A stretch of 64,000 nucleotides of DNA from Helicobacter cetorum (GTDB taxonomy: Bacteria; Campylobacterota; Campylobacteria; Campylobacterales; Helicobacteraceae), in the NCBI RefSeq assembly GCF_900198405.1, contig NZ_FZMR01000002.1, positions 62,001 to 126,000 on the forward strand, read 5' to 3'. The notes beneath the pieces were generated by a model. It was not told where the DNA came from. It ran no database searches and was given only the letters and a program-made list of their open reading frames with translations. Each line of letters begins with the position of its first letter. Position 1 is the stretch's first letter. Of this stretch, positions 1 through 64,000 are shown one piece after another. The position numbers were made by a program, and so were the translations under genes.

Positions 1-543
1 TGCCTCTAAAGCATGCTTTTTACCAATTTCAAAGGCTTTTTTGTTCGTTTCAGCAACTTTTGCGGGAACTTTTTTAAGCATGGTATCTAGCACGATATTT
101 TCTTCCACGCATTTAGTAAGCTCCACGGTAATAGCTAATGCCACTACAGATTGCGTGATAATATTACCCACTTCATCTTTAGCGATACTAATAATGGGGA
201 TTTTATAGATTTGATACTTTTCTTCATCTTCTTTAGTGGGCGTTACCAAATTAGGGTCAATGACTACAATACCACCTTCTTTAATGTCGCTTTTAAATTG
301 ATTATAACTCACTTGTGCGACTGAAAGCATAAAATCAATTTCACCCTCTTTAGCATAAGGAAAAATGATTTCATCTTTATCTAATAAAATATCCACCTTA
401 GTGGGCCCCCCACGCACTTGGGAAGTATAAGTAGAAGTCTTAGTGCCATAGCCCCCACTCACAATCTTAGCCTCTGCTAGAATTTCTCCAGCTAACAACA
501 CGCCTTGCCCTCCAACTCCGGTAAATCGTAATTGTGCTTCCAT
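1..543 (-). CDS. oorC: 2-oxoglutarate:acceptor oxidoreductase, gamma subunit (partial, 3' end outside window)
   Basis: Gamma subunit of the four-subunit 2-oxoglutarate:ferredoxin/flavodoxin oxidoreductase that makes succinyl-CoA in the cytoplasm in place of 2-oxoglutarate dehydrogenase. The visible 181 codons start MEAQLRFTGVGGQGV, the glycine-rich opening typical of the POR/OOR gamma family, and continue through a 'GYGTKTSTYTSQVRGG' segment. The family is about 186 residues in H. pylori, so only a few C-terminal residues should be missing at the left edge. Its ATG (543-541) shares one base with the oorB stop (TAATG), indicating translational coupling as the last gene of oorDABC. Confidence 0.93.
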   Translation of the reverse strand, partial: MEAQLRFTGVGGQGVLLAGEILAEAKIVSGGYGTKTSTYTSQVRGGPTKVDILLDKDEIIFPYAKEGEIDFMLSVAQVSYNQFKSDIKEGGIVVIDPNLVTPTKEDEEKYQIYKIPIISIAKDEVGNIITQSVVALAITVELTKCVEENIVLDTMLKKVPAKVAETNKKAFEIGKKHALEA

Positions 544-1364
544 TATTTCTTTCCTTGTGCTTTTTCAATGATTTCTTGATACGCCTCGCAATATTCTTTT
601 CTATTAGAGTCATGTTTTAAGATACCTGTAGGGAATTTACCCTCTCTTTCTTCAGGACTCATTTCTTCAAATTTGCGTTTGCTAACTAATCGGCTTTCAA
701 TCCATTTTAACATATCAGCTGCCTCGCCCATTTTATTCTTACGCCCTAAATTAATATGGCAATTACTATGAATATCAAAGAAACTAAAGCCTTTATGTGA
801 AAACCCCTCTTTTAAAGTTTTTTCTAGTCTCTGAGGGTCTAACACACTCTCTCTAGCTACAAAACTAGCTCCAGCAGCTGTAGTTAAAGCACATGGGTCA
901 AATTGGTTATCAATATTCCCCCATTGAGCCGTAACCGTCCACATGCCATTTGGAGTGGTGGGCGAAGTTTGAGAGTTAGTCAAACCATAAATAAAATTAT
1001 CTACCAAAATAAAGTTCAAATCAATATTTCTTCTGCATGCATGCATGGTGTGATTACCCCCAATAGCAAAGCCATCGCCATCGCCAGAAACTACAATCAC
1101 ATGCTTGTCTGGGTTTGCTAACTTAATTCCTGTCGCATAGGCTACTGCTCTACCATGTGTAGTATGAACAGTGTTACAATTCACATACGAACTCATACGC
1201 CCACTACAGCCAATCCCACTCACTAAGCACACATCATCCATTTTCCAGCCTAGTGCATCAATAGTGCGGATAATGGATTTTAAAATCACGCCATCGCCAC
1301 AGCCCCAGCACCATAAAGTGGGCATTTTATCCACACGCAAGTATTCATCATAATTAAACGCCAT
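543..1364 (-). CDS. oorB: 2-oxoglutarate:acceptor oxidoreductase, beta subunit (TPP-binding)
   Basis: Beta subunit of the 2-oxoglutarate oxidoreductase complex; it binds thiamine diphosphate and contributes to decarboxylation. The 273-residue protein has the family opening LWCWGCGDG, the TPP/Mg motif region VVSGDGDGFAIGGNH (about residues 92-106) and VDNFIYGLTNSQTSPTT. Length is normal. It lies one base downstream of oorA and overlaps oorC by one base, so the subunits are co-translated. No sign of damage. Confidence 0.95.
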   Translation of the reverse strand: MAFNYDEYLRVDKMPTLWCWGCGDGVILKSIIRTIDALGWKMDDVCLVSGIGCSGRMSSYVNCNTVHTTHGRAVAYATGIKLANPDKHVIVVSGDGDGFAIGGNHTMHACRRNIDLNFILVDNFIYGLTNSQTSPTTPNGMWTVTAQWGNIDNQFDPCALTTAAGASFVARESVLDPQRLEKTLKEGFSHKGFSFFDIHSNCHINLGRKNKMGEAADMLKWIESRLVSKRKFEEMSPEEREGKFPTGILKHDSNRKEYCEAYQEIIEKAQGKK

Positions 1365-1365
1365 T

Positions 1366-2493
1366 TTAAAGCTCCTTCAACTTTGCGATGATTTGTTTAG
1401 GCGAAATCGTGCGCCCATTTGCTTGACCAAAGAAATGCACTTTTCTTTGCATAACCCTTTCAATCTCTTCTAAATACTGCCCTTTATTCAATTCAATCAC
1501 AAGGATTTTCTCGTATTTATCCCCTATTTCTTTCAATCGTTTGTTAGGGCTTGGCCATAAGGTCTTAGGTCTAAAGAAACCAACTTTTTGCTTACTCTCT
1601 TTTTTGTAATCTTTTAAAGCTTCTTTGACCGCTAAAGAAACAGAACCATAAGCAATAATGACAATATCAGCCCCCTCTAAATCCATTTCTTCATTTTCGT
1701 TGATAATATCTTGCTTAGATTCAATCTTATTGAATAATCTGTCCATTAAATCCCCACCAATTTTGGCATCTTCAGTAGGAAAACCAATAGGCCCATGGTG
1801 TAAGCCTGAAACATGGTAGCGATAGCCCTTAAAGAAAGGATTTAAAATGGCTGGTTCATCTTGATTTACCCCATAAGGCTTATAGTCTTTTTTATCGCCC
1901 ATAAATTCCTTACGATTGATAGTCATTTTTTGCACTTCTTCTAAAGTAGGAATTTGCACCTTACCATACATATGCCCTACGGTCTCATCCATAAGTAAGA
2001 ATACCGGAGTCATTAACATTTCAGCTAGATTAAACGCTCTAATAGTCTCTGTATAAGCTTCTTGTAAACTAGCAGGAGCTAGTGCAACTGATTTAAAATC
2101 CCCATGGATTGGGTGCTTTAAGAAATTTACATCACCTTGTGCTACACGAGTAGGCATACCGGTTGATGGACCTGAACGCATTACATCAACAATGACTAAA
2201 GGAATTTCTGCCATAAAGCCATAGCCAATTTGCTCTACTTTTAATGAAATACCCGGTCCTGAGCTTGCTGTCATAGACTTAGTCCCACTCATGCTCGCCC
2301 CTAAAGCTACACTAATCCCACTGATTTCATCTTCCATTTGGATAAAATGCCCACTATGCTTAGGTAAGGCAACACTCATCGCATGCATAATATCCGAGCT
2401 TGGTGTGATAGGATAGCCTCCAAAAAATCTACACCCCACTTCAATAGCCGCTTTGGCTACCAACTCATTTCCATCAGAAATAATCTCACGCAT
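1366..2493 (-). CDS. oorA: 2-oxoglutarate:acceptor oxidoreductase, alpha subunit
   Basis: Alpha subunit of the OOR complex, with the pyrimidine-binding domain of the POR family and the C-terminal 'transketolase-like' domain. The 375-residue protein starts MREIISDGNELVAKAAIEVG and contains GGYPITPSSDIMHAM and the MEDEISGISVALGASMSG segment, which mark the family. The ATG overlaps the oorD stop by one base (TAATG). In microaerophilic Campylobacterota this complex closes the oxidative branch of the incomplete citric acid cycle. Confidence 0.95.
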   Translation of the reverse strand: MREIISDGNELVAKAAIEVGCRFFGGYPITPSSDIMHAMSVALPKHSGHFIQMEDEISGISVALGASMSGTKSMTASSGPGISLKVEQIGYGFMAEIPLVIVDVMRSGPSTGMPTRVAQGDVNFLKHPIHGDFKSVALAPASLQEAYTETIRAFNLAEMLMTPVFLLMDETVGHMYGKVQIPTLEEVQKMTINRKEFMGDKKDYKPYGVNQDEPAILNPFFKGYRYHVSGLHHGPIGFPTEDAKIGGDLMDRLFNKIESKQDIINENEEMDLEGADIVIIAYGSVSLAVKEALKDYKKESKQKVGFFRPKTLWPSPNKRLKEIGDKYEKILVIELNKGQYLEEIERVMQRKVHFFGQANGRTISPKQIIAKLKEL

Positions 2494-2834
2494 TACTTGC
2501 CTCTCCCTTCTAAAATAGTCTCTTCTAAGAGCATGTAGTGATTTTCTTTAACTTTATCACGGCGTGCCTCTGCCTCTTTAGAAACTTTAGCAAATTTAAA
2601 GTCCTTCCTATCAGCTACATAAATTGCAAAATCAGGGCAGTGCAACTCACATTGTGTGCAACCTATGCAACTCTCAGGATAAGCTACTTTTGCTACCTTG
2701 CCAAGCACCCTTTCTTTTTCAACTCCCATGCCAAGAACCCCAGCAGGACACACAGATACGCAAATATCACAACCCTTACAGCGGTCTTCATTTACCCAAA
2801 CAGGAACACCATCAGGTGCACTCATTTTAGCCAT
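2493..2834 (-). CDS. oorD: 2-oxoglutarate:acceptor oxidoreductase, delta subunit (ferredoxin-type)
   Basis: Small iron-sulfur subunit that carries electrons from the TPP site to the external acceptor. The 113 residues hold two ferredoxin cluster motifs: CKGCDICVSVCPAG (about 19-32) and CIGCTQCELHCPD (about 56-68), each C-x2-C-x2/3-C-x3-CP, so two [4Fe-4S] clusters are expected. First gene of the operon. The start follows an AAGGAG-like ribosome site (plus-strand ctcctt just downstream of the ATG complement). A shadow frame opposite it is meaningless. Confidence 0.95.
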   Translation of the reverse strand: MAKMSAPDGVPVWVNEDRCKGCDICVSVCPAGVLGMGVEKERVLGKVAKVAYPESCIGCTQCELHCPDFAIYVADRKDFKFAKVSKEAEARRDKVKENHYMLLEETILEGRGK

Positions 2835-2906
2835 TCAATCTCCTTCATGTCAAAGCCTATCAAAAAAATATGATTTGAACTTCTAACAATCAAAATTTTG
2901 CTTAAA

Positions 2907-2915
2907 ATTGTAGCA
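2907..2915 (-). promoter_or_regulatory. Predicted extended -10 of oorDABC
   Basis: On the minus strand this reads TGCTACAAT, an extended -10 as used by the Helicobacter housekeeping sigma factor. It lies about 70 bases upstream of the oorD ATG in the only gap upstream of the operon. No clear -35 is visible, which is usual in this genus. Confidence 0.5.
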
Positions 2916-3036
2916 AGGCTTGTTAAATAAATTCTAAAATTATTTAATAATAAGAACAGAAAATTAAAATGTGAAAATACTTAACACTTTTTTTCAAAGA
3001 TAATAAAAAAAGAAACTTTTAATCTAAATTTTAAAA

Positions 3037-4026
3037 TTAAAAATGATTATTAGAAATCTTAATATTATTCAAATGCTCTTTATAGGTCGCACTAAAAGCA
3101 TGCTTTTTGTTAGGCATTTTTACAAAATACAAAAAATTAGTCTCTTTAGGAAAAACAACCGCCCTAATAGCCTCTATACTCACACTTCCTACAGGATTTT
3201 TAGGCAACCCCTTAAATTTATAGGTATTATAGGGGGTATTGTCTTGTTGCACTCGTTCTTTGGTAATTTTAGTATGAGAAAACTCTTGGTAATTCAAAGC
3301 CCCATCCATTTGCAAGGGCATATTCTTTTTCAAGCGATTAAAAATCACGCTTGCAATAATAGGCATTTCTTCAATATTGGCAGCTTCTTTTTGCACAATA
3401 GAAGCTAGAATGATTTTTTCAAACCACTCTTCTTTATGGTAGTATCCAAGCCATTCTTTACTCAAACTTTCATGTTTTTTCATAGACTGCTTAACTAAAG
3501 TCTGCATAATTTGATTAGCATCTTGTCCTAAAAGTAAACTATAGGTGTTAGGAAAAATGACACCATCTTCTAAAACATGCCCATTTAATCGTGGTGCAAT
3601 GCTTTCATATGCCATATTTAGAAGTTCTACTTCTATATTGTAAGCGGAACTCAACGCTTGGGTAAAAAAGTAGCGGGTTTCTCCGGGAATTAGCGTGATA
3701 TTTTTACTTGCCATTTTTCCCTCAACCAAACGGGCTAAAAAATCCCCTTTTCTTAAAACATTAGCCCCCATATCAATGTAGCCCTTTTTAGGCGAACCAA
3801 AGATTTTTAACAGCACCTTATCTAGTCCATTCACATCTATGCCACTAGCTTGCAAAGAATGCAACACTTTATTTAAAGAACCTGAAGGAACAACGATGAT
3901 TTTCTTGGAATAAATTGGTATACTTAGATAAAAAAGAATGGAAATGAAGAAAAGAAAGCACGCATCTAAAAAGGTATTTAATGTAGTTATTCTTTTTGTA
4001 GTGGTGCTTACTCTCTTATGTGTCAT
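3037..4026 (-). CDS. mltG: Endolytic murein transglycosylase MltG (YceG family)
   Basis: Inner-membrane lytic transglycosylase thought to end nascent glycan strands. One membrane segment (about residues 20-40, FLFFISILFYLSIPIY) is followed by a periplasmic YceG domain with ITLIPGETRYFF, the catalytic Glu region IILASIVQKEA and the end motif GLPKNPVGSVSIEAIRAVVFP. The frame stays open upstream to 4215, but ATG at 4026 has AAAGGG eight bases before it and gives 329 residues, the length I remember for HP0587, so I chose it. With this start the gene overlaps the divergent AsmA-like gene by 80-90 bases. Older databases call homologues aminodeoxychorismate lyase, which is a misannotation. Confidence 0.85.
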   Translation of the reverse strand: MTHKRVSTTTKRITTLNTFLDACFLFFISILFYLSIPIYSKKIIVVPSGSLNKVLHSLQASGIDVNGLDKVLLKIFGSPKKGYIDMGANVLRKGDFLARLVEGKMASKNITLIPGETRYFFTQALSSAYNIEVELLNMAYESIAPRLNGHVLEDGVIFPNTYSLLLGQDANQIMQTLVKQSMKKHESLSKEWLGYYHKEEWFEKIILASIVQKEAANIEEMPIIASVIFNRLKKNMPLQMDGALNYQEFSHTKITKERVQQDNTPYNTYKFKGLPKNPVGSVSIEAIRAVVFPKETNFLYFVKMPNKKHAFSATYKEHLNNIKISNNHF

Positions 4027-6880
4027 ACATAAAACCCTTTCTAATGGTCTCCATATACAGAATTTAAAAATCGGCAAACTTGGTATTTCAGAATTATATC
4101 TAAAGCTTGATAATAAACTTTCTTTAAATATCAATAGCATTGACTTATCCTCTCTTTTAAATAAAAAATCAGATGGCGACCACCACTTAGATGTGAATGA
4201 CTTAATCAAAAGCATTCGCTATGGCATTTGGGCAGTTTCATATTTTGAAAAATTTAAAATTAAAGAAATCATTTTAGATGCTAAAAATAAAGCTCGCATT
4301 TTTTTTGATGGGCATAAATATGAATTAGAATTTCCCGGAGTTAGAGGCGAATTTTCCCTAGAGGATAGTAAAAATATCAAACTTAAAATCATTGAATTGC
4401 TTTTTAAAGACATTAAAATTCAAGTAGATGGAAGCGCACACTATTCACCTAAAGCTAAAAAAATGGCTTTTCATTTTATCGTTAAGCCTTTAGATGAACC
4501 AAGTGCTACGCTCTATTTACAAGGGCTAACCGATTTAAAAACCATAGAATTAAAAGCCAATACCTCAAAAATGAAAAGCATTGCCTTTTTAAAACCTCTT
4601 TTCCAAAAACAATCTCAAAAGACTTTAAAAACATGGATTTTTGACAAAATTCAATTCTCTAGCCTTAAAATTGAAAATGCCTTAATTAAAGCCAATTTAG
4701 CTAAAAATAAACTTCTCCCCTCACTTTTAGAAAACTCCTATGTAAAAGCGACTATTACTAATTCTTCCATATTATTTAATGATGGTTTATCGCCAATTAA
4801 AATCAACAAAGCTGAACTTGTTCTTAAAGACAAACAACTGCTAATAGAGCCTCAAAAAATCACTTATGAAACTATGGACTTAGCCGGCTCTAACGCTATT
4901 TTATCTAACATGCTAACAGCATCTAAACTAGAAATCTTTCTAAGAACTAAGCCTGATTATTATGGCGATACGATTAAAGACTTATTGAGTGCATATAAAA
5001 TCACTCTGCCTTTAGATAAAATCAGCACCCCATCAAGCGCTGATTTAAAACTAACTTTGCAATTTTTAAAGAACATGCCACCCCTTTTTAGCGTGCAAGG
5101 CAATGTAGAATTACAAGAAGGGAGCTTTTTACTTTACAATATCCCCCTTTACACACAGAGTGCTGATATTGATTTAGATATTACTCCAGAATACCAATAC
5201 ATCTATATAGATACTATCCACACTCGCTATGAAAACATGTTAGACCTAGACGCTAAAATCGCTTTGGATATTCACAAAAAAAAGCTTTCTATTGAATCTC
5301 AAGTTCATAAAATACAGCTTAATACTAATAACAATATCAACATGCGTTCTTATAGCTTAAGCAATGCTGAAGATGATATAAGACCTAGTTTTGCCTTAGA
5401 TTTAAAAAGCTTGCACTCCATTATTCAAGCAGGCGAAAATTCAGCCATTTTTAGAAGAAAAATCATAGACACCATTAAAGCTCAAAGCGAAGATAAATTC
5501 AGCAAGAATGTGTTTTATGCTACGCAAGATACCCTTAAAAGCCTTTCTTTAAGCTTTGATTTTTCTGACCCAACACATATGCAATGGAATGTCCCTGAAT
5601 TGTTATTGGAGGGTGAATTTAAAAATAATGCTTATATCTTTAGACTCAAGGATTTGAAAAAAATCAAGCCCTACTCCCCCATTATGAATTATTTCACTTT
5701 AGAAGATGGCTCTTTAGAGGTCTCTACAAGCGATTTTTTAAATATTGATTTTTTAGCTAAAGACTTGAAAGTAGATTTGCCCGCTTATCGCGCCGACGGC
5801 TCGCATATCAATATGCTTTCCTTGCTTGGCTCTATCAATAAAGATGAAATTTATGTTTATACTCCCAATAAAAATGTGTCTGTAATGATAAAAGGAGACC
5901 AAAAGGATATTGTCATCAATAATATTGATTTTAATATTGATGAATTTTTAGATAGCAAAATGCCAGCCATTGTTAAATTGCTCTCAAAAGAGCGTAGAGA
6001 AAAGCCCACGCCAAAAGAAATCCATGATGAAGACATTTTCATAGCTGCTAAACAACGCTATGAAAAAGCTCGTAAAATTATTCCTATAGCGACACATATT
6101 CAAGCTAAAGACATTGTTTTAGTGTATAAAAAAATGCCTATCCCTTTAGAAAACCTTGACATAGTCGCTCAAGATAATAGAGTAAAAGTAGATGGTAATT
6201 ATAAAAATGGCATGATTTTTGCAGACTTAGTGCATGGAGCTTTGTATCTTAAAGCCCATAATTTTAGTGGGGATTTTATCAACTCAGTCTTACAAAAAGA
6301 TTTTGTAGAAGGGGGGCTATACACTCTTATTGGAACCTTTAAAGACCAAGTTTTTAATGGCGAATTAAAAGTTCAAAATACAAGCTTAAAAAATTTCGCT
6401 CTCATGCAAAATATGGTCAATCTTATCAACACTATTCCTTCGCTTATTGTTTTTAGAAACCCTCATCTAGGAGCGAATGGCTATGACATTAAAAAAGGTT
6501 CCATTGTTTTTGGAGTTACTAAACAATATTTAGGACTAGAACAAATCAATCTCGTTGGAAAAACCTTAGATATTGTAGGCAATGGCATCATAGAACTAGA
6601 CAGAAACAAACTAGATTTAAATTTAGAAGTTTCTACTATCAAAGCTTTAAGCAATGTTATCAGTAATATCCCTATTGTGGGGTATCTCATCTTAGGTAAA
6701 AATGGAAAAATCTCTACTAATGTGAGTGTGAAAGGCACGCTAGATAATCCTACTACTAAAGTTACTCTAGCAAAAGACATTGCCCAAGCCCCCTTAAAAA
6801 TTCTACGCCGTATTTTTACACCCATTGATGTGATTGTAGAAGAAATCAAAAAGAATATTAGAGAAAAAGAAAGGAAGTAA
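3938..6880 (+). CDS. AsmA/YhdP-like large envelope protein (DUF3971-type)
   Basis: A 980-residue protein with one N-terminal membrane anchor (about residues 13-32) and a long periplasmic region rich in beta strands, ending in a basic tail (RRIFTPIDVIVEEIKKNIREKERK region). The C-terminal 'GNGIIELDRNKLDLNLEVSTI' and 'PIVGYLILGKNGKISTNVSVKG' pattern is typical of AsmA-like proteins of the TamB/YhdP group, which are proposed to carry lipids across the periplasm. That role is inferred from the family. A second ATG at 3944 is an equally good start. HP0586-like by position. Its first codons lie antisense to the start of mltG. Confidence 0.75.
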   Translation: MEMKKRKHASKKVFNVVILFVVVLTLLCVIHKTLSNGLHIQNLKIGKLGISELYLKLDNKLSLNINSIDLSSLLNKKSDGDHHLDVNDLIKSIRYGIWAVSYFEKFKIKEIILDAKNKARIFFDGHKYELEFPGVRGEFSLEDSKNIKLKIIELLFKDIKIQVDGSAHYSPKAKKMAFHFIVKPLDEPSATLYLQGLTDLKTIELKANTSKMKSIAFLKPLFQKQSQKTLKTWIFDKIQFSSLKIENALIKANLAKNKLLPSLLENSYVKATITNSSILFNDGLSPIKINKAELVLKDKQLLIEPQKITYETMDLAGSNAILSNMLTASKLEIFLRTKPDYYGDTIKDLLSAYKITLPLDKISTPSSADLKLTLQFLKNMPPLFSVQGNVELQEGSFLLYNIPLYTQSADIDLDITPEYQYIYIDTIHTRYENMLDLDAKIALDIHKKKLSIESQVHKIQLNTNNNINMRSYSLSNAEDDIRPSFALDLKSLHSIIQAGENSAIFRRKIIDTIKAQSEDKFSKNVFYATQDTLKSLSLSFDFSDPTHMQWNVPELLLEGEFKNNAYIFRLKDLKKIKPYSPIMNYFTLEDGSLEVSTSDFLNIDFLAKDLKVDLPAYRADGSHINMLSLLGSINKDEIYVYTPNKNVSVMIKGDQKDIVINNIDFNIDEFLDSKMPAIVKLLSKERREKPTPKEIHDEDIFIAAKQRYEKARKIIPIATHIQAKDIVLVYKKMPIPLENLDIVAQDNRVKVDGNYKNGMIFADLVHGALYLKAHNFSGDFINSVLQKDFVEGGLYTLIGTFKDQVFNGELKVQNTSLKNFALMQNMVNLINTIPSLIVFRNPHLGANGYDIKKGSIVFGVTKQYLGLEQINLVGKTLDIVGNGIIELDRNKLDLNLEVSTIKALSNVISNIPIVGYLILGKNGKISTNVSVKGTLDNPTTKVTLAKDIAQAPLKILRRIFTPIDVIVEEIKKNIREKERK

Positions 6881-6881
6881 A

Positions 6882-7121
6882 ATGACTTTAAACGAGGCTC
6901 AAAAAAACCAACAATACGAAATTATAGAAATTACTAACTGCGATGAAGGATTAAAAAAACGCTTTTTATCTTTTGGTATTTTTAATGGAGTAGTTTGCAC
7001 TTTATTGCACCATTCTATGCAAAAAGCTACGCTTTCTATTAAAATCAATCATATTCAAGTGGCTTTAAGAGTTCATGAGGCTAAATGTCTTATTGTTAAA
7101 CCTCTAGAGAATTTAAAATGA
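6882..7121 (+). CDS. Small FeoA-domain protein
   Basis: A 79-residue protein that fits a single FeoA/SH3-like beta barrel: MTLNEAQKNQQYEIIEI, then LKKRFLSFGIFNGV and a hydrophobic strand pattern ending VHEAKCLIVKPL. FeoA domains assist ferrous iron uptake by FeoB or occur fused to regulators; no feoB is nearby. The ATG is one base after the AsmA-like stop, and its TGA overlaps the nth ATG (ATGA), so it is co-translated with both. Its actual function is unknown. Confidence 0.75.
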   Translation: MTLNEAQKNQQYEIIEITNCDEGLKKRFLSFGIFNGVVCTLLHHSMQKATLSIKINHIQVALRVHEAKCLIVKPLENLK

Positions 7122-7768
7122 GCTTAAAACGCACTAAACGCTACCAAAAAGCCTTAAAAATCAAGGAATTACTTTTAGCCCATTATCCAAATTTAACCAC
7201 AGAATTACATCATAAAAACCCCTATGAATTGCTAGTGGCTACCATTTTAAGCGCGCAATGCACAGACGCTAGGGTTAATAGCATAACGCCAAAACTTTTT
7301 GAAACCTATCCAAGCGTGCAAGATTTAGCCCTAGCTCCTTTAGAAGAAGTTAAAGAAATCATTAAATCTATTTCTTACTTCAATAATAAAAGCGAACATT
7401 TAATTAAAATGGCGCAAAAAGTAGTGAGAGATTTTAAAGGGATAATCCCTTCAACCCAAAAAGAATTGATGAGCTTAAATGGCGTGGGACAAAAAACCGC
7501 TAATGTGGTGCTATCAGTGTGTTTTAACGCTAATTATATGGCAGTAGATACTCATGTGTTTCGCACCTCACACCGCTTGGGGCTAAGCAAGGCTAATACA
7601 CCTATAAAAACTGAAAATGACTTGAATGAACTTTTTGAAACAGAACTTTCTAAACTTCATCATGCATTCATTTTATTTGGGCGTTATACTTGTAGGGCTA
7701 AAAATCCGCTGTGTGAAAAATGTTTTTTGCAAGAATTTTGCGTTTCTAAGAAAAGTTTTAAAGCTTAA
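7118..7768 (+). CDS. nth: Endonuclease III (bifunctional DNA glycosylase/AP lyase)
   Basis: Base-excision repair enzyme removing oxidised pyrimidines and cutting the AP site. The 216 residues contain the helix-hairpin-helix LNGVGQKTANVVLS (catalytic Lys within it), VDTHVFRTSHRLGL with the catalytic Asp, and a C-terminal [4Fe-4S] cluster motif C-x6-C-x2-C-x5-C (CRAKNPLCEKCFLQEFC). All key residues are present and length is normal. Start overlaps the FeoA-domain gene by four bases. Confidence 0.96.
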   Translation: MSLKRTKRYQKALKIKELLLAHYPNLTTELHHKNPYELLVATILSAQCTDARVNSITPKLFETYPSVQDLALAPLEEVKEIIKSISYFNNKSEHLIKMAQKVVRDFKGIIPSTQKELMSLNGVGQKTANVVLSVCFNANYMAVDTHVFRTSHRLGLSKANTPIKTENDLNELFETELSKLHHAFILFGRYTCRAKNPLCEKCFLQEFCVSKKSFKA

Positions 7769-7791
7769 TAGCTTTGATTTATTGCAAGAAT

Positions 7792-7802
7792 TATAGTATC
7801 AT
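7792..7802 (+). promoter_or_regulatory. Predicted -10 region of the fliN operon
   Basis: The gap between nth and fliN contains TATAGT at 7792-7797 overlapping TATCAT at 7797-7802, either of which could serve as a -10, about 50 bases before the fliN ATG. No sigma54 (GG-N10-GC) or sigma28 pattern was recognised here. Confidence 0.35.
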
Positions 7803-7852
7803 TAAGCTTTAGAGTCAGAGTAAATTATAAATCTTGAAAGAAGTAAATTTCC

Positions 7853-8221
7853 ATGCCAGAAAAATCAGAGGTCAGTAGATTAGAAGTCATAGAGAGAGAA
7901 AAAGCTCATAAAGAAAAAGAGCTTGAGCTTTCCACTTATTTAGAAGAACTAATCCATGACTATAAAGGTTTATTGGATATGGAAGTGGTGTTTAGTGCGG
8001 AGTTAGGTTCTACACAAATCCCTCTTTTACAAATCTTACGCTTTGAAAAAGGCTCTGTCATTGATTTGCAAAAGCCAGCTGGGGAGAGTGTGGATACCTT
8101 TGTAAATGGGCGTGTTATAGGCAAGGGCGAGGTCATGGTATTTGAGCGTAACTTAGCGATTCGTTTGAATGAAATTCTTGATTCTAACGCCATTGTATAT
8201 TACTTAGCTAAAAATTCATGA
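7853..8221 (+). CDS. fliN: Flagellar motor switch protein FliN
   Basis: C-ring component of the flagellar motor that helps set rotation direction and supports export. The 122 residues end in the SpoA/FliN domain: VVFSAELGSTQIPLLQIL, GSVIDLQKPAGESVDTFVNG, GKGEVMVFERNLAIRLNEIL. Length matches H. pylori FliN. The TGA overlaps the next ATG (ATGA), coupling it to fliO. Confidence 0.95.
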   Translation: MPEKSEVSRLEVIEREKAHKEKELELSTYLEELIHDYKGLLDMEVVFSAELGSTQIPLLQILRFEKGSVIDLQKPAGESVDTFVNGRVIGKGEVMVFERNLAIRLNEILDSNAIVYYLAKNS

Positions 8222-9147
8222 GAATTTTATCCTTGCTATTGAGTGCTTTTTTTATGCTGTTTGCTGAAGAGACAAAGCCATTAACCTTACAAGATAATAC
8301 TCCTATTAAACTTGTTGATTGGCAAAACACTCTTATAGACATTCAACCTAATTTCACTAACTCCACAAGCTCTAAACCCCCACTTCTTTTAAAAGCTGTG
8401 CAAACCACACTTAGCTTTGAAAAACCCATAGATAAAACCCCCAAAATTGTAGATGCTGAGGGGCAAAAGGTTATCGTGCTAAAGGGCGTGAGTATTGACT
8501 CTAAAAAGACTATGGAATTTTCTCTAGCCTCTCTAAAATCTTTGGAAATTTTTTCTTATCAAAATGATTTGTATCTCTTGTCTCAAAAGGCTAAAAGTCC
8601 CTTAGATTTAGAAATTCAAGCACTCAAAAGCAAGGATTCTAAACAAGTGCGCTTTGTATTTGTGCCTAAAGGTTTTAGCATAATCTCTCACAACTCTCAA
8701 ACGACACTTAACACAGAAAATAAAGAGTCAATAACAAAAGAGCTAACCCCAACGCTTTCGCCCAAAGAAGTGCGAGTGGAAAGTCCTTTGAATGCGCTTG
8801 GATTAAAAAACCCTTTAGATTTAAGCCATCAAGCGTATAAGGTTCTAGGCGTGATTGTTGTCTTGTTAATTACTCTATATTTTGTTAGAAAAAAGTTTAT
8901 TACTGAAAAGTTACCCTTAAGTAAAGGGGCTAAACTAGAGATAAATACTATAAAACAAATTGATGCACGCCATAAAATTATTTCTATAGATATAGAATGG
9001 GAACGCTATCTCGTGCTACTTAGCGACAAACATAGCTTACTTTTAGGAAAGGTCAGTCTCAAGCCGTCTAAAGAAGCTCTTATTAAAGAAGCTGAACTTA
9101 ATGTTAAGAATTCAAAATTAGGAAATTTATATGCCAGATATTTCTAA
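8218..9147 (+). CDS. fliO: Flagellar biosynthesis protein FliO (HP0583-like)
   Basis: Predicted export-apparatus assembly factor. The 309-residue protein has a signal-like N-terminus (about residues 1-16), a large periplasmic region, a single membrane segment (about 205-224, LGVIVVLLITLYFVRKKF) and a cytoplasmic FliO domain (KQIDARHKIISIDIEW, YLVLLSDKHSLLLGKV). This layout with a long periplasmic extension fits what has been published for H. pylori FliO (HP0583). It sits directly after fliN in overlapping translation, which supports the flagellar assignment. Its end overlaps the TonB-like start by 17 bases. Confidence 0.8.
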   Translation: MRILSLLLSAFFMLFAEETKPLTLQDNTPIKLVDWQNTLIDIQPNFTNSTSSKPPLLLKAVQTTLSFEKPIDKTPKIVDAEGQKVIVLKGVSIDSKKTMEFSLASLKSLEIFSYQNDLYLLSQKAKSPLDLEIQALKSKDSKQVRFVFVPKGFSIISHNSQTTLNTENKESITKELTPTLSPKEVRVESPLNALGLKNPLDLSHQAYKVLGVIVVLLITLYFVRKKFITEKLPLSKGAKLEINTIKQIDARHKIISIDIEWERYLVLLSDKHSLLLGKVSLKPSKEALIKEAELNVKNSKLGNLYARYF

Positions 9148-10051
9148 GCCACAGCCTAAATTAGGGCGTAATTTTGACCCTGTTGATTATTCTAATAGGA
9201 ATTTTTTCTTCTCTTTGCTCTTGTCTTTATTATTGCATGCACTGATTTATTTTCTTTTTCAGTATAGTGCTAAAATACTTGGTCCAAGCAACAAAAAGTT
9301 AGTTAAAGTCGACCCTAGCAATTTGCTTGTTTTAAAAAGAGGGCATTCACAAGACCCAAGCAAGAACCAACCCGGAGCTCCAAAGCCAACGCTATCTGGT
9401 CCTAAACAACCCCCTACTCCACCAACTCCGCCCACGCCTCCTACCCCACCAAAGCCTCAACCCAAGCCTAAGCCAAAACCCAAGCCTAAGCCTAAGCCAA
9501 AACCTACTCACCATAAAGCACTTAAGAAAGTAGAAAAAGTAGAAGAGAAAAAAATTGAAAAAGTAGAAAAAAAGGTTGAGAAAAAACCTATTGAGAAAAA
9601 ACCTGTTGAGAAAAAGTTTGACCCCAACAAACTCTCTTTCTTGCCTACAGAGACCACACCTCCACAACAAGCAAGAAATGACAATAACAAAGGGCTAGAC
9701 CAACAAACTAGAAAAGATATTGATGACTTATATGGCGAAGAATTTGGCGATTTAGGCACGGCTGAAAAAGATTTTATTAAGAGCAATTTGCGTGAAATTG
9801 GGCGTATCACACAAAAATATTTAGAATACCCCTCAGCTGCGGCTTATTTAGGACAAGATGGATTGAATGCGGTAGAATTTTACTTGCATCCTAATGGCGA
9901 TATTACAGGTCTTAAAATTATCATTGGATCTGAATATAAAATGCTAGATGATAACACCTTAAAGACCATTCAAATTGCTTATAAGGATTATCCACGCCCC
10001 AAAACCACCACTTTAATCCGCATTAAAGTGCGTTATTTTATGTATCGCTAA
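9131..10051 (+). CDS. TonB-like energy-transducing protein (HP0582-like)
   Basis: A 306-residue inner-membrane protein with an N-terminal anchor (about residues 26-44), a proline-rich spacer (PPT repeats, then a KP repeat, about 95-125), a charged VEKK-type stretch, and a C-terminal TonB fold ([33 protein letters not shown]). TonB proteins couple the proton motive force, through ExbBD, to outer-membrane transporters. No exbB/exbD is adjacent, so partner and substrate are unknown; it is probably a second TonB. The repeat DNA at 9415-9500 is prone to length change. Confidence 0.8.
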
Positions 10052-10064
10052 AAAGGGGGGAGCT

Positions 10065-11078
10065 TTGCATTTAACTTTAAATGACCCAATAGACGCTCAT
10101 TTGCATGTGCGTGAGGGAGAGATTTTAAAAGCAGTATTAAATTACTCTAGCGAGCCTTTTAGCTCTGCTGTGATTATGCCAAATCTCACTAAGCCCCTTA
10201 TTGATACTCAAATTACACTTGATTATGAAAAAGAGATTTTAGAAAATTGTCAAAACTTTAAGCCTTTAATGAGTTTGTATTTTAATGATGATTTGAGTTT
10301 GAGCGAACTACAAAACGCTAAAGATCAAGGTATTAGACTTTTAAAACTCTATCCTAAAGGCATGACAACAAACGCTCAAAGTGGCACTTCTAATTTACTC
10401 AGTGAAAAAACCCTAGAAATCTTAGAAAACGCCCAAAAATTAGATTTTATCCTTTGTATTCATGCAGAACAAGAGGGTTTTTGTATGGATAGAGAGTTTT
10501 TATGCCATAGCACGATAGAAACCTTTGCTACCACTTTTCCTAAGCTTAAAATCATTTTAGAGCATTTAAGCGATAGGCGTAGCATTGATTTATTAGAAAA
10601 ACATAAAAACCTTTATGCAACCTTAACATTGCACCACTTAAGCATGACTTTAGACGATTTACTAGGTCAAGCCTTAAATCCACATTGCTTTTGCAAACCT
10701 CTCATTAAAACCAAAGAAGACCAAAACGCTCTTTTGGCCCTTTCATTAAAAGCACATAAAAAAGTCTCTTTTGGCTCTGATAGCGCTCCACACTTAGTTT
10801 CTAAAAAACACAGCAATAAAGCTCCAGCTGGGATTTTTTCTGCACCCATTTTACTCCCTGCATTATGCGAACTTTTTGAGCGACACAACGCTTTAGATAA
10901 TTTACAAGCTTTTGTGAGTGATAACGCTAAATTTATCTATGGGTTAAAAAACTTACCTAAAAAACAAGTTCTTTTAACTAAAGAGCCTTTTAAAGTTCCC
11001 ACACATACTAATGATAAACAAATCTCTATTTTAAGGGGAGGCGAAACGCTTTCTTGGAAGATTCAAAGCATTTCTTAA
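10065..11078 (+). CDS. pyrC: Dihydroorotase
   Basis: Third step of de novo pyrimidine synthesis: cyclises carbamoyl-aspartate to dihydroorotate. The zinc-binding DAHLHVR motif (about residues 10-16), the [12 protein letters not shown] segment with the bridging Lys, IHAEQEG and FGSDSAPH are all visible in 337 residues. The start is TTG at 10065, supported by a strong AGGGGGG ribosome site seven bases upstream; no ATG lies before the metal motif. The 3' end overlaps the next gene by 25 bases. Confidence 0.93.
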
Positions 11079-12187
11079 CGCTTAAAAATCTAGCGTTTTT
11101 TTTAACGCTTTTAAGCGTGCTAGTCATCATTGTTTATTGGCATAAAAACCCTAATTACGCCTTTATACATAATGAAAATATATCTGCTCAAAGCACACCC
11201 TATTTTTCAAAACTTGATATACCTAAGCCTAAAGAGGCTTTAATGGTGCATGCAAGCTCTCTTATAAGCTTACCTAATCAAACGCTCCTAGTAGCATATT
11301 TTAGTGGGACTAGAGAGGGGGCAAAAGATGTTAAAATTAGCGCTAATCTTTATGATTTTAAAACTAATCAATGGAGCAAAGCTTTTACCCTTTTAACTAG
11401 AGAATTACTCTCACAAAAAACCCATGAATACATTAAAAAACTAGGAAATCCCCTACTCTTTTGGCATCAAAATAAAATCATATTGTTTGTAGTAGGAGTG
11501 AGCATGGGCGGATGGGCAACTTCTAAAATCTACCAACTTGAAAGCCTCTCTATTGATAAACCTTTTCAATTTATAAGAAGTCTTCATTTAAGCCCTTTTT
11601 TAAATTTGAGCCATTTAGTAAGAACCAAACCCTTAAACACCACTGATGGCGGTTTTGTGCTACCACTCTATCATGAGTTAGCCACTCAATACCCTTTGTT
11701 ATTAAAATTTGACGCTTTAGCCAAGCCTGTGCAACTTTTACGCCCCAATTCGCTCAACCACCAATTACAACCCTCAATCACACCTTTTAAAAATTGTGCC
11801 ATAATGGCTTTTAGAAACCATAATTTTTTTGATTCATTGATGTTGCAAACTTGCACTTCCTTTAAAAAATGGCAACCCCCAATAACCACAAACCTTAAAA
11901 ATTTAGACGATTCACTAAATTTATTCAACCTTAATCAAACGCTTTATCTAATCCATAATCCAGACAACCCTTCTTTACGCCGTCAAGAATTATTGCTTTC
12001 ACAATTAACAAACCCAAGCACCTTTCATACTCTAAGCGTTTTAGACAAGAGCGAAGAAGTGAGTTACCCAAGCTCAATCATTAATGATGATTTTATAGAC
12101 ATTACCTACACTTATAACCGCAAAATGATTCGCCATATCCGCTTTAATTTAGCCTATCTCAATTCGCTTTCTTACACACACCCATGA
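11054..12187 (+). CDS. Kdo hydrolase, periplasmic sialidase-fold subunit (HP0580-like)
   Basis: In H. pylori a two-protein membrane complex (HP0579 and HP0580) removes the outer Kdo sugar from lipopolysaccharide core. This 377-residue protein has one N-terminal membrane anchor (about 10-28) and a periplasmic domain resembling BNR/sialidase propellers ([20 protein letters not shown], then [17 protein letters not shown] and [10 protein letters not shown]). The start is TTG at 11054 inside pyrC, behind AAGGGGAGG. Assignment rests on order and family resemblance. The stop overlaps the next ATG (ATGA). Confidence 0.75.
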
Positions 12188-12726
12188 CTTCTGCCCTTTC
12201 TTTTTCGCTCGTATGGCTCGCTCTTATGCTTTCTTTTTTTAAAAACCAAGCTTTTAAGATTAAATTTTTCTTTTCTGTTTTTATTTTGATACTCAGCAAT
12301 ATCCCCATTATCTACCATTTATCCTTAAACCAATGGGCATTAAGCTTTATATCTCCTTTAAGCACTTTTAGCACGCTTATAATATTCGCTTATGTAGGAT
12401 TTTTTTTCAATCTCTTTAAAAAAGCTCCTTTAGATAATTTCTATTCTAATCTTATCATTGCGTGTTTTAGCCTACTATTATTAAGCGATATTTTAGGTTT
12501 TTTATCTTTTTCAATCTATCATCACTTTTATATTTCGGTAGGTTTTGCAGGAATTTTTTGTGCGTTCTTATTTTTAAGTAATTCCTTGCTAGGCTTTTTA
12601 GCCCTTTTAGCACTCCTTAGCTATATATTCTCAACCAATTTGCAACTCTTAGATACCTTATTTGATGCCCCCTTATTCCTTATCTCTTGCTTAAATCTTT
12701 TATATTGTTATAAAAAAAGGTTATAA
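12184..12726 (+). CDS. Kdo hydrolase, integral-membrane subunit (HP0579-like)
   Basis: A 180-residue, very hydrophobic protein with about five or six predicted membrane helices and no soluble domain. It corresponds by position and size to HP0579, the partner required by the HP0580 sialidase-like protein for Kdo removal from lipopolysaccharide. The ATG overlaps the upstream TGA, which implies fixed stoichiometry. No catalytic motif is visible, so it probably anchors or presents the substrate. Confidence 0.7.
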   Translation: MTSALSFSLVWLALMLSFFKNQAFKIKFFFSVFILILSNIPIIYHLSLNQWALSFISPLSTFSTLIIFAYVGFFFNLFKKAPLDNFYSNLIIACFSLLLLSDILGFLSFSIYHHFYISVGFAGIFCAFLFLSNSLLGFLALLALLSYIFSTNLQLLDTLFDAPLFLISCLNLLYCYKKRL

Positions 12727-12734
12727 TAAATCCT

Positions 12735-14783
12735 ATGAAAACTTTATTACACCCTTTATCCCAACTCTTTTTAAAAGGTTTTTATTTCACCTTTTTTATG
12801 AGCTTGTTGTTTGTTTTTAATCGTATAGGCTTTATCCTTTATACCGGTTTTTACAAAAAAGCTTTGCAAGAGGCTAGTTTAGGCGATATAATAAAGGTCT
12901 TACTAGATGGGGGTAAATACGATAATCGTGTCGTGGCAACTATGGCGATTATTTTTATGGTGGTGGGGCTTTTCTCACTATTCAATCCTCAACGCCAAAA
13001 TAAAACCCTTAATTTTTTTGCTTGTTTTTCTTTGGGTCTTGCCCTATTTTTTAACATAGCTAATATAGTCTATTATGGCATTTATGGCAATGTCTTTGAT
13101 GAAAATTTACTAGAAGTGTTATTTGAAGACAAACTCACACTTTTGAGCATGGGATTAAGTGGGGAATACCCTATTATCTCTAGCTTTATACTCTTTTTGG
13201 GGCTTTTAGGGGTAGTCTTTTTTATCTATCTCAAGCTCCAAAAAATTCTTTTTTCAAAAATGACCTTTTTAAACACTTTCTTTAATGCAAGCAATATAAA
13301 AGTTTCAAAAACCCTTGGCTTATTTTTAAGCTTTTCGCTTTGCATGATGCTTTATATTAATGCCCAATTTAGCTTTGTTGGCGCGTCTTTAGATTTTCAT
13401 CTTGAACCGGTCAAAGACCCATTTTTACGCAAAATCACTCCGGGGGCTTTCCGTAGCTTTTATCTAGTGGTGCGAAACTACAGACGCAGTCATAATCTCA
13501 AGCTAAGCGATTTTACCAAAACCCCTTTATTAGAAGTCATTCAAAGCTATTTTAACACACAAGCTAACCCCCCTTATAATCTCTATGAGTTACTAACTCA
13601 AACAAGTTATAATAATTCTAATCAAAAAATTGAGCATGTTTTTTACATCATTTCAGAATCTCTAAGCTCATGGCATTTTGATAAAAAGTTTGATAGCATA
13701 GGGCTAACAAGTGCGTTACAAAATTTAGCCAAAGAAGAACATGGCTATATGCTCCCTACTTTTATTGAGAGTGCTCCACGCACCGTTAAAAGCCTAGATG
13801 TGCAAATCACGGGCTTACCCTATATCAACGATAACAATCTAGTAAACTCTGGGGTTGCTATGCCTAGCTTTCCTACAGCTATTGGCGTTCAAATGAAAAA
13901 CTTAGGCTTTAAAAATAATTTTTATTATGCCGGTAGTGGCATTTGGAATAAACTAGATAGTTTCACTAAAAAACAAGGCTTTGATGCGCTCTATTTCAAC
14001 ACCCACTTACTAGAATACGCTAAAAATAAGCCCTACCCCAAACCCATAGAGAGTAATTGGGGTGTGCATGACAATATTTTATTTGATTATATTATAGATA
14101 ATACAAACCCTAATGAAAAAACTTTCAGCATGGTGATGACTTTAAGTAATCATGTAACTAGAAATGTGAATCTTAAAGCTTTTGATGTGCCAATAGAAAA
14201 AATTCAGCATTTTGTAGAACAAACCCCAAAATCTGAGAACTTACCCAACGCTAATTTTTTAGGGCATGTCTATTGGTATGATAAAGTGGTGGTAAATTTT
14301 ATTAAAAAAGCAAGTCAAAAATTCCCAAACTCGCTTTTTATCATTACAGGAGACCATTTTGATAGGAGCTATGAATACGCTAAAAATGACCTTTATACTA
14401 TCAAATCTATCCCCCTCATTCTCTATGCCCCCACCTTAAAACCTAAAATGATTAGTGAAGTTGGCTCTCATCTAGACATCGCCCCAACCATTATAGAATT
14501 AGTCGCTCCTAAAGATTTTAAATTCGTAAGTTTTGGCAAGCCTTTATTTTCTAATAATATTGCAAATCCAAAAAGCCACCCTAATTATGCTCTTGGCTTT
14601 GAAGCGATTGCTACAAAAAATTATTTTTATAGCCCCTCTTTTAACTTCCGCTACCTAAATAACCAACAACCCTTAAAAGAAGATAAAATAACCGCTCCAA
14701 AGCTCTATCAGCAACTAGAATACATGAGAGCTATTAGCTGGTATTTACTCTATCAAGGGCAAGACATTCCTAAAAAGCCCTAA
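12735..14783 (+). CDS. LtaS/EptA-type membrane sulfatase-fold phosphotransferase (HP0578-like)
   Basis: A 682-residue inner-membrane protein with five N-terminal membrane segments (within about residues 1-215) and a periplasmic alkaline-phosphatase-fold domain. The metal and catalytic residues are in place: Glu in HVFYIISESLSSWHF, the candidate Thr nucleophile in ESAPRTVKSL, and ITGDHFDRSY with Asp-His. Such enzymes move phosphoethanolamine or phosphoglycerol onto envelope glycolipids; the substrate is unknown. It follows the Kdo-hydrolase genes by eight bases, which suggests an envelope-modification unit. Confidence 0.75.
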   Translation: MKTLLHPLSQLFLKGFYFTFFMSLLFVFNRIGFILYTGFYKKALQEASLGDIIKVLLDGGKYDNRVVATMAIIFMVVGLFSLFNPQRQNKTLNFFACFSLGLALFFNIANIVYYGIYGNVFDENLLEVLFEDKLTLLSMGLSGEYPIISSFILFLGLLGVVFFIYLKLQKILFSKMTFLNTFFNASNIKVSKTLGLFLSFSLCMMLYINAQFSFVGASLDFHLEPVKDPFLRKITPGAFRSFYLVVRNYRRSHNLKLSDFTKTPLLEVIQSYFNTQANPPYNLYELLTQTSYNNSNQKIEHVFYIISESLSSWHFDKKFDSIGLTSALQNLAKEEHGYMLPTFIESAPRTVKSLDVQITGLPYINDNNLVNSGVAMPSFPTAIGVQMKNLGFKNNFYYAGSGIWNKLDSFTKKQGFDALYFNTHLLEYAKNKPYPKPIESNWGVHDNILFDYIIDNTNPNEKTFSMVMTLSNHVTRNVNLKAFDVPIEKIQHFVEQTPKSENLPNANFLGHVYWYDKVVVNFIKKASQKFPNSLFIITGDHFDRSYEYAKNDLYTIKSIPLILYAPTLKPKMISEVGSHLDIAPTIIELVAPKDFKFVSFGKPLFSNNIANPKSHPNYALGFEAIATKNYFYSPSFNFRYLNNQQPLKEDKITAPKLYQQLEYMRAISWYLLYQGQDIPKKP

Positions 14784-14786
14784 ATA

Positions 14787-15806
14787 ATGAATACTACTCA
14801 AACCTTAGAACCTTTTGATGTTATTTTAGATGCAAGAACTCCTAAAGAATTTGAAGAATCTCACATTCCTAACGCTTTAAATTTTCCGGTTTTTAGCAAT
14901 GAAGAACACGCGCTTGTAGGCACAATTTATAAACAAGAATCGCCCCTAAAAGCACGCATTTTAGGCTCAAGCATAGCATGCAGAAATATCGCACAATTTT
15001 TAGAAAAAAGCCTTAATGACCCCACTACCGCACTACACCTTAAAAACAAGCTTTTAGTTTATTGCGCTAGAGGGGGTAAACGCAGTTCAGCACTTGGCAT
15101 TATTTTAGAAGAAGTGGGCTTTCAAGTGCAAAAATTTGAAGGGGGCTATAAAACCTATCGCAACATAGTCTTAAATGAATTTAAAAAACCTTTTGTAAAA
15201 CCATTAATCGTTTTAGACGGGCTAACCGGTTGTGGAAAAACAGAATTAATAGAGTATTTTTCTTCGTGGAGCATTGATTTAGAAAGATTAGCCAAGCATT
15301 ATGGCTCTAGCTTTGGCAACCCTACAAACGCCAAACGCCCCACGCAAAAAATGTTTGAAAACCTTCTATATTACGAATTGCACTCTAAAAAACATGAACC
15401 GCTTTTATTGATAGAAAAAGAGCCAAAAGCCCTTGGAGGCTTGGTTATCCCTAATTCTATTTTTAGTGCCTATCAGCATTCCGTTCATACTATTTTTGTT
15501 AACGCCCCCTTAGAACACCGCATTAAACGCCTAGTTAGCATGTATTCCAACCTAAAAGATAGCGTTTTTAAAGAGGCAATAACAACCATTAAGCCCTACA
15601 CCACTAAAGCTATTTTTGAAGATTTAAAACGCCTTTGGGAACATAGAGATTTAGAAAAAATCGCTGAGATTCTAACCACCAAATACTATGATTTAGTTTA
15701 TAAAAAATCCCCTAGCTCTTATAGCATTACTTTTCATACTTTAGAACAAACAGCCAAAGAAATTCTAGCTATCAAAGCAGACATCTTGCAAAACACTCAT
15801 CAATAA
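14787..15806 (+). CDS. mnmH: tRNA 2-selenouridine synthase (MnmH/SelU)
   Basis: Replaces sulfur by selenium in 2-thiouridine at tRNA position 34, using selenophosphate and a geranyl intermediate. The 339 residues combine an N-terminal rhodanese domain (DVILDARTPKEFEESHIP; active Cys in YCARGGKRSSALG) with a P-loop (LDGLTGCGKTELIEYF). Both active-site motifs are intact. It follows the sulfatase-fold gene by three bases and is the last gene before the folD promoter. It needs SelD for selenophosphate, which is not in this window. Confidence 0.88.
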   Translation: MNTTQTLEPFDVILDARTPKEFEESHIPNALNFPVFSNEEHALVGTIYKQESPLKARILGSSIACRNIAQFLEKSLNDPTTALHLKNKLLVYCARGGKRSSALGIILEEVGFQVQKFEGGYKTYRNIVLNEFKKPFVKPLIVLDGLTGCGKTELIEYFSSWSIDLERLAKHYGSSFGNPTNAKRPTQKMFENLLYYELHSKKHEPLLLIEKEPKALGGLVIPNSIFSAYQHSVHTIFVNAPLEHRIKRLVSMYSNLKDSVFKEAITTIKPYTTKAIFEDLKRLWEHRDLEKIAEILTTKYYDLVYKKSPSSYSITFHTLEQTAKEILAIKADILQNTHQ

Positions 15807-15829
15807 ATTTTGGCTAAAAGAGTAATTTT

Positions 15830-15838
15830 TGCTAAAAT
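15830..15838 (+). promoter_or_regulatory. Extended -10 promoter of folD
   Basis: TGCTAAAAT at 15830-15838, a good extended -10 for the Helicobacter housekeeping sigma, lies about 42 bases before the folD ATG in the 73-base gap after mnmH. Confidence 0.6.
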
Positions 15839-15879
15839 AAGTCCGTTTTAATTTTAATCGTATTTAAAGGATAGCCGAT

Positions 15880-16746
15880 ATGGCAGATAAGGGCTGTGTT
15901 TTATTAGATGGACAAGCATTGGCTTGTTCTATAGAAGAAGACTTGAAAAATAAAATCCATACCATTACCTCAAATTCTAATAAATGCCCTAAACTAGCTG
16001 TTATTTTAGTGGGCAAAGACCCTGCGAGCGTTACTTATGTCAATATGAAAGTGAAAGCTTGCGAAAGGGTTGGCATGAAATTTGATTTGCAAACTTTAGA
16101 AGCTAGTATTACCCAAGAAGAGCTTTTAAAGCTTATCGCAACTTTTAATGCTAGTAACGATATTTCAGGAATTTTAGTTCAGCTCCCCTTGCCTAGTCAT
16201 ATTGACTCTAAAGAAGTTTTAGAGGCCATTGACCCAAATAAAGATGTAGATGGCTTTCATCCGCTTAATGTAGGCAGAGTTTGCACACAAAAAGAGGCGT
16301 TTTTACCAGCCACCCCTATGGGAGTTATGCGTCTTTTAGAACATTATCATATTGATGTGAAAGGCAAAGATGTAGCCATTATTGGAGCGAGCAATATTAT
16401 TGGAAAACCCCTAAGCATGCTTATGTTAAATGCTGGTGCTACTATTAGTGTGTGTCATATCTTAACTAAAGATATTTCTCTTTATACCAAGAAAGCTGAT
16501 ATTGTATGCGTAGGAGTTGGCAAACCTAATTTAATTACTGCAGATATGCTTAAAGATAGTGCTATCGTTGTAGATATAGGCATTAATCGTTTAACCAATG
16601 GGCATATTGTTGGCGATGTAGATTTTGAAAACGCTAAGCAAAAAACGAGCTTTATCACTCCTGTGCCTAAAGGTGTAGGGCCTATGACGATAGTCTCACT
16701 CTTAGAAAACACTCTGTTAGCTTTTCAAAAACAACAAAATTTTTAA
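15880..16746 (+). CDS. folD: Bifunctional methylenetetrahydrofolate dehydrogenase/cyclohydrolase
   Basis: Interconverts 5,10-methylene-, methenyl- and 10-formyl-tetrahydrofolate in the cytoplasm. The 288 residues contain the catalytic [13 protein letters not shown] with Lys, [28 protein letters not shown] and the nucleotide-binding [17 protein letters not shown], ending [11 protein letters not shown]. Length and motifs are standard. It has its own promoter and appears to lead a lepB/M50 protease run. Confidence 0.96.
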
Positions 16747-16761
16747 GGATTAGTTATTGAT

Positions 16762-17652
16762 ATGAAATTTTTACGCTCCCTTTATCAGTTTTGCTCTAGT
16801 TGGGTTGGAACAATTATCATTGTTTTATTGGTAGTCTTTTTTGTCGCACAAGCTTTTATTATCCCCTCTCGCTCTATGGTTGGCACACTTTATGAGGGCG
16901 ATATGCTTTTTGTCAAAAAGTTTTCTTATGGCATACCCATTCCTAAAATCCCATGGATTGAACTCCCTATAATACCCGATTTTAAAAATAATGGACATTT
17001 GATAGAGGGCAAGCACCCTGAGCGTGGAGAGATTGTTGTTTTTATCCCTCCACATGAAAAAAAATCTTACTATGTTAAAAGAAATTTTGCTGTTGGGGGC
17101 GATGAGGTGCTATTTACCCAAGAAGGGCTTTATTTGTACCCTTTTGAAAGCGATGGCGATGAAAACTATATTGCTAAACATTTTCCTAACGCTCAAACCA
17201 AACAATTTATGGGAAAAACCTTTGTTTTAAACCCCTATGCCCCAAAACACCTAGGAATCCACTACCAAAAAAATAATGAAACCTTTAATGTAATGGAACA
17301 ACTTGCCAATCAAGGCGGAGGTAATAGCTTGAGTATGCAACTTGTGCAAGTAGATGGCGAAAGCGTTTTTTACAAAAAGATTAACCCCAATGAGTTTTTT
17401 ATGATAGGCGATAACAGAGATAATTCTAGCGATTCGCGCTTTTGGGGGAGTATTCCTTATAAAAATGTTGTAGGTTCGCCATGGCTTGTCTATTTCAGTC
17501 TTAACTTAAAAAATAGTTTGGAAGTTGATGCTGAAAATAATCCTAAAAAACGCTATTTGGTGCGTTGGAAACGCATGTTTAAGACCATAGATGCTTTAGA
17601 AAAAGCTCTCAAAAAAGAGCAGCAAAAGCCTCAGCCTATATCGCACCATTAA
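16762..17652 (+). CDS. lepB: Signal peptidase I
   Basis: Inner-membrane serine protease that cleaves Sec signal peptides. One membrane segment (about residues 12-31) precedes the nucleophile region IPSRSMVGTLYEGD (Ser), the general-base Lys in YYVKRNFAVGGDEV, and GDNRDNSSDSRFWG (box E). The 296 residues are complete. It follows folD by 15 bases. Confidence 0.95.
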   Translation: MKFLRSLYQFCSSWVGTIIIVLLVVFFVAQAFIIPSRSMVGTLYEGDMLFVKKFSYGIPIPKIPWIELPIIPDFKNNGHLIEGKHPERGEIVVFIPPHEKKSYYVKRNFAVGGDEVLFTQEGLYLYPFESDGDENYIAKHFPNAQTKQFMGKTFVLNPYAPKHLGIHYQKNNETFNVMEQLANQGGGNSLSMQLVQVDGESVFYKKINPNEFFMIGDNRDNSSDSRFWGSIPYKNVVGSPWLVYFSLNLKNSLEVDAENNPKKRYLVRWKRMFKTIDALEKALKKEQQKPQPISHH

Positions 17653-17660
17653 GATATTTT

Positions 17661-18362
17661 ATGCCGTCGTGGGATTTTTCAATAGAAAGCATTCTTTTAA
17701 CCCTCGTTAAAATTCTTGCTTTGTTAATTGCAATTATTGGGCATGAAATCATGCATGGTTATAGCGCTTTATTGTTTGGCGATACAAGTGCTAAAGATGC
17801 TAAACGCTTGAGCCTAAATCCTATTAGGCATTTGGATATGATGGGTTCTGTGCTTTTACCGGCTTTACTACTCATTTTTCAAGCCCCCTTTTTATTTGGG
17901 TGGGCTAAACCTGTTCCTATAGATATACGCCATATTGTATTAAAAAAGGGAGCTTTAGCTTGTGTAGTAGTGAGTTTAGCGGGCGTTATGTATAATTTTA
18001 TTCTGGCAGTGGTTTTGGCACTAATAGCACATTTTGTTTTTCAAAGTTTTGGTGTTGTCAATTTAGGGCTTGAAAACTTAAAGCTTTGGCAACTTATATT
18101 GGTAACCTTTTTAGCTCAAGGCATGCTTTATAATATTATCTTAGGGATATTTAATAGCCTCCCTATTCCTCCATTAGATGGCTCAAAAGCACTTGGTTTT
18201 TTAGCCTTGCACTTTGGAAATACAAGCATATTGGCGTGGTTTTCTAAAATGGAGCGTTACTCTATGCTAGTTGTATTCTTATTTTTATTTATCCCTCAGT
18301 TATCAGAATTTTTTATCCATGCACCCACACGATTTTTATTTTCTTTCTTGCTATCTTGGTAA
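17661..18362 (+). CDS. Site-2 protease family (M50) membrane metalloprotease (HP0575-like)
   Basis: A 233-residue polytopic protein. The zinc motif HEIMH (HExxH, in IAIIGHEIMHGYSALLFGD) lies in the first membrane segment and the third ligand in NSLPIPPLDGSK near residue 175. It lacks a PDZ domain, so it belongs to the short YwhC/Rip-like group rather than RseP. Substrate is unknown. It lies eight bases after lepB, a natural partner because site-2 proteases can clear signal-peptide remnants (inference). Confidence 0.85.
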   Translation: MPSWDFSIESILLTLVKILALLIAIIGHEIMHGYSALLFGDTSAKDAKRLSLNPIRHLDMMGSVLLPALLLIFQAPFLFGWAKPVPIDIRHIVLKKGALACVVVSLAGVMYNFILAVVLALIAHFVFQSFGVVNLGLENLKLWQLILVTFLAQGMLYNIILGIFNSLPIPPLDGSKALGFLALHFGNTSILAWFSKMERYSMLVVFLFLFIPQLSEFFIHAPTRFLFSFLLSW

Positions 18363-18401
18363 GAATTTTCAACACATATCTTTAATACTAAGGACTTCTT
18401 T

Positions 18402-18857
18402 ATGAATACCCTACAAACTCCTCTAACTATCCATGAAATTTTTATTGGAAGCGACCATGCAGGCTATCAGCTTGCAACTTTTGTCAAGCAATTTTTAGAA
18501 CAAAGAGATTTTAAGGTGCATGCCTTTTTAGCTAAAGAGCGAGTAGACTACCCTGATTATGCAAAAATTATTTGCGAAAAAACTTTATCTTGCGAACATA
18601 ATTTTGGCATTTTAGTGTGTGCTACAGGAATTGGCATGAGTATGTCAGCCAATCGCTTTAAAGGCATTAGAGCAGCCCTTTGCACAGACATGTTTATGGC
18701 TAAAATGACTCGCTTACATAATAACGCTAATGTATTGTGTTTGGGCGAAAGGATTAGTGGCTTAGGAGTTGTAGAGAGCATTTTAGAGGCTTTCTTTTCT
18801 ACAGATTTTGAGGGAGGCAGACATATAGAACGCACCCAAAAGATAGATAGAAATTAA
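18402..18857 (+). CDS. rpiB: Ribose-5-phosphate isomerase B
   Basis: Interconverts ribose 5-phosphate and ribulose 5-phosphate in the pentose phosphate pathway. The 151 residues carry IFIGSDHAGYQL, VDYPDYAK and the anion-binding loop GILVCATGIGMSMSANR, then RLHNNANVLCLGERISG, all typical of RpiB/LacAB. An inverted repeat follows 13 bases after the stop and may end its transcript. Confidence 0.93.
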   Translation: MNTLQTPLTIHEIFIGSDHAGYQLATFVKQFLEQRDFKVHAFLAKERVDYPDYAKIICEKTLSCEHNFGILVCATGIGMSMSANRFKGIRAALCTDMFMAKMTRLHNNANVLCLGERISGLGVVESILEAFFSTDFEGGRHIERTQKIDRN

Positions 18858-18870
18858 AAAAGGAATTAAA

Positions 18871-18899
18871 AGAATTGTGCTAAAATTATCCACAATTCT
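18871..18899 (+). promoter_or_regulatory. Extended -10 enclosed by a perfect 9-bp inverted repeat
   Basis: AGAATTGTG (18871-18879) and CACAATTCT (18891-18899) form a perfect inverted repeat. Its 11-base centre contains TAAAAT (18881-18886), preceded by TGC, a good extended -10 for the gene at 18922. The repeat is followed by TTTTTA, so it could also end rpiB transcription; its position over a -10 equally suits a repressor operator. Confidence 0.5.
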
Positions 18900-18921
18900 T
18901 TTTAAGGGATAGTAATTTAAG

Positions 18922-19254
18922 ATGTTTTCTCAATGGCTTTTATTTACCATTGCTATTGTTTTGGTGGTTTATATGGGTGTGCGAACTTTCTTTTTTAAAA
19001 CTGTGGCTAAACGCCAAGAACGCACTACAGCCTCTATGAAACTCACCTTACAAGAGGCTGAAATTTTAATCCAAAAACACCAATTACAGCTTCAAAGGGC
19101 TTTAGGCAATATTGATATTCTCACTCAAGAAATGAGCTCTTTAAAAACAGAGTTAAAAACTCTCAAGCAACGCAACACACAATACAAAAGCGAATCAGAC
19201 AAATACAAAAACCGCATTAAAGAATTAGAGCAAAAAATAGAGGCACTTCTATAA
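18922..19254 (+). CDS. Membrane-anchored coiled-coil protein of unknown function (HP0573-like)
   Basis: A 110-residue protein with an N-terminal membrane segment (about 3-26, LLFTIAIVLVVYMGVRTFFF) and a long charged coiled coil (about 30-110, with heptads such as LKTELKTLKQRNTQYKSE). The fold resembles small envelope tethers but no family is recognised. It precedes apt by 49 bases. Confidence 0.7.
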   Translation: MFSQWLLFTIAIVLVVYMGVRTFFFKTVAKRQERTTASMKLTLQEAEILIQKHQLQLQRALGNIDILTQEMSSLKTELKTLKQRNTQYKSESDKYKNRIKELEQKIEALL

Positions 19255-19260
19255 AAACGC

Positions 19261-19266
19261 TATAAT
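19261..19266 (+). promoter_or_regulatory. Predicted -10 of apt
   Basis: A consensus TATAAT inside an AT-rich run (tataatataatata), 38 bases before the apt ATG. Confidence 0.5.
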
Positions 19267-19303
19267 ATAATATAAAAATAGGTATTGAAGGATAAAAAAC
19301 ACA

Positions 19304-19843
19304 ATGAATGAGGCTTTTAGAAACGAACTTTTACAACACATTAGAGAAGTCAAAGACTACCCAAAAAAAGGCATTTTATTCAAAGATATAACCACTCTTA
19401 TTAATCATCATAAATTATTTAAAGAACTTATTGACAAACTTAAAAAACGCTATGAAAATACGCCACTTGACTTTGTGGTAGGCATTGAGGCTAGAGGATT
19501 TATTTTAGGCTCTGCTCTAGCTTATGCGCTTGGTGTAGGGTTTGTGCCTATTAGGAAAAAAGGCAAGCTCCCTAGTCAAACTATATCACAAACTTATGCG
19601 CTTGAATATGGCACAGACAGCATAGAAATGCACACCGATGCTTTTAGGGGGATTAAGGGGGCTAGAGTATTGCTTATAGATGATTTAATTGCTACAGGAG
19701 GCACAGCTCTAGCAAGCCTTAAAATGATAAAATCTTTGCAAGTTATATGTGTAGAGGCTTGTTTTTTACTAGGGCTTAGAGACTTACCCGGCATAAAACT
19801 CTTAGAAGACCAAGTCAAAACTTTTTGCGTGCTAGAATGCTAG
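19304..19843 (+). CDS. apt: Adenine phosphoribosyltransferase
   Basis: Salvages adenine to AMP with PRPP. The 179 residues contain DYPKKGILFKDIT, VVGIEARGFILGSALAYALG and the PRPP loop VLLIDDLIATGGTALAS. Length is standard. The gene is followed after 11 bases by the dedA-family gene, probably co-transcribed. Confidence 0.95.
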   Translation: MNEAFRNELLQHIREVKDYPKKGILFKDITTLINHHKLFKELIDKLKKRYENTPLDFVVGIEARGFILGSALAYALGVGFVPIRKKGKLPSQTISQTYALEYGTDSIEMHTDAFRGIKGARVLLIDDLIATGGTALASLKMIKSLQVICVEACFLLGLRDLPGIKLLEDQVKTFCVLEC

Positions 19844-19854
19844 TTGGATAAAAC

Positions 19855-20433
19855 ATGGAAGAGCATATTATCAATTTATGGAATCAGCATGCACCCACTT
19901 GGGGCTATTTGATTTTATTTGGTTGGAGTATCTTAGAAGGTGAGATTGGCTTAATTCTAGCTGGCATTGCAAGCTATACAGGACATATGCACTTGGGTTT
20001 AGCTATTTTAGTAGCAGGACTTGGAGGTTTTGCAGGCGATCAAATCTATTTTTATATTGGTCGCACTAACAAAACTTATATTCAAAAAAAGCTAGAAAAA
20101 CAACGAAGAAAATTAGCATTAGCGCATTTATTATTACAAAAATACGGTTGGTTTATCATCTTTATCCAACGCTACATGTATGGCATGCGCACAATAATTC
20201 CTATCAGCATTGGATTAACTCGCTATAGTGCCTTAAAATTCGCACTTATCAACCTAGTTAGTGCGATGGTATGGGCAAGCATTACTATCATCTTAGCATG
20301 GCATTTAGGAGAAGAATTATTACAATCTTTGAGTTGGTTGAAAGAACACCCTTATATGCTATTATTGTTGTTGGCGTCTTTTTTGAGTTTAGTAATATGG
20401 TATTTCCAATATTACAGCAAAAAAGATAGGTAA
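19855..20433 (+). CDS. DedA family membrane protein (HP0571-like)
   Basis: A 192-residue polytopic inner-membrane protein of the DedA/SNARE-associated family, whose members are now regarded as lipid (undecaprenyl-phosphate or phospholipid) flippases. Family features include the acidic residue in GWSILEGEIGLILAG, the GDQIYFYIGR loop and the RYMYGMRTIIPISIG arginine motif, with membrane segments around 15-35, 45-65, 135-155 and 165-185. Substrate here is unknown. Confidence 0.85.
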   Translation: MEEHIINLWNQHAPTWGYLILFGWSILEGEIGLILAGIASYTGHMHLGLAILVAGLGGFAGDQIYFYIGRTNKTYIQKKLEKQRRKLALAHLLLQKYGWFIIFIQRYMYGMRTIIPISIGLTRYSALKFALINLVSAMVWASITIILAWHLGEELLQSLSWLKEHPYMLLLLLASFLSLVIWYFQYYSKKDR

Positions 20434-20439
20434 ATGTTT

Positions 20440-20445
20440 TATAAT
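20440..20445 (+). promoter_or_regulatory. Predicted -10 of pepA
   Basis: TATAAT in the 43-base gap between the DedA gene and pepA, 31 bases before the pepA ATG, with an AAAGAGG ribosome site between them. Confidence 0.5.
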
Positions 20446-20461
20446 TTTGTAATTAAATTAA

Positions 20462-21970
<1,509 letters not shown>

Positions 21971-21971
21971 A

Positions 21972-23072
21972 ATGGGGCTTTCTGTAGGTATTGTTGGCTT
22001 GCCTAATGTAGGCAAGTCTAGTGCTTTTAACGCACTCACAAAAACCCAAAACGCTCAGAGTGCGAATTACCCTTTCTGCACGATTGAACCCAATAAAGCA
22101 ATCGTAAATGTTCCTGACCCGCGCTTAGATGAACTCGCTAAGATTGTCAACCCTGAACGCATTTTATATTCTGTAGTAGAATTTGTAGATATTGCAGGAT
22201 TGATTAAAGGGGCTAGTAAGGGCGAGGGATTAGGCAATCAGTTTTTAGCCAATATTAAAGAATGCGAAGTGATTTTACATGTAGTGCGTTGCTTTGAAGA
22301 TGGCAATATCACGCATGTGAACGATAAAATTGACCCACTCAATGATATTGAAACGATTGAATTAGAGTTGATTTTAGCAGATATTGCCACTTTAGACAAA
22401 CGCATTGAACGCTTGCAAAAATCGCTAAAAAGCTCCAAAGATGCTAAAAATCTTTTAGAATGTGCCTTGAGCTTAAAAACGCATTTAGAAGAGTTAAAGC
22501 CGGCTAAGTCTTTTAAAGAAAAAGATAGTGAGAGCTTTTTAGAATTAGATAAAGAATTGCGCTTTTTATCCAATAAAAAAATGATTTATGTGGCTAATGT
22601 CAATGAAGAAAATCTAAGCACTCTCAATGAACATGCCCTAAAAGTAGAAAATCATGCAAAAACTCAAAATTGCGAATTTGTTGTTTTATGTGCTAAGTTA
22701 GAAGAAGAAATGGTCTCTATGGACGAAAGAGAAGTGAAAGAATTTTTACAGAGTTTAGGAGCAGAAGAGAGCGGACTAGAAAAAACCATTCGCTTAAGCT
22801 TTAAAGAACTAGGTCTGATTAGCTATTTTACTGCTGGAGTTAAAGAAGTGCGTTCTTGGACAATCAAAAAAGGTAGTAGTGCACCTGTAGCTGCTGGGGT
22901 TATCCATAAAGATTTTGAAAAAGGTTTCATTAGGGCTGAAACGATTGCCTATGAAGATTTCATAACCCATAAGGGCGAATTAGGTGCGAAAGAAAAAGGA
23001 GCATTACGCATTGAGGGCAAAGACTATATCGTTCAAGATGGCGATATATTGCACTTCCGCTTTAATGTCTAA
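21972..23072 (+). CDS. ychF: Ribosome-binding ATPase YchF
   Basis: Obg-family P-loop protein that binds ribosomes and prefers ATP. The 366 residues show GIVGLPNVGKSSAFNALT (P-loop), VEFVDIAGLIKGASKGEGLGN (switch II) and a C-terminal TGS-like domain (TIAYEDFITHKGELGAKEKGALRIEGKDYIVQDGD). Complete and standard. Its stop (TAA-TAA) abuts the ribosome site of the radical SAM gene. Confidence 0.95.
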   Translation: MGLSVGIVGLPNVGKSSAFNALTKTQNAQSANYPFCTIEPNKAIVNVPDPRLDELAKIVNPERILYSVVEFVDIAGLIKGASKGEGLGNQFLANIKECEVILHVVRCFEDGNITHVNDKIDPLNDIETIELELILADIATLDKRIERLQKSLKSSKDAKNLLECALSLKTHLEELKPAKSFKEKDSESFLELDKELRFLSNKKMIYVANVNEENLSTLNEHALKVENHAKTQNCEFVVLCAKLEEEMVSMDEREVKEFLQSLGAEESGLEKTIRLSFKELGLISYFTAGVKEVRSWTIKKGSSAPVAAGVIHKDFEKGFIRAETIAYEDFITHKGELGAKEKGALRIEGKDYIVQDGDILHFRFNV

Positions 23073-23084
23073 TAAGGATTTTAA

Positions 23085-23954
23085 ATCCGTTTTAAAAAAA
23101 TCTATGTAGAATTAAGTGATGTTTGTGGGCTAAAATGTAGCTTTTGCCCTAACCCCAAGAATACAAGGGGAGTGATGAGCTTAGAGCTGTTTCAAAAAGC
23201 TTGCGAACAAGTCGCACCCCTAACTAAAATGATTACCTTGCATGTTTTAGGCGACCCTTGCAAGCTTAAAAATTTAAAACTCTATTTAGATGTAGCTAAA
23301 CATTTTGGCTTAAAAATAGATTTAGTTACAAGCGGAGCGTATCTATACGATTTTTCTTTATTGCTACACCAAGCGCTTTGGCAAGTCTCTATATCCCTAG
23401 ACGCAGGGCTAGATACAGCAAATAGATTAGATAAAGAGCGATATATAGAGCGTGTTTTAGAACTTTGTCATTATAAATTCAAAGTAAGTAGTGAAGTGTT
23501 TCTCAATTTACGCATTCAAAACACCACCCTTAAAAAACATTTTCCTTTTATTCAAAGATTTTTAAAAGCTTTCAATTATGTCTCTTTAGAAAGTTTAGAA
23601 ACACAAAATAGAGTGCGTTTATTCAAAAAAAGTTTTTTAAACATTCAAAAAACTTTTGAATGGCCAAGCCTCCAAACAGCACCCATTACACATTCTCAAA
23701 CAACACCACAAACCCCCTATTGCTATGGCTTAATAGAACAAATCGCTATTTTAGCTAGTGGTGTAGTTGTGCCATGTTGTATGGATACTAACGCTACTAT
23801 CAATCTTGGCACTATCCAAACTACACCCTTAAAGACTATTTTAAACAGCCCAAAAGCCATAGCTATTAAAACACATTTTTTAAAAAATCAGGCTATTGAG
23901 CCTTTATGCCAACGATGCACCTATGCCAAAATACGCCAACAGCAACATTCCTAG
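23085..23954 (+). CDS. Radical SAM/SPASM-type protein with apparent ATC start (HP0568-like)
   Basis: The frame encodes a radical SAM enzyme: IYVELSDVCGLKCSFCPNPK (C-x3-C-x2-C cluster motif) and a C-terminal SPASM-like region with CYGL, VPCCMD and CQRCTY. No ATG, GTG or TTG lies between the in-frame stop at 23082 and the cluster motif; the first regular start (GTG 23172) would remove the motif. ATC at 23085 is preceded by AAGGA with six bases of spacing and opens a 289-residue protein (ATC-CGT-TTT-AAA-AAA). Either ATC initiates inefficiently or an ATG was lost by one base change. Substrate is unknown. The 3' end overlaps the convergent permease gene by four bases. Confidence 0.7.
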   Translation: MRFKKIYVELSDVCGLKCSFCPNPKNTRGVMSLELFQKACEQVAPLTKMITLHVLGDPCKLKNLKLYLDVAKHFGLKIDLVTSGAYLYDFSLLLHQALWQVSISLDAGLDTANRLDKERYIERVLELCHYKFKVSSEVFLNLRIQNTTLKKHFPFIQRFLKAFNYVSLESLETQNRVRLFKKSFLNIQKTFEWPSLQTAPITHSQTTPQTPYCYGLIEQIAILASGVVVPCCMDTNATINLGTIQTTPLKTILNSPKAIAIKTHFLKNQAIEPLCQRCTYAKIRQQQHS

Positions 23955-24997
23955 CATTCGCACAACTCCCTATGTTTAGAAAAATAGCTTTCATACAAAC
24001 GCAATAAGGCGATAAAAAACGCTGTAATCGTAGGCCCTACAGCAATCCCCCAAAAACCAAATTGTGAAATACCAGCAATCATAGAAAAGAAAATAAGCAT
24101 TTCATTAATTTTAAGGGTTGTTTTAAACATTCTTTGCTTGATAAAAACAATTAAAATTGGCTTAACCACACTATCAATTAGCACACCAATAAGTAGAATA
24201 GAATACGCAGTAATAAAAATAGCGCTATTCACATGCCCATAATAAAGCTCATAAACCACTACAGGAACCCAAATTAAAGCCCCCCCTACAATAGGCACCA
24301 AACTCGCTAACCCATATAAAATCCCTAAAAATAAGCCATCATGCCCAAACCAAACAATCATCACACCAAAAGCAAGCCCCTCTAAAAACACCGTAATCAT
24401 AGAAGTTAAAAGCACGATACGCAAAATTCCTGCTACCTCTTGAAAAATCCCCTCACTTTGCTTGGTTTCAAGGGGTAAAACCCCTAGCAAATAATGATAA
24501 AAGCGTTCGCTATAATAAAAAAAGAAAAATAATAGCCCTAATACAAACGCTGTATCTGTAATGAGCTTTAAGCTATACTTTCCAATGTAACTGCTTATTT
24601 TAAATAAAGAGCTTGTAACAGAAGAGGCATTAATATTTTCTAAAAGCTTTCTAGCTCCCTCACTAATAGTTGGAAAATGCGATAATAACTCCAATACCGC
24701 TACCTTAAACCAACTAATTAGTGCTGAAAGATTGTTGAAATTGATTTCAAAAATAAAATTAGACCCTCTATAGGCAATAAAATATAAGGGAACTACTATC
24801 ACGCTCGCTAAAGCTAACACGCATATAAGCGAGCTTATAGCATTAGAAAAACGGCGGTTCAAAAATACTTTAACTTGAAAAAGCCCCACGCATAAAAGCC
24901 CAGCAATCAATGCATCCATTAAAAAATCTTGGTAAAGATACAACATCCAATAAAATCCAGCTCCAAAAAGAATCCAGAAAAAATACTGCGCTTTCAT
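23951..24997 (-). CDS. AI-2E family/PerM-like permease (HP0567-like)
   Basis: A 348-residue polytopic membrane protein with about seven or eight predicted helices in the AI-2E/PerM arrangement: paired N-terminal helices, a periplasmic segment (about 60-135), then a helix block with ILYGLASLVPIVGGALIWVPV and IGVLIDSVVKPILI. Members transport varied small molecules or sodium/protons; the substrate cannot be read from the sequence. Single gene, convergent with the radical SAM gene. Confidence 0.8.
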   Translation of the reverse strand: MKAQYFFWILFGAGFYWMLYLYQDFLMDALIAGLLCVGLFQVKVFLNRRFSNAISSLICVLALASVIVVPLYFIAYRGSNFIFEINFNNLSALISWFKVAVLELLSHFPTISEGARKLLENINASSVTSSLFKISSYIGKYSLKLITDTAFVLGLLFFFFYYSERFYHYLLGVLPLETKQSEGIFQEVAGILRIVLLTSMITVFLEGLAFGVMIVWFGHDGLFLGILYGLASLVPIVGGALIWVPVVVYELYYGHVNSAIFITAYSILLIGVLIDSVVKPILIVFIKQRMFKTTLKINEMLIFFSMIAGISQFGFWGIAVGPTITAFFIALLRLYESYFSKHRELCEC

Positions 24998-25087
24998 TTA
25001 AAATTCACCCTTATAATCCAAAAACTAAATAGTAAAATGTTAGCTAAAAAACCATTATTTTTTAAGGATAAAATTTTTCTTTTACTT

Positions 25088-25093
25088 TATAAT
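25088..25093 (+). promoter_or_regulatory. Predicted -10 of dapF
   Basis: TATAAT 22 bases before the dapF ATG in the divergent gap 24998-25114. The rest of this 117-base gap is AT-rich without other clear signals. Confidence 0.5.
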
Positions 25094-25114
25094 TGACTAA
25101 AAAGGGTTCGTTCA

Positions 25115-25933
25115 ATGGTATTTTATAAATATTCAGGCAGTGGGAATGATTTTTTAATAACACATTGCTTAAAAAAACAAGATTTTTCGCAACTAGCCAA
25201 ACAAGTGTGCCATAGGCATGAGGGCTTTGGTGCTGATGGGCTTGTAGTGCTACTGCCCCACTCTCATTATGCTTATGCATGGGATTTTTACAATTCTGAT
25301 GGTTCTAAAGCGAGCATGTGTGGGAATGCAAGCCGTTGTGTAGGACTGCATGCTTATAGACACCAACTAGCTAAAGCTAAACATATATTTTTAGCTGCAA
25401 AAAGAGAAATCTCTATCCAAGTAGAAGAACCTAATATTGTAGAAAGCAATTTAGGGAATTATCAAATGTTAGATAAAATATCTACTAGTGAATTAAAAAG
25501 TTGTTATGAAGAATCTTTTTCAAACCATGCTATTTTAGAAAATATTCCTACTTTCTATCTCATAGATACCGGTGTGCCACATTTAGTAGGTTTTGTTAAA
25601 AACAAAGAGCTTTTACATTCTTTAAACTTATTAGAGCTGAGAGCTTTGCGTTTAAAATATAATGCTAATGTTAATATTGCCTATATACAAGATGAAAAAA
25701 ATATTTTTTTACAAACTTATGAAAGAGGGGTTGAGGATTTTACGCTCGCTTGTGGCACAGGCATGGCAGCTACATTTATCATCGCACATTTATTTTATAA
25801 TGCATCAAATCAATCCACACTTATCCCCAAAAGTCAAGAGCGTTTAGAGCTATCTCTTAAAAATAATGAAATCTTTTATAAGGGTGCGGTGCGTTATATT
25901 GGCATGAGTGTTACAGAATCTATCTTCTTATAA
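25115..25933 (+). CDS. dapF: Diaminopimelate epimerase
   Basis: Converts LL- to meso-diaminopimelate for lysine and peptidoglycan. The 272 residues contain the two catalytic cysteines, one in [14 protein letters not shown] and one in [12 protein letters not shown], plus GSGNDFLI and HEGFGADGL. Complete. The final codons overlap a Fur-like box (25929-25947). Confidence 0.94.
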
Positions 25934-25947
25934 TGATAATCAAAATG
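25929..25947 (+). promoter_or_regulatory. Fur-box-like site upstream of the DUF417 gene
   Basis: The 19 bases match the classical E. coli Fur consensus GATAATGATAATCATTATC at 15 positions, with an unbroken 13-base match from 25930 to 25942. It is about 30 bases upstream of an extended -10 (TGC TATCAT, 25974-25982) serving the gene at 26034. Binding is inferred. Confidence 0.45.
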
Positions 25948-25973
25948 AATTTATAGTAATTTGACATGCGATA

Positions 25974-25982
25974 TGCTATCAT
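25974..25982 (+). promoter_or_regulatory. Extended -10 of the DUF417 gene
   Basis: TGCTATCAT, 51 bases before the ATG at 26034. A TTGACA at 25961-25966 is too close (10 bases) to act as its -35. Confidence 0.5.
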
Positions 25983-26033
25983 AGTGAACGCTATTTTTAG
26001 CAACTAAAAAATATCATAAAAAGGGATTTACAT

Positions 26034-26684
26034 ATGCCAATATTAAAACCATTGCTAGAATCAATCACAAAACTTCAAAATTTAGGTGGCTATTTAATGC
26101 ACATAGCTATCTTTATCATTTTTATTTGGATTGGTGGCTTAAAATTTGTTGCCTATGAGGCCGAAGGAATTGCACCTTTTGTGGCTAACTCACCATTCTT
26201 TTCTTTTATGTATAAATTTAAAAAACCTGAATATAAAGAACATAAAATGGCTGAGGGGCAATCTATGAAAGAAGAAATGCAAAGCGACCCTAAAATCATT
26301 GAAAACAAAGAATGGCACAAAGAAAATCGCACTTACCTTGTTTCTGAGGCGCTTGGAATTACCATTATGACCTTAGGCGTTTTAGTGTTTTTAGGACTTT
26401 GGATGCCATTACTTGGAATTATTGGGGGCTTACTTGTCGCTGGAATGACTATTACTACCCTATCCTTTTTATTTACCACACCTGAAGTATTTGTCAACCA
26501 ACATTTTCCATGGTTAGCTGGTGCAGGAAGATTGGTTATTAAAGATTTAGCCCTGTTTGCTGGAGGACTATTTGTAGCTGGATTTGATGCCAAACGCTAC
26601 CTAGAGGGCAAGGGATTTTGCTTAATGAATCGCTCTTCTATGGGGATTAAAACAAAGAATTGCTCCAATGGATGCTGTTCTTAA
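26034..26684 (+). CDS. DUF417 (YkgB/RclC-like) membrane protein with Cys-rich tail
   Basis: A 216-residue inner-membrane protein of the DUF417 family, which includes E. coli RclC of the reactive-chlorine response. Four membrane helices (about 18-38, 104-124, 128-148, 165-183) surround family segments IFIIFIWIGGLKF and TPEVFVNQHFPWLAGAGRLVIKD. The loop at about 60-85 is rich in Glu/Lys/Met. The tail holds four cysteines after residue 190 (CLMN...NCSNGCCS), an unusual metal- or oxidant-reactive looking end. Single gene between a Fur-like box and a double hairpin. Confidence 0.75.
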   Translation: MPILKPLLESITKLQNLGGYLMHIAIFIIFIWIGGLKFVAYEAEGIAPFVANSPFFSFMYKFKKPEYKEHKMAEGQSMKEEMQSDPKIIENKEWHKENRTYLVSEALGITIMTLGVLVFLGLWMPLLGIIGGLLVAGMTITTLSFLFTTPEVFVNQHFPWLAGAGRLVIKDLALFAGGLFVAGFDAKRYLEGKGFCLMNRSSMGIKTKNCSNGCCS

Positions 26685-26699
26685 AAATTAAGAAGAAGT

Positions 26700-26750
26700 T
26701 TTTACAAGCTAGGAGCTTGTAAAACCCTTTGAGCTAATTAGCTCTTTTTA
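26700..26750 (+). terminator. Double hairpin terminator between convergent genes
   Basis: TTTTACAAGCT (26700-26710) pairs perfectly with AGCTTGTAAAA (26714-26724) around a 3-base loop. A second palindrome, GAGCTAATTAGCTC (26731-26744), is followed by TTTTTA and overlaps the last codons of the minus-strand RHH gene. Together they suit termination of the DUF417 gene on plus and possibly of the RHH gene on minus. Confidence 0.65.
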
Positions 26751-26938
26751 TAAATGATAGTCTTTAAAATATGACGCTTAACGAATGAATTGACACTTTC
26801 TGCTTCTTCAGTAGCCAAATCCTTTAAAATATTATGTTCTTCCCTAGATAAATAGAAAGTAACTGAAAAGTTTCTTTTTAACTCATCTACAGAAACACGC
26901 TTACGACCAGGTCTCATATTTTTATTTACAGAATCCAT
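26738..26938 (-). CDS. Ribbon-helix-helix DNA-binding protein (HP0564-like)
   Basis: A 66-residue protein with the RHH pattern: a beta strand KRNFSVTFYLS (about 21-31), helix SREEHNILKDLATEE and helix SVNSFVKRHILKTI. RHH proteins dimerise and insert the strand pair in the DNA major groove. A basic N-terminal arm (NMRPGRKRV) may add contacts. The ATG follows AAGGAGATTTTATT, a strong ribosome site. Its upstream region has a short palindrome that may be its own operator. Confidence 0.8.
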   Translation of the reverse strand: MDSVNKNMRPGRKRVSVDELKRNFSVTFYLSREEHNILKDLATEEAESVNSFVKRHILKTIIYKKS

Positions 26939-26967
26939 AATAAAATCTCCTTGTTTAAGTTATATAG

Positions 26968-26985
26968 TAATAATTATTCTAGCAT
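26968..26985 (-). promoter_or_regulatory. Palindrome and extended -10 upstream of the RHH gene
   Basis: AATAATTATT (26969-26978) is a perfect palindrome; with the flanking T it matches the left half of the H. pylori Fur consensus TAATAATnATTATTA. Just upstream on the minus strand, TGCTAGAAT (26985-26977) is a plausible extended -10 that overlaps it, so a bound protein would block the promoter. Confidence 0.4.
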
Positions 26986-27117
26986 AAATTAAACACTATT
27001 TTACATTAAATCTAAAATAAACAATTTTTTAAGCCATACTCAAAGCATGGCATGATAGAATATTCCCATTCACCCCACATTAATCTTTTAATCTCAATAA
27101 ATAATGGTGGTAACATA

Positions 27118-28368
27118 GTGTTTAAAAAAACTTTCCTTAAAAACCTCTCTTTTGTTTCCTTGCTCATAGCAAACGCTCAAGCATTTGATTGGAATATCTT
27201 TAAGTATAATCTAGGCTTTAATATGTTTATTATGGACCATGAGGGCATGACACCTTATTGGGTTAATACCAATACAACCCTAAAAAGCCGTCTCACTCCA
27301 GAATTTGGCATTCAATTTAATACTAAATATGGCGAGCAAAGCCTTATTGTTGGGGCATATTTTTTTCAAAATTTCCACAATTACACCACAAACTTCCCCT
27401 CTTCTTGGGGTCCTACGATGTATTATAAGGCTAGAGGCAAGCATTTTAGTTTTTATGGAGGCATCTTTCCTAGAAAAAACCAACTAGGAAGTTATGGCTT
27501 GAATGTTTTTGCCCCATATTATTGGTTCATTGACCCCAACGCAAGAGGATTTTTACTGCAATATCAAAGCCACTATTCCCCCTTAAAATCTTACTATGGG
27601 CATGCAGAGTTTATGCTAGATTGGTTTGGCGGTAATTGCTATAGCACTTGTAAATTTGGAAGAAACCCCTATGGTAATGCAATGGATAGATTCCAAATGA
27701 ATGGCTCTGTGGATTATCATTTCTTTAAGGGCTACCTTGGAGTTGGGGGGAATTTTGTATTATTCCACAATGAAGATAAGTATCTCTTAAATGGGGCTGA
27801 TGGCTCTACTTTCAATACACAAAGAGCTATTAATAGTAGCGCTATTTATCTTTTAGATAGACTTTATTATAACGCTTATGTAGAAAGCAGTTTGCTTGAG
27901 CTTGCACCCTTTATGGATAAAATCAACGCTCGTTTTGGCATGGTCTCTGAAGCCTCAAGATTAAGAAATAAAGAAAAAAATGTGCCTTTTAATAACAGCG
28001 TTGGGGGGCAATTTGATGTGGAACTCCAATTTAAAGGCTTTGGCATTCACAATCTATTTTACTTTGCTCAAAACCCAGAAATGCCCTATTACAATCAGTA
28101 TAAGGATATTGATTTGTATTGCACTCCTTCTTATTGCCCTACCCCTATTTATCGTGGGGTGCAATTCTTCCAAGCTAACATGTATAATCGTTTTGACTTG
28201 TATTATAATTGGAAAAACGACTTTGCGTCAGTTAAAGTAAACTTTGTCTTAAACTCTATGCATGAAGGTTTTAAAAACAATACCCCTTGGATGCAGTCCT
28301 ATCAAGTCTATATGACCGTAGCCTTTGACCCCTATAATCTCATTAATTCTATCGCAAGAAAAAAATGA
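27118..28368 (+). CDS. Outer-membrane beta-barrel protein, Helicobacter-specific
   Basis: A 416-residue exported protein. The frame opens at 27052, but GTG at 27118 gives a textbook signal peptide (FKKTFLKNLSFVSLLIANAQA, cleavage after AQA), so I chose it. The mature part is rich in alternating aromatic strands (FYGGIFPRKNQLGSYGLNVF, YYKARGKHFSFYGG), has few charges in the strands and two Cys pairs (CYSTC; CTPSYC). It fits a 12-18-strand barrel but lacks a terminal Phe. I do not recognise a named Hop/Hof member. A hairpin terminator follows. Confidence 0.7.
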   Translation: MFKKTFLKNLSFVSLLIANAQAFDWNIFKYNLGFNMFIMDHEGMTPYWVNTNTTLKSRLTPEFGIQFNTKYGEQSLIVGAYFFQNFHNYTTNFPSSWGPTMYYKARGKHFSFYGGIFPRKNQLGSYGLNVFAPYYWFIDPNARGFLLQYQSHYSPLKSYYGHAEFMLDWFGGNCYSTCKFGRNPYGNAMDRFQMNGSVDYHFFKGYLGVGGNFVLFHNEDKYLLNGADGSTFNTQRAINSSAIYLLDRLYYNAYVESSLLELAPFMDKINARFGMVSEASRLRNKEKNVPFNNSVGGQFDVELQFKGFGIHNLFYFAQNPEMPYYNQYKDIDLYCTPSYCPTPIYRGVQFFQANMYNRFDLYYNWKNDFASVKVNFVLNSMHEGFKNNTPWMQSYQVYMTVAFDPYNLINSIARKK

Positions 28369-28400
28369 ATTTATCATTGATTTAAACAAAATAAATATTA

Positions 28401-28433
28401 AAAAGGGATTGTTTTATTGACAATATCCCTTTT
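28401..28433 (+). terminator. Hairpin terminator overlapping the rpsU -35
   Basis: AAAAGGGATTGT (28401-28412) pairs with ACAATATCCCTTTT (28420-28433) apart from a one- to two-base bulge. The T-rich 3' arm ends the outer-membrane gene. The 3' arm also holds most of the rpsU TTGACA, so both signals share bases. Confidence 0.6.
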
Positions 28434-28446
28434 AGTCTTATATAAT
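28417..28446 (+). promoter_or_regulatory. Near-consensus promoter of rpsU
   Basis: TTGACA (28417-28422), an 18-base spacer, then TATAAT (28441-28446). Both hexamers are perfect, which is rare in this AT-rich genus and fits a strongly expressed ribosomal gene. Confidence 0.75.
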
Positions 28447-28459
28447 GCCACTTCGTTTG

Positions 28460-28491
28460 TGGCTATTGCAAAATGCAATGACTTTAAGCCA
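28460..28491 (+). other. Structured 5' leader of rpsU
   Basis: ATTGCA-AAA-TGCAAT (28465-28479) forms a 6-bp hairpin. It is directly enclosed by TGGCT (28460-28464) pairing with AGCCA (28487-28491), with an eight-base bulge on the 3' side. The structure ends about 20 bases before the GTG start and could be an autoregulatory binding site. Confidence 0.45.
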
Positions 28492-28511
28492 TAGAAAAGA
28501 GGTGATAGCAA

Positions 28512-28724
28512 GTGCCGGGTATTAAAGTAAGAGATGCTGATGCGTTTGATGAGGCTTACAGAAGATTTAAAAAACAGACTGACCGCAACTTAGTCGTAAC
28601 TGAGTGTCGTGCAAGAAGATTTTTTGAATCTAAAACTGAAAAGCGTAAAAAGCAAAAAATCAGTGCTAAGAAAAAAATCTTAAAGCGCCTTTATATGTTA
28701 AGACGCTATGAGTCAAGACTATAA
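28512..28724 (+). CDS. rpsU: 30S ribosomal protein S21
   Basis: Small-subunit protein needed for initiation on structured messages. The 70 residues ([38 protein letters not shown]) are highly basic and standard for S21. The start is GTG at 28512 behind AAGAGGTGAT. A near-consensus promoter and hairpin leader precede it. Confidence 0.95.
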
Positions 28725-28791
28725 TTGACAAGCCTAAAAGATTCTAATGCAACGCAAGCGTTAGAGATTAAATTTTAAGGATTATTGAGTA

Positions 28792-29535
28792 ATGCAATTT
28801 ACAGGAAAAAATGTTCTCATTACCGGAGCCTCCAAAGGCATTGGTGCAGAAATCGCAAGAACACTCGCATCTATGGGTTTAAAGGTATGGATAAATTATC
28901 GCAGTAACGCTGAAGTAGCAGATGCTTTAAAAGCTGAGATTGAGGCTCAAGGTCATCAAGCGGCAGTAATTAAATTTGATGCGACTTCTGAGGCTGATTT
29001 TACTGAGGCGATACGCACTATTGTTGAAAGCGATGGCTCATTGTCTTACTTAGTAAATAATGCTGGCATTGTGCGAGATAAACTAGCCATTAAAATGAAA
29101 ACAGAAGATTTTCATCATGTAATTGAAAATAATTTGACTTCAGCCTTTATTGGTTGCAGAGAGGCTTTAAAAGCGATGAGTAAAAGTCGCTTTGGAAGTG
29201 TGGTCAATATCGCCTCTATCATTGGTGAAAGAGGTAATATGGGGCAGACAAACTACTCTGCAAGCAAAGGTGGTATGATTGCTATGAGTAAATCTTTTGC
29301 CTATGAGGGAGCTTTGAGGAACATTCGTTTTAATTGTGTAACCCCCGGCTTTATAGAAACAGATATGAACGCTAATTTGAAAGATGACTTAAAAGCGGAT
29401 TATGTTAAAAATATCCCTTTAAACAGATTAGGTTCTGCTAAAGAAGTGGCAGGAGCGGTAGCATTTCTTTTGAGCGATCATTCTAGTTATATTACCGGAG
29501 AGACACTTAAGGTTAATGGCGGACTTTATATGTAG
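28792..29535 (+). CDS. fabG: 3-oxoacyl-[ACP] reductase
   Basis: NADPH-dependent reductase of the fatty-acid elongation cycle. The 247 residues have the Rossmann motif ITGASKGIGAEIAR, NNAG, catalytic Ser in NIASIIGERG and Tyr/Lys in YSASKGG, ending ITGETLKVNGGLYM. It precedes the small membrane ORF and acpP, making a fab cluster in the H. pylori order. Confidence 0.95.
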   Translation: MQFTGKNVLITGASKGIGAEIARTLASMGLKVWINYRSNAEVADALKAEIEAQGHQAAVIKFDATSEADFTEAIRTIVESDGSLSYLVNNAGIVRDKLAIKMKTEDFHHVIENNLTSAFIGCREALKAMSKSRFGSVVNIASIIGERGNMGQTNYSASKGGMIAMSKSFAYEGALRNIRFNCVTPGFIETDMNANLKDDLKADYVKNIPLNRLGSAKEVAGAVAFLLSDHSSYITGETLKVNGGLYM

Positions 29536-29585
29536 TCCTAGTGGGACGACTTTTAATGGTAATATTTGGCAAGTAACAAAAACCA

Positions 29586-29594
29586 TGCTATCAT
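29586..29594 (+). promoter_or_regulatory. Extended -10 in the fabG-acpP gap
   Basis: TGCTATCAT, about 46 bases before the small ORF at 29641. It would give acpP a transcript independent of fabG. Confidence 0.45.
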
Positions 29595-29640
29595 TATGTC
29601 GTTTTATTGTTATTCCGAAATACAAAGAGGTTATCGTCAA

Positions 29641-29721
29641 ATGGGGATTATTTACCTAATACTTTTTCTCATCGTGATTTATTTGTTATATAGGATTTTA
29701 GATGTTTTAGAGCATAAATAA
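29641..29721 (+). CDS. 26-residue membrane microprotein (HP0560 position)
   Basis: ATG GGG ATT ... encodes MGIIYLILFLIVIYLLYRIL followed by DVLEHK and a TAA: one hydrophobic helix (residues 2-20) and a short charged tail. An AAAGAGG ribosome site lies nine bases upstream and an extended -10 further up, so expression is plausible. It falls in the 271-base gap between fabG and acpP. Function unknown; it could bind a membrane enzyme. Confidence 0.5.
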   Translation: MGIIYLILFLIVIYLLYRILDVLEHK

Positions 29722-29806
29722 GTGCTTTAAAGATGTCTAATTGCGTAGTTTTTTGCTTAAAGCAGATTTGATATTAAAGAATACTTTTAATTAAGGAGTT
29801 TTAAAA

Positions 29807-30043
29807 ATGGCATTATTTGAAGAAATTCAAGCAGTGATTACTGAGCAGTTGAATGTAGATGTAGCACAAGTTACTGAAGAGGCAGAATTTGTAAAAGATT
29901 TAGGAGCTGACTCTTTAGATGTTGTAGAGTTGATTATGGCACTAGAAGAAAAGTTTGGCATTGAGATTCCTGATGAGGAAGCAGAAAAAATTGTTAATGT
30001 AGGCGATGTTGTCAAATTTATTGAAGATAAGAAATTAGCCTAA
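29807..30043 (+). CDS. acpP: Acyl carrier protein
   Basis: Carries growing acyl chains on 4'-phosphopantetheine. The 78 acidic residues contain the attachment Ser in [16 protein letters not shown]. The ATG follows AAGGAG. A strong terminator directly follows the gene. Confidence 0.97.
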
Positions 30044-30052
30044 TTGTCTATT

Positions 30053-30084
30053 AGCTTGAGGGTTTAGCCCCTCAAGCTTTGATT
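30053..30084 (+). terminator. Strong intrinsic terminator of acpP
   Basis: AGCTTGAGGG (30053-30062) and CCCTCAAGCT (30069-30078) form a perfect 10-bp stem with a six-base loop, followed by TTGATTTT. fabF therefore needs its own promoter in the next 50 bases or read-through. Confidence 0.8.
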
Positions 30085-30136
30085 TTAAAAAGCTTAATTG
30101 AATTTAAATATAAAGTTTTGAAGTGAGGAGCTATTT

Positions 30137-31375
30137 GTGCGTCGGATTGTAGTAACTGGTATGGGAATGATCAATTCGCTAGGATTAAATAAAGAAGATT
30201 CGTTTTTGGCTATCGCTAAGGGTGAATGCGGTATCAAAACTATAGAAAGTTTTGATGCTAGTGCTTTTCCTGTGCGTATTGCTGGAGAAATTACTAATTT
30301 TGACCCTACAGAGGTGATGAATCCTAGAGATGTAAAAAAGGCAGGGCGTTTTATACAACTAGCCTTAAAAGCTACAAGAGAGGCCATGAAAGATAGTGGG
30401 ATTTTAGACGCTCAAAATAGATGCCCCGAAGAATTAGCTAATCGCATGGGTGTAAGCTCTGGTTCTGGCATTGGTGGATTAGGAAATATTGAGGCTAACT
30501 CTATTTATTGCTTTGAAAAAGGGCCTAGAAAAGTCAATCCTTTCTTCATTACTTCAGCATTAGTCAATATGATTGGTGGCTTTACCTCTATTGAATTTGG
30601 CATTAAAGGACCTAATCTTTCTAGTGTAACTGCTTGTGCAGCAGGAACTCATGCGATTATTGAGGCAGTGAAAACGATTTTGCTTGGCGGAGCGGATAGA
30701 ATGCTTGTAGTAGGAGCAGAATCTACGATTTGTCCTGTGGGTATTGGTGGATTTGCTAGTATTAGAGCGCTTTCTACAAGGAATGAAGAGCCTACAAAAG
30801 CCTCAAGACCCTTTGATAAAGAGCGCAATGGCTTTGTTATGGGAGAGGGTTCTGGGGCTTTAGTGCTTGAAGAATATGAGAGTGCTAAAAAGAGGGGGGC
30901 AAAGATTTATGCTGAATTTGCTGGATATGGCGAAAGTGGCGATGCGAATCATATTACTGCCCCAGCACCTGATGGCGAGGGAGCTTATAGAGCTATGAAA
31001 ATGGCTTTAGAAATGGCTCAAGTAGAAGTTGGTTACATCAATGCACATGGAACTAGCACTCATTACAACGATTTGTATGAGACTATTGCTATGCGTAATG
31101 TCTTTGGTGGCAAGGACAATGTGCCTCCGGTAAGCTCTACAAAAGGGCAGATTGGGCATTGTCTAGGTGCAGCAGGTGCTATAGAGGCGGTCATTTCTAT
31201 CATGGCTATGAATAAAGGAATCTTACCTCCAACCATCAATCAAGAGACGCCTGACCCAGAATGCGATTTAGACTATATTCCTAATGTAGCTAGAGAAAAG
31301 CAAGTCAATGCTGTTATGAGTAATTCATTTGGTTTTGGTGGCACTAATGGTGTTGTAATCTTTAAAAAAGCTTAA
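30137..31375 (+). CDS. fabF: 3-oxoacyl-[ACP] synthase II
   Basis: Condensing enzyme of fatty-acid elongation. The 412 residues show the active Cys in SSVTACAAGTHA and the two His in NAHGTSTHYND and KGQIGHCLGAAG. The start is GTG at 30137 behind GTGAGGAG. It is followed by accA after 29 bases, consistent with co-transcription. Confidence 0.96.
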   Translation: MRRIVVTGMGMINSLGLNKEDSFLAIAKGECGIKTIESFDASAFPVRIAGEITNFDPTEVMNPRDVKKAGRFIQLALKATREAMKDSGILDAQNRCPEELANRMGVSSGSGIGGLGNIEANSIYCFEKGPRKVNPFFITSALVNMIGGFTSIEFGIKGPNLSSVTACAAGTHAIIEAVKTILLGGADRMLVVGAESTICPVGIGGFASIRALSTRNEEPTKASRPFDKERNGFVMGEGSGALVLEEYESAKKRGAKIYAEFAGYGESGDANHITAPAPDGEGAYRAMKMALEMAQVEVGYINAHGTSTHYNDLYETIAMRNVFGGKDNVPPVSSTKGQIGHCLGAAGAIEAVISIMAMNKGILPPTINQETPDPECDLDYIPNVAREKQVNAVMSNSFGFGGTNGVVIFKKA

Positions 31376-31404
31376 TGCCAAACACTTAAGATTAGGACTT
31401 TTAC

Positions 31405-32349
31405 ATGGCGACTTATTTAGACTTTGAAAATCATATTAAAGAGATTCAAAACGAGATTGAATTAGCTCTCATTAGAGGTGATGAAGATGCTAAGGAAATC
31501 TTAGAATCAAGGCTAGATAAAGAAGTAAAAACCATTTATTCTAATCTTACCGACTTTCAAAAACTCCAATTAGCAAGACACCCCGATAGACCTTATGCTA
31601 TGGATTATATTGACTTGATTTTGAAAGATAAATATGAGATTTTTGGCGATAGACATTATGCAGACGATAAAGCTATTGTGTGCTTTATTGGCAAGATTGA
31701 TAATATTCCGGCAGTGGTTATTGGCGAAGAAAAGGGGCGAGGCACTAAAAACAAACTTTCAAGGAATTTTGGTATGCCAAACCCTGAAGGTTATCGCAAA
31801 GCCTTAAGAGTTGCAAAGTTTGCTGAGAAATTTAATTTGCCTATCCTTATGCTAGTGGATACTGCTGGTGCGTATCCCGGACTTGGTGCAGAAGAAAGAG
31901 GGCAGAGTGAGGCCATCGCAAAAAACTTGCAAGAATTTTCCACCCTAAAAGTCCCTACAATTTCAGTGATTATTGGCGAGGGTGGTAGTGGCGGTGCGTT
32001 AGCGATTGCAGTAGCTGACAAACTAGCCATGATGCAATATTCAATTTTTAGCGTGATTTCTCCAGAGGGTTGTGCAGCCATTTTATGGAATGACCCAAGC
32101 AAAACTGAAGTAGCTATAAAAGCGATGAAAATCACTCCAACAGACTTAAAAGAGGCGGGGCTTATTGATGATATTATCTTAGAGCCAAGCAAGGGGGCAC
32201 ACAGAGACAAACTCCTAGCAGCTAATACCATTAAAGAATACTTTTTAGACAGCTTGCAAACCATTCAACAAGACCCTCATTTCCTTGATAAACGCTATCA
32301 AAAGCTCATGTCTTTTGGCTCTTTCTTAGAGCAAAATCAAACCGCTTAA
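31405..32349 (+). CDS. accA: Acetyl-CoA carboxylase carboxyltransferase, alpha subunit
   Basis: Transfers CO2 from biotin to acetyl-CoA, making malonyl-CoA. The 314 residues contain [38 protein letters not shown] and [17 protein letters not shown], all typical. Last conserved gene before the accessory region; the following 853 bases contain no protein gene. Confidence 0.95.
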
Positions 32350-33202
32350 AAATATTTAAATCTCAAATTTCTAAGAAGCTTTTTTAAAAAATCAAGTTCG
32401 TTTTAAATTATCATCATAAGTATTCTATAGCTGAATAATAAATTCTATCAATGTTTGCAATAATCCATGAGATTAAAAAATCTCTGTTCTAGTTATGTAT
32501 GGATAACTAAAAAATAAAAAAATGCTTTTAGCGTTTTTAAAATAAACAATACAAATAGCTTGACTAAGTCTAAGCAGTAACTATTTAGGCGTTATTAGGT
32601 GGTTTGGGGAGTTAAAAAAGACTAGATGTCTTTAAAACCAAAGGGGGATAAAATGGGTATTATCAGTGAGTATTTTTAAAAGTGCTAAATGCACTTTTTA
32701 AAAATAATGAATGATGTGATAGCATTTATTAGCATTCATATCTCCTTAAAAAATAAAAGAATTTAAGTTGATAAAATTATCTAAAAAATGAAATTTAAAG
32801 AGAAAATAAAAGGCGTTTTTATAGCGTTTTTAGTTGAATACAACTAGAAAAAATGAGATTGATTTTTATAAAACAAATATTTTTTAAAATCAACACTCAA
32901 TGAAAAACAAAGACTAAAAAATAATGTCTTTTCTAATGCAAAAAACTTTATATTTAAATAAATTTATTAAAATTTTATTTAACAAAACATAAGACTAAGC
33001 AGTTTTTACATAGCAGATAGCAGTCTAGTATTTAAAAGTTTAAGAAAGCATAACGCCAATTCTGCATCTTAGAATATATTAAAAGATTTATTCTAAGCAA
33101 TTAAAATCTATTTAAATACAGATAAAATCAAATAAGAAAACAAGCTCAAAAACTCTCTTCAGTCTCAATGTTGATAACCTATATTGTAATAAGGGGTTCT
33201 TA
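32350..33202. other. Long AT-rich intergenic region
   Basis: About 850 bases without a convincing protein gene, in strong contrast to the tight packing before it. It contains a hairpin-SD-terminator element (separate entry, 32571-32704), a weak IR (AAAGAC...GTCTTT near 32915) and tandem GCGTTTTTA-like words near 32812. A TATATTGTAAT near 33181 may serve the SulP gene. The rest shows nothing I can name. Confidence 0.6.
32571..32704 (+). ncRNA. Candidate small transcript with hairpin, SD and 8-codon ORF (copy A)
   Basis: From TAAGCA (32571) the element has the hairpin AAAGAC-TAGAT-GTCTTT (32617-32633), then AAAGGGGG and ATG (32653) opening MGIISEYF and stop, then a terminator-like stem AAAAGTGC/GCACTTTT (32678-32685, 32691-32698) with T/A-rich flanks. 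A diverged copy with the same loop exists at 41801-41886. It looks like a transcribed leader for a tiny or degraded peptide. Type I toxin loci of Helicobacter (AapA/IsoA) have a comparable build, but no AapA-like peptide is readable. Confidence 0.35.
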
Positions 33203-34360
33203 ATGATAAAAAAAATCAAAAATGAATGGCTTTCAAATATCCATAAAGATTTGTTATCTAGCTTTGTGGTAGGACTCTCTATGATACCAGAAACAGCAGG
33301 ATTTGCTATTATGGTGGGCTTAAGCCCTAGCATTGCTTTTTTTACTACCTTTTATATGGCGCTTATATTAGCTCTCTTTGGTGCGAGAAAGGCTATGATT
33401 AGTGCTGCGGCTGGCTCAGTAGCTTTGGTGTTAGTTGGTGTTTGCAAAAATTATGGGCTAGAGTATGTTGGTATTGCTACCATTATGGCAGGCGTGATAC
33501 AAATCTTTTTTGGGATTTTTAAAATTGGCAAACTTTTAAAATACATTCCCCAATCAGTCATGTTTGGGTTTGTGAACGCTCTAGGACTTTTGCTTTTAAA
33601 AGAGCAGTTCAAATTTTTTGAAAATCAGTCTTATGCAATGTATCTGTTGGTTCTTATAGGCATTCTTATCATTTATCTGTTCCCTTTAATCACTAAAAAA
33701 ATCCCCTCAAATCTCGTGTGTATTATAGCTGTTAGTGCTATAGCTCTCATCTTTGATTTTCAAGTTCCTAATCTAGGCACTATTGAACAAGGTAAAATGG
33801 AATTTCAGTTCATGGTATTGCCCCCACTAGACATAAAGATCTTTATAGAATTACTTCCCTATGCCCTATCCTTAGCGCTTGTAGGAACGATAGAAAGCTT
33901 ACTCACCGCAAAAACCTTAGATGATATTATTGGAGATAATAGCGATAAAAATAGAGAGGCCAAAGCACAAGGATTAGGAAACATTACTTCGGGGATTTTG
34001 GGTGGAATGACCGGATGCGCATTAGTGGGACAATCTATTATCAACGCTAAATCAGGAGCTACCACAAGGCTTTCTACATTTTTTGCAGGCTTTTCTCTAT
34101 TGGTTTTGGTGCTTGTCTTTAATGAATATGTTACCAAAATTCCTATTGCAGCGGTGGTTGCTGTAATGATTATGATTTCTATCACAACCTTTAACATTCA
34201 GTCCATTACTAACATTAGGAATATAAAAGTCCAAGACACTATCAACATGCTTATTGTTGTAGCGGTTGTATTAGCTACGGATAATTTGGCTATAGGTGTG
34301 GGCGTGGGTGTTACAACCAATCTATTGCTTAATAAAGCTTTATTTAAGCCCAAATATTAA
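33203..34360 (+). CDS. SulP family anion transporter lacking the STAS domain
   Basis: A 385-residue polytopic protein with about 11-12 membrane helices and the SulP pattern: FVVGLSMIPETAGFAIMVGLSP (TM1 region), KYIPQSVMFGFVNALGLLL, GTIESLLTAKTLDDI and GNITSGILGGMTGCALVGQS. SulP proteins carry sulfate, bicarbonate or dicarboxylates; this sequence does not decide which. Typical members are over 500 residues with a C-terminal STAS domain; here the protein ends right after the last helix. Ribosome site AAGGGG. Single gene flanked by large gaps. Confidence 0.8.
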   Translation: MIKKIKNEWLSNIHKDLLSSFVVGLSMIPETAGFAIMVGLSPSIAFFTTFYMALILALFGARKAMISAAAGSVALVLVGVCKNYGLEYVGIATIMAGVIQIFFGIFKIGKLLKYIPQSVMFGFVNALGLLLLKEQFKFFENQSYAMYLLVLIGILIIYLFPLITKKIPSNLVCIIAVSAIALIFDFQVPNLGTIEQGKMEFQFMVLPPLDIKIFIELLPYALSLALVGTIESLLTAKTLDDIIGDNSDKNREAKAQGLGNITSGILGGMTGCALVGQSIINAKSGATTRLSTFFAGFSLLVLVLVFNEYVTKIPIAAVVAVMIMISITTFNIQSITNIRNIKVQDTINMLIVVAVVLATDNLAIGVGVGVTTNLLLNKALFKPKY

Positions 34361-34368
34361 AAAAGGGT

Positions 34369-34563
34369 TTAAATAAAAATCATCAAAAGATTTTTTAAAG
34401 CCAAGACTTTGTTTAAAATCTTAAGAAAAGTCTTTAAGGCTTGATAAAAAATTTTTAACATTAAGATTGCCTTAATATTATCTTCAGCATCGATTGTTTT
34501 TGACCCAAACTTTAATTCTGCATCTTCAGCCAATATTTCTTCAATACAATCTATAACTTTCTA
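34369..34563 (-). pseudogene. Start-less coding remnant 1
   Basis: On minus the frame is open for about 65 codons and reads protein-like (EEILAEDAELKFGSKTIDAE ... LKIFYQALKTFLKILNKVLA) but has no start codon at its head and a TAG just upstream. No family recognised. It lies in the 574-base gap between the SulP gene and the nuclease gene and suggests decay of an older gene. Confidence 0.3.
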
Positions 34564-34631
34564 ACTCTCACTTTCATAACCCTTTTACATATAAAACCAC
34601 GCCATAGCACCACAAAAAGAAGGCTTTACTT

Positions 34632-34784
34632 TTAAGCTTGTCGTAAATCTTTAAGACTATAGCCCAAAGGGCTTAGGGCATTTTTAAGTGCTATAAGATA
34701 GGTTTCCTTTACGCCATGCTTATGAGTGGCTATCATTTTTAAATCCGCTATGGCAATATTAGTCCCCCCTTGAGTTAAAAACAT
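34632..34784 (-). pseudogene. Short protein-like frame, possible remnant 2
   Basis: A 50-residue frame (MFLTQGGTNIAIADLKMIAT ... GYSLKDLRQA) with good amino-acid composition and helical pattern. In-frame TGA lies five codons upstream, and an overlapping frame (ATG AAC GCT ATT) suggests a frameshift at the head. It may be a small gene, but in this gap a decayed C-terminal piece is likelier. A plus-oriented hairpin with T-run (34865-34893) follows beyond it. Confidence 0.35.
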
Positions 34785-34864
34785 CTCTTTTAATAGCGTT
34801 CATACAAGAAAAACTTCGTTTTTATCGCACACCACTCTTTTATCTATAATTTTTTTGCATATCT

Positions 34865-34893
34865 TGTGGGATTTTAACCCCACAATCTTTTTA
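34865..34893 (+). terminator. Hairpin with T-run in the accessory gap
   Basis: TTGTGGG (34865-34871) and CCCACAA (34880-34886) pair around eight bases and are followed by TCTTTTT. The orientation suits a plus-strand transcript, yet no plus gene is close, so it may stop read-through from the SulP gene. Confidence 0.4.
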
Positions 34894-34934
34894 ATATAAA
34901 TGCTCCATTGAATATGACATCAAAATTCCTTTGA

Positions 34935-36218
34935 TTATGAGATGTATTTATCCATGTTAGCGTTTAGCATCTCTACTAATTCTTTATGCTTGTTGAAGTA
35001 GTCTAAAATAGCTTGACTAAAATTTTCTACACTCCAAGTTCCATTAAAGATATTGTCTGCAAAGTTTTTACTACCACCAAGCTTTTCAGACAGATACCAC
35101 CAATCTAGCCCCCATTCTCCAGGTTTTTTAAAATTGACAAGATTAAAATCTTTTTTTATTTGCTCGTTTTTACCTTTGAGTGCTTTGTGCCCTGTAATTC
35201 CAAAATACACATTCAAATTTTCTGTTTCAAGAAAAAATTGCATTTTTTCATTATTTTGCTTAATCTCCAAACAACCTACATATCTTTTATTAAAATCTTG
35301 TGCCGTGCAACTACTGCTCACAACCCACTTTGCTCTATCATCAGCGCTCATTTTTTGCTCTACTTGTTCTTTAACTTGTGCTAGAAAAGTAACGACTTTT
35401 GTGGCTTTTTCCATATGTATTGTTGCTTCTCTCTCTTTTTTTATCACATCAAAATGTTTGCTTATTTCTTCTGCTACTTCGTAATCATTCTCAATTAACT
35501 CTCTTAAGTCTTTATTCACTTGTTGCTCCTTATGATAAATTTTGTCTAATAATTTGTCGTATTGTTTGAAAATCACGCTCAAATCATGCAAATTCGCCAC
35601 TTCTTTTAAGCATTCTTGTATCCATTCTTTTATCTCTACCTTATAGCAAAGGTTTTTAAAAAATATGCCTTGCTCTACATTTTCTAATTTAAGAATGTTT
35701 TCATCACTACCCGTATAAAATAGCTTTGTATTGCTCTCATCTAACTTGAAATCGCCTAAGCTGTTTTGACTAGGTAAGCGCTTTTCTCTAGTCAAATACA
35801 AAACACAAATATCTTGTGTATCTTTAACTTGATATTTTTCAACTACTTGCTGAATATAACGAAAAATTTGCTTTGGTTTATCTTCAGCATCATGGATTTT
35901 ATTCTCTAAAATGATATGCTTAATACCATCGCCTAAATAAATATCTATAAAATCATGTTCTCTATCTGCTTTCGCATTCATGCTATTAAAACCAAAACTC
36001 TCTAGATGACACGCCTTTAAAAACGCCTTTAAAAACAAGTCTTTTTGGTAGTGTACTCCCATAGGGTCTAAGAATGAATGCAAAAAGCTAGAATGCCTTT
36101 TTTCATCACACATCAGCACACTAAACACATTGTAATCATGCAAGCCCCTAGCTCTTTTTATCTCAAGCTCTTTTAAAGCGAGTTTTGCTCTTCTAAAAAA
36201 AGTTTTATAATCGCTCAT
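34935..36218 (-). CDS. PD-(D/E)XK nuclease superfamily protein (PDDEXK_4-like)
   Basis: A 427-residue protein. The N-terminal domain (about 1-150) has the hallmarks of the family: HSSFLHSFLDPMGVH, DFIDIYL (Asp) and IILENKIHDAED (E-x-K core), then a RYIQQVVEKYQ helix. A coiled region (about 215-265) links to a C-terminal domain (about 270-427) ending VENFSQAILDYFNKHKELVE, which resembles the repeat unit of the protein at 37719-39410. Such nucleases occur in defence and repair contexts. The ATG follows GGGAG and overlaps an 11-codon leader ORF (ATGA). A duplicated (GA)9 leader precedes it. Confidence 0.75.
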   Translation of the reverse strand: MSDYKTFFRRAKLALKELEIKRARGLHDYNVFSVLMCDEKRHSSFLHSFLDPMGVHYQKDLFLKAFLKACHLESFGFNSMNAKADREHDFIDIYLGDGIKHIILENKIHDAEDKPKQIFRYIQQVVEKYQVKDTQDICVLYLTREKRLPSQNSLGDFKLDESNTKLFYTGSDENILKLENVEQGIFFKNLCYKVEIKEWIQECLKEVANLHDLSVIFKQYDKLLDKIYHKEQQVNKDLRELIENDYEVAEEISKHFDVIKKEREATIHMEKATKVVTFLAQVKEQVEQKMSADDRAKWVVSSSCTAQDFNKRYVGCLEIKQNNEKMQFFLETENLNVYFGITGHKALKGKNEQIKKDFNLVNFKKPGEWGLDWWYLSEKLGGSKNFADNIFNGTWSVENFSQAILDYFNKHKELVEMLNANMDKYIS

Positions 36219-36250
36219 TTTCTACTCCCTAAAAAGCGAGTTAAGACCAT
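36215..36250 (-). CDS. 11-codon upstream ORF coupled to the nuclease gene
   Basis: ATG at 36250 encodes MVLTRFLGSRK and stops at TGA that overlaps the nuclease ATG (ATGA). It has the better ribosome site of the two (AAGGAG, six bases upstream), located exactly where the paralogous leader at 40 kb has the start of its main gene. It may couple or throttle nuclease translation. Confidence 0.45.
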   Translation of the reverse strand: MVLTRFLGSRK

Positions 36251-36260
36251 TAGTTTCTCC

Positions 36261-36440
36261 TTTTTTAACTTTATTAACCCCACAAACGCTTAGAAAACGC
36301 CTCAAATATGGGGTTGAAAAAATTAAATTGTGATTTTTAAAAACTGAAAGACTAGATAAAAGAATAATAAAAAATCTTAAGCTTACAAGAGAGAGAGAGA
36401 GAGAGAAGACAAAATTTTAAGAATGATTGTCATTGTTATA
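36261..36440 (-). repeat. Duplicated leader element, copy 1
   Basis: Two blocks are shared with copy 2 (40190-40380): 36261-36328 (68 bases, identical) and 36382-36440 (59 bases, one mismatch), separated by a diverged middle. Block one forms AACCCCA (36276-36282)/TGGGGTT (36309-36315), a 7-bp stem. Block two contains (GA)9 at 36389-36406, read (TC)9 on the transcribed minus strand, and an AATGACAATCATT inverted repeat. A minus-strand -10 (TATAAT, 36467-36462) lies just upstream, so the element is probably the 5' leader of the nuclease message. Confidence 0.8.
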
Positions 36441-36625
36441 CACTCCATAAACTTTAAAAGCATTATAATTAAAAATCTTTAATGCGCAATAAATAGCGTG
36501 TTATTCCACATTCAAAAGATTTTAAAAAATGCCTTTAAAAATATTTGGTCTCATTTTTTTGAGACTTTTATTTCAAACTTGTTTTAAGCAAAAACTTTAC
36601 TTCATTAAAAATCGCTTATAACCAC
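36441..36625. other. Intergenic gap between leader copy 1 and the 188-residue gene
   Basis: Holds a minus-strand -10 TATAAT (36467-36462) for the nuclease unit, a GTCTCA/TGAGAC hairpin (36548-36565) and otherwise AT-rich sequence without a gene. Confidence 0.5.
36548..36570. terminator. Hairpin downstream of the 188-residue protein gene
   Basis: GTCTCA (36548-36553) and TGAGAC (36560-36565) pair around TTTTTT and are followed on plus by TTTTATTT. On minus it is followed by an A/T-rich run; it may end the minus operon weakly. Confidence 0.35.
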
Positions 36626-37192
36626 TCATTTTGAAAACCTCATCTCATTAGACAAATAATCTAAGCAATCAGCTATTTTATCTAGCAATTCATTTGTTCT
36701 TTGTCTTTCGTTATTAGCGTTTTTAAGCTCTAAATTAATATTTCTAAGCAAGTCATTCGTTTTTCTTTTTTCATCAGCAATCTCATAAACTTGCTCACCA
36801 ATATAACGCAACCTATCATAATGCCAATCACCCCCCCACCCTGCTCCTCCATTAGCATACAACACCATTTCTTCTAAAGATTGTATCCTTTCGCACAACT
36901 CTGTTTGAAAATCCCTAGTAATCTTACGCCAGCCAAAAATATTAGGCTTAGAAACCATGCCTTCTTTTTCTAACATCTCTAAGACAAGTTTACAATCTTT
37001 TAAATCAAAATTGATGATGTGCTTAAAATACGCCTTAGTAAATGTTGATTTTTCCTTTTGCCCTTTTTCAAGCATTCTCAAAAATTGTTCTAGCGATTCA
37101 TCATTAATATCTTGCTTTTTTTTCCATAGATTTTCGTTGAATAAATCTCTAAGTTCTTTTAAAACCTCTTGACTAAATTTTTCTTTATTCAT
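36626..37192 (-). CDS. Island protein of unknown function, wHTH-like and coiled coil (188 residues)
   Basis: The frame opens at 37207, but ATG at 37192 has AAAGGA at proper distance, so MNKEKFSQEV is the start. The N-terminal half (about 1-95) is helical and reads like a winged-helix module (FDLKDCKLVLEMLEKEGMVS, then FGWRKITRDF). A Gly/Trp-rich link (YANGGAGWGGDWHYDRLRYI) leads to a coiled coil (about 135-180). No family recognised. The first eight bases overlap the end of the upstream gene (ATGAATAA), so both are co-translated. Confidence 0.6.
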   Translation of the reverse strand: MNKEKFSQEVLKELRDLFNENLWKKKQDINDESLEQFLRMLEKGQKEKSTFTKAYFKHIINFDLKDCKLVLEMLEKEGMVSKPNIFGWRKITRDFQTELCERIQSLEEMVLYANGGAGWGGDWHYDRLRYIGEQVYEIADEKRKTNDLLRNINLELKNANNERQRTNELLDKIADCLDYLSNEMRFSK

Positions 37193-37709
37193 GTCTGTTC
37201 CTTTCATAATCTAAATTCCTTTGAAAAACCGCTCTTAAATTTTCGCCTAAACTAGAAACTTTCATCATGGTTTTTAAATTCGCATGGTTTCTATGCTTGG
37301 CATCAAGTTTTGCAAACTCTTCTTCTAAAGTTTCTGCCTTTTGAATAAAGGCTTCTAACTCTTCTTTAGAACAAATAAGTGGTGTTGCAATTTCATACAA
37401 TAGTTTATCTAATAATTTTTGCAAACCACCATCAATACAAGTCTTATCTCTAATCTTAATATCCTCATCTAATCCAAAAAAATACAAGCTATTTACAAGC
37501 CCTTCTATGCTATCTATTTGAGCCTTTTTAAAAATTAGCTCTAATAATTCCATAATCAATTCTTGCTTTTTAGCATGGTGTTCTCTTATGTCTTGCAATC
37601 TAGCAAAAAATTCATCTAAATCAGTCTTAGCGATAACACCCTTTTGTTCTAAGCTTTTGGCTTGTTCTTCTAAATAATGCGTGAACTTTTTAATAAAACA
37701 ATCTAGCAT
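37185..37709 (-). CDS. Island helical protein of unknown function (174 residues)
   Basis: All-helical, acidic/basic mixed protein with probable coiled coils (about 8-60 and 115-150: LEAFIQKAETLEEEFAKLDAK). It has no membrane segment or catalytic motif I can name. It starts nine bases after the 563-residue protein gene with AAAGGG ribosome site overlapping that stop, and overlaps the next gene by eight bases; the three form one transcription unit and perhaps one complex. Confidence 0.6.
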   Translation of the reverse strand: MLDCFIKKFTHYLEEQAKSLEQKGVIAKTDLDEFFARLQDIREHHAKKQELIMELLELIFKKAQIDSIEGLVNSLYFFGLDEDIKIRDKTCIDGGLQKLLDKLLYEIATPLICSKEELEAFIQKAETLEEEFAKLDAKHRNHANLKTMMKVSSLGENLRAVFQRNLDYERNRHE

Positions 37710-37718
37710 TCTTACCCT

Positions 37719-39410
37719 TTATGTTAAAATCAATTCTTCTATATTCTCATTTAGGACTTCTATTACTTCTTGGCGTTTTTTGAAATAATTATAGACAAAG
37801 ACGCTGTAATTTTCAGCGTTCAAACTTGTATTTTCTAAGCTCTCTAAAAAGCTTTTTTCTAAATTTAGGGCGTCTTCTACAAGGCGATAATCTAGCCATG
37901 CACTACTAAAGTAGGTATTGAAGTTTTGTGCGCTATTTTCAATTAAATAAGCCGTTTTTAACAAATCTATTCCACTACGCCTACATTTTTCAAAAATGCC
38001 ACAATTTACTATATATTCCACACAAGAAAGCCCTCTAATTTTTAGCAACTTAAAAGCAAATTGCGCCTCTTTGATTTCGCCCTTAAAATTAAGATTTAAT
38101 TCTAAAATACCCTTACTCTCTTTTAATTCTAGCTCCCAATTAGGTTCTTTTTCAAACTTTTCTTTTAAAAATTCATAAGTCTTTGTTATAAAATCTCTTA
38201 CTAAAGAATTAGATTTTTTAATAAGATTATCCATATATATAAGCCATTCTTTATGCTCTAAACAATACGCATAAATATAATCAGCGATTTTTACAATATC
38301 TTTAGCGCTTAGCGTTTCTAAACTAAGCTCTTTTTTTAAGCTTCTTATATCAAAAGAACAATGATTGCGTTGCGTTTTATTAAAATGTGGCTCAGTTTGT
38401 TGTAAAATCTCTTGGATTTGTCTAAAGTTAGTGTCGCCTGCCTGATAGCATCTAATCAAACTGCTACGCCCATCATAATCTATTGCACTTGCGTTAGCAT
38501 TGATTAATTTAACGCTCTTTTCTATCGTGCTGATATAAAACCCTCCAAACGCATCTTCTTTTGGATACACATAAAAATTAGTCCCCTTAAACTTCTCTTG
38601 CAATACTGCAATTAAGGACTTTGTAGATTCTTGTTTTTCTTGTTCTTGTGTGTATTGTTGTGTTATACAGCCTATATGTTTGTCAAAAAAGCATAGCACT
38701 ATTTTAACAAACTCTTCTACACTTATTTTGTTTGTTCTTATCCAATCAAGTAGATTATCTTCTAATTCTTCATTCTTATAACAACCCTTGCAACTCATTT
38801 CGCCACTTTCTTCAAACCCTTTTATTTGAATACAGCAACTATCATTACCATTAAAAATAATAGAAATCTCATGTTCTATTAAATTAGAATATTCTACTTG
38901 ATAATTTGTAGGGATTTTAGCTTGAATAAGACTAACAGCTGTTTTTAAAAACTCATCTTCAATTTGTCTGTCTTGTTTGTATTTTTCTTTGAGCTTTAAT
39001 AATTTTTGCTTGTTTTCTTTAAAAAAGTTTAAAACAAAATCCCCTAACTCCATTTCACATAGCTCACTTTCTATGATATTATCTAACATTTTTTCTTTAA
39101 GCTTGAATTGCTCTATAAGATTACAGCTCATCAGCGTGCTATCTTTTAACCCCGTTCCTTGAATAGAAAAAACCATAGAACACTTACGACTTTGCAAGAC
39201 AATTTGAATGCCAAAATCTTCAATCTCTATATAAACTAAATTCCCACAATGATTTACTTTCTCAAATCCCTGTTCTTTTAAATACTCTTTTAAATTCGCC
39301 AAAAAATCTTTAATAACACATTCTTCTAACTCATCAAATTGTCTGAGTAAATGCTTAGAATAATTTTCTTTTCTTTTATTTATCATCGCTCTTATTTGTT
39401 CTTTATCCAT
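37719..39410 (-). CDS. Island repeat protein of unknown function (563 residues)
   Basis: ATG at 39410 has AAAGGA seven bases upstream and is preferred over an earlier in-frame start at 39443. The protein seems built of about four units of 110-150 residues, each with a leading amphipathic helix (FLANLKEYLKEQ; FLKTAVSLIQAK; LIAVLQEKF; FITKTYEFLKEKF), a strand-rich part (VYIEIEDFGIQIVLQ; EISIIFNGNDSCCIQIKG; FGGFYISTIEKSVKL; ILELNLNFKGEIKEA) and a closing helix (ELGDFVLNFFKENKQ; SVEEFVKIVLCFFDKH; KIADYIYAYCLEHKE; NYSVFVYNYFKKRQE). The nuclease C-terminus has the same pattern. Likely a ligand- or partner-recognition scaffold (inference). Confidence 0.6.
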   Translation of the reverse strand: MDKEQIRAMINKRKENYSKHLLRQFDELEECVIKDFLANLKEYLKEQGFEKVNHCGNLVYIEIEDFGIQIVLQSRKCSMVFSIQGTGLKDSTLMSCNLIEQFKLKEKMLDNIIESELCEMELGDFVLNFFKENKQKLLKLKEKYKQDRQIEDEFLKTAVSLIQAKIPTNYQVEYSNLIEHEISIIFNGNDSCCIQIKGFEESGEMSCKGCYKNEELEDNLLDWIRTNKISVEEFVKIVLCFFDKHIGCITQQYTQEQEKQESTKSLIAVLQEKFKGTNFYVYPKEDAFGGFYISTIEKSVKLINANASAIDYDGRSSLIRCYQAGDTNFRQIQEILQQTEPHFNKTQRNHCSFDIRSLKKELSLETLSAKDIVKIADYIYAYCLEHKEWLIYMDNLIKKSNSLVRDFITKTYEFLKEKFEKEPNWELELKESKGILELNLNFKGEIKEAQFAFKLLKIRGLSCVEYIVNCGIFEKCRRSGIDLLKTAYLIENSAQNFNTYFSSAWLDYRLVEDALNLEKSFLESLENTSLNAENYSVFVYNYFKKRQEVIEVLNENIEELILT

Positions 39411-39441
39411 TTTTAAATCCTTTATTAGTATTTTTAAACAC

Positions 39442-39470
39442 AAAAAAAGTGCGTTACAAAGCTGTAACGC
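39442..39470 (-). terminator. Intrinsic terminator after the UDG-like gene
   Basis: GCGTTACA/TGTAACGC is a perfect 8-bp stem (39451-39470, four-base loop). On minus it is followed by ACTTTTTTT. It separates the UDG-like gene from the three downstream genes, so those need their own promoter or depend on anti-termination. Confidence 0.75.
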
Positions 39471-39486
39471 TAGAAACTCTTAAATT

Positions 39487-40179
39487 TCACACACCTTTAA
39501 ACTTTCTATAATTTTCAATTAAAGGTTTAACATCATCTTTAAAAAGAGCGATGTATTCATCACTTAGCCCTATAGTGCCTGTAGGGTGTGGGAAAGCTAC
39601 CACTTCGCATTTTTCAAAACTTTGAAACCCTACTCTAAAAGACTTGCCTTCAAAAGGCTTAGTGATATAATTTGGCTCATTTTTAGCCTTACCTAGAAAA
39701 TTTTCAGCATAAGGTTTAATTCTCTCATCATTTAAGGCTTCTAGCATATTGATTCCAAAAAAGAATAATAACTTAGGCTCTAGGACTTCTAAATGATATA
39801 AAAAGTTTTCTTTATGTTCTGTTTGAAAAAATGAATGGTAGTTTTCGTTATCCATGCTGTCTGCTCCATTGCTAAGCCAGTTTATCCCTATAAGACTTCT
39901 TTCAAACGCCCCCACTTTATCAAAGTCTGTTTCCAAGCAACAATCCCATAAACCAAAAAATTTAGTAATGCGTTTTTGAAAAGCAAAATCATTTTTGCTA
40001 GGATAATTGACAAAATTAGAAAAGCAATGCTTTTTGCCCTGATAATCATCTAATAAATTAGCAATTCTATGTGGCTTATTATCTCCATCAGTTCCAAATT
40101 GTAGCCCACAAATTACAAGACCTTGATTTTCATTTTCTTTAAACTTGCTATTAAAAGCTTTGATTTTTGAATACGCCAT
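39487..40179 (-). CDS. Uracil-DNA-glycosylase-superfamily-like protein
   Basis: A 230-residue protein; ATG at 40179 has AAAGGAC before it, whereas the longer frame to 40212 runs into the duplicated leader. Segments LVICGLQFGTDGD (motif A position), PKLLFFFGINMLEAL (central strand) and VVAFPHPTGTIGLSDEY (HPS-like motif B) resemble the UDG superfamily fold, but the catalytic Asp/Asn context is atypical. It could be a divergent glycosylase or a nucleotide-binding sensor. It has its own leader (copy 2) and terminator. Confidence 0.45.
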   Translation of the reverse strand: MAYSKIKAFNSKFKENENQGLVICGLQFGTDGDNKPHRIANLLDDYQGKKHCFSNFVNYPSKNDFAFQKRITKFFGLWDCCLETDFDKVGAFERSLIGINWLSNGADSMDNENYHSFFQTEHKENFLYHLEVLEPKLLFFFGINMLEALNDERIKPYAENFLGKAKNEPNYITKPFEGKSFRVGFQSFEKCEVVAFPHPTGTIGLSDEYIALFKDDVKPLIENYRKFKGV

Positions 40180-40189
40180 TTTTGTCCTT

Positions 40190-40380
40190 TTTTTTAACTT
40201 TATTAACCCCACAAACGCTTAGAAAACGCCTCAAATATGGGGTTGAAAAAATTAAATGCGAAATTTGAAAAATTGAGTGGTTAGGTAAGAGCCTAGATAA
40301 AGAGTGGTAAGGAATTTTAATCTTACAAGAGAGAGAGAGAGAGAGAAGACAAATTTTTAAGAATGATTGTCATTGTTATA
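40190..40380 (-). repeat. Duplicated leader element, copy 2
   Basis: Matches copy 1 in blocks 40190-40257 and 40322-40380. The stem AACCCCA (40205-40211)/TGGGGTT (40238-40244) and (GA)9 (40329-40346) are conserved, while the middle has diverged. Here the ribosome site at the end of the leader serves the UDG-like start directly. Confidence 0.8.
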
Positions 40381-40412
40381 AACTCCCTAAATTTTTTAGA
40401 AAATACATTGCA

Positions 40413-40420
40413 ATTATACT
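40413..40420. promoter_or_regulatory. Overlapping divergent -10 boxes
   Basis: On minus TATAAT (40418-40413) is a -10 for the UDG-like unit. On plus TATACT (40415-40420) is a -10 for the MFS gene. They share four bases, so the two promoters should compete for polymerase. Confidence 0.5.
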
Positions 40421-40490
40421 CTCATAAAACTAATATTAAATCCATTTGATTACAATTTAGTCTTGATTTATCTCTTAGGGGGCGATTGTT

Positions 40491-41690
40491 TTGTTTAAGA
40501 CCACTTCTTTGGCAAGTCTCGCATCGCTTGCGTTTTTAATCGGATTTTCTATGGTGCTTAATGATGTGCTAATCCCTCATTTAAAACCCCTTTTTAACCT
40601 TTCGTATTTTCAATCCTCTTTTATACAGCTTGTCTTTTTTGGGGCGTATTTTATAGGGGGTGTTTCAGGCAGAATTGTGGGTCATTTAGGTTATGCTCTA
40701 GGCATTGTCTTAGGAGCAATATTGAGTGCTTTGGGGTGTTTTTTAATGTTTTTTATCGCAAGCTTTTTTTCTTATTCTTTAATGCTAGTGGCGTTATTTA
40801 TCCTTTCTTCTGGCATGGTCTTTTTATCTAATGCGAGCAACCCTTTTATCTTGCGTATTTCTAGTGGCAAGGAAGAACGCACCATGCTCTTTGTGCAAAT
40901 CTTTTTTCTTTTAGGCACGACTTTAGCCCCCTTTGTTGGCACGCATTTTATCTTTAATACCCCTATTCATTTAGACAAAATCGCTGAAATGAGAAAAGTA
41001 GAACTCCCTTATTTATATCTTGCAAGCGCTTTTTTAGCTCTTGTTTTTGTCTTTCTTGCTTTGCATTATTTTTATTCTCATTTAATCTCTCAAAAACTTC
41101 CAAAAAACACTCCTATTTCTTTTAAAAACCTTTTGTCTCACAAGCATTTTATACTAGGGTGTTTAGGAATTTTCTTTTTTATGGGGGCAGAAACAAGTGT
41201 TGGGTCATTTCTAGTTCTAACCTTAAAAGATGTGTTTCATATATCTAAGCAAGATGCGTCTGTTTATTTAACTTATTTTTGGGGGAGTGCGTTTTTGGGG
41301 TGTTTACTAGGCGAAACTATGATGAGAAAAATCTCCCCTAACATCTGTTTGGCTTTTAACACTTGCATGGGCATTTTGGTATTAAGCCTTATTTTAATCT
41401 TAAAAGAGAAAAGCCCCCTATGGCTGTTTATTTTAGTTGGGGTGTTTAACTCTATTATATACCCCACTATCAGTGCTTTAACTCTCAAAAATTTGGAACA
41501 TCTCACAGCGCTTGGAGCAGGCTTTATGAATATCGCTATTATTGGAGGGGCTATCATCACTCCTTTGCAAGGCTACATCATTGACAAATTGATTGAAAAT
41601 CATCATTCACTGCTATGGGCTTATATCGTGCCGATTTTATGCTACTTTTATGTGCTATTTTTTGCCCTAAAGGGCTATAAAAGAGAGTGA
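40491..41690 (+). CDS. MFS sugar transporter, FucP/GluP-like
   Basis: A 399-residue permease with about 12 helices. Segments SMVLNDVLIPHLKPLF, FFGAYFIGGVSG, MGGAETSVGSFLVL-type (here FFMGAETSVGSFLVLTLKD) and the end LCYFYVLFFALKGYKRE match the H. pylori glucose/galactose transporter GluP as I remember it, so this is that protein or a close paralogue. Start is TTG at 40491 behind AGGGGG. Divergent from the island. Confidence 0.8.
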   Translation: MFKTTSLASLASLAFLIGFSMVLNDVLIPHLKPLFNLSYFQSSFIQLVFFGAYFIGGVSGRIVGHLGYALGIVLGAILSALGCFLMFFIASFFSYSLMLVALFILSSGMVFLSNASNPFILRISSGKEERTMLFVQIFFLLGTTLAPFVGTHFIFNTPIHLDKIAEMRKVELPYLYLASAFLALVFVFLALHYFYSHLISQKLPKNTPISFKNLLSHKHFILGCLGIFFFMGAETSVGSFLVLTLKDVFHISKQDASVYLTYFWGSAFLGCLLGETMMRKISPNICLAFNTCMGILVLSLILILKEKSPLWLFILVGVFNSIIYPTISALTLKNLEHLTALGAGFMNIAIIGGAIITPLQGYIIDKLIENHHSLLWAYIVPILCYFYVLFFALKGYKRE

Positions 41691-41800
41691 GTTTTAAAAA
41701 ATCTAATCTTAAAAATTTCAAAACTTCTAAAACCTTTTAAATTTAATCAACTTATCTATATGTCAAGCTGTTTTTATAGAGAGCTAAACGCCAAAAGCGT

Positions 41801-41886
41801 TAAGCAATAGTATTTAAAGGTCTTGTAGGTATTAGAGGGTTCAATAAAGGCTAGATGTCTTTTTAACCCAAAAAGGATAAGACATA
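41801..41886 (+). ncRNA. Hairpin-SD element, copy B
   Basis: Starting at TAAGCA (41801) it parallels copy A at 32571: TAGGT, then hairpin AAAGGC-TAGAT-GTCTTT (41846-41862), in which the base change of copy A's AAAGAC keeps pairing as G-U, then AAAAAGGATAAGACATA and an ATG followed almost at once by TAG. The identical loop and preserved stem suggest an RNA structure. Confidence 0.35.
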
Positions 41887-41914
41887 ATGAGATAGTTAGC
41901 GCCCAGCTTTTTCA

Positions 41915-41927
41915 CCCCCCCCCCCCC
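41915..41927 (+). repeat. Homopolymeric C13 tract
   Basis: Thirteen C residues between the MFS gene and the convergent ftsL-like gene, ten bases past that gene's stop. Tracts of this length in Helicobacter change size by slipped-strand mispairing and usually control a gene; here no gene is in frame with it. Confidence 0.9.
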
Positions 41928-41936
41928 AAACTCTCT

Positions 41937-42284
41937 TTAAAATGCAATATCGCCGATATTTTCGCTATTTTCTATGTAGTATCTAAAACGCTCTTTTTCT
42001 AATTCGTTTTTTAGGATTTGTTGTTCTTCTAAAAGCAGGCGTTTTTGGTCTTCTAGGGCATTAATTTTACGGCTTGTATAATAAATGTTATTACTGAAAT
42101 AAATCTTAGGCACTAGCATCCCTAAAAATATCCCCCCTATAATTAAAACCAATAATAAAGATTTTAAAGAAAGTCCATACGAAACTTCCTCTTGGTCTTC
42201 AAAAAAAAGTTCTTTTTTTTCCTTATCCTCTACACGCACAAAGCGTTCTTGGTGAATTAGAGGATTTTCCTCTAGCGTATTCAT
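41937..42284 (-). CDS. FtsL-like divisome protein (HP0708-like)
   Basis: A 115-residue bitopic protein: a cytoplasmic tail, a membrane helix (about 39-60, [21 protein letters not shown]) and a periplasmic coiled coil ([25 protein letters not shown]). Position right after rsmH is the usual place of ftsL. The ATG overlaps the rsmH TGA (ATGA). Confidence 0.7.
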
Positions 42285-43207
42285 GCTTTAAACCTAAAAA
42301 CTCTCATTTTAGCACTTCTTGAGCGTCTGTTATTAGCAATTTCTTGTTGGCTTGGAACAATGGGCTTTTTGGTAAGTATCTCGCCTAGGGCGTTATCATT
42401 AGAGCAAGTGCATTTGAAACTTAAAGCATCACAAATACAATTTTTTGCATAATTTTTAAAGGCGTTTTTCACTAGCATATCCTCTAAAGAATGAAAAGAA
42501 ATAATACATAAAATCGCTCCCCTAAGATTTTTAGCGCACTCTAAAAACTCTTTTAACTCCCCTAATTCGTTATTCACTTCTATACGAACAGCTTGGAAAA
42601 TCAAGGTAGCTGGGTGGATTTTTTTATTCTTGGAAAGAGAGCTTAAAAAATCGCTTAAATCCTTAGCGTCCTCAAAGGGTTTTTTAGTTCGTCTCTCTAC
42701 AATTTTAGAAGCAATTTTTTTGTATTCTCTTATTTCGCCATAATCTCTAAAGATTTTTTCTAAAGCTACCACAGAATAAGAGTTGATAACTTTTTTAGCA
42801 TTCAGCTCACTCTCTAAGTCCATACGCATATCTAGCGTGTGTGATTGAAAACCAAAGCCCCTATTTTTATCATCAAGTTGCAAGGAGCTTACCCCCAAAT
42901 CTATTAAAACACCCTTGATTTGCTCGCCATAAGTTTCTAGGGCTTTTTTAAAGCATTTTGCAAAACCCCCTTTTAAAATACTATAGCGACCTTCAAATGC
43001 TTTTAAACGCTCTTTGGCCTTTTCTCTAGCAAATTTATCCTTATCAATGCCCACAAGCTTAAGATGTGGTTTTTGAGATAAAATAGCCTTAGAATGCCCC
43101 CCTAATCCCAAGGTGCAATCTATAAAAATCCCTTTTTCTAAAGGCATAAAAGTTTGCAAGACTTCTTGTAATAAAACGCTTTTATGCAAATTTTCTATCG
43201 TTTGCAA
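42281..43207 (-). CDS. rsmH: 16S rRNA m4C1402 methyltransferase
   Basis: SAM-dependent methyltransferase (MraW) for C1402 of 16S rRNA. The 308 residues have [47 protein letters not shown] and [15 protein letters not shown]. Complete. In H. pylori hopE follows directly upstream; here a chemoreceptor gene is inserted 18 bases before it. Confidence 0.95.
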
Positions 43208-43225
43208 AAATCTCCCCTAAAACCT

Positions 43226-44821
43226 TTAGCTAAATTTATCAAATTCCTTACCCCAAAGAATGGTATTTTCTTGTAATTGCTTGATATTATTATCCAAACG
43301 CTCACGAGTTTCTTTAACCACATTAAAGGTCTCTAATACAGACGCACTCAAGCTCTTAATACCATTAATCTTGCTAGAAACTTCACTATTTTCTTCAATA
43401 CCACCTACAATCTTATTGCGACTTTCTTCTAGCATACGCACTACATCGTGGTTTTTCTCCATAAGCTCTCTAATTTTCTCATTCACGCTGTTGCTTTCTT
43501 CTACAATTTCATTAGCGTTCGCACCATTAGAACCTATGCTTTCATTTAAAGTCCCTACTAAGACATTGATTTCACCCAAAGATTTTTTAATCTGTTCGCT
43601 GAGTTTTCGCACTTCATCAGCCACGACTGCAAAGCCTCTACCATGTTCGCCCGCTCTTGCAGCCTCAATAGCAGCATTTAAAGCTAAGAGATTAGTTCTA
43701 TCAGCAATATCATTAATAATCGCACCAATATTTTTAATTTCATTAGCTTGGGTTTGCAAATGGCTAAAATTCTCTCTCATCATGTTTTGCTTTTCATTCA
43801 TGTTGGTATTAGCATCAACTACAGCCTCCAATTCCATGCGAAACTCTTGCAAAACTCCAAAAGAGTTGTTTAGGTTTTCTGTGCTTTCATTAAGATTATT
43901 TTGAGCATGAGAAAGCAACTCATTGCTATTAACAATAGCCTCATTCATGTTATTCATATGCTCTACTTGAGTTTTACCCATGCCAACCAATTCATTGCTT
44001 ACTTTACCTAAATCGCTATAAAGAATTTTATCCTTTTCAAAAATCTTCCCACTCTCTACAATCACTTCTTGCACTTTATCCAAAAAGCCATCAATATTTT
44101 GAGCAGCAATCCCAATTTCATCTTTAGTTTTAATGCCTAAGCGTTTGCTTAAATCCACTTTAGAAGTGTTAACAAAGCCATTACTTAATTCAATCAGTTT
44201 TCTTAACGGCTTAAATAAATCTCTTCTAACCGTAATTAGCAAGATAGCTAATAGCACCAATACTACTATGATGATTGTAACAATCGTATTGTGTTGGTGA
44301 TGAGAAATAGAGGCATAAATCTTATTTAGGTTTAGTTTAAGCTCCATAACCCCAAGCATTTCGCCTTCTTTATTATTGACATGACAAACCATGCAAGACT
44401 TAGCATTAGTCAAGGGCTGTAAGAGCCATACAAAACCATCTTTTTCATTCACTACATTGTATTGAGGTTTAGCTACATCTTTAAAATATTCTAAAACTTC
44501 TTGTGGGTAATTTTCACCAAATCTTATGTTGTATTTAAATAAGCGAATATCCCCCTCGCCCGGAAAAAACTTTACTTTAACGCCATCAATCTTATTACTA
44601 TCTTCAATAGCCTTATGAATAGCCTCTTTAGTGCCTACGGTAATAGCTTGAACTACGGTATTAAGAATGCTTTGATTAAGCATTTTAGTTACATGTAGGC
44701 CTTGCTCGTGTGCTACACTCTTATAATCTCTGCTTAAAAAAATCCATACAGCAATCAAAAGAACACTGAAACTTAAACTTAATCCAATAATGATTTTGCT
44801 TTTTAGAGTGTGTAAATTCAA
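43226..44821 (-). CDS. Methyl-accepting chemotaxis protein with haem-binding CxxCH sensor domain
   Basis: A 531-residue transmembrane chemoreceptor: TM1 (about 9-29), a periplasmic DUF3365/Tll0287-like domain with CMVCH at residues 143-147 (a c-type haem motif), TM2 (about 180-199), HAMP, and a signalling domain with the hairpin tip [23 protein letters not shown] region. Such domains sense redox state or gases; that is family inference. It is not one of the four H. pylori receptors TlpA-D and sits between rsmH and hopE, which are adjacent in H. pylori. Confidence 0.85.
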
Positions 44822-44874
44822 AATTAAACCTCTCTTTTTGGAATTTAAACAAACCTTTTAGAGTTAAAAATACA

Positions 44875-44903
44875 CTTATAAAAAAGCCAGTGCCTTAAGG
44901 CAC
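44875..44903 (-). terminator. Intrinsic terminator of hopE
   Basis: Palindrome GTGCCTTAAGGCAC (44890-44903), read on minus before TGGCTTTTTTA. It isolates hopE from the downstream chemoreceptor gene. Confidence 0.7.
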
Positions 44904-44915
44904 AAGAACCCCCTA

Positions 44916-45686
44916 CTAAAATGTGTAGAGATAGCGCACATAAAGCGAAAAGTCTCTTTTTAAATGATAGTAATATTGTGAGGATAAAGGCCCAGCACTC
45001 AAGTAATTATTGATTAGCATAGGAAGTCTAACGCCAAATTCTACGCCATTATGCTTGTATAGATTAGTCCTCACACCAAAGTTTAGCCATACTTGCCAAT
45101 CAACGGTTGAAGGAGCGTTGCTATAGCCTTTTAAAGCTTCAATTTGTCTTCTCCAAGCCATTGTTGCAGAACTCTTCCAAGTATTTCCGCCAAGTGAGAA
45201 TCCAGAGAAAACACCAAAAGATGCATTATCTTTATCAATGATATTAAACAACGCATCTAAGCCAAATCCCCAAGAAACCATATCTAATTGAAGCTTGCCA
45301 GTATAGTTGTTTTGATGACCTAAAGTCGCATGCCCATAATCAAACATTGAATAAACTCTAAAGCCTAGCCATCTACTTGTCATTCCCAAAGACTTGAATT
45401 GGAAGAATTTCTTATAGCCTAGCGTAAGCCCAAAACCATTTAATGCACCGGTAGCAAACTGAGAGTGCCAATTTATAGGCGTGCCTTGAATGTTATGTCT
45501 AGTCGTTGTTAATCCCGGAGGACACCCTTGCCAACCGCAACCACCGTCTGTCCAATTAAAAACATTGGTTTTTACACGAGCTTGACCGATTTCATAACCT
45601 GCTCCTACATAAACACCATCACCCTCAGCCAATAATGAGGAGCTCAAAACGGAGGACAAAAGCCCCAAAGCTACAAACTTCTTCAT
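44916..45686 (-). CDS. hopE: Outer-membrane porin HopE
   Basis: Porin of the Hop family. ATG at 45686 is preferred to the one at 45695 because AAAGGA lies nine bases before it. The 256 residues begin with signal peptide MKKFVALGLLSSVLSSSLLA and end SLYVRYLYTF with terminal Phe. Segments NGFGLTLGYKKFFQFKS and LDMVSWGFGLDAL, and HNGVEFGVRLPMLIN, match HopE as I recall it; the extracellular loop at about 25-45 (two Cys) differs. Divergent from uvrA as in H. pylori. Confidence 0.88.
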   Translation of the reverse strand: MKKFVALGLLSSVLSSSLLAEGDGVYVGAGYEIGQARVKTNVFNWTDGGCGWQGCPPGLTTTRHNIQGTPINWHSQFATGALNGFGLTLGYKKFFQFKSLGMTSRWLGFRVYSMFDYGHATLGHQNNYTGKLQLDMVSWGFGLDALFNIIDKDNASFGVFSGFSLGGNTWKSSATMAWRRQIEALKGYSNAPSTVDWQVWLNFGVRTNLYKHNGVEFGVRLPMLINNYLSAGPLSSQYYYHLKRDFSLYVRYLYTF

Positions 45687-45824
45687 CAATTCCATTCCTT
45701 TGCATTCCTATTTCTAAATTCATTCTTGCGAAATAATAGCATATTTTACGCTTACAAGCAAACATTTTTAAATCTAATCGTTTATAAAAGCATAATAAAG
45801 CTAGTTTGTCTAGTCTATTTAAAG

Positions 45825-45830
45825 TATAAT
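45825..45830 (+). promoter_or_regulatory. Predicted -10 of uvrA
   Basis: TATAAT, 38 bases before the uvrA TTG, in the 180-base divergent gap with hopE. Confidence 0.55.
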
Positions 45831-45868
45831 AGCGTTTTTTAAATCTACTCTCTTTATTAAGGAAACTC

Positions 45869-48685
45869 TTGCAAGATAAAATCATTATTCAAGGGGCTAA
45901 GGAAAATAATCTTAAAAATATTTTTTTAGAAATCCCTAAAAATCGGTTTGTTGTTTTTACCGGACTGAGTGGCTCAGGCAAATCTACTCTAGCGTTTGAT
46001 ACCTTATATGCTGAAGGACAAAGGCGGTATTTAGAGAGTTTATCTAGTTATGCGAGACAATTTTTAGATAAGGTGGGTAAGCCTAATGTAGATAAAATTG
46101 ATGGGCTTACCCCTGCCATTGCCATTGAGCAAAAGACCACTTCTAAAAACCCTCGCTCAACCGTTGGCACTATCACTGAAATTTATGATTATTTAAGGTT
46201 ATTATTTGCAAGGATTGGAGAGCAATTTTGCCCTACATGTTCAGAGCCTATTAGCTCTATGAGTGCGACAGATATTATCTCTCAAATTTGTAACTTAGAA
46301 GAAAACTCTAAAATCATTATTCTAGCCCCTATTATTAAGGATAAAAAAGGCACTTTTAATGATAAATTAGAGAGCTTACGCTTAAAGGGGTATGTGAGAG
46401 CCTTTATTGATGGGGTGATGGTGCGTTTAGATGAAGAAATCAATCTACACAAGACCAAAAAGCACACCATTAAAGCTGTGGTAGATAGAGTTGTAGTCAA
46501 TAGTGAAAATCATTCACGAATTGCTAGTGCTGTAGAAAAAGCCCTTAAAGAAAGCTATGGCGAGTTAGAAATAGAAATCTTGCAAGAAAACGCTCCTAGC
46601 ATTAAAAAACATTATAGCGAGCATAAGGCATGCTTTAAATGCAAGATTAGTTTTGAAGAATTAGAGCCACTTAGTTTTTCATTCAATTCGCCTAAGGGGG
46701 CGTGTGAGAGTTGCTTAGGCTTAGGGACAAAATTTAGCCTAGATGTAGGTAAGATTTTAGAGCCTAGCACCCCCTTAAATAATGGGGCTATCAAAGTGAT
46801 TTTTGGGTATAACCGCAATTATTACGCTCAAATGTTTGAAGGCTTTTGTGAATGTAATGGTATTGATACCACACTTTGTTTTAATGAATTAAATAAAGAG
46901 CAACAAGACGCTCTTTTATATGGAAATGGCACTGAAATTAGCTTTAATTTTAAAAATAGCCCCTTAAAACGCCCTTGGAAAGGCATTATCCAAATTGCCT
47001 ATGATATGTTTAAAGAGCAAAAGGATTTAAGCGATTATATGAGTGAGAAAACTTGTTCTACTTGTAAGGGGCATCGCTTAAAAGCATCAAGTTTGAGCGT
47101 TCAGGTGGCTGGCTTGAAAATGGCGGATTTTTTAACTAAGCCTATTGAAGAAGTCTATCACTTTTTCAAAGAACCTAACCATTTTAGCTATCTTAATCAG
47201 CAAGAAAAGCAAATCGCTGAACCGATTTTAAAAGAGATTTTAGAAAGGGTGTTTTTCTTATATGATGTGGGGCTAGGGTATTTAACTTTAGGGCGAGATG
47301 CAAGAACCATTAGTGGGGGGGAGAGTCAAAGAATAAGAATTGCTAGTCAAATCGGAAGTGGCTTGACAGGAGTTTTATATGTTTTAGATGAGCCTAGTAT
47401 CGGTCTGCATGAAAAAGACACGCTCAAACTCATCAATACCCTTAGAAATTTACAAAAAAAAGGGAACACGCTCATTGTGGTAGAACATGACAAAGAGACG
47501 ATTAAGCATGCGGATTTTATTGTAGATATAGGACCAAAGGCTGGAAGACATGGGGGTGAAGTAGTCTTTAGTGGGAGTGTAAAAGAATTATTACAAAATA
47601 AGCATTCTACTGCTTTGTATCTCAATGGCACTAAAAAGATTGAACGCCCTAAATTTGAATTGCCTAAAGAAAAACATTTTTTAGAAATTAAAAATGTGAA
47701 TATCAATAACATTAAGAATTTAAGCGTAACTATCCCCTTAAAACAATTAGTGTGTATTACAGGGGTGAGTGGGAGCGGTAAAAGCTCACTTATTTTGCAA
47801 ACCCTTTTACCCACAGCTCAAACTCTCTTAAACCATGCCAAAAAAGCTAAAAGCTTAAATGGTGTAGAAATCTTAGGTTTGGAGCATTTGGATAAAGTGA
47901 TTTATTTAGACCAAGCTCCTATAGGAAAAACCCCACGAAGCAATCCTGCTACTTATACAGGGGTTATGGATGAGATTAGAAATTTGTTTGCTGAGCAAAA
48001 AGAAGCTAAGGTTTTAGGCTATAGTGCGAGTCGTTTTAGTTTTAATGTTAAGGGGGGGCGGTGTGAAAAATGTCAAGGCGATGGGGATATTAAAATAGAA
48101 ATGCACTTCTTACCTGATGTGTTAGTGCAATGTGATAGCTGTAAAGGCACTAAATACAACCCCCAAACCTTAGAAATCAAGGTTAAAGGAAAATCTATTG
48201 CTGATGTGCTAAGCATGAGCGTAGAAGAAGCTTATGAGTTTTTTGCTAAATTTCCTAAAATCGCTGTGAAGTTAAAAACGCTTATAGATGTGGGCTTAGG
48301 CTATATCACTTTAGGGCAAAACGCTACTACGCTAAGTGGGGGCGAAGCCCAAAGGATTAAGTTAGCTAAAGAATTGAGTAGAAAAGACACCGGAAAAACG
48401 CTCTATGTTTTAGATGAGCCTACCACAGGCTTGCATTTTGAAGATGTAAATAATCTCTTACAAGTTTTACACTCCTTAGTGGCATTAGGAAACTCTATGT
48501 TAGTGATTGAGCATAATTTAGACATCATAAAAAACGCTGATTATATTATAGATATGGGGCCTGATGGGGGGGATAAGGGCGGAAAAGTCATTGCTAGTGG
48601 CACGCCCTTAGAAGTCGCACAAAATCATCAACAAACTAAAAGCTATACCGGAAAATTTTTAGCCAAAGAATTAGGATTAGAATAG
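45869..48685 (+). CDS. uvrA: Excinuclease ABC subunit A
   Basis: Damage-recognition ATPase of nucleotide excision repair. The 938 residues show two ABC modules (GLSGSGKSTLAFDTLYAEGQRRY and GVSGSGKSSLILQTL; signatures SGGESQRIR and SGGEAQRIK) and zinc-binding Cys groups (CPTC, CFKC/CESC, CEKCQGDGD...CDSC). The start is TTG at 45869 behind AAGGAAAC. Complete. Confidence 0.96.
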   Translation: MQDKIIIQGAKENNLKNIFLEIPKNRFVVFTGLSGSGKSTLAFDTLYAEGQRRYLESLSSYARQFLDKVGKPNVDKIDGLTPAIAIEQKTTSKNPRSTVGTITEIYDYLRLLFARIGEQFCPTCSEPISSMSATDIISQICNLEENSKIIILAPIIKDKKGTFNDKLESLRLKGYVRAFIDGVMVRLDEEINLHKTKKHTIKAVVDRVVVNSENHSRIASAVEKALKESYGELEIEILQENAPSIKKHYSEHKACFKCKISFEELEPLSFSFNSPKGACESCLGLGTKFSLDVGKILEPSTPLNNGAIKVIFGYNRNYYAQMFEGFCECNGIDTTLCFNELNKEQQDALLYGNGTEISFNFKNSPLKRPWKGIIQIAYDMFKEQKDLSDYMSEKTCSTCKGHRLKASSLSVQVAGLKMADFLTKPIEEVYHFFKEPNHFSYLNQQEKQIAEPILKEILERVFFLYDVGLGYLTLGRDARTISGGESQRIRIASQIGSGLTGVLYVLDEPSIGLHEKDTLKLINTLRNLQKKGNTLIVVEHDKETIKHADFIVDIGPKAGRHGGEVVFSGSVKELLQNKHSTALYLNGTKKIERPKFELPKEKHFLEIKNVNINNIKNLSVTIPLKQLVCITGVSGSGKSSLILQTLLPTAQTLLNHAKKAKSLNGVEILGLEHLDKVIYLDQAPIGKTPRSNPATYTGVMDEIRNLFAEQKEAKVLGYSASRFSFNVKGGRCEKCQGDGDIKIEMHFLPDVLVQCDSCKGTKYNPQTLEIKVKGKSIADVLSMSVEEAYEFFAKFPKIAVKLKTLIDVGLGYITLGQNATTLSGGEAQRIKLAKELSRKDTGKTLYVLDEPTTGLHFEDVNNLLQVLHSLVALGNSMLVIEHNLDIIKNADYIIDMGPDGGDKGGKVIASGTPLEVAQNHQQTKSYTGKFLAKELGLE

Positions 48686-48724
48686 CCCTTATATAACTTT
48701 TTGTAAAATCTTAAAAGGAATTTA

Positions 48725-50197
48725 ATGCTTAAATCTCGTTCTTTTGTTGCCATAAACTTTTCTTTTTTATTGCTTGTGCTTGCTAACACTTTAGCCAGCT
48801 GTTTTTATATAGATAGCTCTTTAAAATTTGTTTTTAAGGCTTTCTTTTATGCTCTGAGTTGGTGTTTGGTATGGTATTGTGTTCTTTCTTTTTGTAATCG
48901 TTTTTTAAAAAAGATTCTAGAACCATTCGTTTTTACTCTTTGGCTAGGGTTTAGCATGTTGGCTATTATAGGCAAACTTGTTTTTGATATGCCATTAGAC
49001 CAAGAGCTAGTAGATATTATACTCTCTACCAATTTAAACGAAGGCAAGGAATTTATCTTACACTCTAAAGGTGTTTTATTTATAGCAATTTTAGTTATTA
49101 CCCTAGGCATCTTTTTAATCTATAGAGTTAATTATCAAATAAAAATACCTCAAAAAATAGCCCTTTTTCTAAGTGCGATTGTTTTATTTATAGAAATCCC
49201 CCATGCCATAAAAGCGTCTCATCAATTTATGCAAGCTTATGGCTACCCCCTTTTAGACACCCCCTTTACGAGTGCGTTAGCCCAAAATATTGGGGGGGTG
49301 GTAAGCCCTACACATTCTCAAGCCTATATTTTTAATGCAGTGATTAGTCCTGCCTCACACACATCTGCAAGCTTTAAGGTGTTATTAACCTATGCCAATA
49401 ATGACACACAAAAACCTACAGCAAAAAAGCCATGGTATACTTATGCTAATTTAGGGTCTATTATCAATACAGCTGGTTATGAAAGCTTTTGGTTTTCCAA
49501 TCAAGAAAAAGGTTGGGAAGAACATAGCAATAGCTTTGGAATCCTATCTTCTGCCTTTAAACACCGCCACTTTATTAAAGCAGATTATATTAACACTTAT
49601 GATGAAGAGCTATTGCCTTTTTTAAAGCAAGCCCATCTTAAAGATAAAAATTTTATTGTGTTCCATTTAAGTGGCTCTCACATTCTTTATAATGTCCGTT
49701 TCCCCAAAAGTTTTGAAAAATTTAAACCCAAAGATATTGATTTTTCTCATCTAAAAACACGCACTAATGCCGATAAACAAGTGGTAGCAGACTATGTTAA
49801 CTCTTTATATTATACCGATAGTGTTTTAAAGCATATTGTTTCGTTTTTTAAAGATAAAGAAAGTTTGATTATTTATATCAGCGACCATGCTCAAGATGTC
49901 TATGAAAGCTGGGATAAAGCCTTACATCATTGCAATGCTTATGGCGTAGAAATACCCTTTATTATCTATGCCTCGCCCCTTTATGTTAAACGCCACCAAG
50001 ATAAAATCAAAGCCATGCAAAACGCCCTCAATAAACCCTTTATGAGCGATAATTTCTTGCACACTTTATTAGAGCTTATTGGCATTAGAACCAAAGATTA
50101 TGACCCTACAAAAGATTTATTAAACCCTGCTTTTGATACCAAACGCATTTTAAATCCATGCAAATCATTTGTTTATCATAACCAACATACCCCATAG
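48725..50197 (+). CDS. EptA-like phosphoethanolamine-transferase family protein with altered metal site
   Basis: A 490-residue protein with five N-terminal membrane helices (within about 1-155) and a sulfatase-fold periplasmic domain. It keeps AYGYPLLDTPFTSAL, the nucleophile region NAVISPASHTSASFKVLLT and YISDHAQDVYE. The GE(S) zinc-ligand motif expected about ten residues before YGY reads AI in HAIKASHQFMQAYGYP, so the metal-binding Glu is missing. It may be inactive or use another ligand. Single gene after uvrA. Confidence 0.7.
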   Translation: MLKSRSFVAINFSFLLLVLANTLASCFYIDSSLKFVFKAFFYALSWCLVWYCVLSFCNRFLKKILEPFVFTLWLGFSMLAIIGKLVFDMPLDQELVDIILSTNLNEGKEFILHSKGVLFIAILVITLGIFLIYRVNYQIKIPQKIALFLSAIVLFIEIPHAIKASHQFMQAYGYPLLDTPFTSALAQNIGGVVSPTHSQAYIFNAVISPASHTSASFKVLLTYANNDTQKPTAKKPWYTYANLGSIINTAGYESFWFSNQEKGWEEHSNSFGILSSAFKHRHFIKADYINTYDEELLPFLKQAHLKDKNFIVFHLSGSHILYNVRFPKSFEKFKPKDIDFSHLKTRTNADKQVVADYVNSLYYTDSVLKHIVSFFKDKESLIIYISDHAQDVYESWDKALHHCNAYGVEIPFIIYASPLYVKRHQDKIKAMQNALNKPFMSDNFLHTLLELIGIRTKDYDPTKDLLNPAFDTKRILNPCKSFVYHNQHTP

Positions 50198-50301
50198 CTC
50201 TATGAAAACATAAAAATCTTAAAGCTTAAAATGCAAGAATTTTAAATAAAAAATTACACGAATATCTTTTATTTAAATTAAGCTTGTTTTTACTAATAGT
50301 T

Positions 50302-50333
50302 TGGTATAATTCATTCAGCAATTCAGCAATTCA
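50302..50333 (+). promoter_or_regulatory. Extended -10 followed by 8-bp tandem repeat
   Basis: TGGTATAAT (50302-50310) is a strong extended -10 for the PAS gene. Starting two bases later, ATTCAGCA occurs twice (50313-50320, 50321-50328) followed by a third partial ATTCA, covering the predicted transcription start. Confidence 0.6.
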
Positions 50334-50362
50334 AAACTTTATAAGAAATTTCAAGGATTTTT

Positions 50363-50860
50363 ATGGAACGCTTTGTAGAAGAAGAGGGTTTCTTGGTTTC
50401 TAAGACCACTACTAAGGGTGTGATTACTTACGCTAATGAGCCTTTTGTTCAGATTGTTGGAGCTAAAAGCTTGCAAGAATTGTTAGGAAAACCTCATAAT
50501 ATTATCCGCCACCCTGATATGCCAAAGACTGCCTTTAAATACCTTTGGGAAACTATTCAAGCTAAAAATGAGGCGAATGTTTTTGTAAAAAACATGAGTT
50601 TAGATAAAAGAGATTTTTATTGGGTGTTTGCCAATGTAACGCCATCATTTGATATGCATGGCAATGTTATTGGCTATTATTCAGTGCGTAGAAAGCCTAA
50701 TCCTAAGGCTGTAAATGAGATTTCATCAATTTATCAAACTCTTTTAAAATGCGAACGACAAGTTGGTGGAATGGCACTGGCTCAAAAAGCTTTAGGCGAA
50801 CTTTTACAAACTCATAAAACCACTTTTGATGCGCTTATGAACGCATTGCAAAATTCCTAA
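50363..50860 (+). CDS. PAS-domain protein, Aer/CetB-like
   Basis: A 165-residue soluble protein that is essentially one PAS domain (about 8-115): [61 protein letters not shown] and GYYSVRRKP, the pattern of FAD-binding Aer and Campylobacter CetB. A helical tail follows. It is the first gene of a pair with a soluble chemoreceptor 16 bases downstream, so it probably feeds redox or energy status to it. Confidence 0.8.
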
Positions 50861-50876
50861 AAAAGGTTTCTCAAAA

Positions 50877-52079
50877 ATGTTTGGACTCAGCAAAAAGACC
50901 TATTCAAAAGATTTAAAACTGATTGAAAAAGTTGTAGATGAAGCCTCTAATGGCGAATTGGAATCTCGCATTACGACAATTGACCCATCAAGCATATATT
51001 ATCCTCTGTCATTAAAAGTTAATGATTTATTGGATCAAGTGGAGGCGTTTCAAAGAGAAGTTTCTACTTGCACTAATTTGGCTCAAAAGGGCGTAACCTA
51101 TCGTAATGTTTTTACTTTAGGATTTCGTAAGGCTTTTCGCTCAAATGCTGAAGCGATTAAAGATGGCGTAAATGGAATCTTGAGTGCTAAGCAAGCATTA
51201 GTTATGCATGAGCTTAATAATGAATTAGAAAAATTGGGTATGGGGACAGCTGGAATGCCCAAGATTTTAGAAGGGCTTTCTCATAGCTCGGATTTACTTA
51301 TGCAGTCTAATTCTATTTGTGCAGAAGTGGCTCAAAATAGCCAAGAGGCACTTAAGGATTTTGCTCTTATGCAAGAGCATATGAATACCCTAAGTGCGAC
51401 TAATGAGCATTCTAGCAATACGCTTAATACTCTAAATCAAGAACTCCAAGAGGCCTCAAAAGTGGTCTCTAGCATTGATGAAGTAGCTAGTCAAACCAAT
51501 CTCTTAGCTTTGAATGCTGCCATTGAGGCTGCAAGAGCAGGTGAGCATGGCAGAGGTTTTGCTGTAGTGGCTGATGAAGTAAGAAAATTAAGTGAAAAAA
51601 CTTCAGAGTCAGTAGAAAGTGTGCAAAGAACTTTTAAAATCTTTAATGAGCAAACAAGCGCTCTCTTAAAAGCTTTTAATGAGGCTAATGAACTTTTGCA
51701 AACCGCATTAGGAACAATTCAAGTCTTTAGCCAAACGCTTAATTCTTTTCATGCTCAAAGCCAGCAAGGTTCTAGCATTGCAAATTCTGCTAAAGAACAA
51801 CTTTCTAAGATTGTTGCCTCTTTTCATCTTATGGCATTTAAAATGCGTTTGTATAGAGATACGGTGCATTCTAACGCTCAAGCTGAACGATTAGAGGCAG
51901 ATTTAGATGAACTTTCTTCAATTTTGCAGGCGTATCCTATGCAAGCTTTTCTAACAACTACAAGAGATTTTTCCAAGCGTTGTTTAGAGGGATATGACCA
52001 ACATAACATGCATGAGCTTGTAGAAGGCTTTAAGCAGTTAGAAGCTCAAAGTCAAACCCTTTTAAATTCTATTGCTTAA
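50877..52079 (+). CDS. Soluble chemoreceptor signalling protein (CetA-like partner)
   Basis: A 400-residue protein without membrane segment or signal peptide. The N-terminal part (about 1-110) is helical with HAMP-like heptads ([33 protein letters not shown]). The MA domain follows with [20 protein letters not shown] and [17 protein letters not shown]. The C-terminal region (about 310-400) is an extra helical domain with His/Tyr/Cys, not clearly CZB. It is distinct from TlpD. Its sensor is presumably the PAS protein encoded just upstream. Confidence 0.8.
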
Positions 52080-52187
52080 CAAATGTGTTTTTTAACGCCT
52101 CTTTGATGCTCTTTTAGCTTTTTGAGTTTACTTTCTTTGAGTATGGTTTGAAAAAGTAATGACACCAACTACACAATGGAATAAAAA

Positions 52188-52988
52188 ATGAAAAAATATG
52201 CTTTAGCTATAGGACTTTTTGGAGGAGCTTTACAAGCGGAGCAAAACGGATATTTTTTTGGGATTGGCTATCAAGTAGGTGGCATGCAAGAATTTGCCAA
52301 TAGCCACCAAAGCAAAAACCAATTCATTCAAAATCAAATCGCTATGGTCAATAACAATCCAAGCAGACCCGGCTCTACTCCTTATGTTCCAGCGTTTCGT
52401 CCGGGTAAAAGCCAACAGACCGCAACACTCAATGGTTTGAATATCATGCTAGGTTATCGCCAATTCTTTGGCAAAAAGAATTGGTTTGGTTTGAGATATT
52501 ACGGACTTTTTGATTATAACCATGCTCAAGTGGATTTAGGGCTTTATAATAATAATTTAGATTTATTCACTTGGGGAGCTGGCATCGATGCGTTATGGAA
52601 TGTCTATCATAAAGAGATGTGTAACCGCCATGTTGATGTAGGGTTTTTTACAGGCGTGGCTATTGCGGGGCAAAGCTGGAAGTCTGATTTATTGCGTAAA
52701 TATGAGCATGTAGGTAAGGTTGATCCCACTTATGTGCAGTTTATATTTAATTTTGGGGTGCGGGTGCATTGGACGAGTGCAAGCGGTGTGAGCATGTCTC
52801 AAAAAGGAGGTTCAAGCATTGGGGCTAAGTTTAAAAAACGCCTTTATAATGTGCCTAATTACTTGCATGGTGCAGAATATGGCGTGCGTATCCCCACTAT
52901 CAATGCCCCCTACTATACAAGCCATGGAACTGATGTGGAGCTAAGAAGGGTGTATTCTATCTATTTGAATTATGTGTTTGGTTTTTAA
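52188..52988 (+). CDS. Hop/Hor-type outer-membrane protein
   Basis: A 266-residue barrel with signal peptide MKKYALAIGLFGGALQA (cut before EQNG), strand segments NGLNIMLGYRQFFGKKNWFGL, LFTWGAGIDALWNV and HGAEYGVRIPTI, and C-terminal aromatic YLNYVFGF, as in the Hop/Hor family. A basic loop (KGGSSIGAKFKKRL) is unusual. No named member recognised. The stop overlaps the next ATG (TAATG). Confidence 0.8.
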   Translation: MKKYALAIGLFGGALQAEQNGYFFGIGYQVGGMQEFANSHQSKNQFIQNQIAMVNNNPSRPGSTPYVPAFRPGKSQQTATLNGLNIMLGYRQFFGKKNWFGLRYYGLFDYNHAQVDLGLYNNNLDLFTWGAGIDALWNVYHKEMCNRHVDVGFFTGVAIAGQSWKSDLLRKYEHVGKVDPTYVQFIFNFGVRVHWTSASGVSMSQKGGSSIGAKFKKRLYNVPNYLHGAEYGVRIPTINAPYYTSHGTDVELRRVYSIYLNYVFGF

Positions 52989-53458
52989 TGCGTGTAGTTA
53001 TTCTTGTTTTAGGGTTAATCGGTTTTTTAACAAGCGAAACTTATTTAACTCCAAGAAGTGCGTTTGTAGTCAATGATGCTTATCAAAAAATTAAACAAGA
53101 TACCCTAAACACTATTTTTACCAATCTTTCTAATAAATCCCATGCCCTTAAGGTGTGCCAAAAGAATTTTGATGTTTCAATCTATCAGCCTACAGAGTTT
53201 ATGGTTGCTAGTATTATCAATCAAATTGTTACTATTCAATATTCCTTACTCGCTCCAACAAACAATCTTGACCCTATCACTACAGCCGTGTCTGTTTCTG
53301 TTGTTATGAAACGCTATGCTAAAGCTATCAAACCATCTATTAATGATTGGCTAGGTTCTCTAAAAGACTGCCATGTAAAAATGGATAATATCAAGCAACT
53401 AAGCGCTAAGATTATAAAAGATGAAATTAATGTAACACTTGATGCAAAAAGGCTTTGA
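52988..53458 (+). CDS. Periplasmic hypothetical protein
   Basis: A 156-residue protein with signal peptide (about 1-17, MRVVILVLGLIGFLTSETY) and a helical mature part with two Cys (about 57 and 130). No family recognised. It is translationally coupled to the outer-membrane protein and may be its periplasmic partner. Convergent with the cysteine hydrolase gene, 13 bases away. Confidence 0.6.
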   Translation: MRVVILVLGLIGFLTSETYLTPRSAFVVNDAYQKIKQDTLNTIFTNLSNKSHALKVCQKNFDVSIYQPTEFMVASIINQIVTIQYSLLAPTNNLDPITTAVSVSVVMKRYAKAIKPSINDWLGSLKDCHVKMDNIKQLSAKIIKDEINVTLDAKRL

Positions 53459-53471
53459 TAAAAGCCATTCC

Positions 53472-54002
53472 TTACAAGTCTTTTTTACTTTTGATAATAT
53501 TATTCTTTAATTGATTTTTACCAATCAGTCTCTCCAAACATTTAATTCCAGCCAGATGAGACTCTAAACCTGCATTAGAAAAACAATATTCACTCAATAC
53601 AATAGGTCTAATATTTTTTTCAAATAAACTCACAGCATTTACTAATACACAACAATCTGTATCTGCCCCTACTAGATAAATTTCTTTGGGATACTGCCCC
53701 TTGTTTAATGCACAAAGCTTAGCCATAAAACTATCATTAATGACATTATAGATAACCTTTTCTTCTATGACATCAATCTTATCCTTATTAATAGCCAATT
53801 CTTGCTCTTGAATCTCTTTGAGGTTAAACCAAGAAAACAGCTTTTCATACATGCTATGCGTGGTATTTTTAAATTGTGATGCCACTACAAGCTCAAAAAT
53901 GTCTAATTCTAATAACACATTAATCTTTTGAGCTAATTCTTTGGTTGTCTCATTTCGCATAAAACCCATTTGCATATCAATAATCAATAAAATTTTTTTC
54001 AT
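53472..54002 (-). CDS. Isochorismatase-like cysteine hydrolase
   Basis: A 176-residue enzyme of the nicotinamidase/isochorismatase fold: LLIIDMQMGFM with catalytic Asp, a Lys in EEKVIYNVIND, and nucleophile region VGADTDCCVLVNAVSLFE with Cys. Members cleave amides such as nicotinamide. Substrate unknown. It lies one base after the membrane protein gene upstream, and both are AT-richer than the neighbours. Confidence 0.75.
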   Translation of the reverse strand: MKKILLIIDMQMGFMRNETTKELAQKINVLLELDIFELVVASQFKNTTHSMYEKLFSWFNLKEIQEQELAINKDKIDVIEEKVIYNVINDSFMAKLCALNKGQYPKEIYLVGADTDCCVLVNAVSLFEKNIRPIVLSEYCFSNAGLESHLAGIKCLERLIGKNQLKNNIIKSKKDL

Positions 54003-54003
54003 T

Positions 54004-55188
54004 CTAATTTCCTTTTTTTATAATAAAAATACTAGCTATAACAAAAACTACCATTAAAATCAACATTACACTTGTTTGAATATGACTTTTTGTTGAAAAT
54101 AAATTCATCAATGGCTCATAGATTTGTGTGAGTGCAATGAGCAATAAAAGTATTTCTGTTGACTTAGAATATTTAGCTCTTTTTTGCGTGATTTTAGCCT
54201 TTTCAATCATAATCTTATTATCTAATAAGACCTGTAATTTATGCTTAATTATCCCATAACCAGATGTTTCAAAGATAATATTATAAGCGTTTTTTTCTGT
54301 TGTTGAAATATTAGCATCAAAAAAGTATTCTATCTCTAAATCTATTAGAGCTACCATAGATTTTATTTTTTCTAACTCTAACAAACTATAAGAATGATTT
54401 TTAATATTTTCTATTAGGCAATCAAATAAAAACCACACCGCTTGTAACTTCACTTCATACTGTATAATCATTTCTTTATTTTTATCTTGCAGAATGCTTT
54501 GAATTATACCCACCCCAGACCATGAAGCAATAATATCTGTGGTATCATCAAGCCTATGATTTTTATGTCCTATAGGCTCATATTTATTTATTTGTTCTAA
54601 AATGCTATTCCAATGTTGCTCTTCGATAATATTTTTTAAAATTGCAGGATTCATTAATAAATCCAATTTTGATTTATCACTTATATTATTTTCTAAACAA
54701 TATACGGCTAAAATATAAGAAAACCCATGGTTACAAAACCCTTCATTGCAAGTTATTGGTCTTGATAATGCCTTATTTTTTGGTATATCCCAAAGCTCTT
54801 TAATAAGCTTATTGATGACGCAACTTTGACTAAAAATTTCTTTTTCTATAATTTTTTTCTTACAATATAATTCACAAGCAATATTATTATTAAAAAATTT
54901 TTTTAACGAGAAAAGCTTTTCTCGTTCTCTTATGGGAAAATCAAAACCATTAAAAACAAAAACACCCACACCAAAAGTAAAAATATAAAGAGTTATGGTA
55001 TCTTTTAATTTTATAGTGGCAATAATTTCTTTTTTGTCTTGTACTTCTATGTAGCTATAATCATAACTTGTAGCACATAAATTTTTTACACTATCTTGGA
55101 ATTTTTGAATTTCACTTTTAAAAACCAAAGTATCAAAATAGCAAAACCCCAAATCAAAGGGAACAATGCTAATCATAGAATTTTTCAT
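54004..55188 (-). CDS. Membrane protein of unknown function, C-terminal hairpin anchor
   Basis: A 394-residue protein: a large soluble N-terminal region (about 1-335) and two C-terminal membrane helices (about 344-362 and 372-391, ILLLLIALTQIYEPLMNLF; SVMLILMVVFVIASIFII). Residues LDDTTDIIASWSGVGI stand out but no family is recognised. The ATG abuts the upstream stop (TAA-ATG) without a good ribosome site, so translation likely depends on coupling. Unusually AT-rich with many AAA/ATT codons, suggesting transfer. Confidence 0.55.
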   Translation of the reverse strand: MKNSMISIVPFDLGFCYFDTLVFKSEIQKFQDSVKNLCATSYDYSYIEVQDKKEIIATIKLKDTITLYIFTFGVGVFVFNGFDFPIREREKLFSLKKFFNNNIACELYCKKKIIEKEIFSQSCVINKLIKELWDIPKNKALSRPITCNEGFCNHGFSYILAVYCLENNISDKSKLDLLMNPAILKNIIEEQHWNSILEQINKYEPIGHKNHRLDDTTDIIASWSGVGIIQSILQDKNKEMIIQYEVKLQAVWFLFDCLIENIKNHSYSLLELEKIKSMVALIDLEIEYFFDANISTTEKNAYNIIFETSGYGIIKHKLQVLLDNKIMIEKAKITQKRAKYSKSTEILLLLIALTQIYEPLMNLFSTKSHIQTSVMLILMVVFVIASIFIIKKGN

Positions 55189-55758
55189 TTAAAACAAATA
55201 GCTATAAGACGCACTAATAAAAACACTGCTGAGGTAGCTAGAATGCTTGAAAATATTCCTCGTTTTTAAAAAAGGAATTTTAACTCCAAGCTCTATGCGA
55301 TGATGCACTTCAATCGTGCTACCTACGCCAACATTCACCAAGCCATTATAGCCCATAAAAGAGCCATTTTCGGAGCTTAAGCGGATATTTTGCTCAAAAT
55401 ACCCTACCCCAAGCCCAGCATACACGCCAAAGCTATATTTTTTATAAGTGTAAAAATCGCTTAGAACATCAGCATTCAAACTCAACAAAGAAGTTACAAT
55501 CGTATTAAATGCTGTCGGTTTAATCGCCATAAGATAAGAAAAATCCCCCCTCAAAGCCAAGTATTTTAAAAACGCATATTGATAACCCCCCTTAGCTCCC
55601 CATAAAAACGCCGTATAAGAAGAATTAGGGGTGGCTTTTGGGATTGTCTCAATGGGAGCTAAACCCACATTAGCCCCTAAATAAATCTGGCTATTCTTAG
55701 GCTCAAACGCCTCTAATAAGCTAATCATTAAAGCAAGAATTAAATAAATCTTTTTCAT
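55189..55758 (-). CDS. Small outer-membrane protein (HP0608-like)
   Basis: A 189-residue barrel with signal peptide MKKIYLILALMISLLEA, strand segments such as YLGANVGLAPIETIPKA, FGVYAGLGVGYFEQN and HRIELGVKIPFL, and the C-terminal ISASYSYLF. The size fits an eight-strand barrel. It overlaps hefC by four bases and thus belongs to the efflux operon; its role there is unknown. Confidence 0.75.
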   Translation of the reverse strand: MKKIYLILALMISLLEAFEPKNSQIYLGANVGLAPIETIPKATPNSSYTAFLWGAKGGYQYAFLKYLALRGDFSYLMAIKPTAFNTIVTSLLSLNADVLSDFYTYKKYSFGVYAGLGVGYFEQNIRLSSENGSFMGYNGLVNVGVGSTIEVHHRIELGVKIPFLKTRNIFKHSSYLSSVFISASYSYLF

Positions 55759-58700
55759 TGTAAGGTTTTTTGACTTTGATAAAAGCGTTTAATCTTATCA
55801 TCTACAGGAGCAAGTAAACGATAAAAAATTGGCACAATAAGCAAGCTTAATACCATAGACACCATAAGCCCCCCACTCATAGCAATCCCAATAGGAGACT
55901 TCATAGCAGCTCCATCACCTACCGCTAAAGCTAGGGGCAACATGCCAAAAACCATCGCAATCGTAGTCATTAAAATTGGTCTTAAACGAGTCTCGCCTGC
56001 ATATAAAATCGCCTCCTGAATGCTTTTACCCTTTTTACGCTCTTCATTCGCCACATCAATTAAAAGCGTGGCGTTCTTTCCTACCATACCAATAAGCAAG
56101 ATTAAGCCCATCATAGAAAACATGCTTAATGGTTGATGAGCAATAGCTAGAGCAAAAAACGCCCCCGAAAAGCTCAAAGGCATGGTAATCATAATAATTA
56201 ATGGCTCTAAAATAGATTCATATAATGCAGCTAAAATCATATAAATTAGCACAAACGCTGTAGCTAAAGCAATGATAAATTCTGCACCGGTTTCTTTGGC
56301 GTTATTAGCCTCTCCTGTAAAGCTATAATTCGCTCCTTCAACAAGCCATTCTTTGGAATGCTTAGTAACTTGTTTTAAAACTTCTCCCAAAGACACCTTA
56401 GCACTTTTATTAGGACTAGCAAACACGGTGATACTACGCTCCCGATTATAGCGAGTGATATTAGAAGCACTAATAGTTTCTTTAACTTCAACTAAAGCAT
56501 CTATAAACATCAATTTATTGTATTTATTACGCACCTGTAAGCGCTTGATGTCTTCTACAGACACTCGTTTATTATCTGGCACACGAATGATAATATCATA
56601 CTCCTTGCCATTTTCTTTAAAATAGCTCGCTTGATTTTCGCCTGAAAAAGCGGAGCTTACAACCGCTGAAATCGCTTGAGCACTCACGCCGTATTTATTG
56701 GCGTTTTGTCTTAAGATTTTTAATTGGATTTGTGGCTGTGAATCGCTTGTGCTAGTGTGATAATTTTCAACCTTACCTTTTAATTCAGGACTTTCTAATA
56801 AGAATTTTTTCAAATTCGCTACACTCTTATTGACGATTTCTTGCGAAGGTGCAAAAACAAAGACTTGAAAAGGCGAGCTATCCCCCCCGCCTAACAAAGG
56901 AATATCTGAAAAATTAATACTAAGCATATCTTTAGCCTCTGGCATGCTGTCTAACTCTTTACGCAATTCTTTCATAATTTTAAATTGGTCTAAAGAACGC
57001 TCTTTAAGAGGCTTAAGTTGCACAAAAATCTTAGCCTTAAAAGGACTTTTAATGCTCCCATAGCCCACTTGTAAGGTGGTAAAATCTACATAAGGCTTTT
57101 TTTCAATTACTTTTTGAAAGGCTTGGGTTTTATTGACCATATAATCAATACTTACGCCCGGACTTGCTTTAAGCCATACATTAAACTTCCCTCTATCTTC
57201 TTTTAGCATAAAATCCATGCCTAGCTTAGAGGCTACAAAAAGAGAGCCTATAAAAACTATAACCACAGCTAAAAACACAATAAGTTTATGCCCTAAAACC
57301 CATTGCAATAAAGAAACATAGCGAGTCTCTAAAGCCTTAAAAAAAGGTTCGCTCCAATGATAAAAACGAGATTGCTTTGGGCTTACCACAATAGAGCTTA
57401 CCATAGGAATTATCGTAACGACCACCACATACGATAAGGCTATTGCTAAAGCCACCGTAATCCCAAAACTCTCAAAAAAGCGCCCAATGATACCTTTCAT
57501 ATTCCCTATAGGCACAAACACAGAGAGCAACATCGCAGAAATCGCTACGACCGCAAAACCAATTTCTCTCACTCCCTCATAACTTGCTGTGCGTTTATCC
57601 ATGCCCATTTCTAATTTTTTATGGATATTTTCAATGATAACAATCGCATCATCAATGATAATGCCTATCGCTAGAGTTAAGGCTACCATAGTAAGCATGT
57701 TTAAGGAAAAACCCATCCATTGAATGAGAGCAAAAGTCCCCATAATAGAAATAGGAATAGAAATCGCTGAAACTAAAGTAATCGTGCCATTACGCAAGAA
57801 AATAAACACCACTAAAACCGCTAAAATCCCCCCTAAAATCAAGTCAAACTTAACATCTTCAATAGAAGTGCGGATATAAGTTGTCGTATCCATAAAAGGT
57901 GTGATCTCATACCCCGGACTGACTTCTTGGAGATGCTTAAGCTCTTTATAGACATGATCTACAATTTCAATTTCATTGGATCCGGCAATTTTTTGAATTT
58001 CTAGTATCACTCCGGGCTTGTGTGCAAAGCTTGCAAAAGTGGTGTTCTCTTGCAGTCCTACTTCTACCTTAGCAATATCAGCTAAACGCACATGATTAGC
58101 CACTTGAATGTTTTTTACATCAGCAATCGTATAACTATTCGCATTGACTAAAATAGCTAGTTCTTTTTGGTCATTAACAACACGCCCCCCATCCACTTCT
58201 AAGTTTTCTGTTTTTAACACATTATAAAGCTCACTATAAGTTACGCCATATTTATTCATTAAAGTGGGGTCAGCATAAATTCTAATTTGCTTTTCTCTAA
58301 AACCATTGAGTTGCACACCCCCCACTCCATAAATCTTTTGTAGCATGGGTTTAATGACATTTTTAGCATGGTCATTAATAGTGGCAATAGGCACACTCTC
58401 ACTGCTTATAAAAAGCGAGATAATCGCATCTGAGTTGGTATCAAACTTATCAATAGAGGGCTTTTGAATATTTGGGTCATTAAAACGCACTGAAGAAACT
58501 TTATTGATAATATCATTCAGTGCTTCATCTTTAGGCTTTTCTAGCTCAAATTCAATCGCAACCATGCTAATATTTCTAGCGCTATTAGAAGTAACCTTTT
58601 TAATCCCATCAACCCCCATGACCGCCTCTTCAATCTTATCGGTTACTTTACTTTCTATAATCTCAGCGCTAGCCCCCGGATACAAGGTGTTAACCACCAC

Positions 58701-58826
58701 AATAGGAATGTCAATATTTGGAAAAAGGGCGATACTAAGCTTTTTAAAGCCCATGGTTCCAAAAAATACAATCGCAAGAGCAAACATCAAAGTCGTAATA
58801 GGACGATTAATTGCTACTTTATACAT
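55755..58826 (-). CDS. hefC: RND efflux pump inner-membrane transporter HefC
   Basis: Proton-driven AcrB/HAE1-type pump of the HefABC tripartite system, linked in H. pylori to multidrug and bile-salt resistance. The 1023 residues have 12 helices, the N-terminal PITTLMFALAIVFFGTMGFKKL, the proton-relay Asp pair in TLAIGIIIDDAIVIIENI and the C-terminal GMVGKNATLLID segment. Complete. It lies 13 bases after hefB. Confidence 0.95.
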   Translation of the reverse strand: MYKVAINRPITTLMFALAIVFFGTMGFKKLSIALFPNIDIPIVVVNTLYPGASAEIIESKVTDKIEEAVMGVDGIKKVTSNSARNISMVAIEFELEKPKDEALNDIINKVSSVRFNDPNIQKPSIDKFDTNSDAIISLFISSESVPIATINDHAKNVIKPMLQKIYGVGGVQLNGFREKQIRIYADPTLMNKYGVTYSELYNVLKTENLEVDGGRVVNDQKELAILVNANSYTIADVKNIQVANHVRLADIAKVEVGLQENTTFASFAHKPGVILEIQKIAGSNEIEIVDHVYKELKHLQEVSPGYEITPFMDTTTYIRTSIEDVKFDLILGGILAVLVVFIFLRNGTITLVSAISIPISIMGTFALIQWMGFSLNMLTMVALTLAIGIIIDDAIVIIENIHKKLEMGMDKRTASYEGVREIGFAVVAISAMLLSVFVPIGNMKGIIGRFFESFGITVALAIALSYVVVVTIIPMVSSIVVSPKQSRFYHWSEPFFKALETRYVSLLQWVLGHKLIVFLAVVIVFIGSLFVASKLGMDFMLKEDRGKFNVWLKASPGVSIDYMVNKTQAFQKVIEKKPYVDFTTLQVGYGSIKSPFKAKIFVQLKPLKERSLDQFKIMKELRKELDSMPEAKDMLSINFSDIPLLGGGDSSPFQVFVFAPSQEIVNKSVANLKKFLLESPELKGKVENYHTSTSDSQPQIQLKILRQNANKYGVSAQAISAVVSSAFSGENQASYFKENGKEYDIIIRVPDNKRVSVEDIKRLQVRNKYNKLMFIDALVEVKETISASNITRYNRERSITVFASPNKSAKVSLGEVLKQVTKHSKEWLVEGANYSFTGEANNAKETGAEFIIALATAFVLIYMILAALYESILEPLIIMITMPLSFSGAFFALAIAHQPLSMFSMMGLILLIGMVGKNATLLIDVANEERKKGKSIQEAILYAGETRLRPILMTTIAMVFGMLPLALAVGDGAAMKSPIGIAMSGGLMVSMVLSLLIVPIFYRLLAPVDDKIKRFYQSQKTLQ

Positions 58827-58839
58827 GGCTTAATACTTT

Positions 58840-59553
58840 CTATTTGTGGTTTTTAACTTGGATAAACCCATCGCCAAAAAGCCCTACTGCCATATTACTA
58901 GGTGCTAGAGCCTCTGCACTCACTTTTCTAGTATCTTCATCAATAGCCGGATAAATCTTAGTGATTTTAGTCTCATATTTTTTAGAATCCCCATCTATAG
59001 AATAAGTGAAAGTATCCCCTACTTTCACTTCATTGATATATTTAGAGTCAAATTCTAAGACAAGCTTTTTTTGATGGCTAATCAGTCTTAAAAGCACGGT
59101 GTTATTCGCATTTACCCCTTCGCCCACTTGAATGTTTTTACTCGCTACTACGCCATCAAAAGGGGCTCTTAAAATAGTTTTATCTAACATAGAAAGTGAA
59201 AAAGCATAATCAGATTCTAAACGCTTATAATCCGCCTTATAGCGTTCTAAAGTGTTTCTATCTACAGCACCACCTATTTTGTTATAACGCTCGTATTGTT
59301 TTTTAGCAAAAGCTAATTGCTGTTCAATAGAATTGCTTTGGGCTTGTTTATCTTGGTTATATAATAGTAGTAATACTTCATCTTTTTTAACCACACTCCC
59401 TTCAGTAACTCTAATCACATTCACAATGCCATAACTATCCAAAGTCAGTTTAGAGTCTTGCATGGCTTTCACATTAAAGACAGCATACACCTCTTCACTA
59501 GCTTGCAAATATAAAAAACTCAAGCATAGCCCTATTAAAAATTTTTGTATCAT
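58840..59553 (-). CDS. hefB: RND efflux periplasmic adaptor HefB
   Basis: Membrane-fusion protein bridging HefC and HefA. The 237 residues begin with a signal peptide (about 1-19), a lipoyl-like half (VNVIRVTEGSVVKKDEVLLLLYNQD), a short alpha-hairpin and DGVVASKNIQVGEGVNANNTV. It is short for the family, as in H. pylori. Confidence 0.92.
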   Translation of the reverse strand: MIQKFLIGLCLSFLYLQASEEVYAVFNVKAMQDSKLTLDSYGIVNVIRVTEGSVVKKDEVLLLLYNQDKQAQSNSIEQQLAFAKKQYERYNKIGGAVDRNTLERYKADYKRLESDYAFSLSMLDKTILRAPFDGVVASKNIQVGEGVNANNTVLLRLISHQKKLVLEFDSKYINEVKVGDTFTYSIDGDSKKYETKITKIYPAIDEDTRKVSAEALAPSNMAVGLFGDGFIQVKNHK

Positions 59554-59567
59554 TTTATCCCTCTAAA

Positions 59568-61073
59568 TTAATGCACATAATCTTGTATCTTATGCCCACT
59601 ATAAAAAATATAATTTGCTTTTTGCATTTCATAATTGTTCAAAGCCATGTTGTAAGCCACTTCTGCATCAAAGCGGGTGCTTAAGCCCCTTAAATAAGTG
59701 GTAAAGTCCACTAAATTTGCATCGTATTTCTTTTTGATATTCATAAAAGAAAGATTGGCTGATTGTAAGCTTGCTTTAGAAGATTCAATTTTAGCTCGTG
59801 CAATTTCAAGCGACTTTCTATAAAGCTGTTCGTCTTTTTCTTGCTCTAGCTTTTTATAAGCCAAATTCTTTTCACTTGCTAATTGTCCTAATAAAATAGA
59901 CTGCTTTTGCAAAGATAGTCCTATATCATCAAAGATTTTTAAGCTCACAGTAACCCCGGCGGTGTTTTGCTGCCCCGGATAGAAGTTCCCTAAACGCCCT
60001 AACGCATAAGCAGGCTTTTGAATCCAATAAAGCCATGAGTCATATAAATCCACGGTAGGATAGTAGTTGAGCTGTTTATTTTGGTATTTGAGCGCGACAA
60101 TTTGCTCTCTTAAAGAAACTAAATCTTGGCGTTCTCTTAGTTGTAAATTAGGAGTATCAATGGTAGTTTTTTTCAAATTTTCTATGTTTAAATTGGTTAG
60201 ATATTCTAAAGTCAAGCGGTTTTGTTCTAAGGCAAACTGCACATCTAAAATATCGTATTCACTCAAGCTCCCTTGAGCTTTCAAACTTTGTAAATCATCA
60301 ATAGTAGTTAGCCCTTCATCATAGAGCTTAGAAACCCTTTTAATATCTGTTTTAATCTGCTCTAATTTTTTTTGTAAAGCAATCACACGAGCGAGATTAT
60401 TAAAATATTGATAGTATTGTTGCACCACTTGCAAATACACACTTTGGCGCGTGTATTCTAAATTAGCCACGCTAGAGCGATAGCTTGCAGATTTTTCTCT
60501 CACATTATTCACATTACTAAAACCATTAAAAACATTTAATTTAACTTGTGCTTGTAATTGTTGGGTGTTATAACGCTTAAATTCTGGGGTATCTCTATTT
60601 TCATTTTTAAAATTATAGTGCATATCAAAAGTAGGCAAAAACATCGCTTTTGAAATAGTATGGTTTTTCATCGCTTGCTTAACATTCATTTCTTGGGCTT
60701 GCAAACTAAGATTAGTTGTAGCCCCCTTAAGCAATTCATAAAGCCCTAAAGCGACTTTATGACTTCTTTCATGGTATCTAGCAATTTCTTTAGTAATGCT
60801 AGAGGCTACAGGAGTATCAATTTGTTTCAAAGGCAAAAAACCTTGAGAATCATTGGGGGTGTTAAACAATGTATTATTAGATAAATCCTTAGGGTTAACT
60901 AAGCTCAAATTCTTATGATTATATTCTTTTAAAATTTGCTTAATTTCTTGGGGAGATTTAGATTGCGACATGATAGAAATCTCGTTTTCTAAAGAATCGC
61001 CTTTAGGGTCTTTAGCTAACAAACAAATACCTAAAACTCCCAATAAACCAATATATCTTATCATTACATTCAT
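59568..61073 (-). CDS. hefA: TolC-like outer-membrane efflux channel HefA
   Basis: Outer-membrane exit duct of the pump. The 501 residues have a signal sequence (about 1-20, MIRYIGLLGVLGICLLA) and two TolC repeats rich in long helices (YLQVVQQYYQYFNNLARVIALQKKLEQ; ASLQSANLSFMNIKKKYDANLVDFTTYL). ATG at 61073 follows AGGGGTC. It starts eight bases after hemE. Confidence 0.92.
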   Translation of the reverse strand: MNVMIRYIGLLGVLGICLLAKDPKGDSLENEISIMSQSKSPQEIKQILKEYNHKNLSLVNPKDLSNNTLFNTPNDSQGFLPLKQIDTPVASSITKEIARYHERSHKVALGLYELLKGATTNLSLQAQEMNVKQAMKNHTISKAMFLPTFDMHYNFKNENRDTPEFKRYNTQQLQAQVKLNVFNGFSNVNNVREKSASYRSSVANLEYTRQSVYLQVVQQYYQYFNNLARVIALQKKLEQIKTDIKRVSKLYDEGLTTIDDLQSLKAQGSLSEYDILDVQFALEQNRLTLEYLTNLNIENLKKTTIDTPNLQLRERQDLVSLREQIVALKYQNKQLNYYPTVDLYDSWLYWIQKPAYALGRLGNFYPGQQNTAGVTVSLKIFDDIGLSLQKQSILLGQLASEKNLAYKKLEQEKDEQLYRKSLEIARAKIESSKASLQSANLSFMNIKKKYDANLVDFTTYLRGLSTRFDAEVAYNMALNNYEMQKANYIFYSGHKIQDYVH

Positions 61074-61081
61074 AAAGACCC

Positions 61082-62104
61082 CTATCGCTTAGATTTACTA
61101 CGCACCAATTCCACTAAATACTTAGCATTTTCTCTAGGCAAATCCGGTAACATTCCATGCCCTAAATTAAAAATATGCCCCTTATTGTTCATAATTTTTA
61201 AAATTTTTTCAACCCCTTCTTCTAAGGCACTTTTATCATAAAGGCGTGTAGGCTCTAAATTCCCTTGCAAAACATACTTATCGCCTAAAATTTTCTTTGC
61301 CATTTCTAAAGGAGTGCTCCAATCCACTCCAAATACATCAAATTCCCCATCTATGCTATCTAAAAACCCACAAATCCCTTTAGGAAAAAGAATTACTGGA
61401 ATGTGTGGATAGCGTTTTTTAAGCTCTTTAGAAATTTTTTTCATATAATGCCAACTAAACTTTAAATAAACTTCTTTTTCTAAGGCATTTGCCCATGAGT
61501 CAAAGACCATAACCGCATTAACCCCTGCTTGAATTTGAAGACTTAAATACTCTATTAATTCTGTGCTTAATTTTTCTAAAAGAGCATGCAAAACTTTAGG
61601 CTCGCTATAGAGCATTTTCTTACTTTTAGCATAAGTTTTACTCCCTTCACCTTCTATCATGTAAGTCGCTAGTGTCCAAGGCGAACCACAAAAACCTATC
61701 AAGGCTTTATCTTTAGAAAGTTTTTTACGAGTTTGAGAGATAGTATCATAAACATAATTGAGTTGCTTGTATGCTCCTACTCTTAGATTTTCTACGCTTT
61801 TTAAATCCGTGATGGTTTGTAAAAAATGCGGTCCTTTTGTAGGGATAAATTCCAAATCTAAGCCCATTTCTAAAGGCACAACTAAAATATCACTGAATAA
61901 AATGGCGGCATCCACATCTAAAATTTCTACCGGCTGTAAGGTAACTTCCATAGCTAAATCACTATTTTTACACAACTCTAAAAAACTCCCCGCTTTTTTG
62001 CGAGTCTCTTGATATTCACTTAAATAACGCCCAGCTTGTCTCATCATCCAAATGGGTGTGTAGGGTGTTTCTTTCTTAAAACATGCATCAATAAAAATCA
62101 TCAT
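61082..62104 (-). CDS. hemE: Uroporphyrinogen III decarboxylase
   Basis: Haem pathway enzyme converting uroporphyrinogen III to coproporphyrinogen III. The 340 residues show [12 protein letters not shown] (signature), [26 protein letters not shown] and [12 protein letters not shown]. First gene before hefABC with which it seems co-transcribed; the ATG follows AAGGATTT. Confidence 0.95.
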
Positions 62105-62159
62105 AAATCCTTAATTATTTATCTATTGTTATCTTTGTAGTTAATTCTCAAAAAGTATT

Positions 62160-62783
62160 TTATCCTAAAAATTTAGTAAAATCATAAAATGTAAAGGTTA
62201 TTCCTATGGAATAAATGTCTAGTCTTGGTGTGCCAAAAGCCTTAGAAAACTTGCTTTGGATAAAATAAAAAGGGATAGCCCCTCGTGCCTCAACGCTCAA
62301 GCCAAAATTTTTAGCCACATTAAAAAACACCCCAATAGTTCCTACGGCTGATTGGATATTATATTGGTGTTTATCCATTTTTACCCCTAAAATTTGGAGT
62401 TGATACCCTAATGAAATTCTAGGAATTACCCACCCTTTAAAAAGCCTCACCCCAGCTACAAATCCTGTGCTTAAAAAATACGACCCACCCATTGCTGAAT
62501 CTAAATATCCCCCTAGCAAGAACTTCTTTTTTATAACACGCCCCGCACTAAAACCCAACGAAAAATCATCGTATTGCTTTTTTATCCAAATAGGAGGACG
62601 ATTTTTAGGGCGTATAGGAGCAGATTTTACAGACTGAACATGCTGATAAAGATACCCTATTTTAAGCATGCCAAAATATTTTTTTGTCGGCTCTAAAGGC
62701 TTAAAAAAACCTAACGAATGGCTATCGGCTAATAACGACTTTGTTAAGCCCAACACCACTAAGATTTTAAGAAAAAAAGACAT
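62160..62783 (-). CDS. Putative outer-membrane protein (HP0603-like)
   Basis: A 207-residue exported protein: signal peptide (about 1-19, MSFFLKILVVLGLTKSLLA), then strand-rich sequence (FGMLKIGYLYQHVQSVKS, FSLGFSAGRVIKKKFLLGGYL, VRLFKGWVIPRISLGYQL, FGLSVEARGAIPFYFI) ending in aromatic YSIGITFTFYDF. It probably forms a small barrel. One base after the magIII stop. Confidence 0.65.
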   Translation of the reverse strand: MSFFLKILVVLGLTKSLLADSHSLGFFKPLEPTKKYFGMLKIGYLYQHVQSVKSAPIRPKNRPPIWIKKQYDDFSLGFSAGRVIKKKFLLGGYLDSAMGGSYFLSTGFVAGVRLFKGWVIPRISLGYQLQILGVKMDKHQYNIQSAVGTIGVFFNVAKNFGLSVEARGAIPFYFIQSKFSKAFGTPRLDIYSIGITFTFYDFTKFLG

Positions 62784-62784
62784 T

Positions 62785-63441
62785 TTAAAATTTTAAATCT
62801 AATTTTCGCTTAGAAAATTCTACAATTTTTCCATGAAATCTCGCATAAAGCTCTGCTAAAGAAATAGGTTTTTCATAGAGTGCTGAGGCATTTTTTAGAT
62901 TTTCTTCAACACCTTTCATAAAAAAATTCTGCAATTCATCATAATCTTCTATTTCTATGCCTAATTTTTTTAAAAATAAATAAGTGTATTTATCCACTAC
63001 CATCACTTCTCTAGCACACACATAGCAAAGAATCACATCCGCACTTTCTTTACCAATGCCCTTTTGATTTAAAAGCCACTCTCTAGTTACTTCTTTTTTA
63101 AAATTTTCAAAATTTTTAAAGTCTTTCAAAATATTTTCACTCAAACTAATGATTCGTTTTGCCTTTTGGTTATAAAACCCGCTAGGGCGGATACGCTCTT
63201 TAAGGTTGATAGGCTCAATACAAGCAATTTTTTTAAGATTATTTTCATCATCACTTTCTAAAATAAGAGCGTTTTTTAGATTTTCTAAAGATTTTAAAAC
63301 ATTCTCAAATTTTGTATTTTGCGTTAAAATCGCCCCAATTAAAGTCTCAAAGCTATAAGCGTTAGGCCACCAAACAAGAGGGGTATTTTCTAATAAATTT
63401 AAATTTTTTAAAGCTTTTAGAATATCAAAACTATCTAACAT
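62785..63441 (-). CDS. magIII: 3-methyladenine DNA glycosylase MagIII
   Basis: Removes alkylated purines; a helix-hairpin-helix glycosylase of the endonuclease III superfamily without iron-sulfur cluster. The frame opens at 63513, but ATG at 63441 gives MLDSFDILKAL and 218 residues, the length of the studied H. pylori enzyme. Seen: NQKGIGKESADVILCYV (HhH), VVDKYTYLFLKKLG with catalytic Asp, and LWPNAY-like WWPNAYSFETLIGAILTQ. No C-terminal Cys cluster. Confidence 0.92.
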   Translation of the reverse strand: MLDSFDILKALKNLNLLENTPLVWWPNAYSFETLIGAILTQNTKFENVLKSLENLKNALILESDDENNLKKIACIEPINLKERIRPSGFYNQKAKRIISLSENILKDFKNFENFKKEVTREWLLNQKGIGKESADVILCYVCAREVMVVDKYTYLFLKKLGIEIEDYDELQNFFMKGVEENLKNASALYEKPISLAELYARFHGKIVEFSKRKLDLKF

Positions 63442-63510
63442 CAAAAACCGCCTACTACAGAAAAAAGAAAATAAAAGGTATTTTATAGCAAAAAGAAGTA
63501 AAAATGAAAA

Positions 63511-63540
63511 CAAAAAGCCAATGCCTTAAAAGCATTAGCT
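63511..63540 (-). terminator. Intrinsic terminator of flaA
   Basis: On minus AGCTAATGC (63540-63532) pairs with GCATTGGCT (63524-63516), nine pairs with one G-U, seven-base loop, then TTTTTG. It closes the flagellin transcript 23 bases after the stop. Confidence 0.8.
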
Positions 63541-63562
63541 CCATACAAATATCCTCTTAAAA

Positions 63563-64000
63563 CTATGTTAAAAGCCTTAAGATATTTTGCTGAACGGTGT
63601 TAGCCTGACTCATCGCATAGCTACCAGATTGTGCCAAAATGTTATTTTTATTAAAGTTAGCGCTCTCATCAGCAAAGTCTACATCTCTAATTTGAGATTC
63701 AGCAGCTTTTACATTCACTTGAGTGATACTGATGTTATTTACGGTGCTAATCATTTGATTTTGTACAGAACCTAAATCAGAACGCACTTTATCTAGCATC
63801 TTCATAGCTGACTCAGCGACATCCATAACCACCATCGCACCCCTTAAGGTCGTAACTCCAGCTCCCAAACTATGATTGCCACTAGCAATGACAGCGTTAT
63901 AGTTTGCACCACTTGCTGATTTAACATTGGCGTTAAAGTTTCCTGTAACATCGCGCAAATTTACTGTGGTTTCTGCCACTTGATTTTGCCCAAAGCCAAT
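63563..64000 (-). CDS. flaA: Flagellin A, C-terminal part (5' end outside window)
   Basis: Major filament subunit. The visible 145 codons, open to the right edge, start [18 protein letters not shown] and end with the conserved D0 helix: [43 protein letters not shown]. The start shown by internal GTG at 63979 is not real. Followed by a strong terminator. Promoter (sigma28 in H. pylori) is outside the window. Confidence 0.95.

What the first reader, a model, noticed from the sequence alone, without database searches (positions are those of the whole stretch)
34935..40212. Five-gene minus-strand island that may be an undescribed nuclease system
A PD-(D/E)XK nuclease, two co-translated helical proteins, a large repeat protein and a UDG-like protein sit together between gaps of decayed sequence and inside otherwise conserved chromosome. 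The order is UDG-like, repeat protein, 174-residue, 188-residue, nuclease. Overlaps (ATGAATAA) and ribosome sites overlapping stops show the middle three are one unit; duplicated leaders tie the outer two to the same regulation. Nuclease plus base-recognition fold plus scaffold is the build expected of a defence or DNA-modification sensing system. Function is inferred.
Basis: partly seen in the sequence, partly recalled or inferred. Interest (0 to 1): 0.75.

Follow-up and report, generated by a model that had tools for sequence, protein, structure and literature searches.

The report
DNA-glycosylase-like plus nuclease cassette in Helicobacter
A small movable gene set in a Helicobacter genome pairs a protein folded like base-removing DNA repair enzymes with a DNA-cutting enzyme of a candidate anti-virus family; the pairing recurs in related species with swapped recognition parts, so it is probably a mix-and-match defence against foreign DNA, but this is untested.

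Summary
The island is real and its core is a recurring module, not a five-gene system. Gene 1 (230 aa, "P5") has the uracil-DNA-glycosylase (UDG) superfamily fold (AlphaFold2 pTM 0.87; best PDB matches thymine DNA glycosylase and family-4 UDG, Z about 10). The last gene is a PD-(D/E)XK nuclease (Pfam PDDEXK_4) of PADLOC's candidate single-gene defence family PDC-S26. In 34 Helicobacter species genomes the close nuclease occurs in exactly the four that hold P5, and all six nuclease loci lie downstream of P5. The middle genes are exchangeable: the "repeat protein" P4 alone, P4 plus the 174/188-aa proteins, or an unrelated 120-aa protein. P4 ends in a copy of the nuclease's C-terminal domain. P5's N-terminal half and the nuclease's C-terminal domain are recombinationally swapped while the rest is conserved, as expected of target-recognition parts. 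Each Helicobacter P5 is preceded by a conserved (CT)n leader ORF. Elsewhere P5 is mostly alone, on plasmids, in cassette-like arrays or by BREX genes. Most likely it is a mobile defence cassette in which P5 reads, and probably excises, an atypical base and the nuclease cuts. The fold and the association are shown; base excision, coupling and phage defence are inferred. Nearest known: Brig glycosylases, restriction glycosylases, PDC-S26.

The parts
39487..40179 (-). P5: 230-aa UDG-superfamily-fold protein; GLQFG (25-29), N100-W101 and PHPTG (197-201) each follow a core strand
   Evidence: AlphaFold2 pLDDT 85.5, pTM 0.87; VIA Z 10.7 to thymine DNA glycosylase, 9.9 to family-4 UDG; Foldseek top hit TDG E 4e-4; 6 of 29 family members weakly hit Pfam UDG
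37719..39410 (-). P4: 563-aa protein whose C-terminal domain (404-561) is homologous to the nuclease's C-terminal domain; no nuclease motif
   Evidence: hhalign probability 97, E 3e-11; full-length homologues only in two genomes, two copies each
37185..37709 (-). 174-aa protein, accessory; present only together with P4 in G000 and G011
   Evidence: no reliable family match
36626..37192 (-). 188-aa protein with a coiled-coil-like C-terminus (by eye), accessory; start overlaps the 174-aa stop by 8 nt
   Evidence: no reliable family match
34935..36218 (-). PD-(D/E)XK nuclease, 427 aa; D92, E105, K107 invariant in intact relatives; C-terminal 240-390 hypervariable
   Evidence: Pfam PDDEXK_4 E 3.9e-26; PADLOC PDC-S26 E 4.5e-45 over residues 5-419; alignment A2; mosaic analysis
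40323..40373 (-). leader ORF before P5, MTIILKNLSSLSLSLL*, with a (CT)9 run
   Evidence: conserved at all 8 P5 loci of the genus
36383..36433 (-). second leader copy before the nuclease, MTIILKILSSLSLSLL*, with a (CT)9 run
   Evidence: 84% identical to the P5 leader
40192..40256 (-). 5' UTR hairpin upstream of P5
   Evidence: RNA fold -21.3 kcal/mol, z -5.4 against shuffles
36264..36328 (-). same hairpin upstream of the nuclease
   Evidence: RNA fold -20.8 kcal/mol, z -4.5
39451..39470 (-). terminator-like hairpin followed by T-run between P5 and P4
   Evidence: same hairpin in all five P4-type loci including the decayed one
36597..36629 (-). stub of an earlier nuclease start (MSGYKRFLMK*), overlapping the 188-aa stop as ATGA
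   Evidence: sequence; G011 has the intact ATGA overlap with its nuclease
34453..34920 (-). pseudogene of an FtsZ-C-domain-like gene, intact (232 aa) after the nuclease in G011
   Evidence: tblastn pieces, E 4e-15, 2e-10 and 1e-4; FtsZ match E 0.001 of the intact copy

Best explanation
A mobile, defence-type cassette with a two-protein core. P5, a UDG-superfamily protein, scans DNA for an atypical base and probably excises it, leaving an abasic site; the PD-(D/E)XK nuclease (PDC-S26 type) then cuts the marked foreign DNA. The middle genes (P4, which shares the nuclease's C-terminal domain, or the unrelated 120-aa protein) are exchangeable adaptors. The swapped P5 N-terminus and nuclease C-terminus are target-recognition parts. 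Expression is set by a translated (CT)n leader and a 5' UTR hairpin. Shown: genes, fold, recurrent association, mobility, domain swaps, leader. Inferred: base excision, coupling of the two activities, anti-phage or anti-plasmid role, and the role of the leader.
For: Nuclease in the same 4 of 34 genus genomes as P5, and all 6 nuclease loci downstream of P5 (Fisher p 2e-5 ignoring kinship); a seventh P5 locus keeps a decayed start of P4. P5 has the UDG fold. At the Asn after the second core strand, 4 Helicobacter P5 copies carry Asn and 4 carry Glu; this matches the Asn/Glu base-recognition position described for S. tokodaii UDG and Brig1 (PMC11078745). P5 residues 1-120 are 10-60% identical in most bins while 121-230 are 80-100% between alleles; the nuclease C-terminus is 5-40% identical in most comparisons except one pair at 92-98%: recombinational swapping. 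The A cassettes of G000 and G011 are 88% identical but in non-syntenic sites. P5 relatives lie on plasmids, by macro-domain genes, and by PglZ/BrxC-D BREX genes. Distant nucleases sit near WYL/HTH-type regulators (by eye).
Against: No activity data. P5's motif A has Phe where UDGs have Pro and Gln where TDG has Asn, so it could be a base binder without catalysis. Kinship of the four genomes inflates the co-occurrence. G011 has one P5 (L085) with no nuclease or P4 trace, and most P5 relatives outside the genus lack this nuclease. No defence genes of known type were shown beside the Helicobacter cassettes. A terminator-like hairpin separates P5 from P4.
Confidence: 0.5

Rival explanations
1. Two independent single-gene defences share a mobile hot-spot: P5 acts alone like the Brig glycosylases and the nuclease acts alone as PDC-S26 is proposed to. 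They sit together only because of shared cargo and regulation.
For: P5 homologues are mostly orphans outside the genus; distant nucleases lack P5; terminator-like hairpin between P5 and P4; Brig1 and Brig3 work without a dedicated nuclease.
Against: All six close nuclease loci of the genus have P5 at the head in the same orientation, even in three cassette types and several sites; a P4-type protein shares the nuclease's domain.
Confidence: 0.27
2. P5 is an inactive UDG-fold base or nucleotide sensor that gates the nuclease, a signalling rather than base-excision mechanism.
For: Motif A lacks the usual Pro and varies E/Q/N; relatives neighbour macro-domain and SLOG (DprA/YAcAr-like) genes that handle nucleotides.
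Against: The Asn/Glu position and motif-B His are retained as in active glycosylases; the His is invariant in 29 family members.
Confidence: 0.15
3. A DNA repair or transformation accessory set, not defence.
For: UDG fold plus nuclease is the parts list of base-excision repair.
Against: Patchy distribution (4 of 34 genus genomes), mobility, decay in other species and swapped domains are unlike housekeeping repair.
Confidence: 0.05

Closest known systems
Brig1 / Brig3 anti-phage DNA glycosylases (PMC11078745, PMC13160076)
   Same: UDG-superfamily fold proteins linked with defence; Brig1 relatives also found near BREX/Pgl and ADP-ribosyl-glycohydrolase genes; Asn/Glu variation at the base-recognition position
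   Different: No PDB glycosylase chain was matched by the P5 sequence profile; those systems have no dedicated PD-(D/E)XK nuclease; P5 substrate unknown
PDC-S26 (PADLOC candidate single-gene defence, PDDEXK_4 nuclease)
   Same: Nuclease matches nearly full length, E 4.5e-45
   Different: Here it is tied to P5 and exchangeable middle genes; PDC-S26 is only a candidate and no paper on it was found
PabI-family restriction glycosylases of Helicobacter/Campylobacter (PMC10273834)
   Same: Base-excision idea in the same bacterial order; abasic sites turned into breaks by AP endonucleases
   Different: HALFPIPE fold and a cognate methyltransferase; no methyltransferase within the cassettes here
Thymine DNA glycosylase / family-4 UDG / UdgX
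   Same: Fold (Z 9-10.7)
   Different: 11-14% identity; motif A GLQFG instead of GINPG/GEAPG; not proven to excise uracil or thymine

Membership tests
UDG superfamily (fold level) | UDG alpha/beta fold | tested here: met
   Model pTM 0.87; all top VIA rows are TDG, UDG4, UdgX or MUG, Z 8.6-10.7 over 150-165 residues
UDG superfamily (fold level) | Motif A G-x-[NDEQ]-P-[GA] | tested here: inconclusive
   G-L-Q-F-G in the window copy; N, Q or E at the third place in relatives, W/F/H at the fourth
UDG superfamily (fold level) | Motif B H-[PA]-[ST] after the last core strand | tested here: met
   PHPTG at 197-201; P and H invariant in 29 family members
UDG superfamily (fold level) | Curated Pfam match (PF03167) | tested here: inconclusive
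   No match for the window copy; 6 of 29 relatives weakly, best E 0.0026
UDG superfamily (fold level) | Base excision activity | not testable with these tools
   needs biochemistry
PDC-S26 / PDDEXK_4 nuclease | Profile match over nearly full length | tested here: met
   PADLOC E 4.5e-45, residues 5-419; Pfam PF14281 E 3.9e-26
PDC-S26 / PDDEXK_4 nuclease | D...ExK catalytic residues intact | tested here: met
   D92, E105, K107 invariant in five intact copies
PDC-S26 / PDDEXK_4 nuclease | Anti-phage activity | not testable with these tools
   candidate family only; no paper found
Brig anti-phage glycosylases | Sequence homology to Brig1/2/3 | not tested
   No Brig sequence at hand; profile search of PDB sequences gave no glycosylase, and whether the copy holds Brig3 is unknown
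Brig anti-phage glycosylases | Excision of a hypermodified phage base | not testable with these tools
   needs biochemistry
Restriction-modification (PabI type) | Cognate methyltransferase next to the restriction enzyme | tested here: not met
   No methyltransferase ORF between or directly beside the cassette genes in the six loci, judged from the ORF lists by eye

The most novel reading that the evidence does not exclude
A glycosylase-licensed nuclease: a UDG-fold protein chooses an atypical base and hands the site to a partner PD-(D/E)XK nuclease through an exchangeable adaptor (P4, built in part from the nuclease's own C-terminal domain), with recognition parts shuffled between cassettes and expression set by a repeat-containing leader peptide.
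Probability: 0.3. Interest if true: 0.75.

Novelty: new variant of a known kind. Interest (0 to 1): 0.55.

Why it matters
Known defence glycosylases are reported to act without a dedicated nuclease. A recurring cassette that puts a UDG-fold protein and a nuclease together, with swapped recognition domains, would be a base-directed restriction without methylation, and would give testable partners for a nuclease family known only as a defence candidate. It also shows that a widespread, unannotated UDG-fold family travels on plasmids and beside defence genes.

Tried and rejected
Toxin-antitoxin reading of the 174/188 pair: no family match and no independent occurrence. Phage origin: no P5, P4 or nuclease relatives in viral contigs and no P5 relative in phage records. 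Sequence profile of P5 and of the nuclease against PDB: no meaningful hit. Structure of the nuclease without an alignment: poor model (pLDDT 42.7), not used. All four P4 segments as repeats: hhalign supports only the last one. Simple operon of five genes: rejected because of the terminator-like hairpin and second leader. Promoter scan gave chance-level hits. Literature searches for a described glycosylase-plus-PDDEXK defence system or for PDC-S26 gave none in the held library.
Full report
What is there. Five minus-strand ORFs lie as described, with refined starts: P5 39487-40179, P4 37719-39410, 174 aa 37185-37709, 188 aa 36626-37192, nuclease 34935-36218. The window lies in a 1.79-Mb Helicobacter-type genome of 50 contigs. 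G008 (1,833,666 bp) and G011 (1,947,646 bp), each with a second contig, fit the sizes published for the H. cetorum dolphin and whale strains (PMC3866246); this identification is an inference.

Nuclease. It matches Pfam PDDEXK_4 (E 3.9e-26) and PADLOC PDC-S26 over residues 5-419 (E 4.5e-45), so it belongs to an already listed candidate defence family. D92, E105 and K107 are invariant in the five intact close copies.

P5. No Pfam, NCBIfam or PADLOC match for the window copy, but 6 of 29 relatives weakly match Pfam UDG. An AlphaFold2 model with 29 sequences reached pLDDT 85.5 and pTM 0.87. Foldseek's best match is thymine DNA glycosylase (E 4e-4), and the listed VIA rows are TDG, family-4 UDG, UdgX and MUG, with Z 8.6-10.7. 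The three expected active-site segments follow core strands 1, 2 and 4: GLQFG (25-29), N100-W101, PHPTG (197-201). In the alignment of the eight Helicobacter copies, the position of N100 is Asn in four and Glu in four. The Brig1 paper describes Asn versus Glu at the base-recognition position (N82 of S. tokodaii UDG, E147 of Brig1). The equation of N100 with that position rests on the strand order and motif, not on a superposition done here.

Co-occurrence. In the 34 species genomes of the genus the close nuclease is found in G000, G008, G011 and G018 only, and P5 in the same four. There are six nuclease loci, all downstream of P5: G000-A and G011-A (P5, P4, 174, 188/193, nuclease; the G011 nuclease is broken), G000-B and G011-B (P5, P4, nuclease), and G018 and G008-A (P5, 120 aa, nuclease). 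Fisher's exact p is 2e-5 if genomes were independent, which they are not. G008-B has P5 followed by a decayed start of P4. G011-C has P5 followed by an unrelated lipoprotein-like gene, the one real exception. P4 is full length only in G000 and G011 among 397 phylum genomes, and the 174/188 pair only in the same two among 99 relatives. At the queF-side site of two other Helicobacter species only remnants of the 120-aa gene remain.

P4. Its residues 404-561 are homologous to the nuclease's 275-427 (hhalign probability 97, E 3e-11). It has no nuclease match. It looks like a scaffold or recognition protein made in part from the nuclease's C-terminal domain; the role is inferred.

Mobility and swapping. 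The A cassettes of G000 and G011 are 88% identical over 3.8 kb, yet the window's flanking genes lie at two other places in G011. P5 alleles fall into two N-terminal types (10-60% amino-acid identity in most bins of residues 1-120) joined to a nearly identical C-terminal half (80-100%). The nuclease has a conserved N-terminal catalytic part and a C-terminal part at 5-40% identity in most comparisons, except that G008-A and G011-B share most of it at 92-98% although their middle genes differ. This pattern, exchange of recognition parts between cassettes, is typical of restriction specificity parts (general knowledge); here it is circumstantial.

Regulation. A leader with a good ribosome site and a short ORF M[TKE]xILKNLSSLSLSLL containing (CT)5-10 precedes all eight P5 copies; 8 of 9 copies (with the one before the window nuclease) end the peptide right after the repeat (chance about 0.001 at one in three each, kinship ignored). 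In the A-type cassettes a hairpin follows (z -5.4 and -4.5 in the window). A terminator-like hairpin sits between P5 and P4 in all five P4-type loci. A related leader precedes a dynamin-like GTPase locus in G014, G015, G018 and probably G021. The window's second leader plus a stub of an older nuclease start (36629-36597) suggests the present nuclease was brought in by recombination through the leader.

Outside Helicobacter. A genome-wide scan found 31 P5 loci, mostly Proteobacteria, usually without this nuclease. They lie with a macro-domain gene on Acinetobacter plasmids, next to PglZ and BrxC/D BREX genes (L114), before a KAP-like NTPase gene (L116, by eye), beside a second UDG-like gene (L103), and possibly in integron-like arrays (L108, L109, by eye only). 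G076 has P5 with a SLOG gene and an AAA gene, and a PDDEXK_4 gene 11 kb away. No phage or viral contig relatives were found.

Verdict. Ordinary parts in an unusual, recurring combination. The best explanation is a mobile defence cassette in which a UDG-fold protein supplies base recognition or excision and a PDC-S26 nuclease the cut. Coupling and defence are inferred, hence confidence 0.5. I found no description of such a pair in the searched papers, which is not proof of novelty.

Noticed in passing
L173 (G018) 416-4500 minus, and L142, L143, L163: A leader ORF of the same kind (M-x-VILKNS-(SL)n with a CT run) precedes a dynamin-like GTPase locus in other Helicobacter genomes, suggesting a shared leader family across defence-like genes.
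   Followed up: partly
window 34453-34920 minus; L048:9591-10289: Remnant of an FtsZ-C-domain-like gene without the usual N-terminal part; intact 232-aa copy directly after the nuclease in G011.
   Followed up: partly
L178:1486-1818 and L179:1271-1662: Decayed copies of the 120-aa middle gene at the queF/rsfS/miaA site of two other Helicobacter species, marking a former cassette site; L179 has a cytosine-methyltransferase-like ORF next to it.
   Followed up: no
L086:5430-10099: In a distant relative P5 heads a run with a 305-aa protein, a SLOG (DprA/YAcAr-like) protein and a 699-aa AAA protein, possibly a separate undescribed system.
   Followed up: partly
L103:7920-9443: Two different UDG-like genes side by side in a betaproteobacterial MAG.
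   Followed up: no
L108, L109: P5 homologues in arrays that look like integron gene cassettes (repeated short ORFs of attC-like type, judged by eye).
   Followed up: no
L009:1662-3375: A gene split into two ORFs at a GA/CT dinucleotide repeat (RERERE), a likely phase-variable switch, next to the second cassette.
   Followed up: no
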